A DNA stretch of 64,000 bases from contig JAMYGW020000005.1 of NCBI GenBank assembly GCA_025617375.2, forward strand, positions 1,984,001 to 2,048,000. The letters are read 5' to 3'. Positions 1-64,000 of the stretch are shown in pieces. The stretch is from Acarospora socialis (taxonomy: Eukaryota; Ascomycota; Lecanoromycetes; Acarosporales; Acarosporaceae). The translations under genes were made by a program, and so were the position numbers. Below the pieces are notes generated by a model. The model was not told where the DNA came from. It saw only the letters and a program-made list of their open reading frames with translations, and did not search any database. The first letter of the stretch is position 1. Each line of letters begins with the position of its first letter.

Positions 1-253
1 ATATCATAGCGCCCAAAAGCAAAGCCATTTCAAACACCGTCGGTTGACTCTAGTCGACTTGTGTTCCTAGAGAACATGCTTCTCGTGGTTCGCAAGTGAA
101 GATCGATTTCGGTTTGGTAATTGACATCCCCGGAAAGCATCGGTGCAGCGCCTAACAAATAGGGTAACTGTGTCGCGACTATCTCCAGTGTACGCCGGGG
201 TTTGCGCTGCGATTTCTTGCCAAAGCCGAGGAGGGTCTGGTTGCTGCTGACGT

Positions 254-731
254 TCACTCGGGAGAAGAATATGACGAATCCGATCGGGTCGCAGTGTATC
301 TTCGGATTGGTGGTTGAAGTCGAGCAAACTGATCAAAAACGGCTTCCTCCATCTCCTCAGTCGTGATCACATCACCTCTACCTCTTATTGCGTGCTCGAG
401 GTTCGTAACGGCGTCGAAGTCAACATCCTTGATGCTGTCATCGTCCTGCTCTGGTGTCACCGCTGCTCCTGTGTCCTGACCGCTGACCGCATTGGTGTGA
501 CTTGATGTTTGCTCTGAGAGGACATCAATTGGAGCTCATCACCACGAACCAGCACAATAGCGTTGGTCGCAACACACCTAGCCTGGTACTGTAACTCTTC
601 CCGCCATAAGCCCTTTTCTCAGCCAGTGTGCATCCCATCCCGTCCCCTGACGTATCACCCTCTCCAGTCTCAAACGCCGCAACGCTGCTGCCCAAGCCCA
701 CATATGGTGCATAAACAAGCACCAACCTCAT
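254..731 (-). CDS. Possible two-exon hypothetical protein
   Basis: I do not recognise this protein. An ATG at 729-731 opens a frame that can be spliced (donor GTACCA, acceptor GATGAG, intron about 55 bp near 535-590) into a second open exon ending at a TGA at 254. The second exon is acidic and polar, with an EEMEEAVFDQ-like helix, and reads like real coding sequence. The donor and branch site are weak, and other frames stay open further left (stops near 67 and 30), so the true 3' end may lie beyond the window edge. It could equally be a decayed gene. Confidence 0.3.
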
Positions 732-1218
732 CCCTATCCACCTGCCTGCCTTGATCGGCAATCACACGTCCATACGCCCTTCAACGTGCAAACCGGCTGA
801 CGGTAGGTACGGAGGGCTTTGTACAAAGTACTATCGGAGGGGTTTCTTATTGCGATTTGGTCGATATTGAAGTAAGGTAGTCAATGGTCTACCATGCAAA
901 GAGAAGCATGTATGCATCTTGGATAACTATGGTTTGAAACAGCAAAAAGGAGTCCATGATACACCCTCGCCATCTGAGCGGCACGCAAGGTAGCAAACTA
1001 GCCTCATGCGATATAATTTCCGCCCTACGATCCCGAAAAGCCGGAAAGGAGCTCGAGTTTATCAGTTTGATACTCTCAGTAATCTCCAGGTAACTATAGA
1101 CCTTAGGGGGGGGCTACATCTGTCACCGAAGTGACAAAATGTGCATCCTGGACCCAAGTACTGGAGTGCGATGCGATACGCCAGTGATCCACATTACGCC
1201 ATTCCATGTCGTTGGCCC
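732..1218. other. Intergenic, no gene seen
   Basis: No supported gene. This stretch lies downstream of HEL2 (which ends at 1219 on the minus strand) and upstream of the doubtful minus-strand gene to its left. Confidence 0.6.
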
Positions 1219-3760
1219 CTAACCAAATTTGTACAACGTTTGCTTCTTCCCCTTGTTCCCTTTCTTCTTCCCTCCACCTCCTCCTCCTCCTTCTGCAAAC
1301 GCATCACTTTCGTTCTCACTCGCAGCAGCAGCAAGGCCTTGAAAGGCGTTCGAGCTCGACGACGTGCCATTGGCCCAAGGATTCGCACCAGGCGCAGTGT
1401 TCTGATTCCAGCGCACCGCACCACTCGCGTAACCAAGCATGGTGGTATTCGGTTTCGGCGCGGCAGGCAGGGCGGGAAAGGCATCTGAATTCGCCGCATT
1501 TGCGGTTCTAGTGAGTGGGGGCTTGGATGACGGACGGGAAGTGGTGGGTGAAGGCCGCGAGGAGGAGGAGGCGGAAGGAGTGAGCCAGGGTGTGGCGCCT
1601 ACTCGGCCGGCACCTGCGCGGTTGACCGATGCCGATGTCGATGCGGCGGGCGGCATGGGCGGGAAGGGGTTGGCGGCCGCGGCGTTGCCCCAGCTGCCGT
1701 GGCGACTTACCGCCGAGCGCGAGGACTGTTGGGTTGAGCTTTTGAGTTTCAGCACGCGTCGTCCACCGCCGCTTCCGAGGACGGAGGCGGAGGTGGAGGC
1801 CGAAGAACCGGGCAGGATGCCGCTGGGTCCGGGAAGTGTGGGGTAGTCTTCATTGATGGCGCGCCAGTCGTTCCAGGCTTTGAGGAGGTCGCTGCGCTTG
1901 GTGTCGCTTTCGTAGATCTCGGCGAGCTCTTTGATCAGTTTGCCGAGGTCGGCGGAAGGGACGTCAAAGAGGGAGAAGAAGGTGTCGATCAGTTGCGAGG
2001 CGGAAATGGTGGATGTCCGGTAGGCGGAGACTTTGTCGCGGAATTGAGATATTTTGAGCTGGTCGTTGCTCAACATGTTTGATGCTCTTTCGACCACGGC
2101 ATTGTGGCGAAGTCGTCGTGCTTGCTCGTGTGGTGCCACGGCATGTGTAGGAGTTGGAGAAGGTGGACGGTTCGTTGGGTAGGTGGGAGTAGTACCCAGG
2201 TTGAGGGAGTCTATCGGTGGGAATGAAGAGTTGCTAGTGGTGTGCTGTCGTGGTGCGGTGATTGTGGTTGGCTCTGCGCTCGTCCCATTCGATCGTGGTG
2301 CTGGGCCGTTGGAAGTCAGTTGGCCACCAAACGTTCGTGTCGAAACTGACTGAGCGCTTTGAATTGCCATCTGTCTCTGATACGCGAGCTCATCTCTACG
2401 TAGAGGCTGTGCGGTAGAGTGTGGGATTGCTTCGACGTTCGGGTCTCTGCCTCTTCCTCGACCGTGGCCGTCTCGTCTGTTTCGACCATCCTGTTGATGT
2501 GGTGTACGATAATCAAAGGCAGAAATATCCACTCTTCTAGCATCTCTCCGAGCATCCTTGGATAATCCATTCGGGTGTGCTTCTAACTGGTGCGCTTTGA
2601 GGTCCATCTCTGACTCGAATACCACAAACTTCTTCTCCAGGCATTCCTGGTCTAAACAAATAAAGTGATCTTTTCGAAAATGTTCCGCAAGTGAGTTGTA
2701 ATCGACGAAGTACTGTTGCTGCCGCCCATGATTCCTTCGGTCGCAGATATGGCATCTCTCATGCTTATCCCTACAATGTGTATAGAGCTCATCATCGCCG
2801 TAGAAACGTTGTCTACAGAAGCCACACTCGGGATGACCCTTGAATCCGCTTTGATCGACAGCGCCAGGATTATCGTCGCCGAATTTCTCGTGCTTGCGAA
2901 GTTCGCTGACAGTGAAGAGCTCATGCTCATGGGTGAAGACCTTCTTGTTCCTCGTACAAAGGTCGCACATGATCTTGTGGTGCACGCTCTTGACATGGCG
3001 ATGCAAGTCCGGCCAGCCCAGACAGGCGATATCACAATCTTGATCTGGGCAATTGTACCGGAGTAAGAGAACAGTGTCCTCATAGATATCGTTCTTTTCA
3101 TATTTGATCCCCAACGTGTCTTCTTGCTTCACAAAATCCATGTTGTTGAACTCCTCGTATCGTTTCGAGGGGTTGTCCGTAAATACAACAAATTCCGACT
3201 CTGTCTAACCGCACATCGCCATCAGTATTATAATCGCGGAGTGAGATCATGACAGTGACACGTACTCGACAATGCGCGCAAGCCTTTGTCTTGTACAATG
3301 CCCTCAATCTCAAAGCACATATATGACAAGTCCGGTGATTGCAGGGCGCAACCGAATTGTGCACCACTGGCGAAGCGCAAATGAAGCACACCTCAGCTTC
3401 GACGTCAGCATTGTTTCCCTCAACCGCTTCTTCGCCTTCTACATTCTTGTCATCTCTGGTCAGGCGAGCACCAAAGCTGCTACCTCCACCTAAATCTGGA
3501 GGAGGCGACATGGACGTTGTTGTATGATTTGTCGCATTCAGTACAGGTGGCCTGCTGTGTATATTTTCGCCTGCCCTACTGCCTCTTGATCCTCCTCGTC
3601 CACCTCTTCGCCCCCGCCGAGGACTGTCGGATTGAAATCGGGGATGGTGCGCAAACCCTCCATCTCTTCGACCGCCTCTCCCACTAACAACGTGTTGTTC
3701 CTGGCTTGCGGGAGCCGTGGGCGTTGTCGAAGGCGCTGCGTTCTCCACCACCGAAGTCAT
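1219..3760 (-). CDS. HEL2: Hel2/ZNF598-type RING E3 ubiquitin ligase
   Basis: Two exons, 3266-3760 and 1219-3204, with one 61-bp phase-0 intron at 3205-3265, give an 826-residue protein. A C3HC4-like RING finger lies at about residues 125-165 (CFIC...CNHRTCHIC...CAHC) and the splice falls just after it. The family sequence TESEFVVFTDNP resumes exactly at the start of exon 2. A series of C2H2-type fingers follows (CPDQDCDIAC, CDLC, CGFCRQRF, CHIC), and the long tail is Ser/Pro/Gly-rich and ends in a basic GGKKKGNKGKK stretch. Members of this family sense collided ribosomes and ubiquitinate small-subunit proteins to start ribosome quality control in the cytosol. The N-terminus is rich in RGG-like repeats. 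At 826 residues it falls between yeast Hel2 and human ZNF598 in length. Confidence 0.93.
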
Positions 3761-4388
3761 GGTTCGGTGACGAGTTACACGGTGGATTGGTCTGTAAGCA
3801 GAAGACTATCCTTAGACAAGAACGTAAAGACGGACTCTAGAATCGAATGTGCGGCGACAGCTTGTGTCACTTGGATTGTCGATACTCAACATAAATTTAC
3901 GTTGTTATCGTTGGTGGGGTGCAATCGGAATAGTGATAGCGCTAATCCGAATGCGGAAGTGTAGGGCTGAACGCTAGGATTGAAATATCGCAAGTAGGTA
4001 AGGTACTCGTAGAGGGGACGAGAGATGTTGGTTATTCGGCATATAGTACCCAAGGTCACCTCCGCAGTAATTAGATAGCAAGCCAGTACTAAGAGTCTCC
4101 AGTTATTGAAGATGTCGTCAAAAGATATCACGAACCGCAATGCCGCTAACAATGACATCTCAAACCTGCCCCAAGCAAAACACAGCAAAGCTTCCCGCTA
4201 ACTGCAGACGTTATCCAAATCGCTCGCCGAAAGCAGACCCCGCAGACGGCCAGACGCAGAGTGCTTATCGAGTTAGATCACAAAAGCCGATGGTCGTCAA
4301 GAAGCTCTCATGACTCAATTCAGACCAGCCGCCACTTCTATATCCGACGGCTTCCAGTGAACATGGGGCGTAGGGACCCAAGCAAAAG
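3761..4388. other. Intergenic between two minus-strand genes
   Basis: Upstream region of HEL2 and downstream region of the SWIB gene. The open frames here show no domain or codon pattern I can support. Confidence 0.6.
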
Positions 4389-5460
4389 TCACTCGTCCGG
4401 GTTGTAGAGATTCTGGCTAAGAATCTTGTTCATTGTGAACATGTGGATTTTGTCCTGCTTGAACACCGCCCTCATAGCCTCGTCGCATCGGATCTGTCGT
4501 TTGTCGTTCGGATCTTGGAGATCTTTGGCGCGGATGTAGGCCCATATCCTTTTGACGGTCTGAGGGCGGGACAACTGCTGCAGTTAGTAGCTATTACGCC
4601 AAGCTCGAGGTGCGACTTACTGTGGGCTCGCCATCCAGTAGTGCAGAGAGGGGAGCAGATAGCGTCATCGGTTTCTACCCATTTTCAGCGAAAGCGCTCC
4701 AGGATGCGGTCTTCAACTTACATGGAACCCCCCGCTTCGATTCACTTCCTTATCTTCGACGTCGGACCCCGAGCCTTCAACGCCGCTGTCGTCTTCTGAC
4801 TTGATCTTCTTGGCAGTCTTCTTCTTGACCGGGCTCTTCTTCTTCTTGACGATCACGCTCTTCCTGTTGGTACCGCCTCTGGTAGGTCTGGCTCGGCTGT
4901 TTTCTTCGGCCTGCAGTCTTGCCGCAAACAACGCATCCTCATCCAGCGGCTCGGCTTTCCGCTTTTTCTTAGGCGGTGTGTCGACTACGTCTGAAAGTGC
5001 TTCCTCGTCCTTTTCATCTCTGTCGTGATGAACCTTTGGGCCTGGTGAAGAGGGCTGCTGTACAGACTCTGTAGCTTCTTCCTTAACAGTCACGGCATGA
5101 CCGTTAGTTGCCGGCTTGGGCAAAGTGACCTCTGTCACTTTCGGCGATTGGGTCTTCTCGGCGTGAAACTTATCGAAGCGGACCATGATAAGCTCTTTGA
5201 TGGCGGCCTGAGCAAAAAATCAGTACAATTCGAGGGTAGACTGATAGATGACTTGGCCTACCTTTTGCGGGGTTATATCATATTCGACGGCCTGCTGAAG
5301 CCCTTTCCTGATACGCTTCTCCGAAATCGTGTTCAGGTCACTGGCAGCAAGAATGGAGTCGATTATGGTGGCATAAGCCGCTTCGACCTCAGGCGGTACT
5401 AGTGCAGAAGTCAGTCAACCGTTCTTTATCTGTTATGCGCCAGGAGGTAATACAAGCCAT
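4389..5460 (-). CDS. DEK_C plus SWIB/MDM2 domain protein (Tri1/Uaf30-like)
   Basis: Five exons: 5454-5460, 5262-5398, 4722-5207, 4621-4674 and 4389-4574, giving 289 residues. The first exon is only 7 bases (ATG GCT T). Splicing it to 5398 gives MALPPEVEAAY and keeps the frame. Residues about 5-70 form a DEK_C helical domain. A Lys-rich, charged linker with nuclear-signal-like runs (PPKKKRK, KKKKSPVKKK) follows, and the last 80 residues form a SWIB fold (LSAPLSALLDGEP, RPQTVKRIWAYIR, LQDPNDKRQIRCDE, FTMNKILSQNL). Yeast relatives are Tri1 and the rDNA transcription subunit Uaf30, so a nuclear chromatin or Pol I role is likely; which one is inference. Every junction agrees with the domain sequence, including a 46-bp intron. 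Confidence 0.88.
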
Positions 5461-6223
5461 TTTTCTGGAGTATGGACCAGCGTGGTCGTGTCAGTAAATT
5501 TGTCGACGAACAGCTCGCCAGGCTTCAGAGCCCTCTCGAAGTGTATGTGGTGATGGTAAGAAGGGCGGGTAGGTGAGGTCGGATGATCAGATAAAAGCGA
5601 GCCCTCGAGACTGACAGGCGCTTGTTGCGGCCTTGGAAGATCACATTGAATCCTCTAACGCATCGAAGTACAAGGGTTAGAGATGATAAAAGTACGACAC
5701 TGTATTTCGAGGCAGTGGTATCTCTAGCAATAGAAAGAGGAGATTGTTTGTTTTCACAATGATCTATCACTGATACTTTGTTAATGGGAAGAGGTCCAGA
5801 TCGGCAATTGGACTGATCGGTCCGTCTTCGCTTAGTCCCGCTCCCTCTCTGCGCGTGGGGTAAACACGAGAAGAGAACGGATATGCGCTTAATGGCATGC
5901 CATATTTTCATAAGAATGCGTCAAGAGAGAGAACAACATATCTATGATAGTCTCTGAGTTATACTCACCAAAATGCCGTTTCTATACGAGGATCATCCCG
6001 ACCGGTAAGTTAATGCTGAGATGGGGTGCCTCTTCGGGGAAGACAACGGGCTCGAATGCTGACTAAGCTAAGCGAGACTGCCCTGCGGAACACAAAAAGT
6101 TCAACGTCAAAATTGCCCCTCGTGCAAAGTAAACACCTACCTAATAATTACTACCTCTGGTCGACTGTACGTGATTCCGCTCAACCGTACTATCTACCTG
6201 CGAAGCCGTGATAAGTAGACAAT
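5461..6223. promoter_or_regulatory. Divergent intergenic region, SWIB gene / eIF3b
   Basis: About 760 bases separate the SWIB start (5460, minus) from the eIF3b start (6224, plus), so both promoters should lie here. On the minus strand a frame from about 5640 down to a TAA near 5438 stays open and reads ALKPGELFVDKF... into the SWIB first exon in another phase. I could not build a credible start for it and treat it as unassigned. Confidence 0.5.
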
Positions 6224-8606
6224 ATGGCACCAAGCTTCGATACCCTTCGCGATGAGGATTCCTATGACGATGAGGACGAGGAGATTGACTTCTCTGGTTC
6301 GTGAAGCCCTCGCACTGGGAGGACTCGGAGTTGACATGGTGTTCCACAGATTTGAGGGAGCAATATGAAGTTCGATTAGAGGAAGGCCTGGATGCGTTTG
6401 TGGTCATCGATGGCCTCCCCATTGTTCCTGAGGACAGCAAGCAGAAGCTGGTTAAATTCTTACTGCGCAAGCTCAACACCGTGGGGAAGACGAAGGAGGA
6501 GTCTATATACATGCCTTTGAACGATAAGAAGATGTCTGAAGGGTGAGATATTAGGAATTCATGCTCCTAAGTCTTCAACTGATGCCAGTCTAGTTTCGCT
6601 TTCGTAGAATATCAAACTCCGGAACAAGCAATCGCAGCCACCAAAGCCCTACATGGCACCGCACTCGACAAGAAGCACACCCTCGCTGTCAACAAGCTGA
6701 CCGACATCGATCGATATGGGCGTGAAGGTCGCATCGACGACGAGTACCAGCCACCTTACATCGAACCCTTCAGTGAAAAGGAACACCTTCGGTGGTGGCT
6801 GGGCGATCCAAGCGGACGGGATCAATTCGTCATGTATCGAGGAGAAAGTGTTGGTGTGTTCTGGAACAAGAAAAAGGACCCGCCGGAGAACATTGTAGAT
6901 CGACAACACTGGACCGAGTCTTTTGTACAATGGTCGCCATTGGGTACATATCTCACGTCAATGCACGCGCAAGGTGTACAGCTCTGGGGAGGTCCATCAT
7001 GGCAACGGCAGAAGCGTTTTGCGCATCCGTTCGTCAATATGGTCGATTTCTCTCCTGGCGAAAAGTACCTAACGACGTGGTCATTCAAGCCGATACAAGT
7101 TGAAGAGGGCCACCCCATCTTTACCCTAGAAGAAGACGGAAAGAACTATATCATCTGGGATGTTGCTACCGGCAAGGTTCTCCGTTCCTTCCAAACGCAT
7201 GATATTCCGGGTCCGACTGTGGACGAGACCGGTCAGCCGGTAAAAAAGAAGATTGCGTGGCCAGCGTTCAAGTGGTCCGCTGATGACAAATACGTCGCTC
7301 GTATGTTAGAAGGGCAGTCAATCTCGGTTTATGAACTGCCTAGAATGAACCTGCTAGATAAGACGTCAATTAAGATTGAAGGAGTCAAGGACTTTGAGTG
7401 GGCTCCTGCCAATCCCCAACGAGATGGGATCAAGACGTACGAACAACTCTTCTGCTACTGGACACCCGAGATCGGCAGCAATCCGGCCAAAGTCGGGCTG
7501 ATGAGTATCCCATCCAAAGAAATCGTTCGCACAAGAAATCTGTTCAACGTCTCGGACGCCAAACTACACTGGCAGTCACAAGCCGCCTATGTCTGTGTCA
7601 AGGTCGACAGACACTCCAAATCCAAAAAGTCGCTCGCCACAAACCTAGAGATTTTCCGAGTAAGGGAGAAAGGGGTTCCGGTTGAGGTTGTTGACTCGAT
7701 CAAAGATACTGTTATCAATTTCGCTTGGGAGCCAAAAGGTGACCGTTTCGTACTGATTACGACCGGGGAGGTTCTCGTTGCAACGGCTGTACCACCAAAG
7801 ACATCAGTTTCGTTCTTCTGCCCAGAGAGAATCAAAGGAGCAGGCGTCGGCAACTTCAAACACATACGGACAGTTGACAAGAAGAACAGCAACGCTATCT
7901 ATTGGTCACCCAAAGGACGTTTCGTCGTGGTTGCTACAGTCCACTCACAGCAGAATTTCGACCTTGACTTTTGGGATCTCGACTTTGAGGGAGAAAAGCC
8001 CGAGAGCGATAAGGATTTGACGGCCAATTTACAGCTCATGAATACAGCAGATCATTACGGAGTGACTGACATTGACTGGGACCCGACCGGTCGATATGTG
8101 GCGACAAGCGCCAGCATGTGGAAGCACTCGGTCAGTAACATTAGGCCTAGATCTATTTCAGACTAGGGAGCTAACGCAGAGAACAGATGGAAAACGGATA
8201 TCACCTTTACGACTTCAAAGGCGAACCACTACGCGAAGAGCCCATTGAGAAATTCAAGCAGCTTCTATGGCGCCCTCGGCCGCCAACGCTCCTTTCCAAG
8301 GAAGAGCAGAAACAGATCCGGAAGAATCTCCGCGAGTACAGCAAAGACTTTGACGAGGAAGACAAATACGCCGTCGACATCGCCAACTCTGCAATCGTCG
8401 AACAACGGAAGAGATTGCTCAACGAGTGGTTGGCATGGAGGGAACGTGAACAGGAGGATCTACGGGATGAGCGGAGGGAGCTTGGTTTGCCAGAAGATCC
8501 TGAGGAGGAGGCGGCCGCGGAGAAGGGAGCGGATGGGGAGCAAGATGCGGTGGTTGAGGAGATTGTGGAAGAGATTGTGGAAGAGACGGAGGAGATTGTG
8601 TCATGA
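6224..8606 (+). CDS. PRT1: Translation initiation factor eIF3 subunit b (Prt1)
   Basis: Four exons: 6224-6296, 6350-6542, 6594-8130 and 8187-8606. They give 740 residues, the usual fungal length. The acidic N-terminus ([14 protein letters not shown]) precedes an RRM at about residues 40-130, where [14 protein letters not shown] is the RNP1 region. A WD-like beta-propeller follows (for example [22 protein letters not shown] is the family hallmark start). The tail has the ELLRRP-type segment and an acidic EEIVEE repeat. eIF3b scaffolds the eIF3 complex on the 40S subunit and is essential for start-site scanning. All three introns keep phase and restore conserved sequence. The C-terminal acidic repeats come from short direct repeats in the DNA. 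Confidence 0.97.
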
Positions 8607-9779
8607 GTCAAAGCGTAGAGTAGGAGGAGTAACAATACTGTGTAGGAGTGGGGTGCATGATGCTCCCTTTCACCAGTTGATGGATTGAAGTTGTCTGGGT
8701 ATGAAGTGCCCAGGATTGCAACATAGGAATTCACGCAAGGGTTTCACACCAGAGTAGCTAGGGTAGTACGCCGTCAATCTAGCAAGGGCATTTTCTCGCT
8801 CCAAGTCGCAGTAATCGAGTAACCTTCAAGAAGGAGATCGTACTCCCCGTCTGGCGAAAGGAAACCATTTCGCGCATTACTACCCTATCAGTTTTGTTGG
8901 CCTCGCTTCCGCCGATCACCAAGTCCAGGACTGTCACCCTGCATTCTTCAACTTCCCACGGTACGATCATCCCTCAACAAAATCATGACAATGGAAAGAT
9001 ATGGATTGGAGTTCACCGCATACATCGATAGTCAATCATAAGTTAATCCTGAAGCTGACCCGTAGCTGAAATATGACCGAAATGACGTGCAGCGGCCTCA
9101 ATCTCTTCCAATTCCAAGCTCACCTTGGCATCTAAACACACCTATGTTCACGAACGAGAAATAATTAGTGGAAGATGACATCCCTTGTGAGAGCCGAGCT
9201 CGTCACTTTCCTACCAGTAAGGCCCGCAACGTGCTGCACCCATGCAGCCTTGGGGTTTCTGTTACGTTATGGCTTGCCCTTGTGCCACAGCCATTGATGA
9301 CCGTTGAGAACACAAGACTGACGCCATTTCTCTCCGAGTGAATCATAACATGCGCCTTTCAGTTCACTGGGATCTTAAAAGGATCGAGATTTTCTGTTTT
9401 CTTGTGTCTGACACTGCTCTCTCGAAGCAGCCTTATCATTTTGTCTTTCAGAGCAAAAATCCAGTACGATATCTTGCTCCATCTCTCTCACATACTTTCT
9501 CCGCCCCAGAATCTGACCAGTCAGTATCACTCAGCGTCAGGCTTGTTACGTCCAAGCTCTGAACCAGATTATCTGATCTCAGGGTCCAAGACGAGCACCT
9601 ACTTAGTGTCCGCACGCTACAAAAATTCAATTTGGCTCTAGCTAGCAGTGTCCAGGGCAAAAACTCAAAACTTCACCTCACCTCACCTCACCATTTCTAT
9701 CCAACATACGAAACACCCCTCGGACTCACTAAACCCCAGCCTACAAACAACCCCGAGTCCTCCTCATCGACCAACCACC
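8607..9779. other. Intergenic, eIF3b 3' side and DUF3602 gene 5' side
   Basis: No gene supported. It contains a TTAGTGTCCGCACG motif at 9603-9616, resembling the core of the inverted repeats at 22.7 kb and 54.7 kb, and a (CTCAC)n run at 9673-9692 in the likely 5' leader of the next gene. Confidence 0.55.
9673..9692 (+). repeat. (CACCT)n pentanucleotide microsatellite
   Basis: Four tandem CACCT units sit about 90 bases before the ATG at 9780. The same motif recurs at 32013-32040. Confidence 0.8.
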
Positions 9780-10491
9780 ATGACTACCAACACCCAAGCC
9801 CCAGACTCAACCCGCGTCTCCTACGGCCGCGGCGGCGCCGGTGCCTACCTCTCCGTCCATCTCTCATGCCATTCCTTTCATCCTTCCCTCCCTCCCCTTC
9901 CTCCCTACCCCATCTCATCTCCTCACCCTACATCACCAAACCGACACACTAACTCACCCCTCTCACCAAAAAGGAAACATCTCCAGCAAACCCCACGACA
10001 ACCCCGCCGACCTCGTGACGCCGACCATCAAATCCCCCACCTACACCACCGGCCGCGGCGGCACGGGCAACATGGCGAGAAACGACCCGACCAACCCGGC
10101 CATCGCGCGCGAGCGGCAGGATGTGGCGTCCCTGCCGAGGAGGATGAGTGAGGGGGAAAGTCACTTTGGTCGAGGTACGTCTTGTTCTCTTTTCGTTCGC
10201 ACCCGGCTGGGAGGAAGGGTTTTTAGTCTTGAAGACGCACTGGCGGATCGGGAGGTGTTGAGTGAGATGAGAGAATAGGGGCTGATATGTCTGGGAGGGA
10301 CAGGTGGGGCGGCGAATACGATCCGACCATCGGCGGAGGAGATTGCGCGCGCGAAGGAGGAAAATGCGCGCATCGAGCAGGCGGCGAGGGAGAGGGAACT
10401 GAAGGGGAAGGGGAAGCTGGACGGGGAGAAGGAGGTGAGGGGCCTGGCGGATAAGGGGAAGGGGTTGTTGGGGAAGGGAGTCGGCAAGTGA
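9780..10491 (+). CDS. DUF3602 / PAR32-like small protein
   Basis: Three exons (9780-9840, 9974-10174, 10304-10491) encode 149 residues. The family signature is a repeated YGRGGAGN-type box. It occurs at about residues 16-24 (SYGRGGAGNI, built across intron 1), as TTGRGGTGNM, and as FGRGGAANT (built across intron 2). The third exon is Lys/Glu-rich and ends KGLLGKGVGK. Yeast Par32 has the same boxes, is phosphorylated downstream of TORC1 and controls ammonium transporters. Most filamentous-fungal members have no assigned role, so function here is inference. Both introns are about 130 bases, longer than elsewhere in the window. Confidence 0.85.
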
Positions 10492-12735
10492 GATCTGATC
10501 CGTGGGTGTTGGGATACGAAGGCGAAAAAGGCGCGAAGGACTGGGAGATCGGGCTTAGGGTGCGGATGGTTTGGGAATGGGGGGCGAAAAGCGATTTGGA
10601 GTTTTGCGAGTTTGGTTATGCTCTTGGTTTCGGAGCTTGGTGGAGTAGATAATTACTATTAGTTTCAGGGTTGCGGACGAAAAGCATCGACTATTCTTTC
10701 GACTTGTAACCTGTTTAGATTCGGTGGTGAAGATGTGCTGCTGCTCTCTATCCCATTGAGAGTCTAGAAGAGTGATCAGGTGGATCACCATCTTTCTAGG
10801 TCGTAAACATTTGCCAAGTTCCTGGAAGTACATAACAGTGTCCGTACATATTTTCCAATTGGTTTCGACCCGCAGATTCAATCAAATACGAGCCAAAACC
10901 ATGAATTGCTTCGTGCTGATACAGATTCAAGACTGACATATTCGAATTTGAAGACATCTGTCAGAAGGAACTGTAGAGGAGAAAGGGTCCAGGTCCTCAC
11001 AAAGGTGAGGCAAACACTATAGTTCCAGGTGGTAAATGTATAATATGCCGCGAGAATCTCGACCCAGTTCCTCATCGACCCAAGCCTTCACGCGTCCCTT
11101 CTTCTCGGCATACACGACTCGCTGCCTGGCTCTTGAACGACTGGCATCGAGGCCCTTGGCAACGCACATTGCCGTGATCTCTTGAATTTTCTTCTCCTCG
11201 CCGAAGGTCTATCCAAGATTTGAAGACCAAAAGGGTCTTGGAAGTCGTCCTGGACACGACTGGATCAAATATCTGCAGTCATTTATCCAACACACCTGGC
11301 TGTAATCCTGCGATCATATGATTGCTTGGATTGACCTAAAGTTGTTGTGACGGCCTCGGTAGCAATTTCCCTGATCTTGCTCCGCAGGTTTGCTGTATTA
11401 TTACAACGACGTTGAAATTCGGAAATTCGAATCTTTCGCTCCGGGCGATGCTTTGCTTTTTGCCAGATTAAAGTACGACTCAGATGTAGTTCAAATATAA
11501 CAACCCCGTAGACCGGGCTGAATCCGAGGTCTTGACATACCGCCGTGTCGATCAGACCTTTGACTCGAAGGTCGCTCATGATTGGGACAAATATTCAAAG
11601 ACAATGAGTTGAGCTAGGGGCGAAACCAGTACTATTGAAAGCCCTCAGAATGGTGATGATAAGTAGGTGTCCTTATTTTCGTCTTTGTGAGTAAAAATGA
11701 GCGAAGTGAACTTCTTAGTGAACTTCACCAGAGAAGCGACTGAAGGACAGCAGAATTGAAGCAACTTTGGTTCTGACCTCAAACCAAGGCGAATACAATC
11801 TGACGATAGAGTTATCGACTGAGATCTCCGGCCCCAAGAAGGCTCAGACCATGGGAGAGAAGCTCATCCATGCGAGGATAGGAGCGCAATAAAGTCTCAG
11901 CAAAATGATTGCTAGGTGTTATTTTGCCATGTCCTCTTGGCTAACCGTCAAGAATCTGTTGTAACTCTGATGTGATGATCGGATAGGAAGGAAAGGCAAA
12001 CCAGTATCCAAAGGTACCTCCATGACAACCGCGGTGGCTCCGGTAACCACCGGCGGCTGTACATTTGTTCGGCGGCGGCGAAGATTTTTAACTGAGTAGT
12101 CATGAAGTGAAGTTCTCCGTAGTGAAGGAGGAGCACAAACAGAAAGCAGGACAGTGGCTGCAGCCTAAAATACGCAGCATCGCGTTTCAATCCATGCTCC
12201 GACATGGGTACAATGCAAGATATAATGTAAGAATAGATAAGAACAGCTAAAACATGAGCAAGTGTAAGAATGAACGGAAAGGGCAGCTGCCCGGATTGGA
12301 AAGAGAGAGCGAAGTCAAAAGAAAAACCAGTGCGTGATGTGTAAAGAAGAGAGTGGTTCGAAGGGAGTAAGAGGAGGATTTAAGGTGCGTAAGTGCTAGA
12401 GTGAATAGGGGCCAAGAACAATAGGATGCGCTGACCCTTGTGTGAATGGAATGAAAGAAGTCATTCACGTGTGCTGAGCTTAGATGTCAGGCCGGAGAGG
12501 ATGAAGAACTGCTGTAGCGCTGTTGGGAACACAAGCATAGTATGTCCTAAGTTGCTAGAGCATAATTGTTGCGTATATAGATGCTGTTAGCTGTAGTGAA
12601 GAGATAAGTATAAGCCACTAATGAAGTCGAGCATAGTGATGATTCTAGATATTGTTATGGCCGCGAAGAATGGCTACGATGTCGACGCTGCCGATACTGG
12701 ACATACGCCGCCGTAGTAGCATATTGTACAGGATC
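10492..12735. other. Gene-poor stretch with a possible decayed gene
   Basis: No intact gene. On the minus strand, 11579 down to about 10990 holds coding-looking pieces: an ATG-started exon (MSDLRVKGLIDTA, donor GTATGT at about 11540), a piece reading NLRSKIREIATEAV near 11370, and a piece reading GEEKKIQEITAMCVAKGLDA near 11180. They sit in different frames with stops between them and cannot be joined by plausible introns. I read this as a relic or a fast-evolving gene I cannot model. 11600-12735 shows nothing recognisable. Confidence 0.35.
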
Positions 12736-14200
12736 TCAATCCTCATCGAACCTCCCACCGTTGGGGTACTGTCCCAATAGAAAATGATCCGGAGTAACGC
12801 CACGATTGCTGCGGACTGCACAAGGTACGAGTCAGCATGGAGTTTCGACAGCGCCGAAGATAATTGCATACCCCACTCTGTTTCCACACGAAAGAAGATC
12901 CACATCCACCTCCGAAACACCTCCAATAACTCCATGAGAAATATGCCGCCTTCAAGGTCATTGAAATGATCCAAATGAGGTGATAACTTGAAACTCCAGG
13001 TACACCGAAGCATGAGATCGATTATGATGGCGCCGTAGTACATTTCTTTGGCGTGAAAATGGGTATGTCGCCGAAGTCCCCATTCATGTTCCGGATTGTT
13101 GCGTTCTTGTGAGCTGGAGAAAAGGCTTAGGTCCCAGTCCTTGGCGACATCCCAGTAAAACGAGTAGAAGGAGTTGACGAAGACGAAGAAGAGCCTTTGT
13201 ATAATGGTCAGTAAGTTGAGCAGGAGAGGAGAGAACGTTGGTATACCATAATCGAAAGAGACCAGTCTCACTCATGCCCATCTTCGAGGGATCATAACCT
13301 CTTTGTAAAGCACTCAGTATAATGACCGGGAATGCGCTGGCATATTTTAAAGCATTCGCTAGATGCTGCCCACCCCAGCCTGCAGAACCAACCCCTCCCT
13401 CGTTCTTATTACTCTTGCGAACCCTCGCATATTCGATCAGGCATTGCCTCAGTCTGATCAAGCTCGGGATGCTGATTATTAAGGGCACGATGTATTGTCC
13501 GCCACAGCCTCGGTCCGGCCTTGCAGTCGACGAGTGTCTAGGTGAGATGAACATGCAGAATGACACGAAAAGATCCCCAAGCACCTTTGCGTAAGATGTC
13601 AGAACGTCAGCCAATAGTATATCTCCAAATTTCCCATCCTGCGCGCCCGCAATGCCGCCAACACTAATCCGCTTTAAGGTGGAGAGGAACCGATAACGCC
13701 CCACTCGAGATAGTCGCTTTAAAGGAACGATGAAGAGTAAGACGAGTAGGAAGAGATAGGATTGTGGCAGGATTTCCCAGGCGAGGACTAGGGAGCTCTG
13801 CCCACGGGTGACTATCCAGAAGAGAATGAGGGAGAGAACAAGCGGGATGGTAAAGAGAGTCGCCAGCCGGTAGGTCGATAGGTGATGAGGCGGGAGAACT
13901 GAAGACGAGCGGGAAGGATATTTTATAAGCGTTGGTACATCCTGTAGCTTGTCAGTACGAAGGTGTTAATTGCCCGACGGTGCTATAATCGGAGACGGAC
14001 GATCTTTAGAATAGAAAGGTAGTGAAGATTGAGCCCCCAAGCCCAAATACCTACGAAACCGTCAGTCACACGTTTCCCATCTATCAGCACCTGTGGGTGA
14101 GTATTGTACCGAGAACAAGTATGAAAGCAATTCTGTAGGGTAACGGCAAGTAGAGACTGCAAGTGTCCAACTCCGGCTCAACAGCAGGGTCGCCATCCAT
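12736..14200 (-). CDS. ERD1: ERD1-type EXS-domain membrane protein
   Basis: Five exons: 14110-14200, 14001-14050, 13247-13941, 12872-13194 and 12736-12815, giving 412 residues. The N-terminus carries hydrophobic segments (YRIAFILVLGIWAWGLNL; VLSLILFWIVT; YLFLLVLLFIVPL). The EXS signature follows: RLRQCLIEYARVRK, HLANALKYASAFPV, NSFYSFYWDVAKDWDL, EVFRRWMWIFFRVETEW and the closing VRSNRGVTPDHFLLGQY. Exons 4 and 5 join in phase to rebuild EWVRSNRG. Yeast Erd1 is a Golgi phosphate transporter needed for retention of lumenal ER proteins and glycosyltransferase recycling, so a Golgi phosphate-recycling role is likely. It is divergent from PEX10. Confidence 0.88.
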
Positions 14201-14534
14201 TGTAGCTCATCCCTCAGCTTTTGCTCCTTATCCGCCGACTCTGAGCAGATTTAGACTGAGAGTTCCAGTGCTGTGAGATCTAAAGAGCGACCGGGGTGAG
14301 TAAAGGACAGAGAGACTTCAATTCCAGAACAGCTTACCGGAATTAGAGGTCGTGTGCACCCGCCAATCCTAGGCTGATAGGGCGGCGATGTGAGACAGGG
14401 TTCGAGCCGAACTTCGTTTCTTGTATCCTCGGCCATCTAACAGCACCATACTGTAAGACGTCAATCCAGGCGAGCAGTCCCTCATACTGCTCATTCAGTC
14501 AACTCGAGGACTACAAAGGTCAATAGCAGAAGCC
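14201..14534. promoter_or_regulatory. Bidirectional promoter, ERD1 / PEX10
   Basis: These 334 bases separate two divergent genes. On the ERD1 side, an ATG at 14434-14436 opens a 61-codon frame that ends at 14251 and contains a good intron donor (GTAAGC, about 14337). It may be an upstream ORF or a 5' leader exon of ERD1; no homology was recognised. Confidence 0.55.
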
Positions 14535-15692
14535 ATGGGGAATTCATCTGACCACGTCTACAATATTGCTCACCGCACACCTCCCAATACCAACACCAAG
14601 AATAGCTATCAATACCCATTCGCCGCGGCTCCAGACATCATCCGGTCCAACCAGAAAGACACCTACTTCCAAGGCGTACTCCTCGAGCAGCTCTCCACCA
14701 TCCTCCGCAACCTCTATGGCGCACGTTTCGTCCACACTCACACCTCTGAAGCGCGCACCTTCACCGAGCTACTCTACCTCGGCCTGACAACACTTATCGG
14801 AAACAGAACTCTGGGCGAAGAGTACTGCGACATCATCCAGATCGAAGATAATACACTACGATTACCTTCGATATACAGACGAGCAGGGTATATTCTCAGC
14901 AGCATACTGTTACCATACGGCCTCGCACGCCTTCTCCCGGCCTTTCGGCAGCGGTTACGGCGCAAACTCGAATCGAACCTCCGCCGAAATGCCAAACGAC
15001 CCTCAAACTTCTCTTCGCGCGTACAAGCGTATATTCTTTCCCACGTCGACACCCTCACAAGCCCTTCTCCCGTGTATGCTGTGAGCCTGGCAACCTTCTA
15101 CTTCTCAGGTGCCTACTACCACCTCGGCAAACGTCTCTTCGGCTTGCGCTACATCTTCACCAGGCGCATCCCACCCTCTGAACAGCGAATAGGCTACGAA
15201 GTCCTCGGCGTGCTTCTAGTTCTCCAAATGGCCGTGCAAGGATGGCTGCACCTCCACCAAACGCTGCGCAGCGGTCCATCGCCGCCAATAACTGCCAACG
15301 CAGGGAGTGCGGCAGGAGGCAGCGCCGTCCTCGATGGCGGAGTCGAGGTATCTCTCAATCCGGACGTATATACGTCCGAGAACGTCCTGCTCTTCGAGTC
15401 GACGACCGCTTCCCACCATCCCAGCGCTGCGAGCATCGAGAAGACGACCCACACGCCTATCCTGGATCGGCCGCGGTATCATCTCAAGGATGCCGAGACT
15501 ATGCAGTGGATCCAGGGACGACAGCAGCGAAAATGTACACTGTGTCTGGAGGAGATGCGCGATCCAAGTGTGACTACGTGCGGGCATGTCTTTTGTTGGA
15601 CGTGCATTGGAGATTGGGTCAGGGAGAAACCGGAGTGCCCGCTCTGTAGGCAGGTCGTGCTTGGACAACATGTTCTGCCGCTAAGAGGTTGA
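14535..15692 (+). CDS. PEX10: Peroxisome biogenesis RING E3 ligase Pex10
   Basis: A single exon of 385 residues. The N-terminal Pex2/Pex10/Pex12 domain begins at APDIIRSNQKDTYFQ and continues through about residue 260. Conserved blocks are YGARFVHTHTSEARTF, ELLYLGLTTLIGNRTLGEEY and SGAYYHLGKRLFGLRY, within hydrophobic peroxisomal-membrane segments. A C3HC4 RING lies at residues 334-372 (CTLC...CGHVFCWTC...CPLC). Pex10 sits in the peroxisomal membrane with Pex2 and Pex12 and ubiquitinates the import receptor Pex5. Length and intron-free structure are normal. Confidence 0.96.
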   Translation: MGNSSDHVYNIAHRTPPNTNTKNSYQYPFAAAPDIIRSNQKDTYFQGVLLEQLSTILRNLYGARFVHTHTSEARTFTELLYLGLTTLIGNRTLGEEYCDIIQIEDNTLRLPSIYRRAGYILSSILLPYGLARLLPAFRQRLRRKLESNLRRNAKRPSNFSSRVQAYILSHVDTLTSPSPVYAVSLATFYFSGAYYHLGKRLFGLRYIFTRRIPPSEQRIGYEVLGVLLVLQMAVQGWLHLHQTLRSGPSPPITANAGSAAGGSAVLDGGVEVSLNPDVYTSENVLLFESTTASHHPSAASIEKTTHTPILDRPRYHLKDAETMQWIQGRQQRKCTLCLEEMRDPSVTTCGHVFCWTCIGDWVREKPECPLCRQVVLGQHVLPLRG

Positions 15693-16320
15693 TGCGCGGG
15701 AGAGGAGAACAACTTTCCGCAGTTGAGTGCTCGAATAAGATTATTGCACAGCAACGAGTGGCGCCGGCGCAATTGTTTTCGATATCTTCGGGTACATGTG
15801 AAGTTGGCTGTAGCGACTTCGCAAGCTGCTGACAATGGTCAACCCTCTCACAATGCCGTATCTTATTTATACATCAGGAAACAAAAAAGCATCCGTCGTC
15901 GAATCGCCCCATATCGCCTTGACATTGAAATACCATTGTCAACGAACGTCACGACAAACTCATCATCCTTGGTCCCTCCGTTTGCCCGCCCCTTACCTTC
16001 AGCACCTTTCGGTCGCAAGACCACGACCAGCAACGCTGTAAACGACTCCACAAGCTCTGGACTTTGTGGCACTCATCGAACCTCCAACACCACTCCTCGA
16101 AGATCTTGATGCCCAAGACGAATTGCCGCACAACCTCTTAGAATACTTCTTAATTAACAGGCAAGCTTCAAGCAGTGCATATCTTTGAACGACGAAGAAG
16201 CTCTGCTTGGGCCGGACGACGCACCTTCGAAAGCGTCAGTGGAGAAAACAGCGTTACTGAGCAACGAAGCCAGCCAAGTACTGGTGTTGATGGCAAGGGA
16301 ACGGTTGCCAGCTGCGGTAG

Positions 16321-16620
16321 CTAGATAGGAGACATTCCTATTTCGACCCCTGAGAGCCGCGGTACATCACGACGAATTAGTTCAACTATGGCCCGCGCGT
16401 CAGTCCAGTCAGACCATAGCGTGTTGTTGTTTTTTAATTGAAGGACTCTCACGAAGATTGTTGCGTGAACATCCATCGTACTGTTCTCACTACCGATTGC
16501 AGCCAACCTAAGCCAGCGGGCATAACCTTGGAGGTCCCCAGAGGCACCATGTCCGTATCAAAAAGCGAAAACATATTTGACCCGGTATCGTTCATGGCGA
16601 TCCGTGAACGACTCTGTCGC
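16321..16620 (-). pseudogene. Broken reading frame of unknown origin
   Basis: One minus-strand frame runs 100 codons with a single in-frame TGA at 16558-16560 (reads ...KYVFAF, stop, YGHGASGDLQGYARWLRLAAIG...). Composition after the stop is protein-like, and TGA could derive from TGG or CGA by one change. Further upstream the same frame hits TAA stops. No family recognised. It may be a relic, or two exons of an unmodelled gene. Confidence 0.3.
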
Positions 16621-16782
16621 CTCCTCGTTGCGGCATTAGCTTTAGCAACATGTGGAGCGAAGAAGGAGGTTCGGATTCTGCACCAGTACCCTTCTTATCA
16701 ACCCGGGATATGTGGGTAGTACTTAGTCGTAATTGAACATTAATCTTCCCTAATGAAGCACTCCATCACATAAGAGCACAAA

Positions 16783-17074
16783 ATGAATCGGATCGTGTAC
16801 GAACTTCCGGTTCATGTGGAGGTCCTCCGAACAGCATGCCGCCGAGAGTCGAAGATAATCGACCCGCTCTCTATATTAGTTGAGGAGAACTCCATGCCTA
16901 CAATCTGCTTGAGAGGTAAGCCAGCAAGGCACTCATCTATGGCTTGACTCGGCATGAAAGATAATGTATGGATGAAGCACTCCACGACCCTATGCATATT
17001 TCGGCAAAAAACCTCCCTCCTATCCAGAAGCATTCGTTATGGAGCGCTCTATAAGACTATTTGGCATCTCATAA
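16783..17074 (+). CDS. Possible 59-residue two-exon protein
   Basis: An ATG at 16783 (context AAAATG) opens MNRIVYELPVHVEV..., ending at a good donor (GTAAGC) after 16915. An acceptor TATCCAG at 17027 gives a second exon ending TAA at 17072-17074. Phase agrees (133 + 47 bases). No domain seen, and the 112-bp intron is long for this genome. Low confidence: the opposite strand is also partly open, and a broken frame follows at 17141. Confidence 0.25.
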
Positions 17075-17140
17075 GGAGACCCCCAGTGTTAGTTGTGTAG
17101 ATGTCGAAGACCTCAAGTTTCATCTGGTACACTCTTCTGA

Positions 17141-17629
17141 AACCCTCCATACTTAGTGTGTCTTGATAGGGCACTGAAGTGCTTCGGAGCAGGAGACAAG
17201 ACTTTGATTCGTGACCTGGAATGCTTTGTTCATGCATATGGATCAATCAGTCAGATGGACGCGACCACAAAGCCAGATCATTTGTGCGCTCCTACCACAG
17301 GCAGCAGCTTTGCAGCCTGAGAAGGCCGCAAACTGTATGCAGATATTCAGAATGCTGGCGGAGGGAGATCTGTTGGCCAGGATTGTTGTGGTCCTTTCAT
17401 CACACAATGTCAGACATGGAAGTGCTCAGGACCTTTGACTGAACGTCTCACGCTTACTGACATTGTCCTCAATTACGGTGTACAATAACGTGTACCAGAT
17501 AATATCCTAGACGCAGAACTAAAAGAGGATGGGGAAACGCCACTTGTCCCCACATTCCCGCCAGGATTAATCTTGGAATTGGGTGGAAGTGAAGAGGTGA
17601 TTGGTCGCGACAGACCATTGATTGGATGA
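17141..17629 (+). pseudogene. 162-codon frame with two internal stops
   Basis: A single plus-strand frame holds protein-like sequence across 162 codons (LKCFGAGDKTLIRDLECFVH..., then YADIQNAGGG, then PDNILDAELKEDGETPLVP...). It is broken only by TGA at 17318-17320 and TAA at 17486-17488 before its terminal TGA at 17627-17629. CAA or CGA changed by C-to-T would explain both stops, as would introns I cannot place. I do not recognise the family. Confidence 0.35.
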
Positions 17630-18984
17630 CAGAATGTGCAACACAGCCCATTGTGATGAGTTCAGTAAGCTGTATAGCGGTAGTTTCAAGTGTTTGGATA
17701 CAACAGCAACTAACATGCATAGCAGTATACCTTGAGAAACCCGTCTGTCGCATCGTCCAGCTCTATATGGGAGAATTGAGGACCACAGTAGCACACCAAA
17801 TGATACAATTGAGGATCCGGCATTACCACATCACTTGAAGTGGGAAATCTCTTCATACATGCTAGCGAGCATCCCGACAGAGAGAAGTTCACAGAACCTG
17901 TTGGCAACTGGGCTGTGAATGCCCTTAAGATGATGACATTATATTGAGAGATTTGTACTTTCCCGGCACGATAGTGTACATATCGCTACTACGGTTGATG
18001 AGCTCTTTCGTTAGGGTGAAATTAATAAGGGAGCCTTCTAGGCAGAAGAAGTGGGTCAGAGTTTTCAATTAAGGACCACAATGCTAGTCGATGCCTTGAC
18101 AGAAAGAACCCTCACTAGGGGACGTCAATCTCACTAGCCTGCCAAACACCTCCCAACAACTGTCTGTGTTCCATCAAGCTGCTATTCATCTTGGCTCTAC
18201 AATCAGGGAATGTGAATGGTGAATTGAATGATGAAGGCTTGAATGAAATAGGAGTGAGAGAAGGTCAGAAGAGCAGGTGAATGCGGTCCGAATGACTTTT
18301 CATTTGCGCCATCGCGCCATTCAAACTCAAACCTATTATTATACTGGAAAGAAGATGTCAAAGAGAACTTAGTCATGCTTGCTTGTCGAGGCCTGGACGG
18401 AAAACGATGGATTAACCTCCATTGAGCATGTCTTCTCAGCAGTCTTTGTCTCCATACATCTAGGCCGACAGAGAAGGGCTTTGTTGGAACCAGTGGTCGT
18501 TCATGGTGGGCGGGTGTTGGCTGACTGTGTGCTTGAGCACAGTACATGGCACCGCCGTGCCAGGCGGAAAGCTTCCCATCATATTCAGGTTTCAAATAGC
18601 CTCGCGGGAAGAGCTTTAGTCGCTTGTGTTGTGGCCTCACTTCGTCTTACATGACGTTAGGTGGGTTATCGGTTAAGATACTGCTAACTTGAGACGCAAG
18701 ATGAAGGGCGTTCCTATAGTCTTGACATCAATGAAGATATATTGTGTCACACTGTCAGAAACCTACTCTAGTATCCTATCTGTGATAGATAGGTATTGAA
18801 GCTTACAGTAAGCCAAAAGGCATTGCTATGTCTTCAAAACCACAACTCAATAGCTTTGAACCAAATATTTGCTGCATGGTAGTACAAACATGCGTTCACA
18901 GATCCATGTAGTAGCTGATAGCTAGTCTTCCTTAAAAGTGAGTACAGTTCCATGTCGTTATTGTCCCGCTAAAGCTTCTTTACT

Positions 18985-21489
18985 TTACTGTGTAAATGGC
19001 GAAGGAGACTCTGACATTGCCATTATGCTCTTTCTATAGCTGCTCACACTGCTCCACCATGGATCAATATCGCCCAGCAAGCGTATAAACTGCTCCATGA
19101 CACTCTTGCTGTTAGCTCTGTAGAGTCTTAGATCCTTTTCTTCTGAAGTCGAGGATTCTAGACTCAACTCTGTCTCTGTGGGCACCGCGCCTGTTTGGTC
19201 ATGTGCGCCTGCAAATGCCCATAACACAACTGCAGCATGATGAAGTGCTACATGTGATAGCAATGTGAAGCTCGCTCTCTTTTCTTCTGGACGAGCTAAT
19301 TCTGCATTGAGCAGTCGCCACACCATGCACGCATGCTCTGCCGCTGACCTTGCCTCTGCTGTCTTAGCCCATGTGTATGTTTGTTGCGCTGTCTCTCGTG
19401 GTGCGTTGGCCTGTGGAGTGCTGCTTGTGAGTGTTAGGAGATGAAGAGATGGTAGGTCCGCATGTAGTCGCATAAATGATAGATGCGAGAGGAGATGCGA
19501 GGCAAGAACGGTTCTGCGGCATTGGCGTGACGACGATGCAGAAGGCGCGATAACAATGGTCAAAGCATTGTGGCACTTATGGATGGCGGCCAGAAGGCGG
19601 TTGAGATCGGTCTGGAGGTCATGCATATGACGGTGTGGAAAGAGAGGGTCATGAGCCGGTGCCTGCGACGACGGTCTTGAGCTGGTAGAGAGGGAGACGC
19701 CGAGGCGAGAGGCGAGGTGTGGATCATGGCTGAAGCGCCAGACTGCCTGCTGGAGGCCAAAAAGCAGGAGCTCTATCTGTTCGGACCGGAGTGGTGGTAA
19801 AGGCTCGTCCCGATCAAGAGCGATGCGAATTAGGTCGGCAAAGAGGAAGTCGTCACAGTGGGCAAGACCTGAGTTAGTGAGAAGTGCCCCGTGCAAATGA
19901 ACCCATACTGAATCAGGAGCTGGCATTTCGAGCAGTATCTCTTCTGGTGACATGAGTGGCTGCGTTCCCAACAACAAGCTGACAAACATGTCAGTACGCA
20001 ACATGCCGAAGGCGAGACGCTTCCGGGTTTGGTCTTTGATCCATAGCTGACTGTCTTTCCATGAATCAAAAGTCACACTGGTACTAGCCTGTTCGCCTAA
20101 ACGCTGCATCGACGTGAAGATATTCATTCTGCGCGCTAGAGCGACATTGATGCCACCAAGCTGCTGTGCGGTGGAAAAGGCTTTGCGGTGACCAAACCAC
20201 AGGGTTGTTGTCTGGGTGAGAAGTAGAGACTGTAACAACGAGGTGTTTGCCTCTTCTGGGAATTTGTGCCCGAGAGCTACCAAAGGAAGCTGTTCACGCA
20301 AGGCCTCGAAGACTCGTAGGTGATAGGCAGCAGCCGCTTTGCCTGCGTATACGCCACCAATGGCGCTTAGAGTAATGTAAAGATGGCGTGGAATTAGATC
20401 TAGGACAAGATCTTGGGTCCATAGTAGCGGCCAAAGGGGATGAAAGTGTTCAAAGTAGAGCTTGACAAAGTGTTCGAGGATATGCCTCGACGAGCTTGCC
20501 GCTATGGCCACACATTGGAGCTTGAAGGCATTCACCACGCTGCTAGACGCATCCTTCCAGATTCTGGAATTATCTGTCCCAGTCTCGACATAGGTCAAAG
20601 CGGTTGCGATCAAGTCGCCGATCACATACTGCTGGGTGGATGGATCTTCGACAAGGGAGCCAATCACCGTACCGCCAGAGGGTATGGATGTTGTATTCAC
20701 GATGTTCGATCCGGCCGCGTCCATCGCACTTCCAAAAGTAATACCATCTTGACTGGAAGTTGGTTTAGAGCCATTCGCAGGCGCTTGGAGTTGCACATTC
20801 GAAAATCTCGTATCGTTAGGGTTTAGGCCATGTTCGACCTGGGACTTTGAGGTTGGAATCATTGTCTCGCCCTCGCCAGTCCAGGAAGGCCAGCTAGGGT
20901 CTGACTGCATATACAAGTCCTCGTAGAGCCACGGCCATGCCGTGGTTTGAGACCACAAGTCGTCGAGTACGGTTATATCCGCTTCAACGCCTGGTCTAAA
21001 GTCGGGTGTCTCCAGGATCTTAGCAGGGCCATCTTGGCTGCTGGCTGGCAAACTTCTGTGGTCAGTCATGTCTGTATCGGCATCCTCTGACAACCTGAAG
21101 TCCTTTTCTAGTCTTCGTGTGGGACTGTTCTTCTCAAGTTCACACTCACGCCTCCCCTTCGCACAAGTCGAGCAAGGACTCGCACCATCGCACTTTACCT
21201 TCATTTGCTTGCATCTGCTGCAAGCACGTAGGCTCTTCAGCCGCCGTCCTGCAGTATTACTCCGCTGATGTATATGGCCATGGCGGTCCAAGAGGTCTTT
21301 GCGCCGGAACGTGGCATCGCAGCACTTGCAAGCGAACTGCGCGCGTTGGCCGTGATTCTTCCGATGGCGGTTGAGAGTCTCGGCGGCTTTGTAGCTGCGA
21401 TGGCAATCCGGACAGACGTGGCTTGACTTCGGCGATGCAGAGTCAACTGTCTGGTCTTCATTTCTTTGGTCTTCATGTGGATCGTCCAT
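18985..21489 (-). CDS. C2H2 plus Zn2Cys6 fungal transcription factor
   Basis: A single exon of 834 residues. Two C2H2 fingers occupy residues about 26-74 (CPDC...HRKNH; CKCC...HGHIH). A Zn2Cys6 binuclear cluster immediately follows at Cys 90, 93, 100, 106, 109 and 116. The middle (about 330-600) matches the fungal-specific regulatory domain (HFHPLWPLLWTQDL, LSAIGGVYAG, RMNIFTSM, LAFGMLRTDMFVSLLLG). Such dual-finger proteins are nuclear DNA-binding regulators; the target is unknown. Nearest neighbours are the metallothionein-like gene and, further right, the bicupin/monooxygenase pair, which makes a local regulatory link possible but unproven. Confidence 0.9.
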   Translation of the reverse strand: MDDPHEDQRNEDQTVDSASPKSSHVCPDCHRSYKAAETLNRHRKNHGQRAQFACKCCDATFRRKDLLDRHGHIHQRSNTAGRRLKSLRACSRCKQMKVKCDGASPCSTCAKGRRECELEKNSPTRRLEKDFRLSEDADTDMTDHRSLPASSQDGPAKILETPDFRPGVEADITVLDDLWSQTTAWPWLYEDLYMQSDPSWPSWTGEGETMIPTSKSQVEHGLNPNDTRFSNVQLQAPANGSKPTSSQDGITFGSAMDAAGSNIVNTTSIPSGGTVIGSLVEDPSTQQYVIGDLIATALTYVETGTDNSRIWKDASSSVVNAFKLQCVAIAASSSRHILEHFVKLYFEHFHPLWPLLWTQDLVLDLIPRHLYITLSAIGGVYAGKAAAAYHLRVFEALREQLPLVALGHKFPEEANTSLLQSLLLTQTTTLWFGHRKAFSTAQQLGGINVALARRMNIFTSMQRLGEQASTSVTFDSWKDSQLWIKDQTRKRLAFGMLRTDMFVSLLLGTQPLMSPEEILLEMPAPDSVWVHLHGALLTNSGLAHCDDFLFADLIRIALDRDEPLPPLRSEQIELLLFGLQQAVWRFSHDPHLASRLGVSLSTSSRPSSQAPAHDPLFPHRHMHDLQTDLNRLLAAIHKCHNALTIVIAPSASSSRQCRRTVLASHLLSHLSFMRLHADLPSLHLLTLTSSTPQANAPRETAQQTYTWAKTAEARSAAEHACMVWRLLNAELARPEEKRASFTLLSHVALHHAAVVLWAFAGAHDQTGAVPTETELSLESSTSEEKDLRLYRANSKSVMEQFIRLLGDIDPWWSSVSSYRKSIMAMSESPSPFTQ

Positions 21490-22479
21490 TGCCAGAGACG
21501 TTCATCTGCCGCGAACATGCTTATGTCGGCTGATGAATATGAGCAGTCATGCTTTCAGCAGGAGAACCGCTTTCACTTCGCGAAAGAGAATGTTTACTGT
21601 ATCGAGATTTCTCAAAGCTCAGAGCCGAGGAGATGATAGTAACTCGTCACAGTATCCCTCATCCTAGTCATCTTGATCAGGTGTGACGGGGCGGAAGAAG
21701 GATTGACCGAAAGCCACTTATGGCCCAGCAGTGAGGTACGGATCTGAATCAGGTGTGACTAGTTCCGAGGCATCGGCCATCTGAGTGGAGATGCATTTCG
21801 GTATGCGTGCCCGTAAGCAGGTATACGAGTATGATAACTCAGCGTTGTTGCGCTTGCGTTATAATGTGAAATTGGCGCATTACACGACCAAAATTATCTA
21901 CCGCGTGATAGAGTTGACCAGGCGTGCGTCCACCGGGATCAACTGCCTCTCGACTGGCTGTTGCCATGCTTGCCGGACGGGATCGGCTTGTCACGAAGCC
22001 GGGCGACTATCAAACCCAAACTCAGCCGCAAGGAATGACTTTCGCCTACCAGCCTTTCTACGAGTACCTATACTGGTTCATGACACTGCGGGTGGATAGC
22101 CGCACATAAAATTACCACTAGTTAAGACTAAGTCCAGGTTGACACCAACAGATTTTGTATGAGAGCGGAGCTTTTACAGGGCTAATTTGGAGGATTTTCC
22201 GCAGTGTCATAACCATGTATCTGCTGGCTCCCGCGCCGAGTCTCCAGACCATTCACATGCCTGACCTACTACTCTAAGAAACAGCCTCTGGATCCTTGCC
22301 TTCACTGCAGTACATCTCCAAGATTTCGCCTGCCTAGCTCCTGCTCGAGAGGATAACCACTTCTTCTTTAGCGTACGGTCTAATGACTCCAATCATCCAC
22401 TTTCAAATCCCGCTCTGAGTAGAGTCGAAAGCGCCATGCTCCGCGTACTAGCATGGCGTGACCGTAGGCTAATACCTTT
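21490..22479. other. Intergenic, no gene seen
   Basis: Upstream region of the transcription factor gene and downstream of the metallothionein-like gene. Only short frames without domains. Confidence 0.55.
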
Positions 22480-22647
22480 TTACTCAAAACACTAACTCGT
22501 GGGAGCGTTTCATTAGTCGTCCACAACCTCTATATATTAGGGAGAATAGGATAAACTTACACCAGGGCAGGTGGGAGATCCGCAAGCGCTGCACCTGTAG
22601 CAGCCGTCGCAGGAACCCTTACCACAGGTGGGGCAAGCGTAAGGCAT
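22480..22647 (-). CDS. Metallothionein-like Cys-rich mini-protein
   Basis: Two exons: 22561-22647 (29 codons) and 22480-22491 (TGT TTT GAG TAA), with a 69-bp intron that has a GTAAGT donor, a GACTAATG branch-like site and a GAGTTAG acceptor. The 32-residue product has eight Cys at 5, 8, 13, 16, 19, 22, 27 and 30: four CxxC pairs. The fourth pair (CPGC) is completed only by splicing, which strongly supports the model. There is no other aromatic pattern, signal peptide or domain. Fungal metallothioneins are similarly tiny Cys-rich cytosolic proteins that bind Cu(I), Zn or Cd. A metal-binding role is inferred from Cys spacing, not from close identity to a known member. The start context ACCATGC is good. 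The promoter carries a transposon-terminus-like repeat. Confidence 0.72.
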
Positions 22648-22691
22648 GGTTAATGTGAAATCGTGAGGCCTTTGAAAAACTAAAATTGTTG

Positions 22692-22741
22692 TACGAAGTA
22701 CGGAGGAAATAGTATTTAGTGTCCGGACGTACTATAAGCGG
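22692..22741. repeat. Single inverted-repeat-terminus-like sequence
   Basis: TACGAAG followed by TTTAGTGTCCGG.CG..CTATAAGCG matches the terminal repeats of the element at 54667-54930. No partner terminus was found nearby. It lies about 45-95 bases upstream of the metallothionein-like ATG. Confidence 0.6.
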
Positions 22742-22921
22742 CAACACAGGTCAACCGTACTATATCTGCTTGCTTACCAGGGCATTATATGACTTGTACA
22801 GTAAGAAGAGCTAGGTTTTTCAAGAGTCTGTGGCTGATCTTGATTTACTAATGTAAGACATACAGGCCAGTTTGATGGAAGATCATCTGCCGACCAGAAG
22901 GAAGGAAAAGCTGCAAGCACA

Positions 22922-25532
22922 TTACTCCGAATTCCCACCTATTAGGAATTGCTTGCCGCATTTCCTGCAAATCTTGTCCACCAGATATTCGTATCTCCTC
23001 CCAACGGCCATGACTTTCTTATGGACTGGTAACGGATTCGAGAACGCGAGTCTCGACCGGAGCAGGGGAATGATCCCCTCATAGTTCTCAACATCGTCAA
23101 ACAGATCTCTTGGTCCCGTTGTGGCCAGGACATGAGCGAAGTAGGAAAAGAAGTCCCATCGAGCCTGCAGAAATCTCTCAAAAAACGGATACTTGGAGAC
23201 GGGGCTCGTGCCCACCGCAACGAGAACCTTCTGCGCGTTCCCGAGTAAGTTTGCCCATTGGCCAGCGTAATTGACGATGATAGCTGATTCGACCCAGATC
23301 AGACACTCGTCTGTTGCGAGGAAACGCACTAGACGATTGCAGAGATTGTGAGCCATGGCGATCTCTTCGTGGTCCATGTCGTCGGGTAGTCGCGTTAGAG
23401 TCATCGCATCCCATAGGCCATAGACGACTATCGGATGAGGTGTTTCCCACCACTCCTCGCATGAGTTTTCGGGATTGTCACGATAGAGCTGTAGATTGTC
23501 CCTGCCAGCTGTCGAGGACCCGAAGTACCATAGAGCGGTTCTGCCGCGCAAAAGCTGCCGCAATCTTCGAGCCTTCAGCAGGCGAGGGAGCTGGTGACCT
23601 TTACAATCCGAAGCTGACATGATATACTGTTTCGCGCTAAGATGTATGTAGTCGATGCCGCGAGTCACCTCTTCTTCCGACCAGCTTAATTCCATCATGG
23701 GACCACCGAGGAGTTTGGCGATGCTCAATGGATCCAAGGGAGAATCGCCATCACCATTGACGGCCTGGAAAATCACCGACAAGATTGACTCGTCTATCGA
23801 CCACTTCTCACCTTTGGAGAGCAGCCAATTGTAGTCTTCGGTGTCGACCCACAGAAACAACTGCTGAGCCCATTCGATCTGCCACGGTGTGAGCCTATCG
23901 GCATGCCGTTCTAAGAGTTCAAAGTACGTTTCGGATAGACCATGCGGTAGCCGGCGCAGCTGACGTTCGATTGCTGAAGTCGTAGGCGATTCGGTGACTG
24001 CATCAACCATGAGCTTGGCATAGAGCCAGAGGCCATTCACTTCGTCGTTTACTTTCTTTGATATGGCCCTCTTGAGGTTTGCATTAGCCAATGTGCTGCA
24101 GTCAGACAGCCTTTGGTCGATGTAGACCTCAATCGGACTCCGAGTCATCTCCGATGTCATTTGAAGACAGGGATGCTTCTCGAAGGATTTGAGAATGTCG
24201 GTTTCGTTGCGACCCGTCACAAGGATTTTGATGACTGACGGGTACTGAGAAAGGAACGATTCTAGGGCCTCGAAGAGCTGGGCCCTGTCCGACAACTCGT
24301 CGAGAGCGTCAATCACAACATAGAGCACGGGAAGTCCTTCTAGTACTTGGCTGAACATGTGCTCAATTTCCGAAATCGAGTCCGCTTTTTCCCGGCCGTT
24401 CTCCTGATACAGAGGGATTATGATATCGTATGCCGATTTGTGAAGTTTCAGGATCTGCGAGAGGAGCGTTCTCAAGACATTCAAGCTTGTAGCCCGATCT
24501 TTGGAGCCGCTCTTACAGAAGAAGTAGACGGTCAATTCTCCTGACTGCTCGAGTCGATCGTAGGCTGCAGTCGCGAAGTGTGTCTTACCAGCCCCAGGAT
24601 GACCTCCAACCCGCAGGAGAGATGACTCAGGTCGCGCTACCCACTCTTCAAACTCACTTGAGCGAAGCAGAGGATCACAAGACAGCGGCATAAGCTGACG
24701 ACGGCAGCGGAGGAGGTCATCTCGGATATTCGAGGGTGAGAGCCACCGCTGCAACGCCATGCGCTGCTCATCTGGCAGACCTTTAGCTATTGTCGTAAGA
24801 CACAAGTGGGCGGAGCTAACCGTTATATCTATTGTTCTCGGTCTCTCTGAAACTCCTGTTTTCCCTCAGGCTAGTCGCGTTCGCTACCCAGTCCATCTGC
24901 TGACTGTCATACTGAATCTTCTCCCAGACGTCGTCGAACTCCTTATTGAAATCGTGTCGAATGAAGCGGTGGTATGGCAAGGAATGATATTTCACCGCGC
25001 GCGTGCAGAAATCGATAAAATCCGTGTAAAGTGTGCCGATCGCGCGCTTTGCCGTTTCATTGCTCTTGAATAGCTCTTCGTAAGTCTGTGCCCGAGGCAA
25101 CAGTCCCACAACTCGCTCCAAGATCTTGGTAAGCTTCTCGACCGACTTCAGATGATCGCCGGCCAACGTGATCACTATCCGTATCGGACCCCATATCGGC
25201 GAACAAAATATCCCGTTCGTCTGAACAAGGACATCCACAGCCCCCTCGAACCTCTTCAACGGCTCTATGAGCGGTCTCAAGGTCTCTAACACCTTTGTGA
25301 AGCCGACTCGTTTCCGGCCATTCTGCGCTCCACGCACGGCGGCGATGCAGTCTTCGGCGCTCGTTGGCGTTTGAAAGGCAGCTCTTTGCGCAGGTGAAAG
25401 ACCGACCAAGTGTGTCTCAAGTGCCAATTCCCATGCTGTCGACGGGGAGCTGAGCAGGCTCTGTATACAAGGCATAGTCAGCCCGAGGACGGTCGTGGTG
25501 GAATCTAGTAAGAAAGCCTTGCCATTATACAT
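22922..25532 (-). CDS. DUF7708-NACHT STAND protein, doubtful internal join
   Basis: The first part (25532 to about 24820; ATG at 25530-25532, alternative ATG at codon 20) is an all-helical N-terminal module like DUF7708 (GIFCSPIWGPIRIVITLAGDH). The second part (to the stop at 22922) carries a NACHT ATPase: Walker A GGHPGAGKTHFA, Walker B LYVVIDALDEL, sensor ILVTGR. A winged-helix-like region (GLSETYFELLERH) follows, then a tail with one CRKCGKQ pair and no ankyrin or WD repeats. The two parts lie in different frames near 24785-24830. A GTTAGC donor gives a 34-bp intron, shorter than any other here; a weak GTTTCA donor gives 67 bp and also keeps phase. A frameshift is the alternative. Family members act as self/non-self or immune-like switches. 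Confidence 0.72.
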
Positions 25533-26244
25533 GCCAGACGTAATAACACTCGACGACTGGCGGATAAGAGACCCTCTCTATAAATTTGTCATGCTCAATA
25601 CATCAACGGTGATGGTGAACAGCTAGACTCCCGCCAAGCGACAAACCAGGCGATCGATTGACATGCTGTTCCAGCCTGTGGCCCTACAGGGCTGTGCAGC
25701 GCTGTTGATAGGATCCGATGCGCTATGCATAGCACCGCCTAAGGTAGGCCCCACAAAAGCTACTGGTAGGTACCTAGGCAATGCATTGTTATCGATAAGA
25801 GCTTGCATGGTTCTGCGATTGGCCAAGATTCCGACCACCATCACTGAGGCATCTTAGTGGAGGAGAGAGCCTTAGCAATGACTTGCCTTATTCTACATGT
25901 ATATATGCCGCCGTGGTTCTGTGCCGAGAGGATTTCCACTTTGATGATCAAGAAAGATACAACAGTCTCCAACTATCAGAAGAGCACACCATCTCAAGAA
26001 TAAATTATTAAAATAGATTCTTAACAGTATAAGATACAACAATATACAGACTATTAGATAATAGAACAACACAATATATCTTTTTTAAATATCAAGATTA
26101 ATCTCTGAAGAGTTCTCTGTGTGAAGAAGCTTTATACTTATAGATTCTCACTTAACTAAGATTACTAACAGTCTGCATCATGACTGCACTACATGTATTG
26201 TTCATAATGCCTGACAATTCTGCATCATCAAAGACCCTGTAAAG
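25533..26244. other. Intergenic with an AT-rich patch
   Basis: Upstream of the NACHT gene. About 25980-26110 is strongly AT-rich (runs such as AATAAATTATTAAAATAGATT), unlike its neighbours. No gene seen. Confidence 0.6.
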
Positions 26245-26586
26245 ATGCTCTATGACGATGTAATGTGTGCGCTGAACAATCTTGGAGCACTTTCAAGTTT
26301 CAAAGTCACCATGGTTCCCTATCCTCCCGCAGCCTTCGCACCGCCTGCGCCGGAGCAGGCTCGGAGGGAGTCAGATTATGAGTCGTGGCTGGTCTACCTA
26401 CTGACGTTGGAAGATGGCCTGTTTCCGCCGATTCAGCAGGACAAGTGGTTGGGTAAGCAAAGCCCGGACTGGAGAATTATCAAGGTTGAAATCGGCCGCG
26501 TTTGTGGCAAGTGGCAGCCGATCATAATTGGGAGATGGATCGAGAAGTATGCAAGCAGTGGACAAAAGGCATGTCACAGCCGTTGA
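26245..26586 (+). CDS. Small hypothetical protein
   Basis: An ATG-started frame of 113 residues. From codon 23 on (MVPYPPAAFAPPAPEQ...) composition is protein-like, with Trp-rich segments (WLVYLL, DKWLG, DWRIIKVEIG). No domain recognised, and it directly borders the AT-rich patch. A real short gene is possible, a remnant equally so. Confidence 0.35.
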   Translation: MLYDDVMCALNNLGALSSFKVTMVPYPPAAFAPPAPEQARRESDYESWLVYLLTLEDGLFPPIQQDKWLGKQSPDWRIIKVEIGRVCGKWQPIIIGRWIEKYASSGQKACHSR

Positions 26587-26730
26587 TGGCGACAGAACCT
26601 TCAAATATGCTGCGAAGCTTTACACTGACAGGCTAGGTTACCAGTGAGGACTTTAGGTATGCTCAAAAGTTTGTGCTCTGAGGTGAATTCTGCGATGGCA
26701 AGCAAACAGCATTCTATTTGCACTTTTGGA

Positions 26731-27780
26731 CTATTGCGAGTCTAGTGGATTCCACACCGCCAGTTCTGTCAAGCCAATCTTGCTCATCAGCCTCGCCTGA
26801 GCACCTGCATCCATTTTCTTCTCCTTTGTGTCCTTCTCCGGAACTGTCGCATTCGACACACTCTTCTCACCCATGAATTCCAGTAGCTCCTCAAACCCGC
26901 TTCTAGTGTGAATATTGAGGCAGTGCGCCTCGGCGCTGTCCACCCTCACACTATACACCGTCCCATTCGGAATGTATACAAAGCTGCCCTGCTCAGCCGT
27001 GGAGATCTTGTCCCCAAGCAAAAACGTCATGGTCCCGCTCAGAACATAAAACATCTCATCCTTCTCCTTCGAATATATTCTTGGCTTCACCACCACACCC
27101 TTTCCAAACCGCACCTCCATCAAACAATAACTTCCACCAGTCTGCGTTCCACTCGCCAAGACTGTCCATCGGCCACCCATCGCGGTGATACACCCCATAT
27201 CTTTCGCATTCGCCGTGAATGGAAACAGGGTCGCCCCCGGCGTCGGCTTCGTCAACATCTTCTCTGGATCTGGTAAATCCACAAATGGATTGCCCAGCAC
27301 GCTCGTCTCGCCATAGTCCTCGCTCAGCTTCTCCGCCAGCCACTTGGGCGGCATCATTTCTCCTACCTTGTCCATCGGCGGCGGCTTCCTCTCCATTGCT
27401 GGGTGCGCTAGCCCGATCAGCAACTGCTCGAACCCCGCAGGCAGATAAAAGTTCAGCAGATGCGTGTCTGGCTCATCCACCGTGAAGGAGTGCTCGCAGT
27501 CGCCGGGGATGCAGACTAAGGTTCCCGGGGTTCCTGGGAGGCCCTGGTGGCCACCGGCGTTGAAGGTGCACTTGCCGGAGATGACGTACAGGCCTTCGTC
27601 TTGGGTGTGCGTGTGGGTGACGGGGCCGCCGCCGCCACCAACGTGGACGATTTGGTCGAGGAGGGTGAAAGCATTGTCGGTTTGGACGCCGGTCGCCATG
27701 ATCTGCCACAAATTGCCGATCTGCCAGTAGGCGGGGGATTCGTCGCCCTTGGTGATGAAGGGTTTGGCGATTTTGACCAT
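26731..27780 (-). CDS. Quercetin-dioxygenase-like bicupin
   Basis: A single exon of 349 residues with two cupin barrels. The N-terminal barrel has the metal ligands His56, His58, Glu62 (THTHTQDEGLYVISG) and His97 (CIPGDCEHSF). The C-terminal barrel keeps the fold and Glu242, but the HxH pair is Arg234/Tyr236 (VKPRIYSKEKDEMFYVLSG) and the fourth ligand is Tyr276 (IPNGTVYS), so only the first site should bind metal. Bicupins of this group include flavonol 2,4-dioxygenases and related oxygenases acting on aromatics; the substrate here is unknown. No signal peptide, so cytosolic. It is transcribed away from an FAD monooxygenase with 655 bases between them. Confidence 0.85.
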   Translation of the reverse strand: MVKIAKPFITKGDESPAYWQIGNLWQIMATGVQTDNAFTLLDQIVHVGGGGGPVTHTHTQDEGLYVISGKCTFNAGGHQGLPGTPGTLVCIPGDCEHSFTVDEPDTHLLNFYLPAGFEQLLIGLAHPAMERKPPPMDKVGEMMPPKWLAEKLSEDYGETSVLGNPFVDLPDPEKMLTKPTPGATLFPFTANAKDMGCITAMGGRWTVLASGTQTGGSYCLMEVRFGKGVVVKPRIYSKEKDEMFYVLSGTMTFLLGDKISTAEQGSFVYIPNGTVYSVRVDSAEAHCLNIHTRSGFEELLEFMGEKSVSNATVPEKDTKEKKMDAGAQARLMSKIGLTELAVWNPLDSQ

Positions 27781-28435
27781 GGTGGCGGTGCTTGGATGTC
27801 GAGGGTGTGGGCGTCACGACAGAGGTTGTAGGGCTTGCGACCTTTGTCAGGCTATGGATGAAGCTGGCCTAAGTCGACTCGGGTTGTGAGAAACTTGTAT
27901 CCCGAGAGGTGGATGGATGTCTGGAAGAGATGCATCGAGGAACGAACTTCGTCTACGCCGTATATATACATGTACAAGCATGTTTGATGCGCTCAGCTCT
28001 GGCCTTATCTGCGCCATTCACATCGTGCCTAAGTTTGTCTCGGTGCCTCGGTGCTTACGAGCGACCGAAGGACTTGCGACGGGTGCCACATGCCACTTTT
28101 TCTGAGATGATCTTCACGCTCGTTACAAAGCGGAATGCCCGCGTAAGCCACCTTTTCCGATGGCCCTTCACGCTATTGCAAGCGAGTTGGCAAGGCTGTA
28201 TACCACTTATTCCGACCTTCGATAGCGACACAAGCGAGGCATTTATTGCTGACTGTGCATCTTAGGCTGTGAAGGGTGATGAACGCATGGGTAATGTTTG
28301 GGTTGAAGGGGCAGATTCAGATGTTATAAAAATCCCAAGCCAAGGCTTCCACTATGGCACCAATTCCTAGCATCAAGCGCAGTGCTTGGATCCTCACCGA
28401 TACCATACTACACGTTCGTCATCATTCAATCTATC
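27781..28435. promoter_or_regulatory. Shared divergent promoter, bicupin / monooxygenase
   Basis: 655 bases between the start codons of two oxidative enzymes pointing away from each other, consistent with joint regulation. A TATA-like TATAAAAAT lies at about 28334, roughly 100 bases before the monooxygenase ATG. No coding content seen. Confidence 0.6.
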
Positions 28436-29710
28436 ATGTCCGCACAGAAGCCCTTCGATATCGCCATCGTTGGCGGCGGCATTGCCGGCCTTACCCTTGC
28501 TATCGGCCTCCTCAGGCACAACGTCCCCGTTACCATCTACGAGTCCGCCCACCACTTTGGTAAAATCGGCGCCGGCGTAGCCTTCGGACCCAACTCCACA
28601 CGCGCCATGAGGCTCATCGACCAGTCTGTCAAAGCCGCCTCCGACCACGTCGCCACCACTAATCAATGGGAGTCCAAGAAGGACATCTGGTTCGAAGTCC
28701 GTTACGGCCAGGACCTCCCATCCTCGCACCGCAATGGCCCTAAGACGAACGGCGAACTGCTTGGCGCGATCACCTGTTCAGATGGCCAAGCGACATGCCA
28801 CCGCGCGGCCTTTCTGGATGAGATGATCAAATTGCTCCCATCTGACGTCGCCCACTTCGGCAAACGCCCCCAATCAATTGATGAACTAGGCGACGACGGT
28901 GTCCGCCTGCACTTCCGCGACGGCACAACCGCCACTCATGCGGCGGTCGTAGGCTGCGATGGCATCAAGTCCGCCACGCGTCTGCACGTCGTCGGGGCGA
29001 ACGACCCCGCCGCCCACGCGCAGTGGACGGGCAAGTACTGCTGCCGTTGCCTTGTGCCGATGGACGACGCCGTCGGCGCCATTGGTGAGGAGCTGGCGAT
29101 GAACAACCAGGTGTATCTTGGGCCGCACGGGCACATGCTCACCTTCCCGGTGCGAAAAGGAAAAGCATTCAACATCGTGGCGTTCAGCAGCCAGGAGAAG
29201 TGGGAGCACGAAGAGTGGGTGATCCACGCTACCAAAGAGGAGTTACAGAAAGACTTCGAGGGGTATGGAAGTACTGTGCAGGCTATGCTGCCGCTGGTGC
29301 AGTCATTTGATATCTGGGCGCTGTTTGATGATCCGCCTGCTAGGACGTATTTCAAGGGGAGGGTGTGTCTGATGGGCGATGCGGCGCATGCATCGACGCC
29401 GTTTCAGGGTTCCGGGGCAGGGATGGCAACTGAGGATGCGTATGTGCTGAGCTCGTTGCTTGGGAGTGTGAGAGGCAAGAAAGGGATTGAGGGGGCGTTT
29501 AGGGGGTTTGATGCTGTGAGGAGGGAGCGGACGCAGAGGCTTGTGCGGACAAGTCGGGAGGCCGCGCATCTGTTCGAGTTTGAGTTGGAGGGGGTGGGCG
29601 AGGATTATGGGAAAATTAGGGAGAACATGATGACGAGGATGCACTGGGTTTGGGATGAGGACTTGGAGAAGGAAGTGGAAGAGGGAAAGAAAGTTATGGC
29701 TGAAGGATGA
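28436..29710 (+). CDS. FAD-dependent aromatic monooxygenase (salicylate hydroxylase type)
   Basis: A single exon of 424 residues. I chose the ATG at 28436 because upstream codons in frame have only GTG; it gives MSAQKPFDIAIVGGG. Motifs of the PHBH family: GxGxxG dinucleotide site at residues 13-18 (GGGIAGL), the ribose-binding Glu in TIYESA, a DG-like motif VVGCDGIKSATR, and the FAD-binding GDAAH (VCLMGDAAHASTPFQGSGAGMATEDA). Such enzymes use NAD(P)H and O2 to hydroxylate, often decarboxylatively, an aromatic acid. Salicylate, 6-hydroxynicotinate and pathway intermediates cannot be told apart by sequence alone. Paired with the bicupin at 26731-27780, it suggests breakdown or tailoring of an aromatic compound. 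Confidence 0.88.
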   Translation: MSAQKPFDIAIVGGGIAGLTLAIGLLRHNVPVTIYESAHHFGKIGAGVAFGPNSTRAMRLIDQSVKAASDHVATTNQWESKKDIWFEVRYGQDLPSSHRNGPKTNGELLGAITCSDGQATCHRAAFLDEMIKLLPSDVAHFGKRPQSIDELGDDGVRLHFRDGTTATHAAVVGCDGIKSATRLHVVGANDPAAHAQWTGKYCCRCLVPMDDAVGAIGEELAMNNQVYLGPHGHMLTFPVRKGKAFNIVAFSSQEKWEHEEWVIHATKEELQKDFEGYGSTVQAMLPLVQSFDIWALFDDPPARTYFKGRVCLMGDAAHASTPFQGSGAGMATEDAYVLSSLLGSVRGKKGIEGAFRGFDAVRRERTQRLVRTSREAAHLFEFELEGVGEDYGKIRENMMTRMHWVWDEDLEKEVEEGKKVMAEG

Positions 29711-30504
29711 CCAGCTGTTTTGCTCTTGCGCGCGATGCCAGATGTACTGGTCTAGAGAAATCAACGAATGAGCGAGCAACCGGGCTGTAAACATTCTTTG
29801 GTCCAAATGACAGTCCATTTACCACGATGAAGCGATTGCGCCCATTTACCTGCTCGTTGTCATTCATTAGTGGGAAAACGGCATGCTATGCACCCATTAA
29901 GGGGACTCATCGGTAATAGACAAATTCACAGAACCAGTTAGAAGGTCAACACAGGGTAAAAGAGAAAACACCTAGAAGGCAAGGCTCTAGCCGCCTCACT
30001 ATGTATAGTGCAGAGAGGAATTGATGCTGACAATCTCGAAGAGCTCTCTAAAGGGAAGGGCAGACCGTGCACCCTATTTAACTGAACATTTTTCAATTCA
30101 CGTATCTACTAATAGCTAAGCTTAGTCAAACAATCACGTTAGAGCAACGTTCAAGAGCTTCTTTCTGAGCTTGACCATCCTGCTATCAATATCACAGCTA
30201 GCAAGCGACACCTTCACCGCTAAACCTCAATCCCTATCAGCATACTGTCAACCACTCACAGCAAAGGGAGATCAGTTCAAGCAAGAAAAAGAAGATCTAA
30301 ACCCAACAACCTGTCGATAAATGCACGTTATAAAGTGAGGTAATAACCAAATACAAAAACCTTCGAATCAGTGTCCAAAGACACCGGTCTCTTAACTGCA
30401 TCCGAGGCTCTTGGGATATTTCAAACCGCAAAACATACACTAGGCTTAAAGTTCGAGTGATTTTTGAATGTTTCTCTTCTCTAATTATATGACTTTGCTC
30501 AATA

Positions 30505-31240
30505 TTGACACGCTTCAGCAGTCGGGATGTGAGCGTTGTGAGGACCCACAAATCAGCAAACCTTTACAGGGTGCTATATCATTCCTGGACAGGGTTGCGG
30601 GAAGCTGTCCGCAGCTATATGAGAGCAGACCAGATTGCTTTCATCAGAGCTAGCTCGCCATTAATGCTTGCAAGGATTCGCCAGAGAGGTACAGGCATGG
30701 CTTTGAAGCGCTATGATGCAAATGTGTCATGATCATCTGATGAATTGTCTGAAGTTGCAGGGTGAATACAAAGGTCTCATGGTGGCTCTCAGCAGGCATG
30801 AAAACACGGCATCGGACCTCCAGCTTCTCAAGATTGACCTACAAATGCGGTACAGTCAGTCAGTTACCCACGTTACGGCAAAACTACTTCAAACCATGAG
30901 CCAAAACATCCGAGAAAACGCCACAGTAATTGTGAATACACAGTGGGAAACCCTGCAAGTTTCTGAAGCCCAGGACAGAGCGATGTACGACTTGGAACTT
31001 GTTCAGCATGAGTGGGTAGCTGCAGAGTTCCGTTACACAGCTGTATCTATTGGTGGAAGTAAGTGCTTGACCAGATATCGGGAATGGTGTAGCTACGTCC
31101 TAGGATACATGGGGTGTCACAGTTTTCAGCACCATCATCTTCAAGAGCAGAAACTCCACCACCAAATTCAGCAGCATCACCAGCACCACAATATGGTCTC
31201 GACCTTCTCATTCCTCCTGTTGGTCCTCCGCACTTGTGAG
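30505..31240 (+). pseudogene. Frameshifted coiled-coil protein relic
   Basis: A plus-strand frame without an ATG start reads NLYRVLYHSWTGLREAVRSY...ALKRYDAN and stops at 30730. Within 35 bases a second frame continues the same kind of sequence (CLKLQGEYKGLMVALSRHE, then DLQLLKIDLQMRY) to about 31050. The gap is too short for an intron, so a one-base indel is likely. Splicing near 31040-31120 into a third frame gives a Pro/Ser/Ala-rich tail ending near 31238 (QYGLDLLIPPVGPPHL). Helical, charged composition; family unknown. Confidence 0.35.
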
Positions 31241-32012
31241 AAAAACATCTACGAGTATTATACAATGTTGAACGAAGAATCGAAGATGTGATGGTGCCAT
31301 ACCATGCACAGCCTGTCAGTGGAATGCACCTGATGCCGGTCTTGTTTGAACTTCACTCTTATGGCGCAAGCTTCGGATCTTACATCGCGTAACTCAAAGT
31401 CGATACGGATTCAACTAGAGAAAGAAATTCTTGCAGTTTCAAACGCTGTAAGCTCATGTCTGAAGGCATGATGACTCGAAATAGAAAACCTACGTACGCA
31501 AAGGCCAGAGACAATGTCACAGGCCCAAGGTTCTCTCAAAGGACTGAGGAATGACTGAAAAACCGATCAGTCAATATGTAGAGGAAAGTCTCACTACTGC
31601 CGTTACAAGTCAACAGGTTACAGCTGCAGGACTACTCTAATATAAAGGGAGAACAAAAGGAGTGGATTCACCTTCAAACATCAACTGCAATAGAAAGTCA
31701 AATGACTGCCAGCTATGGATATCCTGGTCTCGGTGGTATAGAAGTCGCTATCTACACCGTCATATGGGGAATCTTCGTCGATGGGCCCAGGCTCCCAGAG
31801 CAAATATAAGAGAACGAAGACATAGAAATACCAGAAGACTTGGTTCCAAATCAACGCCTCAAAGCTGATATTACGTTTTCTAAATTAGGACCCAATCAAG
31901 GCTTGCCTTAGTTTGGATCTCACAACTAACTTCCTCCCTCCGTACCTCAGAAGATCGTAAGTCGACCGTAACACTGCAAAGTCACGATGCTAACCTCGTC
32001 ATCTTACCCCTT

Positions 32013-32040
32013 GCCTCGCCTCACCTCACCTCACCTCACC
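32013..32040 (+). repeat. (CTCAC)n pentanucleotide microsatellite
   Basis: About five tandem TCACC units, the same motif as at 9673-9692. Confidence 0.8.
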
Positions 32041-34658
32041 TGTTGAAGTAAGACCCAATGCAAGGCTAACAAGTTTGCAGTGCCGCAATACCCATATCCT
32101 TGCCTGCGCCGCGAAAGTACCGTTCCCGCGCGCTGCCGTCAATGCCGCAGATTGCTTGGCCGTCTTCCAGGCACATCATCCAGATGACAGCTGAAATGCG
32201 CTCGATTCTCCGCTAGGAATGGCCATGACACCGCATATGTGGCGGCGCACTGGAGCCGCCAAGCTGCTTTTCTTGCGAGATTCTTAGGTCAACTGAAGTG
32301 TTCCGGCGGATGTGAAAGGGAATAGAACCCTTGGCGGCAATCATGTCTGACATCAAGACTCGATATGTAAGAGAGGGGCCCTTTATCGATAATAATATGG
32401 AACGAGAGAGAAGCAGCCACAGAGACTGGGAAGAAAATCCTGGAACGCGAAAAGCTGAAGAAGATTGATTGAGTTGGATCGACTTATAGGGACAAAGCAG
32501 AATGAGTAGTGTTTAAGCTTGCAGCTATGTTCCCCTACATTGAGCTGTCACAAAAGCACAGTAATTGTAGCTAAGAGATATGGCAGAAGAAACCGAGAGT
32601 ACAGTTTGCAACACTTTACCAAGATATATTTGGAGCTTTCAGTGAAGAAGCATGCCACCAATCGATTCTGATTTGTCTGCAATGCCTTTATAAGCACCGA
32701 CATCTCCTCTGATCTTCAATGGCTTATTCAGAGCACAAGTAACCAGCGAGACAACCCACCGGGTTGATGGTTTGGTCGGGCCAGAACTCTTCGCCATGCT
32801 TACACAACTGCTTCAACTGTGGTGCACTTGGATTCAGCTCAAGGAGTATACTATGCGGTTCTACTCAGCAGGAAGAATGAACATATGAGTCGACAGTATT
32901 GAGAAGGAAAGCGAGGAGAGGACTGAATGGAATGAAGACTAGGTCGCTGAGGAACTTCTATTCAATAAGAATCGCGGCGAATGCAAACGTAAGCACAGCA
33001 TTCCAAAAAAAAGTAGTACTTAGCAGAGCACTTTTTAACAGCCAAGTCTTCTACCAGATCTCACTACAACGATCAGCTTCGGCCACGAAGAAGAAGCATC
33101 GCTCGAAGAAAAACTACAACAGGAGGAGGGTCCAAGAGTCACTTGCAATGTAAGAAGGAAGAAAGTCTCAGACCATAGGTTCACAAATCTACCGTGGCTC
33201 GAAGCTCCATATCCAGAACAAGAGCAACTGGCTCACTGAGGAGGAGACAGCCTGAGAAGTTCCAATACTCCATGTCTGAGGCCTCGAGGTTCTCCGCTGT
33301 AAGCACGGAATGAAGTTTAGCGTCCTTTACTCTCCAGGTCTCAGCACATGGGTCTAGTGACTTCTACGGCTTGGTGAAATGATTGGTCAAAGAGTTACAG
33401 TTTTAAATTCCCACTTCTCATCAATCTGGGCTTCTCCTTTAACTCGTCCGACTTTCAACACATTGCACCATCTCCACTCATTGAGAATTCTCTCACTCAA
33501 GATGTTACGGTCATACCAGTGAGGCTTCCTACTCTTGCTTCTTTCCTTACTTCATAGTTGCACAATTTGCTAACGTACCGTGCGTACCGTGCCGTACACA
33601 CTAGCCAAGTATATAGACAGAATTTAGCTTAGGAAAATCTAGACAACCTTCGCAACCTCAATAATATTTGAACTCGTGCTCGCACGCAATACAAGATCTA
33701 CAACATCGAGCTTTTGATCTCCAGATCAGGAACAGGAGTGGTGGATGACTAACTCTACTTCACAAGTGAGAGACCTACGAGGAAGAGCTGTATGATGAGC
33801 CATATATTGTTATTCTCGCTGGGGTGCACTTGGATAAAGAAACCAACACCTTGACGATGCAAGTCTGTCATTGTTCAACATGTCTATTACAGTAGAATTC
33901 TTTACTGTATGTTAACACTTGCTCTTCTGTATCATCTTCTTTCATATAACCTCTTCAAGGATCACTAGCAACATCCTTCTTTGAGTCACAAAAGATTCCT
34001 TCAAGGAGCATACCTACGACACTTTCAAGTGGTATGCGAAAAAGATAAGGGAGAACTGAAAAGTAGCCTTGGAGACAATCGCAAAAAATACATCAAAAGG
34101 ACTTGCGCTCTCCATATTCTCGGCTTCTGGCCTGATATCACTTAGTGTAATTTGATCTTTCATTGCATGGTCTGCTTCAATTTGTGAAGTCATTTTCAGG
34201 CCGTCGTTACCTGGTCGAGACACTCACATACTATCGTTGATCTTATGTTGGCTTCGCTAGCAAGAGAGGACTTACTGCTTACCTCCTGGATAGTGAGCCA
34301 TCTAAATCATATATTTTCCGAGACTACCATGGCATCTGCGCAGAGTAATGCGTTTAAGGTCAGCCTAGTCGGCCAGGAGAACCAATCGTACCGATATATC
34401 ATGGGCGGCTTGTGGCAAATGTGTTTCAGAAGCTGCTTTGGGAACTACTGTCATTTAATTTTCTTCTCAGCTGACGAGTGGGCAGAATGCCTTCCAGAAT
34501 GCCTCGCTGTCATACGTTCTCCTTAGTTATCAAGAGCTGAACTGGGAGAATATGAGGTTGGACGGAAGAGTAAGACAAGCAGTGGAGTCTTTGAAGAGGA
34601 TGCCTCGACGTTGCTTCTATTCTATCCAGATCGCTTACATTGCTTTGACTGGGTCGAT

Positions 34659-34875
34659 TTATTTCTCCTCGCTGTTCGTTCGTTGGTTTGCCTTGTCCCC
34701 GGCGTAAGAGACCGTTGGCACGAAGCCCTTGGATTCCATGCCTGGGTGACCTGGAGTAGAGCTCGTCGACCTGCTCGAGTGAAAGGCCTTTGGGTCCACT
34801 TGAATGTTGGATAAGACCGACAAAGAATCCAACGCATACCGTGTATATCAGATGCCCAAGAGGTGCCCGCCACAA
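34659..34875 (-). pseudogene. C-terminal relic of an MFS sugar transporter
   Basis: At 34750-34788 the minus strand encodes GLSLEQVDELYSR, the diagnostic motif after the last membrane helix of fungal sugar/quinate permeases, preceded by a hydrophobic stretch (VCVGFFVGLI). Downstream, the family-like continuation (SKGFVPTVSYAGDKA, stop at 34659-34661) is present but reached only after frame changes near 34740 and 34725, each explained by one lost base. The preceding ETK is degraded to GPK, and no other transporter segments were found. A dead 3' fragment. Confidence 0.7.
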
Positions 34876-36931
34876 GCATGAGCTTGTACCCGATGGCTAC
34901 GTGCTGGGGCTCATAATTGAAGTGCTCGAGACTGCTCAATCAAGATGTGAAAGCGGTGATGTGGAAAAATCGGAGGAAATGTCATACGCCACAAGAGTGA
35001 GAGGTGCGATTAGAACATCGGCAGCGCGTTGGCGGCGATCAACCCGAGCCTTCTCCGTACGATCTCGACGATGATCCCTTCACTTTCGGTCCCAATCACA
35101 ACCTTACCGAACCCGGCTTTCCCGTCCACTCCCATCGCCGTGTTGCTCTCACTACCAATACGACATTAAGTTGTCCTCTCCAGATCACCTCTCCTCAACT
35201 TCAGCACTCCGCCGTTGTGGCCCACTGCGCCAACTCGGCCCGTCTTTGAGTGCCACATCCCCGCAGCGGAAGACAAGTGTAACATAGAGATACATAAAAC
35301 ACGAGGGTTGCCCTATACCTGGACAGATACTACTACGGCAGATCAGAGCCCCACTTCTGCTTCTTATACTGCTGGACCCATGCCCCGAATCCTTTCGAAT
35401 CGTGGTCAGACAGATTAGAGAGTCTTTCAGTTTGTTTAGCCAACCGGCAGTTCTAGGAAAGGTCCCGTGTTCAGCACCAAAGACACAAGCGCGCTCGTCC
35501 TAACCCTTCTCTTCCCAATTGTGGCTGGTCACTTGGTGGATCTTACTTGTGGCCGGGCCTCCAAGGCTAAGGCTAATGTTGCCGTCCTCGTCGTCAACTT
35601 TATACGACTGAAAATGACCTTGAAGATGACTGGAACGAGGACTTTGAGGGAGTGCATACCAACTTTCAGACTTGCACATTTGATTGACTTCGTAAGCATC
35701 AGCCACGATTGCAAACTCCTTATCTCAACCACCTGTACTACTCGTATCTTCATGCCATACAAATGAGGTGCAAATTCATTTTCGTCATTGATTGATGGCT
35801 GGTGCTCATCCGATGCTACTTGAAGATGAACTAGTATGAGATGGGTTAAGCTTCGAAAGTAGGGACTTTGTTACGAATGATCGTGTGGGAGCTGTCAGGA
35901 AGACATGAAAGACGACAATTTATCGGAGAGTGAGGACGGGGAGAAAGGGTATCAGGGAGATGATGAGAGGGTTGAGCACAGCCACTTCCTAACCACAACC
36001 TATAGGCACAGATCTTCAGTTCACTTTCCTCAGACCTACACTTCAAAACACAGCTCCTTCACACAACACCGTGAGCTCACTTTTGATTCTTGTTCTTTCG
36101 ACCGTTGAACTTAGACTCCGTCATGTTACTTGCACTGGCCACACGGTCCCATAATCTTCGACTAGGGAAGCATGTGCTTTTGTCTTGACTGACCTTCAAC
36201 AGCAAGAACAAGTTTGGCACCTAGGGATGTTGAACTTCGAAAAGGGCCAAGAGACAGACTTAATCAACGACGGCATCGCACAGGCCATCAGACGGGCGGA
36301 AGATAACGACCCTTATTTCTCTAATCCTAACAAGACCCTCACAGTAGTGCGAACTGATTTGCACTAAACTCTCCCTCACACTTCTTCCATCTTCTTTCGT
36401 CTTTCCTCTTCGGAACAGGCACATCCGCAATGTGAGTTGTTATCATGTTTTGGTTCCTGCTAAAGTATACTCCCAGACTGGCGTTTGGGCCCTTCCGCAC
36501 TTCAGTCTCTGGGCAGCTCGGAGCCTGGTAAAGACCACATCTACGTGGTGAAACGTCAGATCGAGGCTTCCAACAGCCCAAAAGCGGGGCTGGTGAAGCC
36601 AGAAGGGTTAATTGTGGCTTTCTTGCTAGTGATTCTGTAGGAAAGTCTCCCATAGCCCTGGAGTCTTCCTGGCAGAAGTTGCCATTGTTTTGTCAGAGGA
36701 AGCCATCCCGGGCTGTCTCAGTCCCCGTTCCCGACTGGCTTGCCCGCCACTTGGGAGTCGGCGACAGAAGCTATTCAACACTTTGAACCTGAGCGTGAGC
36801 AGAATGCTCCGTTGGTCTTGGAGGTAGTTGCGAAAAGTCTGACAAATTGGACCACTTCATTTCTCAACCTTTGACAAACCCATCAGCATGCCTACTGCTC
36901 CAGATGGGGTTCTCATCCCAAATAATAACCA

Positions 36932-37384
36932 AAAAGGTTCATCGGATTGACCCCAGAAGCAGTTGAGAGACGCAAATCTGAGTATCGCGAAACGAGGAAG
37001 CAGATTGATGAAAACTTCAAAACTGGAAAGGGTTATGCTTTATAAATATGCTGGGCCCGGACGGGTCACTTACTCCTGTCACTAATCTTCCACCATCTAA
37101 GCTTCCACATCTCCCCGCATGAACCTGCACGAATTGCAACGACATTCGATGAGCTCAAGCTGTCAAGAAAGCTTGATATGTGCGTAAATTTTGTGCCAGA
37201 AGCCTGTAAGGACAGCAAGCTTGTCTTGAGGCTAATACACCCATGTTGTCAAAGAACACTATCCGGCGGAGTCATTGAAAAGCTCATTCCCAGGGATGTC
37301 AAGGAGGCCAAAGAACAGCTGCGCTTACTAAAGACAATAGAATTACGGCAAAATATGGGCACCTTGCCGCAGCTCTCTGCATAG
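36932..37384 (+). CDS. Possible exons of an unrecognised protein
   Basis: Two coding-looking frames lie close together: RFIGLTPEAVERRKSEYRE...GKGYAL ending TAA near 37045, and an open frame from about 37085 to the TAG at 37382-37384 that reads HEPARIATTFDELKLSRKL... and KLIPRDVKEAKEQLRLL. I could not find introns joining them in phase. The second has an internal ATG at 37178. No domain known. They may be parts of one fast-evolving gene or a relic. Confidence 0.25.
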
Positions 37385-38541
37385 TGATCTAAGCATTATG
37401 GTTTACCAGTCTCAAAAGCGAATCACAGACAGAATAAAAAGTTCGAAGGGTGCATCTATATACGTATATCTACTCTTCATTTACAATGACTTTCATTGTT
37501 GGAACTCTGGTCAAACACACTTTCTGCAACCTCATGGACGTGATAGCCGCACGCAAGCATCAGGCCATTTCACGGCATGTTTCTGAATCTATTCGAACCA
37601 CTGACCTAGAAGTATTGCCAAAGACAATGTCAAAGCGACTTCTGCTTGTGTCAGAGGCTTGATCGAGGGCCTCGATGACATGGTCTGCAAGAAGACGACG
37701 GCGAAGGAACCCTAGGAGTAGGAGAATGCTGGGGAGAGATGAAGTCGCAGATCGAGTAGTGACTTGATGCACCTTCTATGCACTACTTCCGAGTGGGAAG
37801 ACCTCTTCGAAACTCTTTGAATGAAATGTGATGCCGTGGTCCAGCGGAAGATCATGGAAAAGGAAGACCTTGATGACGGAGCGATATAATCTCGGCATCT
37901 CAAATAAGTGTTTCTGCATTGGTATTGACATCAAATATTACAATAATATGAAAGGGATGGTGCAGAGCGTAGAGTTAGAGGGTTCAGACCACAGCAACCA
38001 CTCCACTGTGGTCAAATTTGGTTGAAGCTCAACCAAATATGACGAGCCATAACCCTTTGGCTTTTCTTCGGGGGTTCGGTGTCATACCACTTACTTCCTC
38101 GCCACAACAGCACAATGACACATCAAAATCCAGCTCACAAAAACAGAAGAATCAACCTACGGCTGAGAAGTAAGTGGGGGAATTGTCAGTGGGATGCTAC
38201 GTGCATGACAAGGACGATTGGAAAATATAATCACTGCGAGGGCAAGAAAGCAGGATGGCCTAGCAACTGCCGAAAGAAGAAAGCGAGAAATGGTTCTTCG
38301 GCCTTTTGCCATACGTTAGACACCGAAAAATATGTGTGAAATGTGGTTGCCATTACGTATCAGGCCCTCAAATGGAAAGGAACTTCATTCACCTACTTCA
38401 CCCATACGTTGGCGACACTTCAACCGTCTCATCGTACATCCCAGTCTCAACTTCCCCAATCACAATCAAGTTACAAAAGAGCGTTCAACTGCACCTTAAG
38501 CCCCTCAAAAGAACCCAGCCCATCCTTCGACCTCATGCTAG

Positions 38542-39162
38542 GTGTTGGTCCAACTTGACCAGCAACTTGCGACAGCTCACCCAACAACTGAACTGAACAG
38601 CCATCATCAGATATCAGGCTTGACCGAGCAGTCATGGTATCTCAACCAGCATCCACGCAAAATCCATTACCACAGGTTTTGTATCTGCACCCTGATCCGA
38701 ACCCTACTTACTTGCATGGACTGTCACCATGCAGTGAATCCACAAACTCTCAACAGTCACCTCCGAGACCATCACAGCCTCATAGAACAAACCATTCGTC
38801 AGGCTGCATCGGCATGGGCTCAGACACTGTCGGCACATGAAAGCCTGAGGGAGGTGAAGATGAACACACGGATGTTAGCATTGCCATATGTTCAAGTCAG
38901 TCACAATGCAATGAGATGTTATTGTGGAAGATGTTTCCTGGATGTCAACTCTGTAGAGCGTCACTTCAGAGATCACCGAGCCCAAACACAGGAACAGCTT
39001 TGGAGCATGGCGAAGAAAAATGACTCCAAGAAGTGCATCAAGAATCAGAAGGCGACGAAAGTTCGGAGACAGCGACAAAGACAGCAAACAGCTACTCGGC
39101 CTGAGGCTCTCCTTATCTTGGAAACCCATCGTTACAGACACCTGAACGCAGGCTTTGCGTAG
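38542..39162 (+). CDS. OrsD-like (DUF3505-type) zinc-binding protein, 5' end unresolved
   Basis: An open frame of about 206 codons; its first in-frame ATG is only at 38716, inside the first zinc-binding motif, so an upstream exon is missing or lost. The order of motifs fits OrsD-type proteins: LLTCMDCHHAVNP...HLRDHH, then LREV...ALPYVQV, then MRCYCGRCF...SVERHFRDH, and a basic Gln/Arg tail. Members occur in many paralogous copies in ascomycetes, some near secondary-metabolite genes, and their biochemical role is unknown. The length is normal for short members. Pseudogene status cannot be excluded. Confidence 0.5.
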   Translation: MLVQLDQQLATAHPTTELNSHHQISGLTEQSWYLNQHPRKIHYHRFCICTLIRTLLTCMDCHHAVNPQTLNSHLRDHHSLIEQTIRQAASAWAQTLSAHESLREVKMNTRMLALPYVQVSHNAMRCYCGRCFLDVNSVERHFRDHRAQTQEQLWSMAKKNDSKKCIKNQKATKVRRQRQRQQTATRPEALLILETHRYRHLNAGFA

Positions 39163-39818
39163 TCACCGGAGCTCATAACTCAATCAAACTCTCAAACATG
39201 ACACTACGCGATGCGGTCACCACAGGTTACTGATAAGGAGTTTCGTCCGCGTAGAAAAGACAAAGACTGTCACTCTCTCAAATGTTCCTACTTGGGGATG
39301 GTGGACTGGCTTGGCGCACATTGTTACCAGTTAGAGATCCATGAATCTAAGACCTTCCATGTCTGTATCAACACATTGCAGAAGAAGCTATGATTCCTTT
39401 GATAACTGCGCTTCTGCTTAGAAGGCATAACAGGATGGTATGCGGTTGCAGGTGTGGCTGTTTGTTGCGATGTCCGTGACGACACTTTGGGCGGAAAGGG
39501 GTTTGCGGTCAAGCTGTTTTGATTGGTCGATGTAGCTTTGATACGAGCTATGAAAGACGCCCCTACGCATGTGCTCAGATAGTTTTACACTTACTGATCG
39601 ACCTTTGACATCTGCTCTTGTGGACAGGATTCTGTAACAAGACAGGTAAAATAAGATACATTAAGATCGTGATAACCAAGCGATGTGAACCCTAGGCCAA
39701 GACTATTTTCAACCAAAATGCGTAAAGCCCTATCCAAGACATCCCCGATCCCGCACAAAACCCTGAACCTCAACCCCGCTCTAACTCCTACCATTCACCC
39801 TATGCCATACCCTCTACA

Positions 39819-42800
39819 CTACAACGGTGGCGTAAAAAACCTCCTAAACCGATCGCCCCGACTCAACCCACAATGCACAACCACATCATGACAGCGCATC
39901 AACAAGCACGGAAACCTGACTGTCCAAAACTGCAAATACCCCACCGGCAACGACCCCACATGTTCCTTGACCGCTTCGGGCATATCCTGATAATGATTCT
40001 TCTTGTTCCGCAACGCGCGCAGCAGATCAAGCATTCTGGAGCCGGTGTACTTGCGCTGCTTGCCGAGCGTGTCCTTAAAGTCCTTGGGCAGGTATTTGAG
40101 GAAGTCCATGTCCGGGCCGAGCACGTTGTAGGCGATGGACTCGAGAATCTGCAGGCTGGGCGAAGGCGGGTCACGCGGTTCCCATTCGAAGTGGTCGGAG
40201 ACGTGGCAGAGGAATTCAAGGCGGTCTTCGGCGGACCAGAAGAAGGGGTGAATCAGGACCGTTGCGGCGTCGGGGCTGAGGGTTGTCAGTATTAGTCTTG
40301 TTCTAAGGGAAGAATAGTAGTGGTGTGCTTACCGATCACGCGGATCTTGAGCGAGCATCTGGCGGATGAGGTCATCTGCCTCGTATGCGTAGTCGCCCAG
40401 TCTTCGCAGATCATCCAGATTGTACAAGCCCTTGACAATGTTCGCTTCTCTCATGTATCTGCCGTCTTTGTCGAATGGGTGATTGCCACGCGTGAGGACG
40501 TAGTAGAATACACATCCCAGGGAGAAAATATCGATTGCTCTGGTTGCCCTTCTGTTGGTTTGCGGGTCAACAACGGCAGGCTCGGACGTGTCTCCACTAA
40601 GTGTGTTATCTACGGCCGACGGTGGATGAGGGTTTGCATCGTCGTCAACAAGTAGCTCGGGAGCCCTCCAGCCAGAAGTCCCCGCAGCATGCGCTGTCGT
40701 TGCTCGGAAAGAACTCTGATCGCCTTCGAGTTTCTTGCAAAGTCCAAAATCCGAGATCAACAACCTTGGGGGTAGCATTGCGTTAGAATGTGCTCGCAGT
40801 TTCTTCGGGGCAGCAACGAGGATATTTTGAGGTTTGAGATCTCGATGGACAATCTTGAGTGAATGAAGATATCTCACACCAGCCGTAATCTGCTTGAGTA
40901 CGTCTGGTAGGTCGAGACCAGGTATTCCAATCAACTCTGGATAATTATCCGGCTTCTCGATAACGTCCTGAAGCGAAGCCGGACACAGCTCCAAAGCTAT
41001 GTAGAGAAACTCGCCAGCCTGTTCTCTATCAAAGTACCGGATGACGTTGGCGTGGTCGTCGCTTTCTTGCAGCAAGCCGACCTCATGAGACGCAATGTCG
41101 AAGAACTCTAAAAGCATTCGTTTCACAGCGACGTCTCTACCGTCAAAAGATCCTTTATACACGATCGTCCCGTGACTGCCAAAGCCAAGTACAGTATCCG
41201 TGAATACCCTGAGTTGGCCGATTTGTATGACCGGTGCAGAAACATCAGCGACATCACTTGCGAATGATCCATTGACCCTGATTACGTCCGGTTCCACTGA
41301 CGGCTCACGCCCTATGTGCATGGCTTCTTCCACAGTTTGGTCGATGTTGTTTTTCGATTCGATTTTTCGGCCTCCTCCCTTCTTCGACGCTTTCGAGTGA
41401 TTCTTACCACCTCTACGACCCCGGCTTGCCTTTTTCTTCTTCTTTTCAGCATCCGGAGAGCCAGTCGGGCCTTCGTCATCGTTCAGTGATGGTTCCTCTA
41501 TTCGAACTCGTGGGGTTCCATCAAACTCAAGCGGACTGCTATCCTTACGTTCAAGGGTGTTGGAGTCGCTGACAGCCTCCAGTTCAGCTTCGGTGGGTGC
41601 AAGATACGATTGCTCCATTGAGGTCAAGGAGTGGCTTCTAGGCTTCGAAACAACTTCGGAATGGCTCAAATGAAGACCTTCCATTTCAGAGCCGTCGTCC
41701 AGTAGTTCAAGGGGCAATTGCCCTTGAGCCACGACTGGCGTTGTTGGAGTCGATGTCAGAGGCTGCTCCAGGGCAGGAAAGATGTACTTCAGATCAAGGT
41801 TCTTGCGAAGGATGCGTCCTGCGTATCTCCTGTTGAGAAAGAAAATGACCCCAATAAAGGCGCACATGATTAAGATTAGTATATCTTTGGCATTCTCTGT
41901 AGCGGTACCGATAAGGCGACTGTTACCAAGAGCTGGGACAGCCGCTGTTTGGGGTGCGTCGTATATTACATTTTTTGGAATCACGTCTGCCGGCTGAACC
42001 TCGGGGCCAGATATAGTCGCGAATCGGTCACGGAACGAATCGTATTCGGCCAAGGCATGGACGCCAACAAGCGCTTTCTGATGTTCCATAGAGCGAGCGC
42101 TCTCCCAGGCTGGGGCCATCTCAACCCAGTCTCGATCATAGCACTGTGCGTTGGGTGCGCCACCCGTAACTAAGGGATACGTAGCCTCAGACATGGCATA
42201 CCAACCACCAGCATCTGTATGGTTGACGAAGATGCGATTACTCCGGTCATTCAACCCGTTGTAAAGATCTTCTCTATCTTGAGGAGCGATAGGTTGAGGT
42301 AAAATGACAAGCGGTGTATCTCGAGTGTCCACGTCCATCGGTCTGGCGACGTCGAAAACTCTTGCGACAGGCGAAGGGAATCTTTGAGTGTACAGCTTCC
42401 GTCGATCGTCGGTCTGTGCGTGATCGAAACCGAAGATACTCCCGTCATGCCGACTGTAAACATATTTATGATCCATGGTGTTGAGGTACTGGTTTAGAAG
42501 ATCGCTGTCGCGGTTGTTCGGACCCCACTCCGAGTAGGTGAGGGTACATATTTGATCTCCACTATCCCTACTTTGTATTCCCACGGTGTATTCAGTACGG
42601 CCCAAGGTCAAGGTGCCACTCGAACCACACTCTTGCTCGTCTAGAGTTTCGAAACCACTCATGCGCCGGCAACTCTGCTCATCGTTGATCGAGGAACCGG
42701 TGGAGCTGAACATCTTGAGGATTGTACCACTCGCAGCGTCCACCGTGTACAGCGTGTTTCTCTTTTCAGCTGTGTAAACCACCGCAGGGTTCTCTCCAGC

Positions 42801-43460
42801 ATATGGCGATAACTCCTCGACGAGCCTCTTCACTGTCAGGCCAAGTTTCTGCAAAGCCGGTTTCGGTCCGGGGTTGTATACATAGAGATTCCCATCTCTA
42901 CTTGGCTCGACGATCCACAAGAATTCTTCTTCCGGCCGGTAGTCTCCAGTCTTCGATTTGTTTTGGCGGTGGTAGGTCGTCTCCACCATTGGTCGATCCA
43001 CCTCCAACGCCCACTTCGCCGTCCCCGTCTTCCTATCTCTGGCGTGGATTGTTCCATCCACAGTCGCTAGCAGCACAAAATCTTCAACCTCCCAGTCCCG
43101 CAGAGATCGCGCGTCAAGCAGCGAAGAGAGGCCGGCAGATTTGCCGGTGAATCTCGCAGGTGGTGCTCGGACGGCTTGGTCAAGGTGACCGGCCGGAGCC
43201 AAAGTTGTGATGGCGCTTGGACTGTTGGTGTTCACGTCCGTGTCCTTGAAATGCTTGTGACTCGTCGTTTCCAGCTGTCGCTCCTGTAATCTCGATGGGT
43301 CCAATGGGACGGACTTGTCCGACAAGGGAGCCTCGTAAGATGATGCGCCATCTTGTCGCTGCCCTTTATGTTGAGATACGGCGATGACGGGGAGGAAGAG
43401 GAGTAGGACGAGAACGGTTGGTAGGGTAAGCTGTTTTACGTCGGGCGGGCGACGTGGCAT
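39819..43460 (-). CDS. IRE1: ER stress sensor IRE1 (kinase/endoribonuclease)
   Basis: Two exons, 40333-43460 and 39819-40275, with a 57-bp intron at 40276-40332, give 1194 residues. The N-terminal hydrophobic segment (TLPTVLVLLLFLPVIAV) is the signal sequence. The lumenal sensor propeller follows (DFVLLATVDGTIHARDRKTG, EEEFLWIVEP). The single membrane helix is ILILIMCAFIGVIFFL, and a basic Lys-rich linker follows. Kinase from about 745: glycine loop GFGSHGTIVYKG, VAVKRM, catalytic IVHRDLKPQN, ISDFGL. The KEN ribonuclease domain fills exon 2 (HVSDHFEWEPRDPP, YLQFWTVRFPCL). The splice rebuilds DPRDRPDAATVLIHPFFW. IRE1 senses unfolded protein and splices HAC1-type mRNA. The target gene is not in the window. 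Confidence 0.97.
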
Positions 43461-44281
43461 GCTGGTAGACTACAATGCTGCTCCGGCGGCCTTGAGCAGG
43501 CGGCTATTGAAAATGAAAGACTTCCGAAAAGACCTAGACTCGTTGATGGGTGAGTTCATAAGAAAATGTGTTAAGGGAGATGATTCGAGGGCTGGTGGAG
43601 GATTATGTAGGCTCTCGTCAGCTCGAGCTGAGAATGGCGCAGTCGAGGAAGCGAGCCTCTGAAACAGCTTGGAGTGCGGCACACACAAGGCAGAGTTCGG
43701 GGAAGTCGTACGAGTACCAACAAAAGCTAAGCTACACAAAGCATGCAATGTTGCGGTACGGCAGCGGTTCGAGTATGTTTAGTCTGATGTCCTGATCAAT
43801 GATAATATTAATCTCAAGACAGGCGCAGCAATCATCGAACGACGATGTTGTTGCTGCTATCTAGGTAGGAGTTACACTTGGCTTGATTAGGCCTGGTCGG
43901 TCGCTAATTATAACTTGCCAGGGAAGCTGTTCCCGGGACAAGCCGTGTTGGAGTCAAAGACTCGATCACTCACCAGCAATACTCCATACTCACGTGCGAG
44001 TATGGGCGGGCATTTCTGTAGAACTTGGATAGAGATGCCTAGTGTAGGACGTTGTACAGTACTCAGAAAGTGTTTCATGTACGAGTACACACTGTCACAA
44101 GGTTGATTGATGAGCTGAACTCTCTGGTGCATCGACCCTAGCGAGACATCGTGGCACAGTCAGAAGTTTTTACTATCTATGGGATGAACTACAGGAGCAG
44201 TGCTGGTGTAGCACCGTCTAGGAACGAGCATATATTGATTTAGACCCCAATCTTGTTTCCACTTAAAGACACAGCCAAACA
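43461..44281. promoter_or_regulatory. IRE1 upstream region with an E-box palindrome
   Basis: About 820 bases between the IRE1 start and the CCT2 stop (both minus strand). At 43984-44005 an exact 8-bp inverted repeat (CCATACTC/GAGTATGG) frames ACGTGC, so a CACGTG core lies at 43991-43996, about 530 bases upstream of the IRE1 ATG. No gene seen. Confidence 0.55.
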
Positions 44282-46041
44282 CTACGTCCTCTCCCGTTTT
44301 CTCGGGGCGCTCCTAATTATCGAATCGACCCTCAACAGTAGCTACCAGGCACGTCAGTTGAAACTTGAACAAATGTGATCACGACATATGAAGAAGAACT
44401 CCGCACTTACCTCTGCAGCTTCTGACGCCGACGACACCACTGCCCGTTTCAACTTGTAGCTTTCAATCACCCCCAAATCTCTCATGTCTGCAATTCCGCC
44501 CCCAGGAGTCAGCAGATCGAGCCCCGAGTTTATCATGCCGTTGTAGATCTCTGATCTCAACCTGGTCACGAGATCACTCGAGTCTAACCCGGCATTGTCT
44601 GCCAGGATCGTGGGTAACTGTCGCAGCGCCTTGGCGAATGAATCTACAGCGATCGCCTTCTTTCCCGCGACGTGTTGCGCGGCTTGGTCGACTGCCTTCG
44701 CCATTAGCATCTCTGCACAACCACCGCCCAGCGTTGTCTTCGGTTCTCGGACCGTCTGCGACAGAACTGCAAGGGCATCGTGTAACGAGCGCTCGGCTTC
44801 GTCCAAGAGCTGCTCGGTAGCCCCCCGTAAGACAATCGTGCATGCTTGACCCGCAGCGACCCCGGAGAACTTGATCAGCGTGTCCTCGCCGATGATAACT
44901 TCCTCGATGAGATCGCAGTGGCCAAGTTTAACGCTCTCGGGATGATCGAAGGTTGATGCAATTTCGCCGCCTGTCACCAGCGCTAAACGTTCAATACCGT
45001 CGAAATCTGCGTGCTCGATCGAAACGATGCCGGCGTCGGAGAACAGCTGTTCCGGCCAATTGTAGATCAGTTGTCGATTGACGAAGCAATTTATGCCATG
45101 CGCCTTGATCTTCTCCACTTTCGCTTTCATCTTTTCTCTCTCCGCCTTCTCCAGCTCAGCCAACTTGCCAGTTGATTCTACCTTCACTCTGGCCCCGAAA
45201 ATCTTAACCTTGTCCGTATCCATAGATGTATTCGCCACGAGGATCTTAGCATTCTCCAGCCTCTTTGGTTGGTTTACTCCTATGCTCTTGTCTAAAATGA
45301 AACCCTCGTCTAGGTAAGAGTCATTCAACTTGCCGCCGGCTTTCTTGATGATCTGTATGTGGCTGAGATCTGTCGATCCTTGCATTCGTAACACGGCGTC
45401 GCATGCCAGTTCCGCGAAATGATCTCGGTCCTGGCTCAAAACTTTTGAGCTCAGGGTTGTCCGCGCAATCGAGAGGAGGTCCTGTCTGAAAGCTTTCTTA
45501 TCCTTGCTGTGATCCACCGCCGACTTCTCGAGGGCCGAAAGCGCAGCGTGACTTGCTATGCGGTAGCCTTCTATAATCGTTTGCGGATGTATCTTCTTCT
45601 CCACCAGCTTCTCTGCTTCGCGGAGCAGCTCAGCGGCCAGAACTGTAACCGATGTGGTTCCGTCCCCCACCTCATCGTCTTGTACCTTCGAGATATTGAC
45701 GAGGACCTTCGCTGCGGCGTTATCAAGTGCTATGGCTTTAAGTATCGTAGCTCCATCGTTTGTGACCATAATCTCGCCAGTTGATCTGTAACCGATAAGC
45801 TTCGTTGCAGTAGCCATGCCAACATCACCTACGCCGATTGTAATATCTTGTCCATACCCTTGGGCCCCAATGTGCTCTTGACTAGATCCCCCACCGCAAT
45901 AGCGCCAACAAAAGCTGAGAGTCGTGCATTTTCACCTTTCTCTTCTGTCACTTCATCGCCGAAAATCTGGGTCGGATTGAACGCAGCCTTGTAAAGAGTG
46001 AGTAGGGTGCAATTCTATATCTGTAAGGGCATACTCACCAT
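44282..46041 (-). CDS. CCT2: Chaperonin TRiC/CCT subunit beta
   Basis: Four exons: 46039-46041, 45833-45987, 44411-45785 and 44282-44341, giving 530 residues. Exon 1 is only the ATG. Exon 2 supplies [20 protein letters not shown] and the ATP-site [10 protein letters not shown]; exon 3 holds TNDGATILK and the catalytic GDGTTSV through [21 protein letters not shown]; exon 4 gives [19 protein letters not shown]. Every junction is canonical and restores sequence conserved in CCT2. CCT2 is one of eight subunits of the cytosolic ring that folds actin, tubulin and WD proteins. Confidence 0.96.
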
Positions 46042-46403
46042 TGTATTGTAAGATGGTATCAGTGAAAAGAAGTACAGAAGTGATCGAGGGTATGTCCTAC
46101 CAATTCTGGAGCTCCAGGCTGGAAGACGCGACCTAAAAACTTCGGGCAGCGCGCGCAAATTCAATACGGAAGTCGAGAAACGCCTACGACGCCAAACAGA
46201 ATGTACCTCTACAGAGTAATAGCTCAACACGGGTTGCGGGAATCTATTGTTATTAAGTGAGTATATTCTCCGAGTAGTACTCCGCTTGTTTACGATTTAT
46301 CGGGTACTGGTATCCATACCCAATTTGTATGTGCCAAAGTCCCTACATATAGCACCATATAGAGCCTCGCATTTGATACCCTAACAAAACAGATACCAAA
46401 TAT

Positions 46404-46448
46404 GCCCTAGGTCATCTTCCAGCCCTAGGTCATCTTCCAGCCCTAAGT
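46404..46448 (+). repeat. 18-bp tandem repeat, 2.5 copies
   Basis: The unit GCCCTAGGTCATCTTCCA is repeated exactly twice, followed by a partial third unit. Confidence 0.85.
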
Positions 46449-46541
46449 ACCCGAATCGCCTAAAGCGTTTTTCGGTTCAGCCCTCGTCCTCATCTATCTA
46501 GGATGCTCGAATTACCGGTTCAAAGAAAAGTCTGAGTTCGA

Positions 46542-46614
46542 CATCTATTTCAGTGTTTGCCGACATGCTTTGCGCTCCGGAACTTGTCCTGCTTCATTCG
46601 AGGAAAATGTGGGC
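46542..46614 (-). repeat. Detached copy of the GH47 pseudogene C-terminus
   Basis: Read on the minus strand, this segment matches the last 80 bases of the pseudogene at 51990-54007. Both copies carry CACATTTTCCTCGAATGAAG with the same frame break before an MKQD.FR...HVGKH-like ending and stop. Nothing upstream of it resembles GH47, so it is a short duplicated piece. Confidence 0.7.
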
Positions 46615-46869
46615 TTTACATATAGCTGCTTCTGAACACATACGACCGGTGCAAGTTATGTGTATTCATACAGTCAAGTTTGGATTGCATACTGTTAAAG
46701 AGCGAGTATCTCCTCAATACCTAGTAGTACGGCCTCACCCAGAGACCAGCTTGGGTTCGTTGCTCTATAAAAGCAATGTGACACTTGAACTTTCTCGACT
46801 AAGAGGAACAACTCTCAAGCTCGCTAAAAACGCGAAATGCCATTCCTCAATCAAGCTTCGTCGTATGGG

Positions 46870-47644
46870 CTACCCTAACTCATGCCGTGGCGCATCCGAT
46901 TGGGTCAACTCATACCTGGGAGTAACTTCAAGCTCCTCAACCTGGTTTTTCCCATGCTCATGCATCTTACGCCTGAGATCCCGCTTCTGTTTTCGATTCT
47001 TCCGGAAGACAACAAAGGTCAGACTTGCGAGGACGACGATGATGACGGCCATGGGCACACCAACTTCTATTCCCATCATCGAATTGTGGTCCTGGCTTGC
47101 GGGCTGCGGTGATGCTGAGTGTGTAGGCGGTATGGCAGAACTTTGAGATGCTGTTGGCACATCGGAACTGGAGTGGCTTGAGGACGTGGAGCTAGGCGTG
47201 GATCTCACAGTAGACAATACTGAGGTGGTAGCCGCCCCTGACTGTCCCGGCCTATCGACCGTGGAGTCAGCAATTCGGACGACCCAGCCGCTGTCCTGCT
47301 GCACCAGCACAGCACCAGCTATTGCCATTAGGCTCGCAACGACTCACTTCGGTGAACCGTCGAATTCATTATTTGTAGGCCTAGAAGCCAGGGGAGCGCT
47401 CATGGAGAGTATAAGTTCACGTACCCTGATTGTAGATTGATAGGCAATTCCGGAAACTTGGATCTGTGTATGTACCCTCCGAGTAAGCGGTAGTTCCATG
47501 CTTCCGACAGAGCCCGTTAGATAAGCAGTCCCAATTTTCGGCGCAACAGGTAAACGTGATCGAGAAGCCATAAGGGATGTCGCCCGATACCGTTTCGCCA
47601 GTCTTGTAGCAAGTGGTGTTCTTACTTATGGTCGCTGTGTACCA
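46870..47644 (-). CDS. Cys-rich single-pass membrane protein, model uncertain
   Basis: An exon from 47644 to 47425 (acceptor TTTTAG) encodes a Cys-rich ectodomain (NTTCYKTGE, FTCCAENWDCLSNGLC, TYTDPSFRNCL). The 3' exon, from about 47318 to the stop at 46870, encodes a Ser/Thr-rich stalk, a membrane helix (VGVPMAVIIVVLASLTFVVF) and a basic cytosolic tail. Splicing 47425 to 47318 keeps frame but skips a well-formed CEPNGNSWCC block at about 47335-47300. Using acceptor 47346 includes that block but hits TGA at 47267. A one-base indel would reconcile both. The start is unresolved; ATG at 47745-47747 is possible but gives no signal peptide. Similar proteins are orphan surface sensors. Confidence 0.5.
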
Positions 47645-47745
47645 CTAAAATTGTCGCCGATAGTAGGACTCAGAGATGAAGAGCGAGGTGTTCAGCGAAT
47701 TGACTCCTGACAGGAACCCGTGTAGTCGCAGTTGACGATGCAAAC

Positions 47746-48378
47746 ATGGCGCTCGAAAGGCGTGTCGACGACGTGGAAGACCCCAGAATGAAAAGAAGAA
47801 GGATCAACCAACAACAAGCGCATGACAGCTCAAGTCAAAATGGTCACGCATCCGGACTTCATTATGTTGGGCCCAATCATAACGACAAAGTGCCAGGGAC
47901 ATCGCCACCCTCCCGAGAATTCTCTCCAAACGGAGCTCTAAGCTTCAGGTCTGAACCCGAGGAAGCCCGCTCCAGCGGGATCTTGGACTTAGTCGAGCTA
48001 CCGAAGTCGCCACCGTATGTTCCGTCCCGACGTGTCTCACCACCACGGGAGGAGGCCAGATCAAGTGGCTTCCTGGCTCTCGACCCCGTCAAATGTCTGA
48101 ATTGCAAGGTAGCCTCAGCCGTGGCCCGGGATTTGGCCTCCACTGAGACAAGAATGGTGGCTCGTAGGAGCCCGAATCGCAACGCTCAGCCGCTGTTAAA
48201 AGTCGAAGCGACGCTCGCACGCCCGGGCATTGATTCCATGTTGAATCGCTCAGCTTCTGTGGAGTTCACAGAGATCCAAGCTGGCGATATGTCACCGAAT
48301 AGGCGCAAATGGCAGGGAGGGCTCATGCCGTTGGACGTACTCGCAGACGTCAGCGTGGCCAGTCCGCTGATCCACTGA
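47746..48378 (+). CDS. Hypothetical disordered protein
   Basis: An ATG-started frame of 210 residues with no recognised domain. It is Pro/Ser/Arg-rich, with an early basic run (MKRRRINQQQ) that could be a nuclear signal, an internal repeat (EEARSSGILDL / EEARSSGFLAL at about residues 72 and 102) and one CLNC pair. Its ATG shares a CATG with a possible start on the other strand. The end lies 26 bases from the parvulin pseudogene. Confidence 0.45.
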   Translation: MALERRVDDVEDPRMKRRRINQQQAHDSSSQNGHASGLHYVGPNHNDKVPGTSPPSREFSPNGALSFRSEPEEARSSGILDLVELPKSPPYVPSRRVSPPREEARSSGFLALDPVKCLNCKVASAVARDLASTETRMVARRSPNRNAQPLLKVEATLARPGIDSMLNRSASVEFTEIQAGDMSPNRRKWQGGLMPLDVLADVSVASPLIH

Positions 48379-48403
48379 AGCTCCCAGTCAGCACTCGATA
48401 GAT

Positions 48404-48889
48404 TTACTTCCTTCCTTCGACCATAATGATATGGTAGCCATGGTTCGTCTTCACCTCAGCGTTTCTGGGGTTGATGGTCGTGCTGGGCTCGAGGTGTATG
48501 CGACCTTTTCACAATCTCCATGTAGATTACCACGGACTTTCTTTGTACATAATTAGGTATAAGCATCTGACACTATATACCTTGCCTGGCCTTGTCCTCT
48601 GAGAACTCTCGGGCGACATCATCGAAATTGGGGCGGTCGCGTGATTTGCAAGCGCTTCTTCTTTCTTAGAATGCTTTTCGCACTAATGATATGAGTTTCT
48701 GGGAGAGAAGGGGGGGGATAAGTCAGCTCGCACCAGGATATGTCGGACGTTGACGGAGTTCGCGGCTTTGAGCTTCCCACTACCACCGACCTCCCCGTCG
48801 TCCTTGCTTTTACGTTTCATTCCACCTTTCCCCACTGCAGCGGTCTTGGACTTGTCGCTTTAACTGGTGTCTTTCGATTTGGGAGCCAT
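48404..48889 (-). pseudogene. Wrecked Pin4/Par14-type parvulin prolyl isomerase
   Basis: The ATG at 48887-48889 opens MAPKSKDTS and then hits TAA at codon 10 (48860-48862). In the same frame the family sequence continues (SDKSKTA..., KLKAANSVNVRHIL), with an intron of about 50 bp before CEKHSKKEEAL. The frame then shifts to reach FDDVAREFSEDKARQ. The hallmark GGSLGW segment is missing, a degraded piece (VRGNLHGDCEKVAYT) follows, and after another one-base loss the C-terminus is clear: LEPSTT...EVKTNHGYHIIMVEGRK with stop at 48404-48406. Intact relatives are about 130-residue nuclear/nucleolar isomerases. At least four lesions make function impossible here. Confidence 0.88.
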
Positions 48890-50077
48890 AGTAGGATCGA
48901 AGTCGCTCAGGTCCAGAGTCGGGCTGGCAGTGAAAGATCTCAAGGGAGGGAACAACAGATATGATGATTTCGAAATAGGAAAATGAGAATCAGAGATTGA
49001 TGAGAGACGGCTAGTATTGTACCTATACTCAACCAACTCGGATATCTTTGTTTTGCGTGCCAGAGGCGCCAAAGTAGTGTCTGTGCTGGACTCGTTTTCA
49101 GTAGCATAGACATACATAGTAGTACACAAATGAAACCCAAAACAGGACTCACACCACCTTCACTTTCAGGGAGGGTAGCTCCTCGATATCTACAGCGTGA
49201 TAGATGTATGATTTCGGGATACCCGCCGTTGCGACTTCAGAAGCCGCGTTGTCGCAGTGTCGTTACAGGTCATGCTTGTGGTCGCGTGTAGCGCTTAAGC
49301 TTATGGGAGGTTAAATAATGGCGATGATGGTAGTTAAGGAAGAAGAGAGGTGGTGTGTGGTACAACGATGTATCGGATATTGATGTACGAGCAATTTGAT
49401 TTGGCTAATCCTGATGAGTAACTAAGCGTCGCGTACCCGTAAGAGTCAAGGGTTTGGGTGAGGAAGCCCAGGATAGTCACGATGTCTGAGCAGGGCATTC
49501 GAGGAATGAGGTAGATTAGGGTGCGATTTCCCTCGACTTTAGCTCCGTGTCCTGGATGGAAAGGATGCCAATACATCACACTCCGTACATACAAATGCTG
49601 ACGCGGAGAGTGTGGCTGCGAAGGGGGTTCCCGGCGGAGTTCATGCTAATGAGGTCGTCCGGAGTCTGGATTTTCCCCCCTACACCTATACACCGCAGAT
49701 CATTCGCCCATGTTTGGTAGGCTGTGCTTCGGCCCAGGCAGCTGCACAAACAGAAATGTTGCGTAATGCGCCCTTGAGCGCTGCTCGAGCACCGATAGGA
49801 GTGAATGGGTATACTGTCTTATATGAGATAAGGTACTATAATTTAGTCCTTGAGTTTCGAACACAAAAATTTCACGTTGAGATGCTTGAAATAGCCCGTG
49901 GTGTTAGCCTCAATGAGATCCTTGCGATGCCCCACCACACCATTTTGATTCGCAGCGGTAGGGCGCAGAATATTCCCTGTCATATCAGGCTGAATGACCA
50001 ACGACTAGATAAAGGTAGATGGACTCGACCTCTTGTGCGATAATCAACGTGCAGTGCAAGAGAAGAAAGAATGCATC
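48890..50077. other. Intergenic, no supported gene
   Basis: Upstream of the dead parvulin and of the HET gene. A 143-codon frame at 49612-50043 has no recognisable domain and is not called. Confidence 0.5.
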
Positions 50078-51913
50078 ATGCCATACAATTACGAGTCACT
50101 TGAAACGCCTTTGTCCATTCGCCTGTTTAAGGTACTTACCGAGGTCGCCAATGGAGATCTTGCGTTGGAAGTACACCAGCATTCACTGGGGCAAACCCCT
50201 CCTTATTATGCTCTATCATATCGTTGGGGAGATACAACGGTACTCCACAGGATATGGATAAATCGAGAAGAGCATTACGTCCATGAGAATCTCTGGCATT
50301 TTCTGTGTCAAATGCACCAGGAAGGCTTTCAGGGGCAACTCTGGGTCGATGCTATTTGCATTAACCAAGGCTATTTGCCTGAGCGTAATCATCAGGTTAG
50401 CCAAATGAGTCAGATTTACCGTGGAGCCACAAAGGTCTTTGTGTGGCTCGGACAGCCTCGACTTGCGACACATGTACTGTCTGCGATTCAATGGTACAAC
50501 CACAGCCTCCTGAACGGACACACATGGGGTGATCCTCATCTGGATGCCGCAGTACTAGACCTTTTACGCAAAGACTACTGGTCAAGAATTTGGATTATAC
50601 AGGAATTGATGCTTGCCGATTCAATCGAGATCTTATATGGGAGCGAGCGAATCGAATGGGATTCCTTCAACCATAATATTGACCACTTTGCCGACCGACT
50701 GACCGGCGACGAAGCACGTTGCTTGAAATTATGGAGGCGGAGAGAATCAAGAGAACTTAGGTCACTTGAGTCGCTGCTGTTTGAGTTCCGTGACAGCAGA
50801 TGTACAGAAATCCGGGATAAGGTGTATGCGTTACTTGGTCTTGCTTACGGTGGTCTTGAGCAATCTTTCGACATCGACTATGTCAAAAGCATCAAGGATC
50901 TGTACTGGGAAACCATATTTGCATGTCAAACGGCCCAGTTCCACTACCAGTGTTTGTGCTTGAAGCACTTGCGAGACTTAATTGCCCAAGACGAGGAACT
51001 GATGCAGTCGATCGACGCCGATTGTGCCACAACTGTCCAGGATCCGGTTTGGAAGAACATCCTGTCGTGTTCACCACAAGCTGTCCGTGACCTATGCCGG
51101 TGTCTGGCTGGCAGCCTCCAGATTCCAGATGTTGACCGTCATGCAAGCCTAAGCAAGCATATCTTAAGCGCTCGAGTCGGCTGCGAAGCCGTACCTGACC
51201 TTCATCTCACTCTTGCTCTCATCCAGGTCTTCCACCTGGCTGGGCGGCATATGCCGATAGCGAGTGCGAAGCCTTTACACATGTGGACCGAATTCGCCTT
51301 GAGAGATGTTCCTCTGATCAGTCTGGATCGGATATACTGGAGTGAAGCGATGGCAGACGGACTGTGTCTGACGAGCATGCTTCAAGGGCGATGGCAAGCC
51401 TGGCAAACAGACCGCTTAACTTGCTCACAGAAACGTGGAGCCAACCATCATCTACCATGGCGCTGCTATCAGTGCGTTGCCAAGTGGGTAGACTTTGATT
51501 GTAATTGGATCCATAACCGTGCTGAACTTATCTTCTCGGAAGCGCAACATGTCAAACTAACAATTGGGGCATGGCATTGCAGTATGGCGAGCTCCGAAAC
51601 AAGAGACCTAACTAAAGTCCCGCTCCAGGTAATCAATACTACTCTGCTATCGACAAGCTCGATCACAAGGATTGCTTTGGGCTGCTGGTCGGTTGTTTAC
51701 AGAAGATGTGAGCTCATCATGGTGCTCATAGATGCACAAGCAACAGAAGAACCTTCCTCTGGCAACACTCCGGCACATGCTGCCCTAGTTGGACAATGGG
51801 CAAGAGATCAGCTCGCACTGAAGAAGCATGAGTATTGGCTGTCAAGATATGTGGTGAGATCAACACATAGAGCACGGCGCCGCCTAAATACCCGCATCTT
51901 GCGAACAAGGTGA
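50078..51913 (+). CDS. HET-domain heterokaryon incompatibility protein
   Basis: A single exon; the first in-frame ATG at 50078 gives 611 residues. The HET domain occupies residues about 43-200: YYALSYRWGD, LWVDAICINQ, ERNHQVSQMSQIYRGATKVFVWLG and YWSRIWIIQEL, followed by the usual RDKVYALLGLA block near residue 260. The C-terminal half has scattered Cys/His/Trp and no repeat domain. HET proteins mediate programmed cell death when incompatible individuals fuse. This one appears intact although both flanking genes are pseudogenes. No partner gene of known incompatibility pairs is adjacent. Confidence 0.9.
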   Translation: MPYNYESLETPLSIRLFKVLTEVANGDLALEVHQHSLGQTPPYYALSYRWGDTTVLHRIWINREEHYVHENLWHFLCQMHQEGFQGQLWVDAICINQGYLPERNHQVSQMSQIYRGATKVFVWLGQPRLATHVLSAIQWYNHSLLNGHTWGDPHLDAAVLDLLRKDYWSRIWIIQELMLADSIEILYGSERIEWDSFNHNIDHFADRLTGDEARCLKLWRRRESRELRSLESLLFEFRDSRCTEIRDKVYALLGLAYGGLEQSFDIDYVKSIKDLYWETIFACQTAQFHYQCLCLKHLRDLIAQDEELMQSIDADCATTVQDPVWKNILSCSPQAVRDLCRCLAGSLQIPDVDRHASLSKHILSARVGCEAVPDLHLTLALIQVFHLAGRHMPIASAKPLHMWTEFALRDVPLISLDRIYWSEAMADGLCLTSMLQGRWQAWQTDRLTCSQKRGANHHLPWRCYQCVAKWVDFDCNWIHNRAELIFSEAQHVKLTIGAWHCSMASSETRDLTKVPLQVINTTLLSTSSITRIALGCWSVVYRRCELIMVLIDAQATEEPSSGNTPAHAALVGQWARDQLALKKHEYWLSRYVVRSTHRARRRLNTRILRTR

Positions 51914-51989
51914 CACCAGAACCGAACCAATGTTCGGCTCAATTATCTTCCTCAATATGCCTTGATTTCCAGATTTGCCAACATCTCTT

Positions 51990-54007
51990 TCAGTGTTTGC
52001 CGACGTGCTTACGCTCCCACCCGGTGCGAAACCTGTCCTGCTTCATTCGAGGAAAATGTGCGCCTCCGTGCTGAAAACCACCTCATGGAGCGGGAGGAAG
52101 TCCGTTGGTGAGAACAGAAGATACAGATATTTCAGCGTCTCGGCCCGTTTGAAGCAACACATCAGTATCCAGAACGTCGATGAGGTAGTGTTCTCTTGCA
52201 TGTCTTTCTTACCAGCCAAAAGCTCTCCATATTGTCTCTCCGCGGCGGTGGGATTATTTTGACATTGTCGAGAGATGAGTAGCCCTCTCCATCTTCGAGG
52301 ATGGTGTAGTTTCGAAACGCGTCGAATATCTCCCAGCCCATTCCCGGTAGATTGAATCGCTTGTGATTCGACACATCATGAAAAGGCTTTCCACCGTCTC
52401 TGGCGCTGCAAGTTGTGCATATCCAGCGGCTTGACAATATAATCCTTCTTCCAGGCAGCTCTGGAGTTTTTGCTGTGAGATGGTGGCAAAGCTCTGGGTG
52501 CGGGTTGGAGGGCGGCATTGTCAGCATTGAACCAGCGCTCTCGGGCGCAAGCCCAGTTTTGGTAACCTTATACATTCCCCAGCATGTCTTCATAAGCTCT
52601 CTCGAAAGCTGCATCTGCTGGTCCTGTTTGGCACCTCAGCCAGGTGCTCTTTGTGCTTTGACCTCAGTAAGACCACCGGTTGCGCCTAGAGCTATACTAC
52701 CTGGCAAGAAACAGACAAGATGGTCCATTTTAGGCGACAAGGGACCGCCGACGCCGCTCGGCAACTCAGCAATAAACTTGAGGTTTGAGAACTTCGTTGA
52801 GGTTACCAGATGCTTTTGCATACCAGTGAGCGCTTCCATCCACATTTCAAGATAGATAGGTTCCCGTCCGGAATTCTGCAAATACTGCTTGATAAGGTAC
52901 TCTGCCAGATGTTAGCAATGGTGATGAATATGCATGTAGTAGACTTCGAGCCAGACACACCATAATATGAATTGCCGCGGCTTCCAAGGCGGATCTCGCG
53001 GGACGTGAATCTACCTGACTCCGGGTCCACATAGATAGGGAGAAGACCACCCTCCATATTGTTACCATCCAAAATCTTCGTGACCTCTTCCGCTTTGCAC
53101 CAGTATATTTCTTTTTCTGTGAGATGTGCAAGGTATTTCATCTCCATCTGTACGGTCCCGGCTTCAGCAGTTGACGAAGCTCCGCCATCTGTGTGCGAGT
53201 GAATGCCGATCATTGTTTGTAAATTGACACTTGCATATGGGATACCTGATCTGGATTCATAGGCGTCAAGAAGTCGGTCTGCCAGGTTCACTGCCTTGGA
53301 CAGATAGACATTGTCCCGTGAAGAAGAAGCATTGGGCAGCTGAGATGCAAGATAGTATGCAGACAGAAGTCCTTCAAGCAGGCGGATTGTTGTTTTGAAA
53401 GAGTTGACTTCCTGGTCTTGGTCGTAGTTCAGCTTTTTATAGAGTCATCTGTGTGTGTCTGACAGTTGAGAAGTCAAGTTCATGATCATCAAGGTATCAA
53501 GGCTATCAACTATGATCCATTCTAAATCATTGGGACTCATTTGCGAGCCCTTCTTGGAGATTGGGTGGAACCGGTCTTGGCCTATAATCACCGGCAACAT
53601 TTAGTAATTTTTCTGAGCCAAATAGAAGCCAGATTAAACGGGCACCACTAAATAAACATCCACAACGAGTCCCATGCGTATTTGGTGTAAGCATCCCAAC
53701 TCAAGATGAAAGCTGCCTTCACCTCCTCCCTGCGATCATCCCAGTTCATGGCTTTAAATGTGAAGTGGCCCAGTCCAGTTTGAGAACCCTTCAACCAAAG
53801 GATTAAGCCCACCGCTAGAGCAACTACACCAGCGACGATGGCTTTGCGCGTTAATGATGACGAAGGGAAGGGAGACGAAGGGCGTCTTGGTCGAGCTGTT
53901 GTTCGACGGACCTTTAACTTTGGCTCACATTCGCGCCTCTGGTTACCTGATGTCTCTGATTGAGTCTTGTTTGAGTGGGGACCCATGAAGTTGAAAGGAG
54001 CTACCAC
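51990..54007 (-). pseudogene. Dead GH47 class I alpha-1,2-mannosidase
   Basis: Homology to a type II membrane GH47 enzyme spans the whole interval: basic tail plus membrane helix (AIVAGVVALAVGLILWL) and RREEVKAAFILSWDAY at the 5' end, then [85 protein letters not shown] and a final EAHIF near 52060. Lesions: TGA replaces Trp at 53445-53447 and at 52636-52638; the exon 1 donor after YAW is lost; single-base deletions near 52545, 52405, 52350 and 52045 shift frame. The enzyme would trim mannose from N-glycans in the ER or Golgi. Whether a live paralogue exists elsewhere is unknown. Confidence 0.92.
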
Positions 54008-54458
54008 AGCCGGAGAACAAAGGCTAGACGGTCGTCAGAGATATCCAGGATGTTGTATCGCCACCATTGTTCTCCTCTGGATAAGAGTTGGACATTGACA
54101 CTGCTAAGATAGTGCACGAAACCTTATGACAGAATTGCGTCGGGACAGCCTGCCCCCTTGCTTGTTCTCGGTTCTCAGGGCTTTCAATCAGATAGGTAGC
54201 ACTCATGGACAAGCTTGCAAGCTGAGCTGCCTGAATATGAAAGGCGGCACTTCGAAGAACAACAAATATGATTACGCAAGGCGCTGCGGGACACAGCCCA
54301 CTTATCATATCATGGGGAGCCAAGGGAGCACCACAAGGAGAAGAGAGAGGGTTGCTGTCCTTTTCTGGGACACGGATTTGAGCTAAACCTGTTGTAAATA
54401 GCTTCTGTGATGAAAGTGGAAAATTACAATTCCCTGCCCATATGCACGCTGCAATTTG

Positions 54459-55078
54459 CAATCCCACCCTCTACGCCCCCGGTCAAGATTAGCCGCCACA
54501 GCCAACGGATTATGTGATTAAGATGAGAGCTAAGATAGTACGGCTGGACCACTGCCAGCCTCACTTGTAGGTGTATGTGTAAGATGATAATTCATTATTA
54601 ATTGTACAGGTATGTTTGATAGGCACAGACAGTACGAGTAGAGAATAACAGAAGATAGCGACAGCACGAAGGGCGTGGTTTTTAGTGTCCGGGCGAACTA
54701 TAAGCGAGGAACATGGTGTTTCCACACATCGCAACCAAACACTGCAAAGATATCTGCAATAAAGATAGAACAAAAGCTGAGATACAGTCTTCAAAGCATA
54801 GATATGTCTTTAATATGATCTACTCTACACTTCAATTATATCATTCTATGGTGAGGTTATTGAGTTGTGCTGTGTAAACACCATGCTTGGCGCTTATAGC
54901 TCGCCCGGACACTAAAAAACACGCCCTTCGTAGACAGCAACAGTAGATAGGATAGCAGACAGCAACGGTGACAGTAACAGTAATACCGACCGTCATGGTG
55001 ATACTTAGAACGTGTGCAGTCGTCTCATACAAATCCTGATGCTTGTGGCGCCTAATTGATGCATGGAGGGTGGGATTG
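54459..55078. repeat. Outer inverted-repeat element enclosing a smaller one
   Basis: About 55 bases at each end are imperfect inverted copies: CAATCCCACCCTC at 54459-54471 and its complement at 55066-55078, then a related ATTAG.CGCCACA segment further in. The element at 54667-54930 lies inside, suggesting nested insertion. No coding capacity. Confidence 0.65.
54667..54930. mobile_element. MITE-like element with long terminal inverted repeats
   Basis: Ends CGAAGGGCGTG...TTTTTAGTGTCCGGGCGA.CTATAAGCG are inverted copies (over 40 bases, few mismatches) at about 54667-54712 and 54887-54930. The right end is followed by TA and the left preceded by CA, a possible worn TA target duplication. Inside each end a second TA-GTGTCC...GGACAC-TA boundary (54685-54912) could be the true border. 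At 264 bp and non-coding, it fits a Tc1/mariner-type derivative by inference. Confidence 0.72.
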
Positions 55079-55099
55079 TAGAGTAATTACATAGTACTC

Positions 55100-55344
55100 T
55101 ACGAAGGCTATTGGCAAAAATCTCCGCCACCCTTAGCCCTCCCCCCACCTTCTGGGCGACCTTCAACATCAGTAATTTTCAGAGGAAAAGCCAGTCCTGA
55201 GATTCAAAAAATGTTACCGAAGATATAGATAATAGACTGAAACATCAGTAGGCCCAGTTGTCAGGATTTGTATGATATCGTCGCCGTATCTCCTCAAAGA
55301 TCAAGGTCTGGGGGTGGCGGAGAATTTTGCCAATAGCCTTCGTA
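55100..55344. mobile_element. Second MITE-like element
   Basis: TACGAAGGCTATTGGCAAAA.TCTCCGCCACCC at 55100-55132 is repeated inverted at 55312-55344. The ends are TA...TA and the termini (CGAAGG) match those of the element at 54667-54930, so they are probably one family. An inner 16-bp stretch (TCAGGATTTGTATGA) also recurs inverted near 55024. No coding capacity. Confidence 0.75.
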
Positions 55345-55733
55345 CAGGGTGCATAATTTTCCGGTGAGAATGTTGTAGGCGCGCGGTTGTTGAGGGGCAA
55401 TCAAGATCTTTGCTGGGAAAGAAGCCGGTCATGGAATTCAATAAAAACCAATTCCTCCTCTAGTCGTCACATACTCTCTTGGAAGGGTGCTTGAGTTGAC
55501 AAAGTCTCCAGAAGCCAGTTGTCCTTACTCCTTAGCTTACTTTTCACGGTAGTTTTTTGAGTAGCGATGCTACGAAAGATATAATACTACCTATGGTAGA
55601 TGATCCTTATAAGATCATCCATATAGCATGCAACATGGACCTAAGCAGGCTTGCTGGGGGCTATCGAGAAGCAAACAAAGCCCTAAGTGCGCCAGACAAC
55701 ACCACGCTATGCAAGGCTAAATGAAGCCACTTC
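55345..55733. other. Intergenic, no gene seen
   Basis: Short stretch between the MITE-like cluster and the PCH2 stop codon. Nothing recognised. Confidence 0.6.
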
Positions 55734-57542
55734 CTAGATTAGAGTTTCGCATACCGCTTTCACCGTGAACTCATCGTCCACAGCCTGAGACAGAGCAGCT
55801 AAAGCGTCGTCCATGGAGCATGGATCGCTCTCGGTGTAGAGGGCAAGAGCAACAGCAGGGAGACGGCGTAGGGTACGGCCACTCAAGCCCTTGAGGTGCG
55901 GCAGTATGGTCAGCTGTACATTAAGTTGTAATCATTCGGGGCGGACACTCACAGCAGACTTCACTGCAATGTCCCAAAGCCGCTTTGGGGCGGAGCTCGA
56001 CTCCGTCCAGTGAGACAGCAGCATCTCCGAGTACGGTGGTAGAGCCGGTGTTCCAACAATGTGCCACTGACTATGGTTGTTGGAATCTGGGAGTGTGCTG
56101 TTCTCTTCATGTTCCTCCAGATGGGTAATAATGCCACACTTGTTAAGCTCGAGGTAACACGTTCTTAGGATCTCGTAGCTGGCCTTGGTGCTAGGAGGAG
56201 GCACATATTGCTTGACGTCGACCCGATCAAGGAACGCCGAATCCTACCATACGTATTAGTTGTGTATTGCTAATGGAATGTGCACTTACCATGGCCATTA
56301 CCAGGTTGCTCGTGCACAGGACCAGAATATTAGTATGGTTTCGAAGGCGATCCAGTGCCGTCAACAGAGCATTTACAGCCTAGTTTATAACGTTAGAAGG
56401 TGCGCCAGAGACTGCTCCGTTCAGGGAAAACTCACTCTCATGGCATCGTTTGGCTCAATACCACGTGCAGCTTGCTCTCGGGCACTGGTAAGGCTTTCCA
56501 CTTCATCCATGAGAAGACACACAAAGGTGTCCTCAGCTTCGTCAAGCATGGACTCAATATCATCGAAGAGCTTGCCAACCAGCTTTCCGCTCTCACTGAA
56601 GTATTTGCTGAAGAGCGAGTGGGAGTTGACCTCTACCAGCTTGCTTTGAGAGTACTGTTTACCAAGCCGTATAGAGAGTTGTTGTGCCAAGGCACGACTG
56701 CAGAGGTTTTAAGCGTCCATCTAGAATCAGCAGGTCGATACAAACTCACCACAAGCTTGTCTTGCCAGTACCGGCAGTGCCATACATTAATATCAAGCGG
56801 TTCCAAGTGATGGTACGAACGTCCAAACCTTTGGTCGACAGCTGTACTGGGCAACGTCAACGGATGGAGCTTGTCACATGTGAATAATGGTCTTACTCAT
56901 CCGTGTCACAAAGTGTAGAAGACGGGCTGGAATGGATGCGTCAAAGACCAACCTAGAGCTAGAGTCAGTTCTGAGGCAGTTCTGCTTGTACACAAACGCA
57001 TACGAGTCCCATAATCCATCGAGGTGCTTGCTCGGCAAGGTGGTGATTGTAGCTTGTGGGAGTGTCAGTTCATCTCCACAGTTGCCCTGTTGACCCTCAA
57101 TATTGCTCGAGTTGCCGGTTCGCTTCGGTATCTCTCTCCCATACAAGCGGTAGGCCTGGACGTCCAACTTGACGTCGGCTACCTTATAGCTCGATTCATT
57201 AGTCAACGACCCTGTGACGTCGACAGTCTTGATCGATTCAACCAAATGAGCGACACCCAGTCCTTCTGCAAAGAAGTCAACAAGGAGTGAAAGATCGTGT
57301 GGGCTTTACAAGTACCGAAGTCAGAAATCTGTTGCTTTATGCTCATATATAGATATTCCTTCCGCAACCAGCTCGCGACATCGTCAGAGACCTGAATTGG
57401 GAGAGTTCAGTAATTCAGTAATTGAAAAGAAAGATTGGTGGGTTAGATCGAATCGTACTAGATCTAACCGGACGACTGTATCCCTCTCCTGCTCTTTCAC
57501 TCGTACTTCTACATGTAGTACTGGCTGCTGAGCGCAGGCCAT
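55734..57542 (-). CDS. PCH2: Meiotic checkpoint AAA+ ATPase Pch2/TRIP13
   Basis: Nine exons by my model: 57477-57542, 57316-57391, 57004-57265, 56897-56952, 56750-56846, 56436-56697, 56290-56379, 55953-56243 and 55734-55913, for 459 residues. Family blocks run in order: [18 protein letters not shown] (built across an intron), Walker [21 protein letters not shown] (across an intron), [22 protein letters not shown], Walker [11 protein letters not shown], sensor [24 protein letters not shown] and [12 protein letters not shown]. Pch2 remodels HORMA-domain proteins in meiotic chromosomes and the spindle checkpoint. The exon 1 donor is doubtful: GTCGTC keeps phase, while the better-looking GTTAGA eight bases later does not. 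One intron is only 39 bp. Confidence 0.9.
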
Positions 57543-57790
57543 CGTGATTAGTCCGCAGTACCCAAAGTTTGGGGTTAGTGTGGGGGTTTGCAGCTGTGTG
57601 GGGGAAGGTGAGCTATAAGGCTGACAGTGAAGTACGGTAGACTATACAACTCATGTAGCAGAGTAGCGTTTCGTCATCCGTAGCCAGCAGTAACTTGCGT
57701 AGCAACTGATTCACATACCTCATCCGAAGTCTGTTCCGGTCCGGCGCTCTTCTGGGAACGCTTTCTCGTGTATCTTGTATCTTCTTCACG

Positions 57791-60599
57791 ATGGGACTTT
57801 CCGATATTCTTGAGGATAAAGACGGGTACAAATGGGAAGACCAGACTCGAGACCAAAGAGACCTTGTTACTCAATCAATCATCTCGATAGCATTTGGCCT
57901 CATCGCGTTTCTCACTTTTTGTGTAAGTACCCGTACTGTATCAGTCTTGTCACTCGTTTAACGAAAGCGTGCGCCAGGCCCTGAGACCGAGATGGAGGAG
58001 TTTATATGCCGCGCGAAAACAGCAGAAGGATGCTGCCTCGCGATTGCCCGAACTGCCACAGACATTCTTTGGATGGATCCCGACTCTCTATAAGATCACA
58101 GAGGAGGAGGTGATTGCATCAGCTGGTCTAGATGCCTTTGTGGTAAGCCGCCCACCGGAGTGGGGTCTGTTGCCAGATGCTGATTGATAGCATAGTTCTT
58201 GTCTTTCTTTAAGATGGCCATGAAATTCCTGATGTTTTCACTCTTCTTCTCCCTTGTTGTAATCCTTCCCGTTCAGGTCCACTATACGGGAGAGTATGCC
58301 TGGCACCGCAAAGACAATGGAACCGACGATATGCAATCTTACGTTTTCACGCCACAGCCGCCGGTACTCAATCAAGAATCTCGCACACTTGCCGGTGGTG
58401 GAGACGATATGGAAGTGCCCAGAACAGGCTACTTGTGGATATATGTTGTCTTTGTGTATCTTTTCTCGGCGTATGCGATCTACTTGCTCATCACCGAGAC
58501 GACCAGGATCATCGGTATTCGGCAGAACCGGCTTGGAAGCCAGTCTACCATCACAGATCGCACGTTCCGTCTGTCGGGAATACCATCTGATTTGAGGTCA
58601 GAAGAGAAGATCAAGGAATTTATCGAGGACCTTGGCATTGGGAACGTTGAAAGCGTTATGGTTTGCAGGGATTGGAAGGAGTTAGACGACTTGCTCGCGA
58701 GACGGATGGGTGTTTTGAGGAAGCTTGAAGAAGCTTGGACTGAGCACCTTGGCCATCGCCGCGATGGACGGCGACGATGGTCATTGTCAACCACGCCATC
58801 TGGCCCACCTAGAAACACAACTGATGGAGAAGCCGAGCATGGAAACGAGGCGGGCCCACTACTTGGTGGTGATGATACTGAGCAAAATCATGTGGCGACT
58901 TACTCTCAGGCCCGTCCAACCACTCGGATCTGGTTTGGTTTTTTGAACTTAGAGAGCAGGAAAATCGATGCCATTGACTACTATGAAGAGAAGCTTCGTA
59001 AGCTCGACGACCAAATTAAGATGGTACGAAAGAAGGAATTTCAGCCTACCCCATTGGCATTTGTAACGATGGACACAACGGCCTCCTGTGTAAGCATTCT
59101 AGCCATGTTTTTGTTCTGCTTACCTTTTCTGACATGGTGCAGCAAATGGCGGTACAAGCAATCTTGGACCCTTCGCCAATGCAACTACTTGCAAATCTCG
59201 CCCCGGCTCCCTCTGATGTTATCTGGCAAAATACTTATCTATCCCGCAGAAATCGGATGCTGCGTGCCTGGTCCATCACCGCAATCATCGTAGTGCTCAG
59301 TCTGTTCTGGTCTGCTCTACTAGCTCCGCTTGCCGGATTACTCAGCTTGGATTCCATTCGAAAGTGGTTGCCGAAGCTGGCTGATGCCCTTGACCGAAGC
59401 CCAATAAGCAGAACGCTAGTTCAGACGGGATTGCCTACACTGTTGGTCTCGCTGCTCAACGTTGCTGTGCCCTACCTATACGATTGTAAGTCTCCCATTC
59501 CGGAGGCTGATGGTAGCGGCTTACGATTGTTAGGGCTTGCGGGTATGCAAGGCATGGTCTCTCAAGGCGAAGTGGAGCTTTCGCTTATCTCGAAGAACTT
59601 TTTCTTCACCTTCTTCAACCTCTTCGGTGTGCTCACCATCTTCGGTACTTTTTCCAAGTTCTATGGCTTCTACGACAACTTTCGGGACGTTTTCAAGGAG
59701 CTTTCTTCCACGCAGCTTGCCTACGCGTTGGCAAGCTCGTTAGAGAGACTCGCGCCATTCTACGTCAATTTAATCGTTCTGCAAGGGCTGGGTCTCTTCC
59801 CGTTCAGGCTTCTCGAGTTCGGGAGCGTAGCAACATACCCGATCTACTTGGTTGGTGCTAAAACACCCCGGGGTTAGTAAGCCCCGACTAAGTGGCAGAC
59901 GCGGGTTACTAACAACATTCAATCCAGACTATGCAGATCTAGATCAACCACCTATCTTCAATTACGGCTACTACTTGCCCCAGAGTATCCTAATTTTCAT
60001 CATCTGTACGGTATACAGCGTTTTACCTGGCTCATGGCTCGTCCTATTCTTCGGATTGGTCTATTTCGTCTTTGGCAGCTTTATTTACAAGTACCAACTC
60101 CTTTACGCCATGGATCATCGCCAACACTCCACGGGCAAAGCCTGGCCGATTATCTGCAATCGTATTATCTTGGGCTTGGTAGTGTTCCAGATCGCCATAG
60201 CAGGCGATCTGGCGCTCAAAACAGCAATCAAGCGCTCGCTTCTGATTGTACCTCTACTTATGGGAACCATCTGGTTCAGCTACTTCTACCGGAAATCGTA
60301 CGAGCCGCTTATGAGATTTATTGCCTTGCGAAGCATTCACCGTAATGAAAGCTTCGATGGGGATGATCGTGGGGAATCGAGATACGACAGCCATACGGAT
60401 CATGGGCGGACAGTCGATGAAACGGAAGAGACGGGAAAGAGGTTCATCAATCCCAACCTTATCATTCCGTAAGGCGGCCATCGCTCTTCTCACTGTTACT
60501 TTACTAATTCAAACTAGGCTTGAGGACGTCTGGCTTGCTAAAAAGCAGACAAATGCAAACAACCACATTCTGTCGGACGACGGCGACGAAAATGTATGA
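57791..60599 (+). CDS. CSC1: CSC1/TMEM63 stress-gated cation channel
   Basis: Seven exons: 57791-57922, 57978-58142, 58196-59089, 59143-59485, 59534-59872, 59928-60468 and 60518-60599, giving 831 residues. Conserved CSC1 features: membrane helix SIISIAFGLIAFLTF, LRPRWRSLYAARK, TFFGWIPTLYKI, GLDAFVFLSFFKMAMKFL (across an intron), the cytosolic RNA_recognition-like loop (TFRLSGIPSDLR), AFVTMDTTASCQMAVQA, PSDVIWQNTYLSR and PAPFYVN-type pore helices (ISKNFFFTFFNLF, YDWLAGMQGM), ending NPNLIIPLEDVWLA. These plasma-membrane channels open on hyperosmotic or mechanical stress. All introns are 48-55 bp and phases agree. Confidence 0.95.
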
Positions 60600-61163
60600 T
60601 TTTGGGCGACAGGGGGCTTTGCGGTTGTGGCGTCGTGGAAGAGTGCATTGGGTTCTGAGTGCGCATAGCAACTCAAGGGGTGGTGTCTGTCGTGCTTTCT
60701 CCATAGCTTTCACGGTCCTTATTTCTCTGATAACAGATACCCGTTTCTTGTTACGGAAGGCGCCCATGAGATCAGGCTACCTAGGCAGTTGAATGGCACA
60801 ATACTGTAACCAAGTTCGCGGCATCTTTGTTTTGTCCCTCCTCGTCCAACTTTACAGCTTCACGCTCACTAACACCTATTGCTATCAAGACATTCTTTCA
60901 TGCTCATTTGCATCTGCACACGGCAGAGAATTGAAGCACGACATAAGCTAGTAAACTAGCAGTCGCTGGCTGACGGCACCATAGACTTTGCACACACGTC
61001 CAGACTTCCCGAGTAGCAGGTCTCGGACTCCACAGCAACGACGTCTTCTCAAATCCTCCTGTCGAGAGGAGTCGCCGACCCTTATCCAGCCCCCAACTCC
61101 ACGAACTCATCACCGGCGGCTCCTCCGATTGTTTCTGTTTTCGAAAGCGACTCCGTTCATCTG
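60600..61163. promoter_or_regulatory. Upstream region of the F-box gene
   Basis: No gene called. The frame of the F-box gene stays open upstream of its first ATG back to a TAG at about 61013. A second frame over 61028-61200 (SNDVFSNPPVERS..., HELITGGSSD) is also open, so a 5' exon or alternative start may exist here. Confidence 0.45.
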
Positions 61164-64000
61164 ATGACCCTTGGATCGCCGGCTCGATCCACTGGTTATA
61201 GATATACGCGTTCAGCTACATACCGAGCCTATAATCTTGGTGGTACTGAGCGTGCAGGTTTGAGAGAGTCGACGGATTCGACAACCCATACGACCGCGGA
61301 GAACCCGGAGGCAAGTGGTGTGTGTATGACAAACTCCGCCATGGAGCGAGCCAACGCGACCGTCTCGTCTCCCGAGCGCTGCGAACTCTTCCGATGGAAT
61401 GTGAGCGACGTATCCTCGAAGTCTTCCGACCACCGTGATAACTCAGACGGGCCTTCGACTGTGACCTCGTCTCCGTCAACACCGTCCAGTGGAGCGCAGA
61501 GTCCAGTAAGGGGCAGGCCCCTAGACGTATCGAATCTCCACCGCGCCCTTATCTCCCGCGGAACCGTGCGACGCCGAGCAGGCCCAACATCCGTTGAGTT
61601 CGACACGACGCTCATGCAAGAACGAATTGCTAGCCGCGACTTTATGGCTGAGCACGACTCTCTTCACGACAGCACACTGCTGGACGCCTACCCCTCCGGG
61701 CGCGACTGCAGGAGCGCCTCGGAGGCTTTCTTCGGCCACACCATCCACGGCTTTGCCGGCCACCGCGACACGTTCGCCCTGCTGGTAGGGCTACCGAAAC
61801 TGGCGCCGGAAATGCCGTTGGAATTTTTTCACTGCTTGCGAGGCTATATCAGCCATGCCGACTACCTGTCTGTGCGGCTTTCCTGTCGCGAGTGGTCCGC
61901 GGCTATCAACTATGTTTCGCCGCCGAAGCTACCGGCGGTGTACTTTGTGCCGCTGGAGATCGTGCAGCAGATCTATGGCTATCTGAGGCCTGTGGACTTC
62001 AATGCTGCTAGACATACGTGTCGTGCTTGGATGTTTGCGAGCTTGGAGGTGCAGCTTTTGAGGTGTATGTTGCAGCGGGGCGGATGGGGAGATGTCATAG
62101 TGGATGCTGAGGTAAATGGTCCTTTGGATGCGGATGGTGGGGCAACGAGTCAGGAGTGGGCATTGAGCAAGCTGCTGGCAAGGGAATGTGCTCTGGGGCC
62201 GAATTGGACGGGGAATGGGTTGAGAAGCACGGCTTCTTCGTTAGATTGCCACGCCGGTTGGGACCGCCATGAGACCTCACTGCTCCAAGATAGCAGTCAT
62301 GCAGGAATGGGCGCTGACCGTCCTTCTGACATCTTCCCGAGCGGGAAGAAAACCCACTCTGGCCTTGTGCAGACCGCTCGAGTCAACTTCTCCGCTCTAG
62401 GTTCGGGGAGCGCCAGGGATAACGACCAGGGCGCAGCCGTAAACTTCACGGTGAGCGTGTGTGGCAGATACCTCATGGTCGCCGAAGGCTGTATGATCTT
62501 CATCTACAGACTGAGCAGCGACCAAAAGCCATCTGATGACGGCGTGTCTTCTATTGGCCTAACAGCCATCACGAGCGTCATCTGTCCTCGTCGAGTCTTG
62601 GCTGTCAGCATGGATACGTCCTCGCAGAGATTTGCAGTTGCCGCGTTACTTGAGGGTAGGATGGGTCTGGTATGTGATCTTGATGAGAGCTTGCAATATC
62701 AGGGTACTCGGTCAACCCCGCGGAGGATGCACCACAACTCCAGTGGGTTCCATGTTAGCGTCAGCCCTAGCTCGCTGAGTTCGCCTCTCAATAGAGCGTT
62801 CGTCAGGAGCTCCGGCTCTGCTGGAGAACGAGAGATCACCGAGCCGGCTTTTGGGGGTTCTAGCTATTTTGATCCAAGCCCCAGCCGGTCATCCCAACAC
62901 CCTACCGACAATCCGGCATCGCATCGAGTCCACGAATCTGCGCCAGGCAGGTCCAGGAGCGCTGTCCCCGGAGCCTTCGCCCGAGCGCCAGGCGTCGGCC
63001 TCGAAACCGGGCCACGCAGCATCTACAAGAACCTCTGCTCCGACGACGACCCACCACGCAGCGTAGCCATCTGCCCGCAGCGTCGCTGTGTCGCCTTCGG
63101 CTGCTCCGCCGGCATCGAGCTGCACTGGGTTGACGCGCTGACGGGGCAAGACCTAAACCGCTGGTTTCCGCTAACGGCGCCCTCCGACTTCCTCTACTTC
63201 CTCCGGCCACGCAAGGGCGTCGACTCGGCCAAGAAACTCCGTCTCATCTCCTCCGCTGCGCACCCGAACGAGAAGCCAGCAGTCCAGCATCACTTCTACC
63301 CCGCGCAGACCATGGCCCATATGATGTTCGGTCCGTTGCGGTTTATGGGTCAGCTTTCCGGCATGCAGGCCGTGTCCGATTGCGACCATTACCGCGCTGT
63401 GCCGCTGAGCGACGGGAACCATATCCTCTTCACAGACCCGGCGTCCGGCATGCTGTGTCTGGGCAACGACGCACCGCTCGGCGGGCCAACGAAGCTTCTG
63501 CGGAAGATCATGATGGTAGGGCCCGCAGGATGCGTGCCGAGCGTGTATGCGGCTGGCGCGGAACTCCGTTGGGGCGTGCGGGTTGTGGCTGGCTACGGCG
63601 ACCGCGTCGTTCTGTTCAGCATCCCACCCGATATTTTTCGAGACTCCCAATCCGCAGGCACCGCCGACCTATCTTCGCAAGAGGACAGCTGGCATCTCTA
63701 TCACGACCAACCCCTCTCCAACGACGATGATATTGCGGCAGGTTCTCAGCGTAGCTTCTGGCCTGTCCACATCCACGGCACCCAAATCGGCCGCGTCCAC
63801 TCGCTCTCCGACCTCGCCATCGACAGCAGTCCGACCTTTACGATCTGGGCCTTCTCCGCGAGCGGCGAGGCGTTCGTCTGGGAAATCGAGGACGGCTCGC
63901 CGAAGCGCTTGAAGACGATCTGGATCACCCAGGATGGCAGCGTCGACGTCGCGACGGACGTGGGTGGCGATACGATTATGTCCGAGGCCCCACTTCTAGG
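61164..64000 (+). CDS. F-box protein, 3' end beyond the window
   Basis: A frame open from the ATG at 61164 to the right edge gives at least 945 residues without an intron; a second ATG lies at 61326. An F-box occurs near residue 260 (VPLEIVQQIYGYLRPVDFNAARHTCRAWMFASL). The rest contains beta-propeller-like blades (VSVCGRYLMVAEGCMIFIYRL, FAVAALLEGRMGLVCDL, GIELHWVDALTGQDLNRWF, FTIWAFSASGEAFVWEIEDG), and the N-terminal 180 residues are Ser/Thr-rich and probably disordered. F-box proteins are substrate adaptors of SCF ubiquitin ligases; the target is unknown. The start choice is uncertain because the frame is open further upstream. Confidence 0.82.
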   Translation, partial: MTLGSPARSTGYRYTRSATYRAYNLGGTERAGLRESTDSTTHTTAENPEASGVCMTNSAMERANATVSSPERCELFRWNVSDVSSKSSDHRDNSDGPSTVTSSPSTPSSGAQSPVRGRPLDVSNLHRALISRGTVRRRAGPTSVEFDTTLMQERIASRDFMAEHDSLHDSTLLDAYPSGRDCRSASEAFFGHTIHGFAGHRDTFALLVGLPKLAPEMPLEFFHCLRGYISHADYLSVRLSCREWSAAINYVSPPKLPAVYFVPLEIVQQIYGYLRPVDFNAARHTCRAWMFASLEVQLLRCMLQRGGWGDVIVDAEVNGPLDADGGATSQEWALSKLLARECALGPNWTGNGLRSTASSLDCHAGWDRHETSLLQDSSHAGMGADRPSDIFPSGKKTHSGLVQTARVNFSALGSGSARDNDQGAAVNFTVSVCGRYLMVAEGCMIFIYRLSSDQKPSDDGVSSIGLTAITSVICPRRVLAVSMDTSSQRFAVAALLEGRMGLVCDLDESLQYQGTRSTPRRMHHNSSGFHVSVSPSSLSSPLNRAFVRSSGSAGEREITEPAFGGSSYFDPSPSRSSQHPTDNPASHRVHESAPGRSRSAVPGAFARAPGVGLETGPRSIYKNLCSDDDPPRSVAICPQRRCVAFGCSAGIELHWVDALTGQDLNRWFPLTAPSDFLYFLRPRKGVDSAKKLRLISSAAHPNEKPAVQHHFYPAQTMAHMMFGPLRFMGQLSGMQAVSDCDHYRAVPLSDGNHILFTDPASGMLCLGNDAPLGGPTKLLRKIMMVGPAGCVPSVYAAGAELRWGVRVVAGYGDRVVLFSIPPDIFRDSQSAGTADLSSQEDSWHLYHDQPLSNDDDIAAGSQRSFWPVHIHGTQIGRVHSLSDLAIDSSPTFTIWAFSASGEAFVWEIEDGSPKRLKTIWITQDGSVDVATDVGGDTIMSEAPLL

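Follow-up and report, generated by a model that had tools for sequence, protein, structure and literature searches.

Does a short minus-strand segment of the Acarospora socialis genome, lying within the 64-kb stretch of DNA analysed here (the window), encode a peptide, and what might that peptide do? Gene finders would miss such a gene, given a product of 32 residues whose last cysteine lies beyond an intron. A first-pass annotation of the same DNA had placed a metallothionein-like gene at 22480-22647, with a 69-bp intron whose removal supplies an eighth cysteine. Its sequence and coordinates agree with the minus-strand reading, and splicing does yield 32 residues with eight cysteines at the spacing it had given. 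The parts of the candidate gene are as follows.

22561..22647, minus strand: exon 1, MPYACPTCGKGSCDGCYRCSACGSPTCPG, 29 codons with seven Cys
22492..22560, minus strand: intron, 69 bp, phase 0, with a GTAAGT donor and a TTAG acceptor
22517-22512, minus strand: ACTAAT branch-like site inside the 69-bp intron
22480..22491, minus strand: exon 2, 12 bases, Cys-Phe-Glu-stop, bringing the eighth Cys

The predicted spliced product, MPYACPTCGKGSCDGCYRCSACGSPTCPGCFE, has its eight cysteines arranged as CxxC-x4-CxxC-x2-CxxC-x4-CxxC; unspliced, the frame reaches a stop after 36 residues with seven cysteines. The start context, ATTAACCATGCC, is of a type that looks normal for a fungal gene, and the 28 codons 5' of the ATG contain neither a stop nor a Met. 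Seven of the 61 GT..AG splice forms enumerated at the locus combine a GT[A/G]NG donor with a YAG acceptor, and among these seven a YTRAY branch-like site and eight cysteines occur together only in the form with the 69-bp intron. One other form (acceptor 22469) also gives eight cysteines, without a branch site and not in the CxxC arrangement. Strings of the type GTAAGT..CTRAY..YAG are enriched in 264 kb of the genome (22 observed, the candidate's included, vs 7.26 expected). Folding of the 100 bases of RNA downstream of the candidate gave nothing remarkable (z -1.56), and a search for repeats at the locus found none. We regard a very small gene, split by an intron and encoding a regular eight-cysteine array, as well supported, and the candidate is very probably a genuine gene, which would be transcribed, spliced and translated.

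A chance open frame, or the untranslated remnant of a decayed gene, might in principle carry such an array. The null was a third-order Markov model built on 264 kb of the genome, and 64-kb windows were simulated from it. The first 1,800 simulated windows held five arrays of three and a half CxxC, one with an ATG near and none completed, and a further 50,000 held 86, ten with an ATG near and again none completed, giving 91 arrays, 11 with an ATG near and none completed to four CxxC in 51,800 windows. This null is too low for real cysteine arrays, since two of 20 other real 10-kb stretches carry a three-and-a-half CxxC array; their presence above the simulation's prediction lends the chance reading some support, but neither of the two is led by an ATG or completed. 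A separate count (three CxxC within 26 codons) gave four rows across the 264 kb, falling at three places of which the candidate is one. With the reservation that the null underestimates real cysteine arrays, the lack of any completion in the simulations bears out the first-pass view that the array is very unlikely by chance.

A bias in third codon positions also argues against a chance frame. Fourfold-degenerate codons of the candidate end in C or T in 14 of 15 cases, whereas long ORFs (at least 350 codons) average 53% (binomial p 0.001), and seven of 766 blocks of 16 in the long ORFs reach 15. A GAPDH frame, in which noncoding ends may be included, has 71% of 116 fourfold codons ending in C or T, and histone loci were left out of the comparison because their frames are not cleanly separable from their surroundings. 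The codon adaptation index of the candidate is indistinguishable from genome usage (24% of draws were equally high). Its total codon log-odds is -7.7 bits, negative because Cys is rare; synonymous choice alone gives +1.4. Taken with the simulations, we consider a chance frame or gene remnant very unlikely.

The peptide is 25% cysteine (8/32), with five overlapping CxxC and no CxC. It contains three aromatic residues (2 Tyr and 1 Phe), and Leu, Ile and Val are all absent. Two 12-residue halves, CPTCGKGSCDGC and CSACGSPTCPGC, share the pattern CxxCGxx[S/T]CxGC and are identical at 6/12 positions. Two of its motifs, CPTCG and CSACG, resemble the C(P)XCG motif as defined in the available text of PMC11241148, where the proteins described are archaeal. 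We favour a real, probably expressed gene whose 32-residue product is a metallothionein-like thiolate buffer, and rate this reading at about even chances. As it lacks the Leu, Ile and Val from which a core could be built, the peptide would fold around metal; it may bind about two ions of Zn(II) or Cd(II), either as Zn(Cys)4 sites or as a small cluster. This reading ranks best, with a structural zinc microprotein as a close rival.

The metallothionein-like reading can be set against other metallothionein-like genes of the same genome. The Neurospora crassa metallothionein found no match when used as a genome query. A Heliscus-type metallothionein query matched contig C11 (E 0.013), where two small CxC metallothionein-like frames lie about 1 kb apart, MT_B upstream of MT_A.

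L278:1501-1578 (contig C11, about 69-70 kb): MT_A, intronless, eight Cys, MSPCTCASCGCSGDCSSCGCSSCGV
L278:491 to about 720 (contig C11): MT_B, two introns, seven Cys in the array, beginning MGPGCTCSCGSSCSCPTGQCDC

Both are predicted genes, known here as frames only, and with them the candidate would not be the sole small thiol-rich gene of the genome. Four two-intron models of MT_B add 1, 4, 36 or 41 further residues after MGPGCTCSCGSSCSCPTGQCDC. An intron follows directly after the last cysteine of its array, and in two of the four models the last exon directly follows a Cys codon and encodes one or four residues. A Metallothi_Euk2 profile match in the genome (E 0.47) is below cut-off and has one stop inside. 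Such genes easily stay hidden: one of the pair surfaced through the metallothionein query, the other by reading the adjoining DNA. The candidate might act beside these two CxC genes, possibly sharing out metals with them. The first-pass proposal of a metallothionein-like product is upheld in part: the cysteine content, the lack of Leu, Ile and Val and the tiny last exon in two of the four MT_B models speak for it, while the lack of CxC and of any BLASTP similarity to MT_A (best E 37) speaks against it, as the three aromatics may.

The rival structural reading supposes a zinc-knuckle type of microprotein, with one or two Zn(Cys)4 sites in a small rigid fold that would bind protein or nucleic acid and whose job would not be metal buffering. 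It draws on the CxxC pairs, which are the only cysteine spacing present and two of which are C(P)xCG-like, on the aromatics, and on the zinc proteins found among the matches in the PDB, where a sequence search returned 36 matches at E up to 10. C2H2 arrays come first (best E 2.2e-11), but these sum a recurring short match (PYACPxCGK, about ten residues), and since each such match alone has an E of 9 or more, a C2H2 fold is unsupported. Zinc-ribbon and RING proteins follow from E 0.2 upward, among them an HVO-2753-like zinc ribbon at E 0.26. Haloarchaeal C(P)XCG zinc micro-proteins of under 70 residues offer a precedent in the available text of PMC11241148. The reading sits less well with the lack of Leu, Ile and Val and with loops of just four and two residues between the CxxC pairs. 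Moreover, no Pfam or NCBIfam profile matched above cut-off (best Pfam zf-HIT, E 0.014); Pfam gave no match on the N. crassa metallothionein or on MT_A either, so its silence on the candidate says little. The pattern of the Zn2Cys6 cluster, C-x2-C-x6-C-x5-12-C-x2-C-x6-8-C, is absent from the peptide. Overall, we see a structural zinc microprotein as possible, though doubtful, and retain the metallothionein-like buffer as the preferred reading.

The surroundings of the gene bear on its likely regulation and on a third view of its product.

22648..22921, minus strand: 5' intergenic region, 274 bp, reaching the stop codon of the NPHP3_N frame
22851-22845, minus strand: TTAGTAA, AP-1/Yap1-like, single; TTASTAA is expected 0.019 times per 274 bp
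Between 22799 and 22691, upstream of the candidate: five copies of GTAC
22922-24805, minus strand: NPHP3_N frame, upstream of the candidate, with NACHT just under cut-off
24816-25532, minus strand: DUF7708 frame, upstream, adjoining the NPHP3_N frame
18985-21489, downstream of the candidate: Zn2Cys6 and Fungal_trans frame, 834 residues

The NPHP3_N and DUF7708 frames (22922-25532) may together form a single intron-split NLR-like gene, and the 834-residue downstream frame shows, close to its N-terminus, weak C2H2 fingers that stay below cut-off (E 0.01). We counted the single upstream TTAGTAA in favour of the metallothionein-like reading. It is as compatible with oxidative stress as with metal, which leaves room for a real gene whose cysteine-rich peptide forms disulfides or has a redox or other role; small cysteine-rich peptides are, moreover, common in fungi. 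On the other hand, the regular CxxC pairs would point to metal, and a peptide of 32 residues with no Leu, Ile or Val offers no hydrophobic stretch for a signal peptide, which makes conventional secretion unlikely. We therefore hold a disulfide or redox role to be improbable.

The Ace1-type, MRE, STRE, Mac1 and Zap1-type patterns scanned have no match in the 274 bp upstream. No Ace1-type or MRE match occurs upstream of MT_A and MT_B, so the absence of these two at the candidate is uninformative; one STRE is found at MT_A and none at the candidate. Two copper-fist regulator matches in the genome decide nothing, because the upstream regions of the candidate, MT_A and MT_B all lack an Ace1-type site. 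At least five GTAC occur in 22 of 13,053 160-bp windows, some of which overlap the candidate itself, and the string GTACTT(T)CGTACAA is common to the candidate's upstream region and the MT_B promoter. The best local alignment between the two scores 15, which lies at the 90th percentile among 300 random windows. The word GTACTTCGTACAA (window 22689-22701) has 29 copies plus two with an extra T, or 31 in 31 Mb, against four genome-wide for its reversed control. Gene-specific co-regulation via GTAC was rejected, as the word is frequent genome-wide and the promoter alignment is ordinary.

A search of the 31.1-Mb, 38-contig genome, whose gene content points to a fungus, with the peptide (E up to 10) returned one match, the gene itself. 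Beyond fungi, the eight-cysteine pattern was scanned at the DNA level in prokaryote and viral sequences, where it matched at least 118 genome and at least 120 viral stretches. Among the matches listed, 82 of 118 genome and 49 of 120 viral cores are free of stops and unknown residues, four genome and two viral cores have at most nine cysteines, and none of these four and two looks related to the candidate by eye; the remaining inspected cores among them are mostly low-complexity cysteine runs. A tighter eight-cysteine pattern matched one viral contig, likewise a low-complexity cysteine run. As a separate observation, Tepidicaulis marinus (L091, about 3596) has a 93-residue stop-free bacterial frame with a CNPC-type, cysteine-rich C-terminus.

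None of six fragments of the candidate peptide was found in print by a literature search, and a topic search of titles and abstract openings found none describing a CxxC-only type with eight cysteines. An undescribed metallothionein type, as the first-pass annotation had suggested it may be, is a plausible candidate reading. We propose only tentatively, and with more doubt than confidence, the fuller version: an undescribed fungal thionein of two CxxC-x4-CxxC modules with a two-residue joint, specialised for Zn/Cd and working beside CxC metallothioneins. A Zn/Cd preference is a guess by analogy from the CxxC-only layout, because CxC-rich proteins have been reported as Cu-thioneins. A Cd-specific metallothionein, known from a cited title, is said to come from an aquatic fungus. 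A Fusarium metallothionein is reported as Zn-regulated in the available text of PMC9036806. Given these two, the arrangement of cysteines says little about the metal. In the accessible parts of PMC4755600 and PMC13107397, fungal metallothioneins fall into six families, which in the latter account have few members, and the majority of the characterised ones are Cu-thioneins; the proteins of N. crassa and A. bisporus and Cup1 are reported as such in PMC4755600. If the proposal is true, a CxxC-only eight-cysteine peptide would be a new cysteine architecture among fungal metallothioneins, and could represent a Zn/Cd-dedicated thionein of a filamentous fungus.

How does the candidate compare with known systems? 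The DnaJ-type zinc domain has four CxxCxGxG repeats that bind two Zn. The candidate shares the four CxxC repeats and has no CxxCxGxG motif. Haloarchaeal HVO_2753, as described in the available text of PMC11241148, is like the candidate in having under 70 residues and four CxxC-type motifs, but it is archaeal and all four of its motifs are C(P)XCG, against two in the candidate. Despite its predicted zinc sites it binds only one zinc; four C(P)XCG motifs thus need not mean two zincs, and AlphaFold2 was unable to tell (PMC11241148). Among Agaricomycete heptaCys metallothioneins, AcMT2 has exactly the length of the candidate (32 residues), with seven cysteines against eight, small exons and introns of about 50 bp, and the AcMT1/AcMT2 motif C-x4-C-x-C-x2,3-C-x-C-x4-C-x-C, as given in the accessible part of PMC12508003, is absent from the candidate.

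Seven metallothioneins were compared directly: MT_A, MT_B, that of N. crassa and four from yeast. By the general yardstick of small size and high cysteine content the candidate qualifies with 32 residues and eight Cys, its 25% falling within the 16-32% of the seven. These carry three to seven CxC each, the candidate none. Metallothioneins typically have few or no aromatic residues. The candidate has three; aromatics are absent from MT_A, MT_B and the N. crassa protein, and all four yeast sequences have two or three with His counted. The Fungi-I (family 8) signature is CGCS-x4-CxC-x3,4-CxCSxC; in this form it fits the N. crassa protein only (one of eight sequences), and the candidate, MT_A and MT_B fail it. 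The N. crassa protein (Fungi-I, family 8), MT_A and MT_B differ from the candidate in their three to four CxC each. They are tiny like the candidate, with 23-26 residues and seven to eight cysteines, and hold at most one Leu, Ile or Val, where it has none. MT_B, further, is intron-split as the candidate is, and two of its four models end in a similarly tiny exon.
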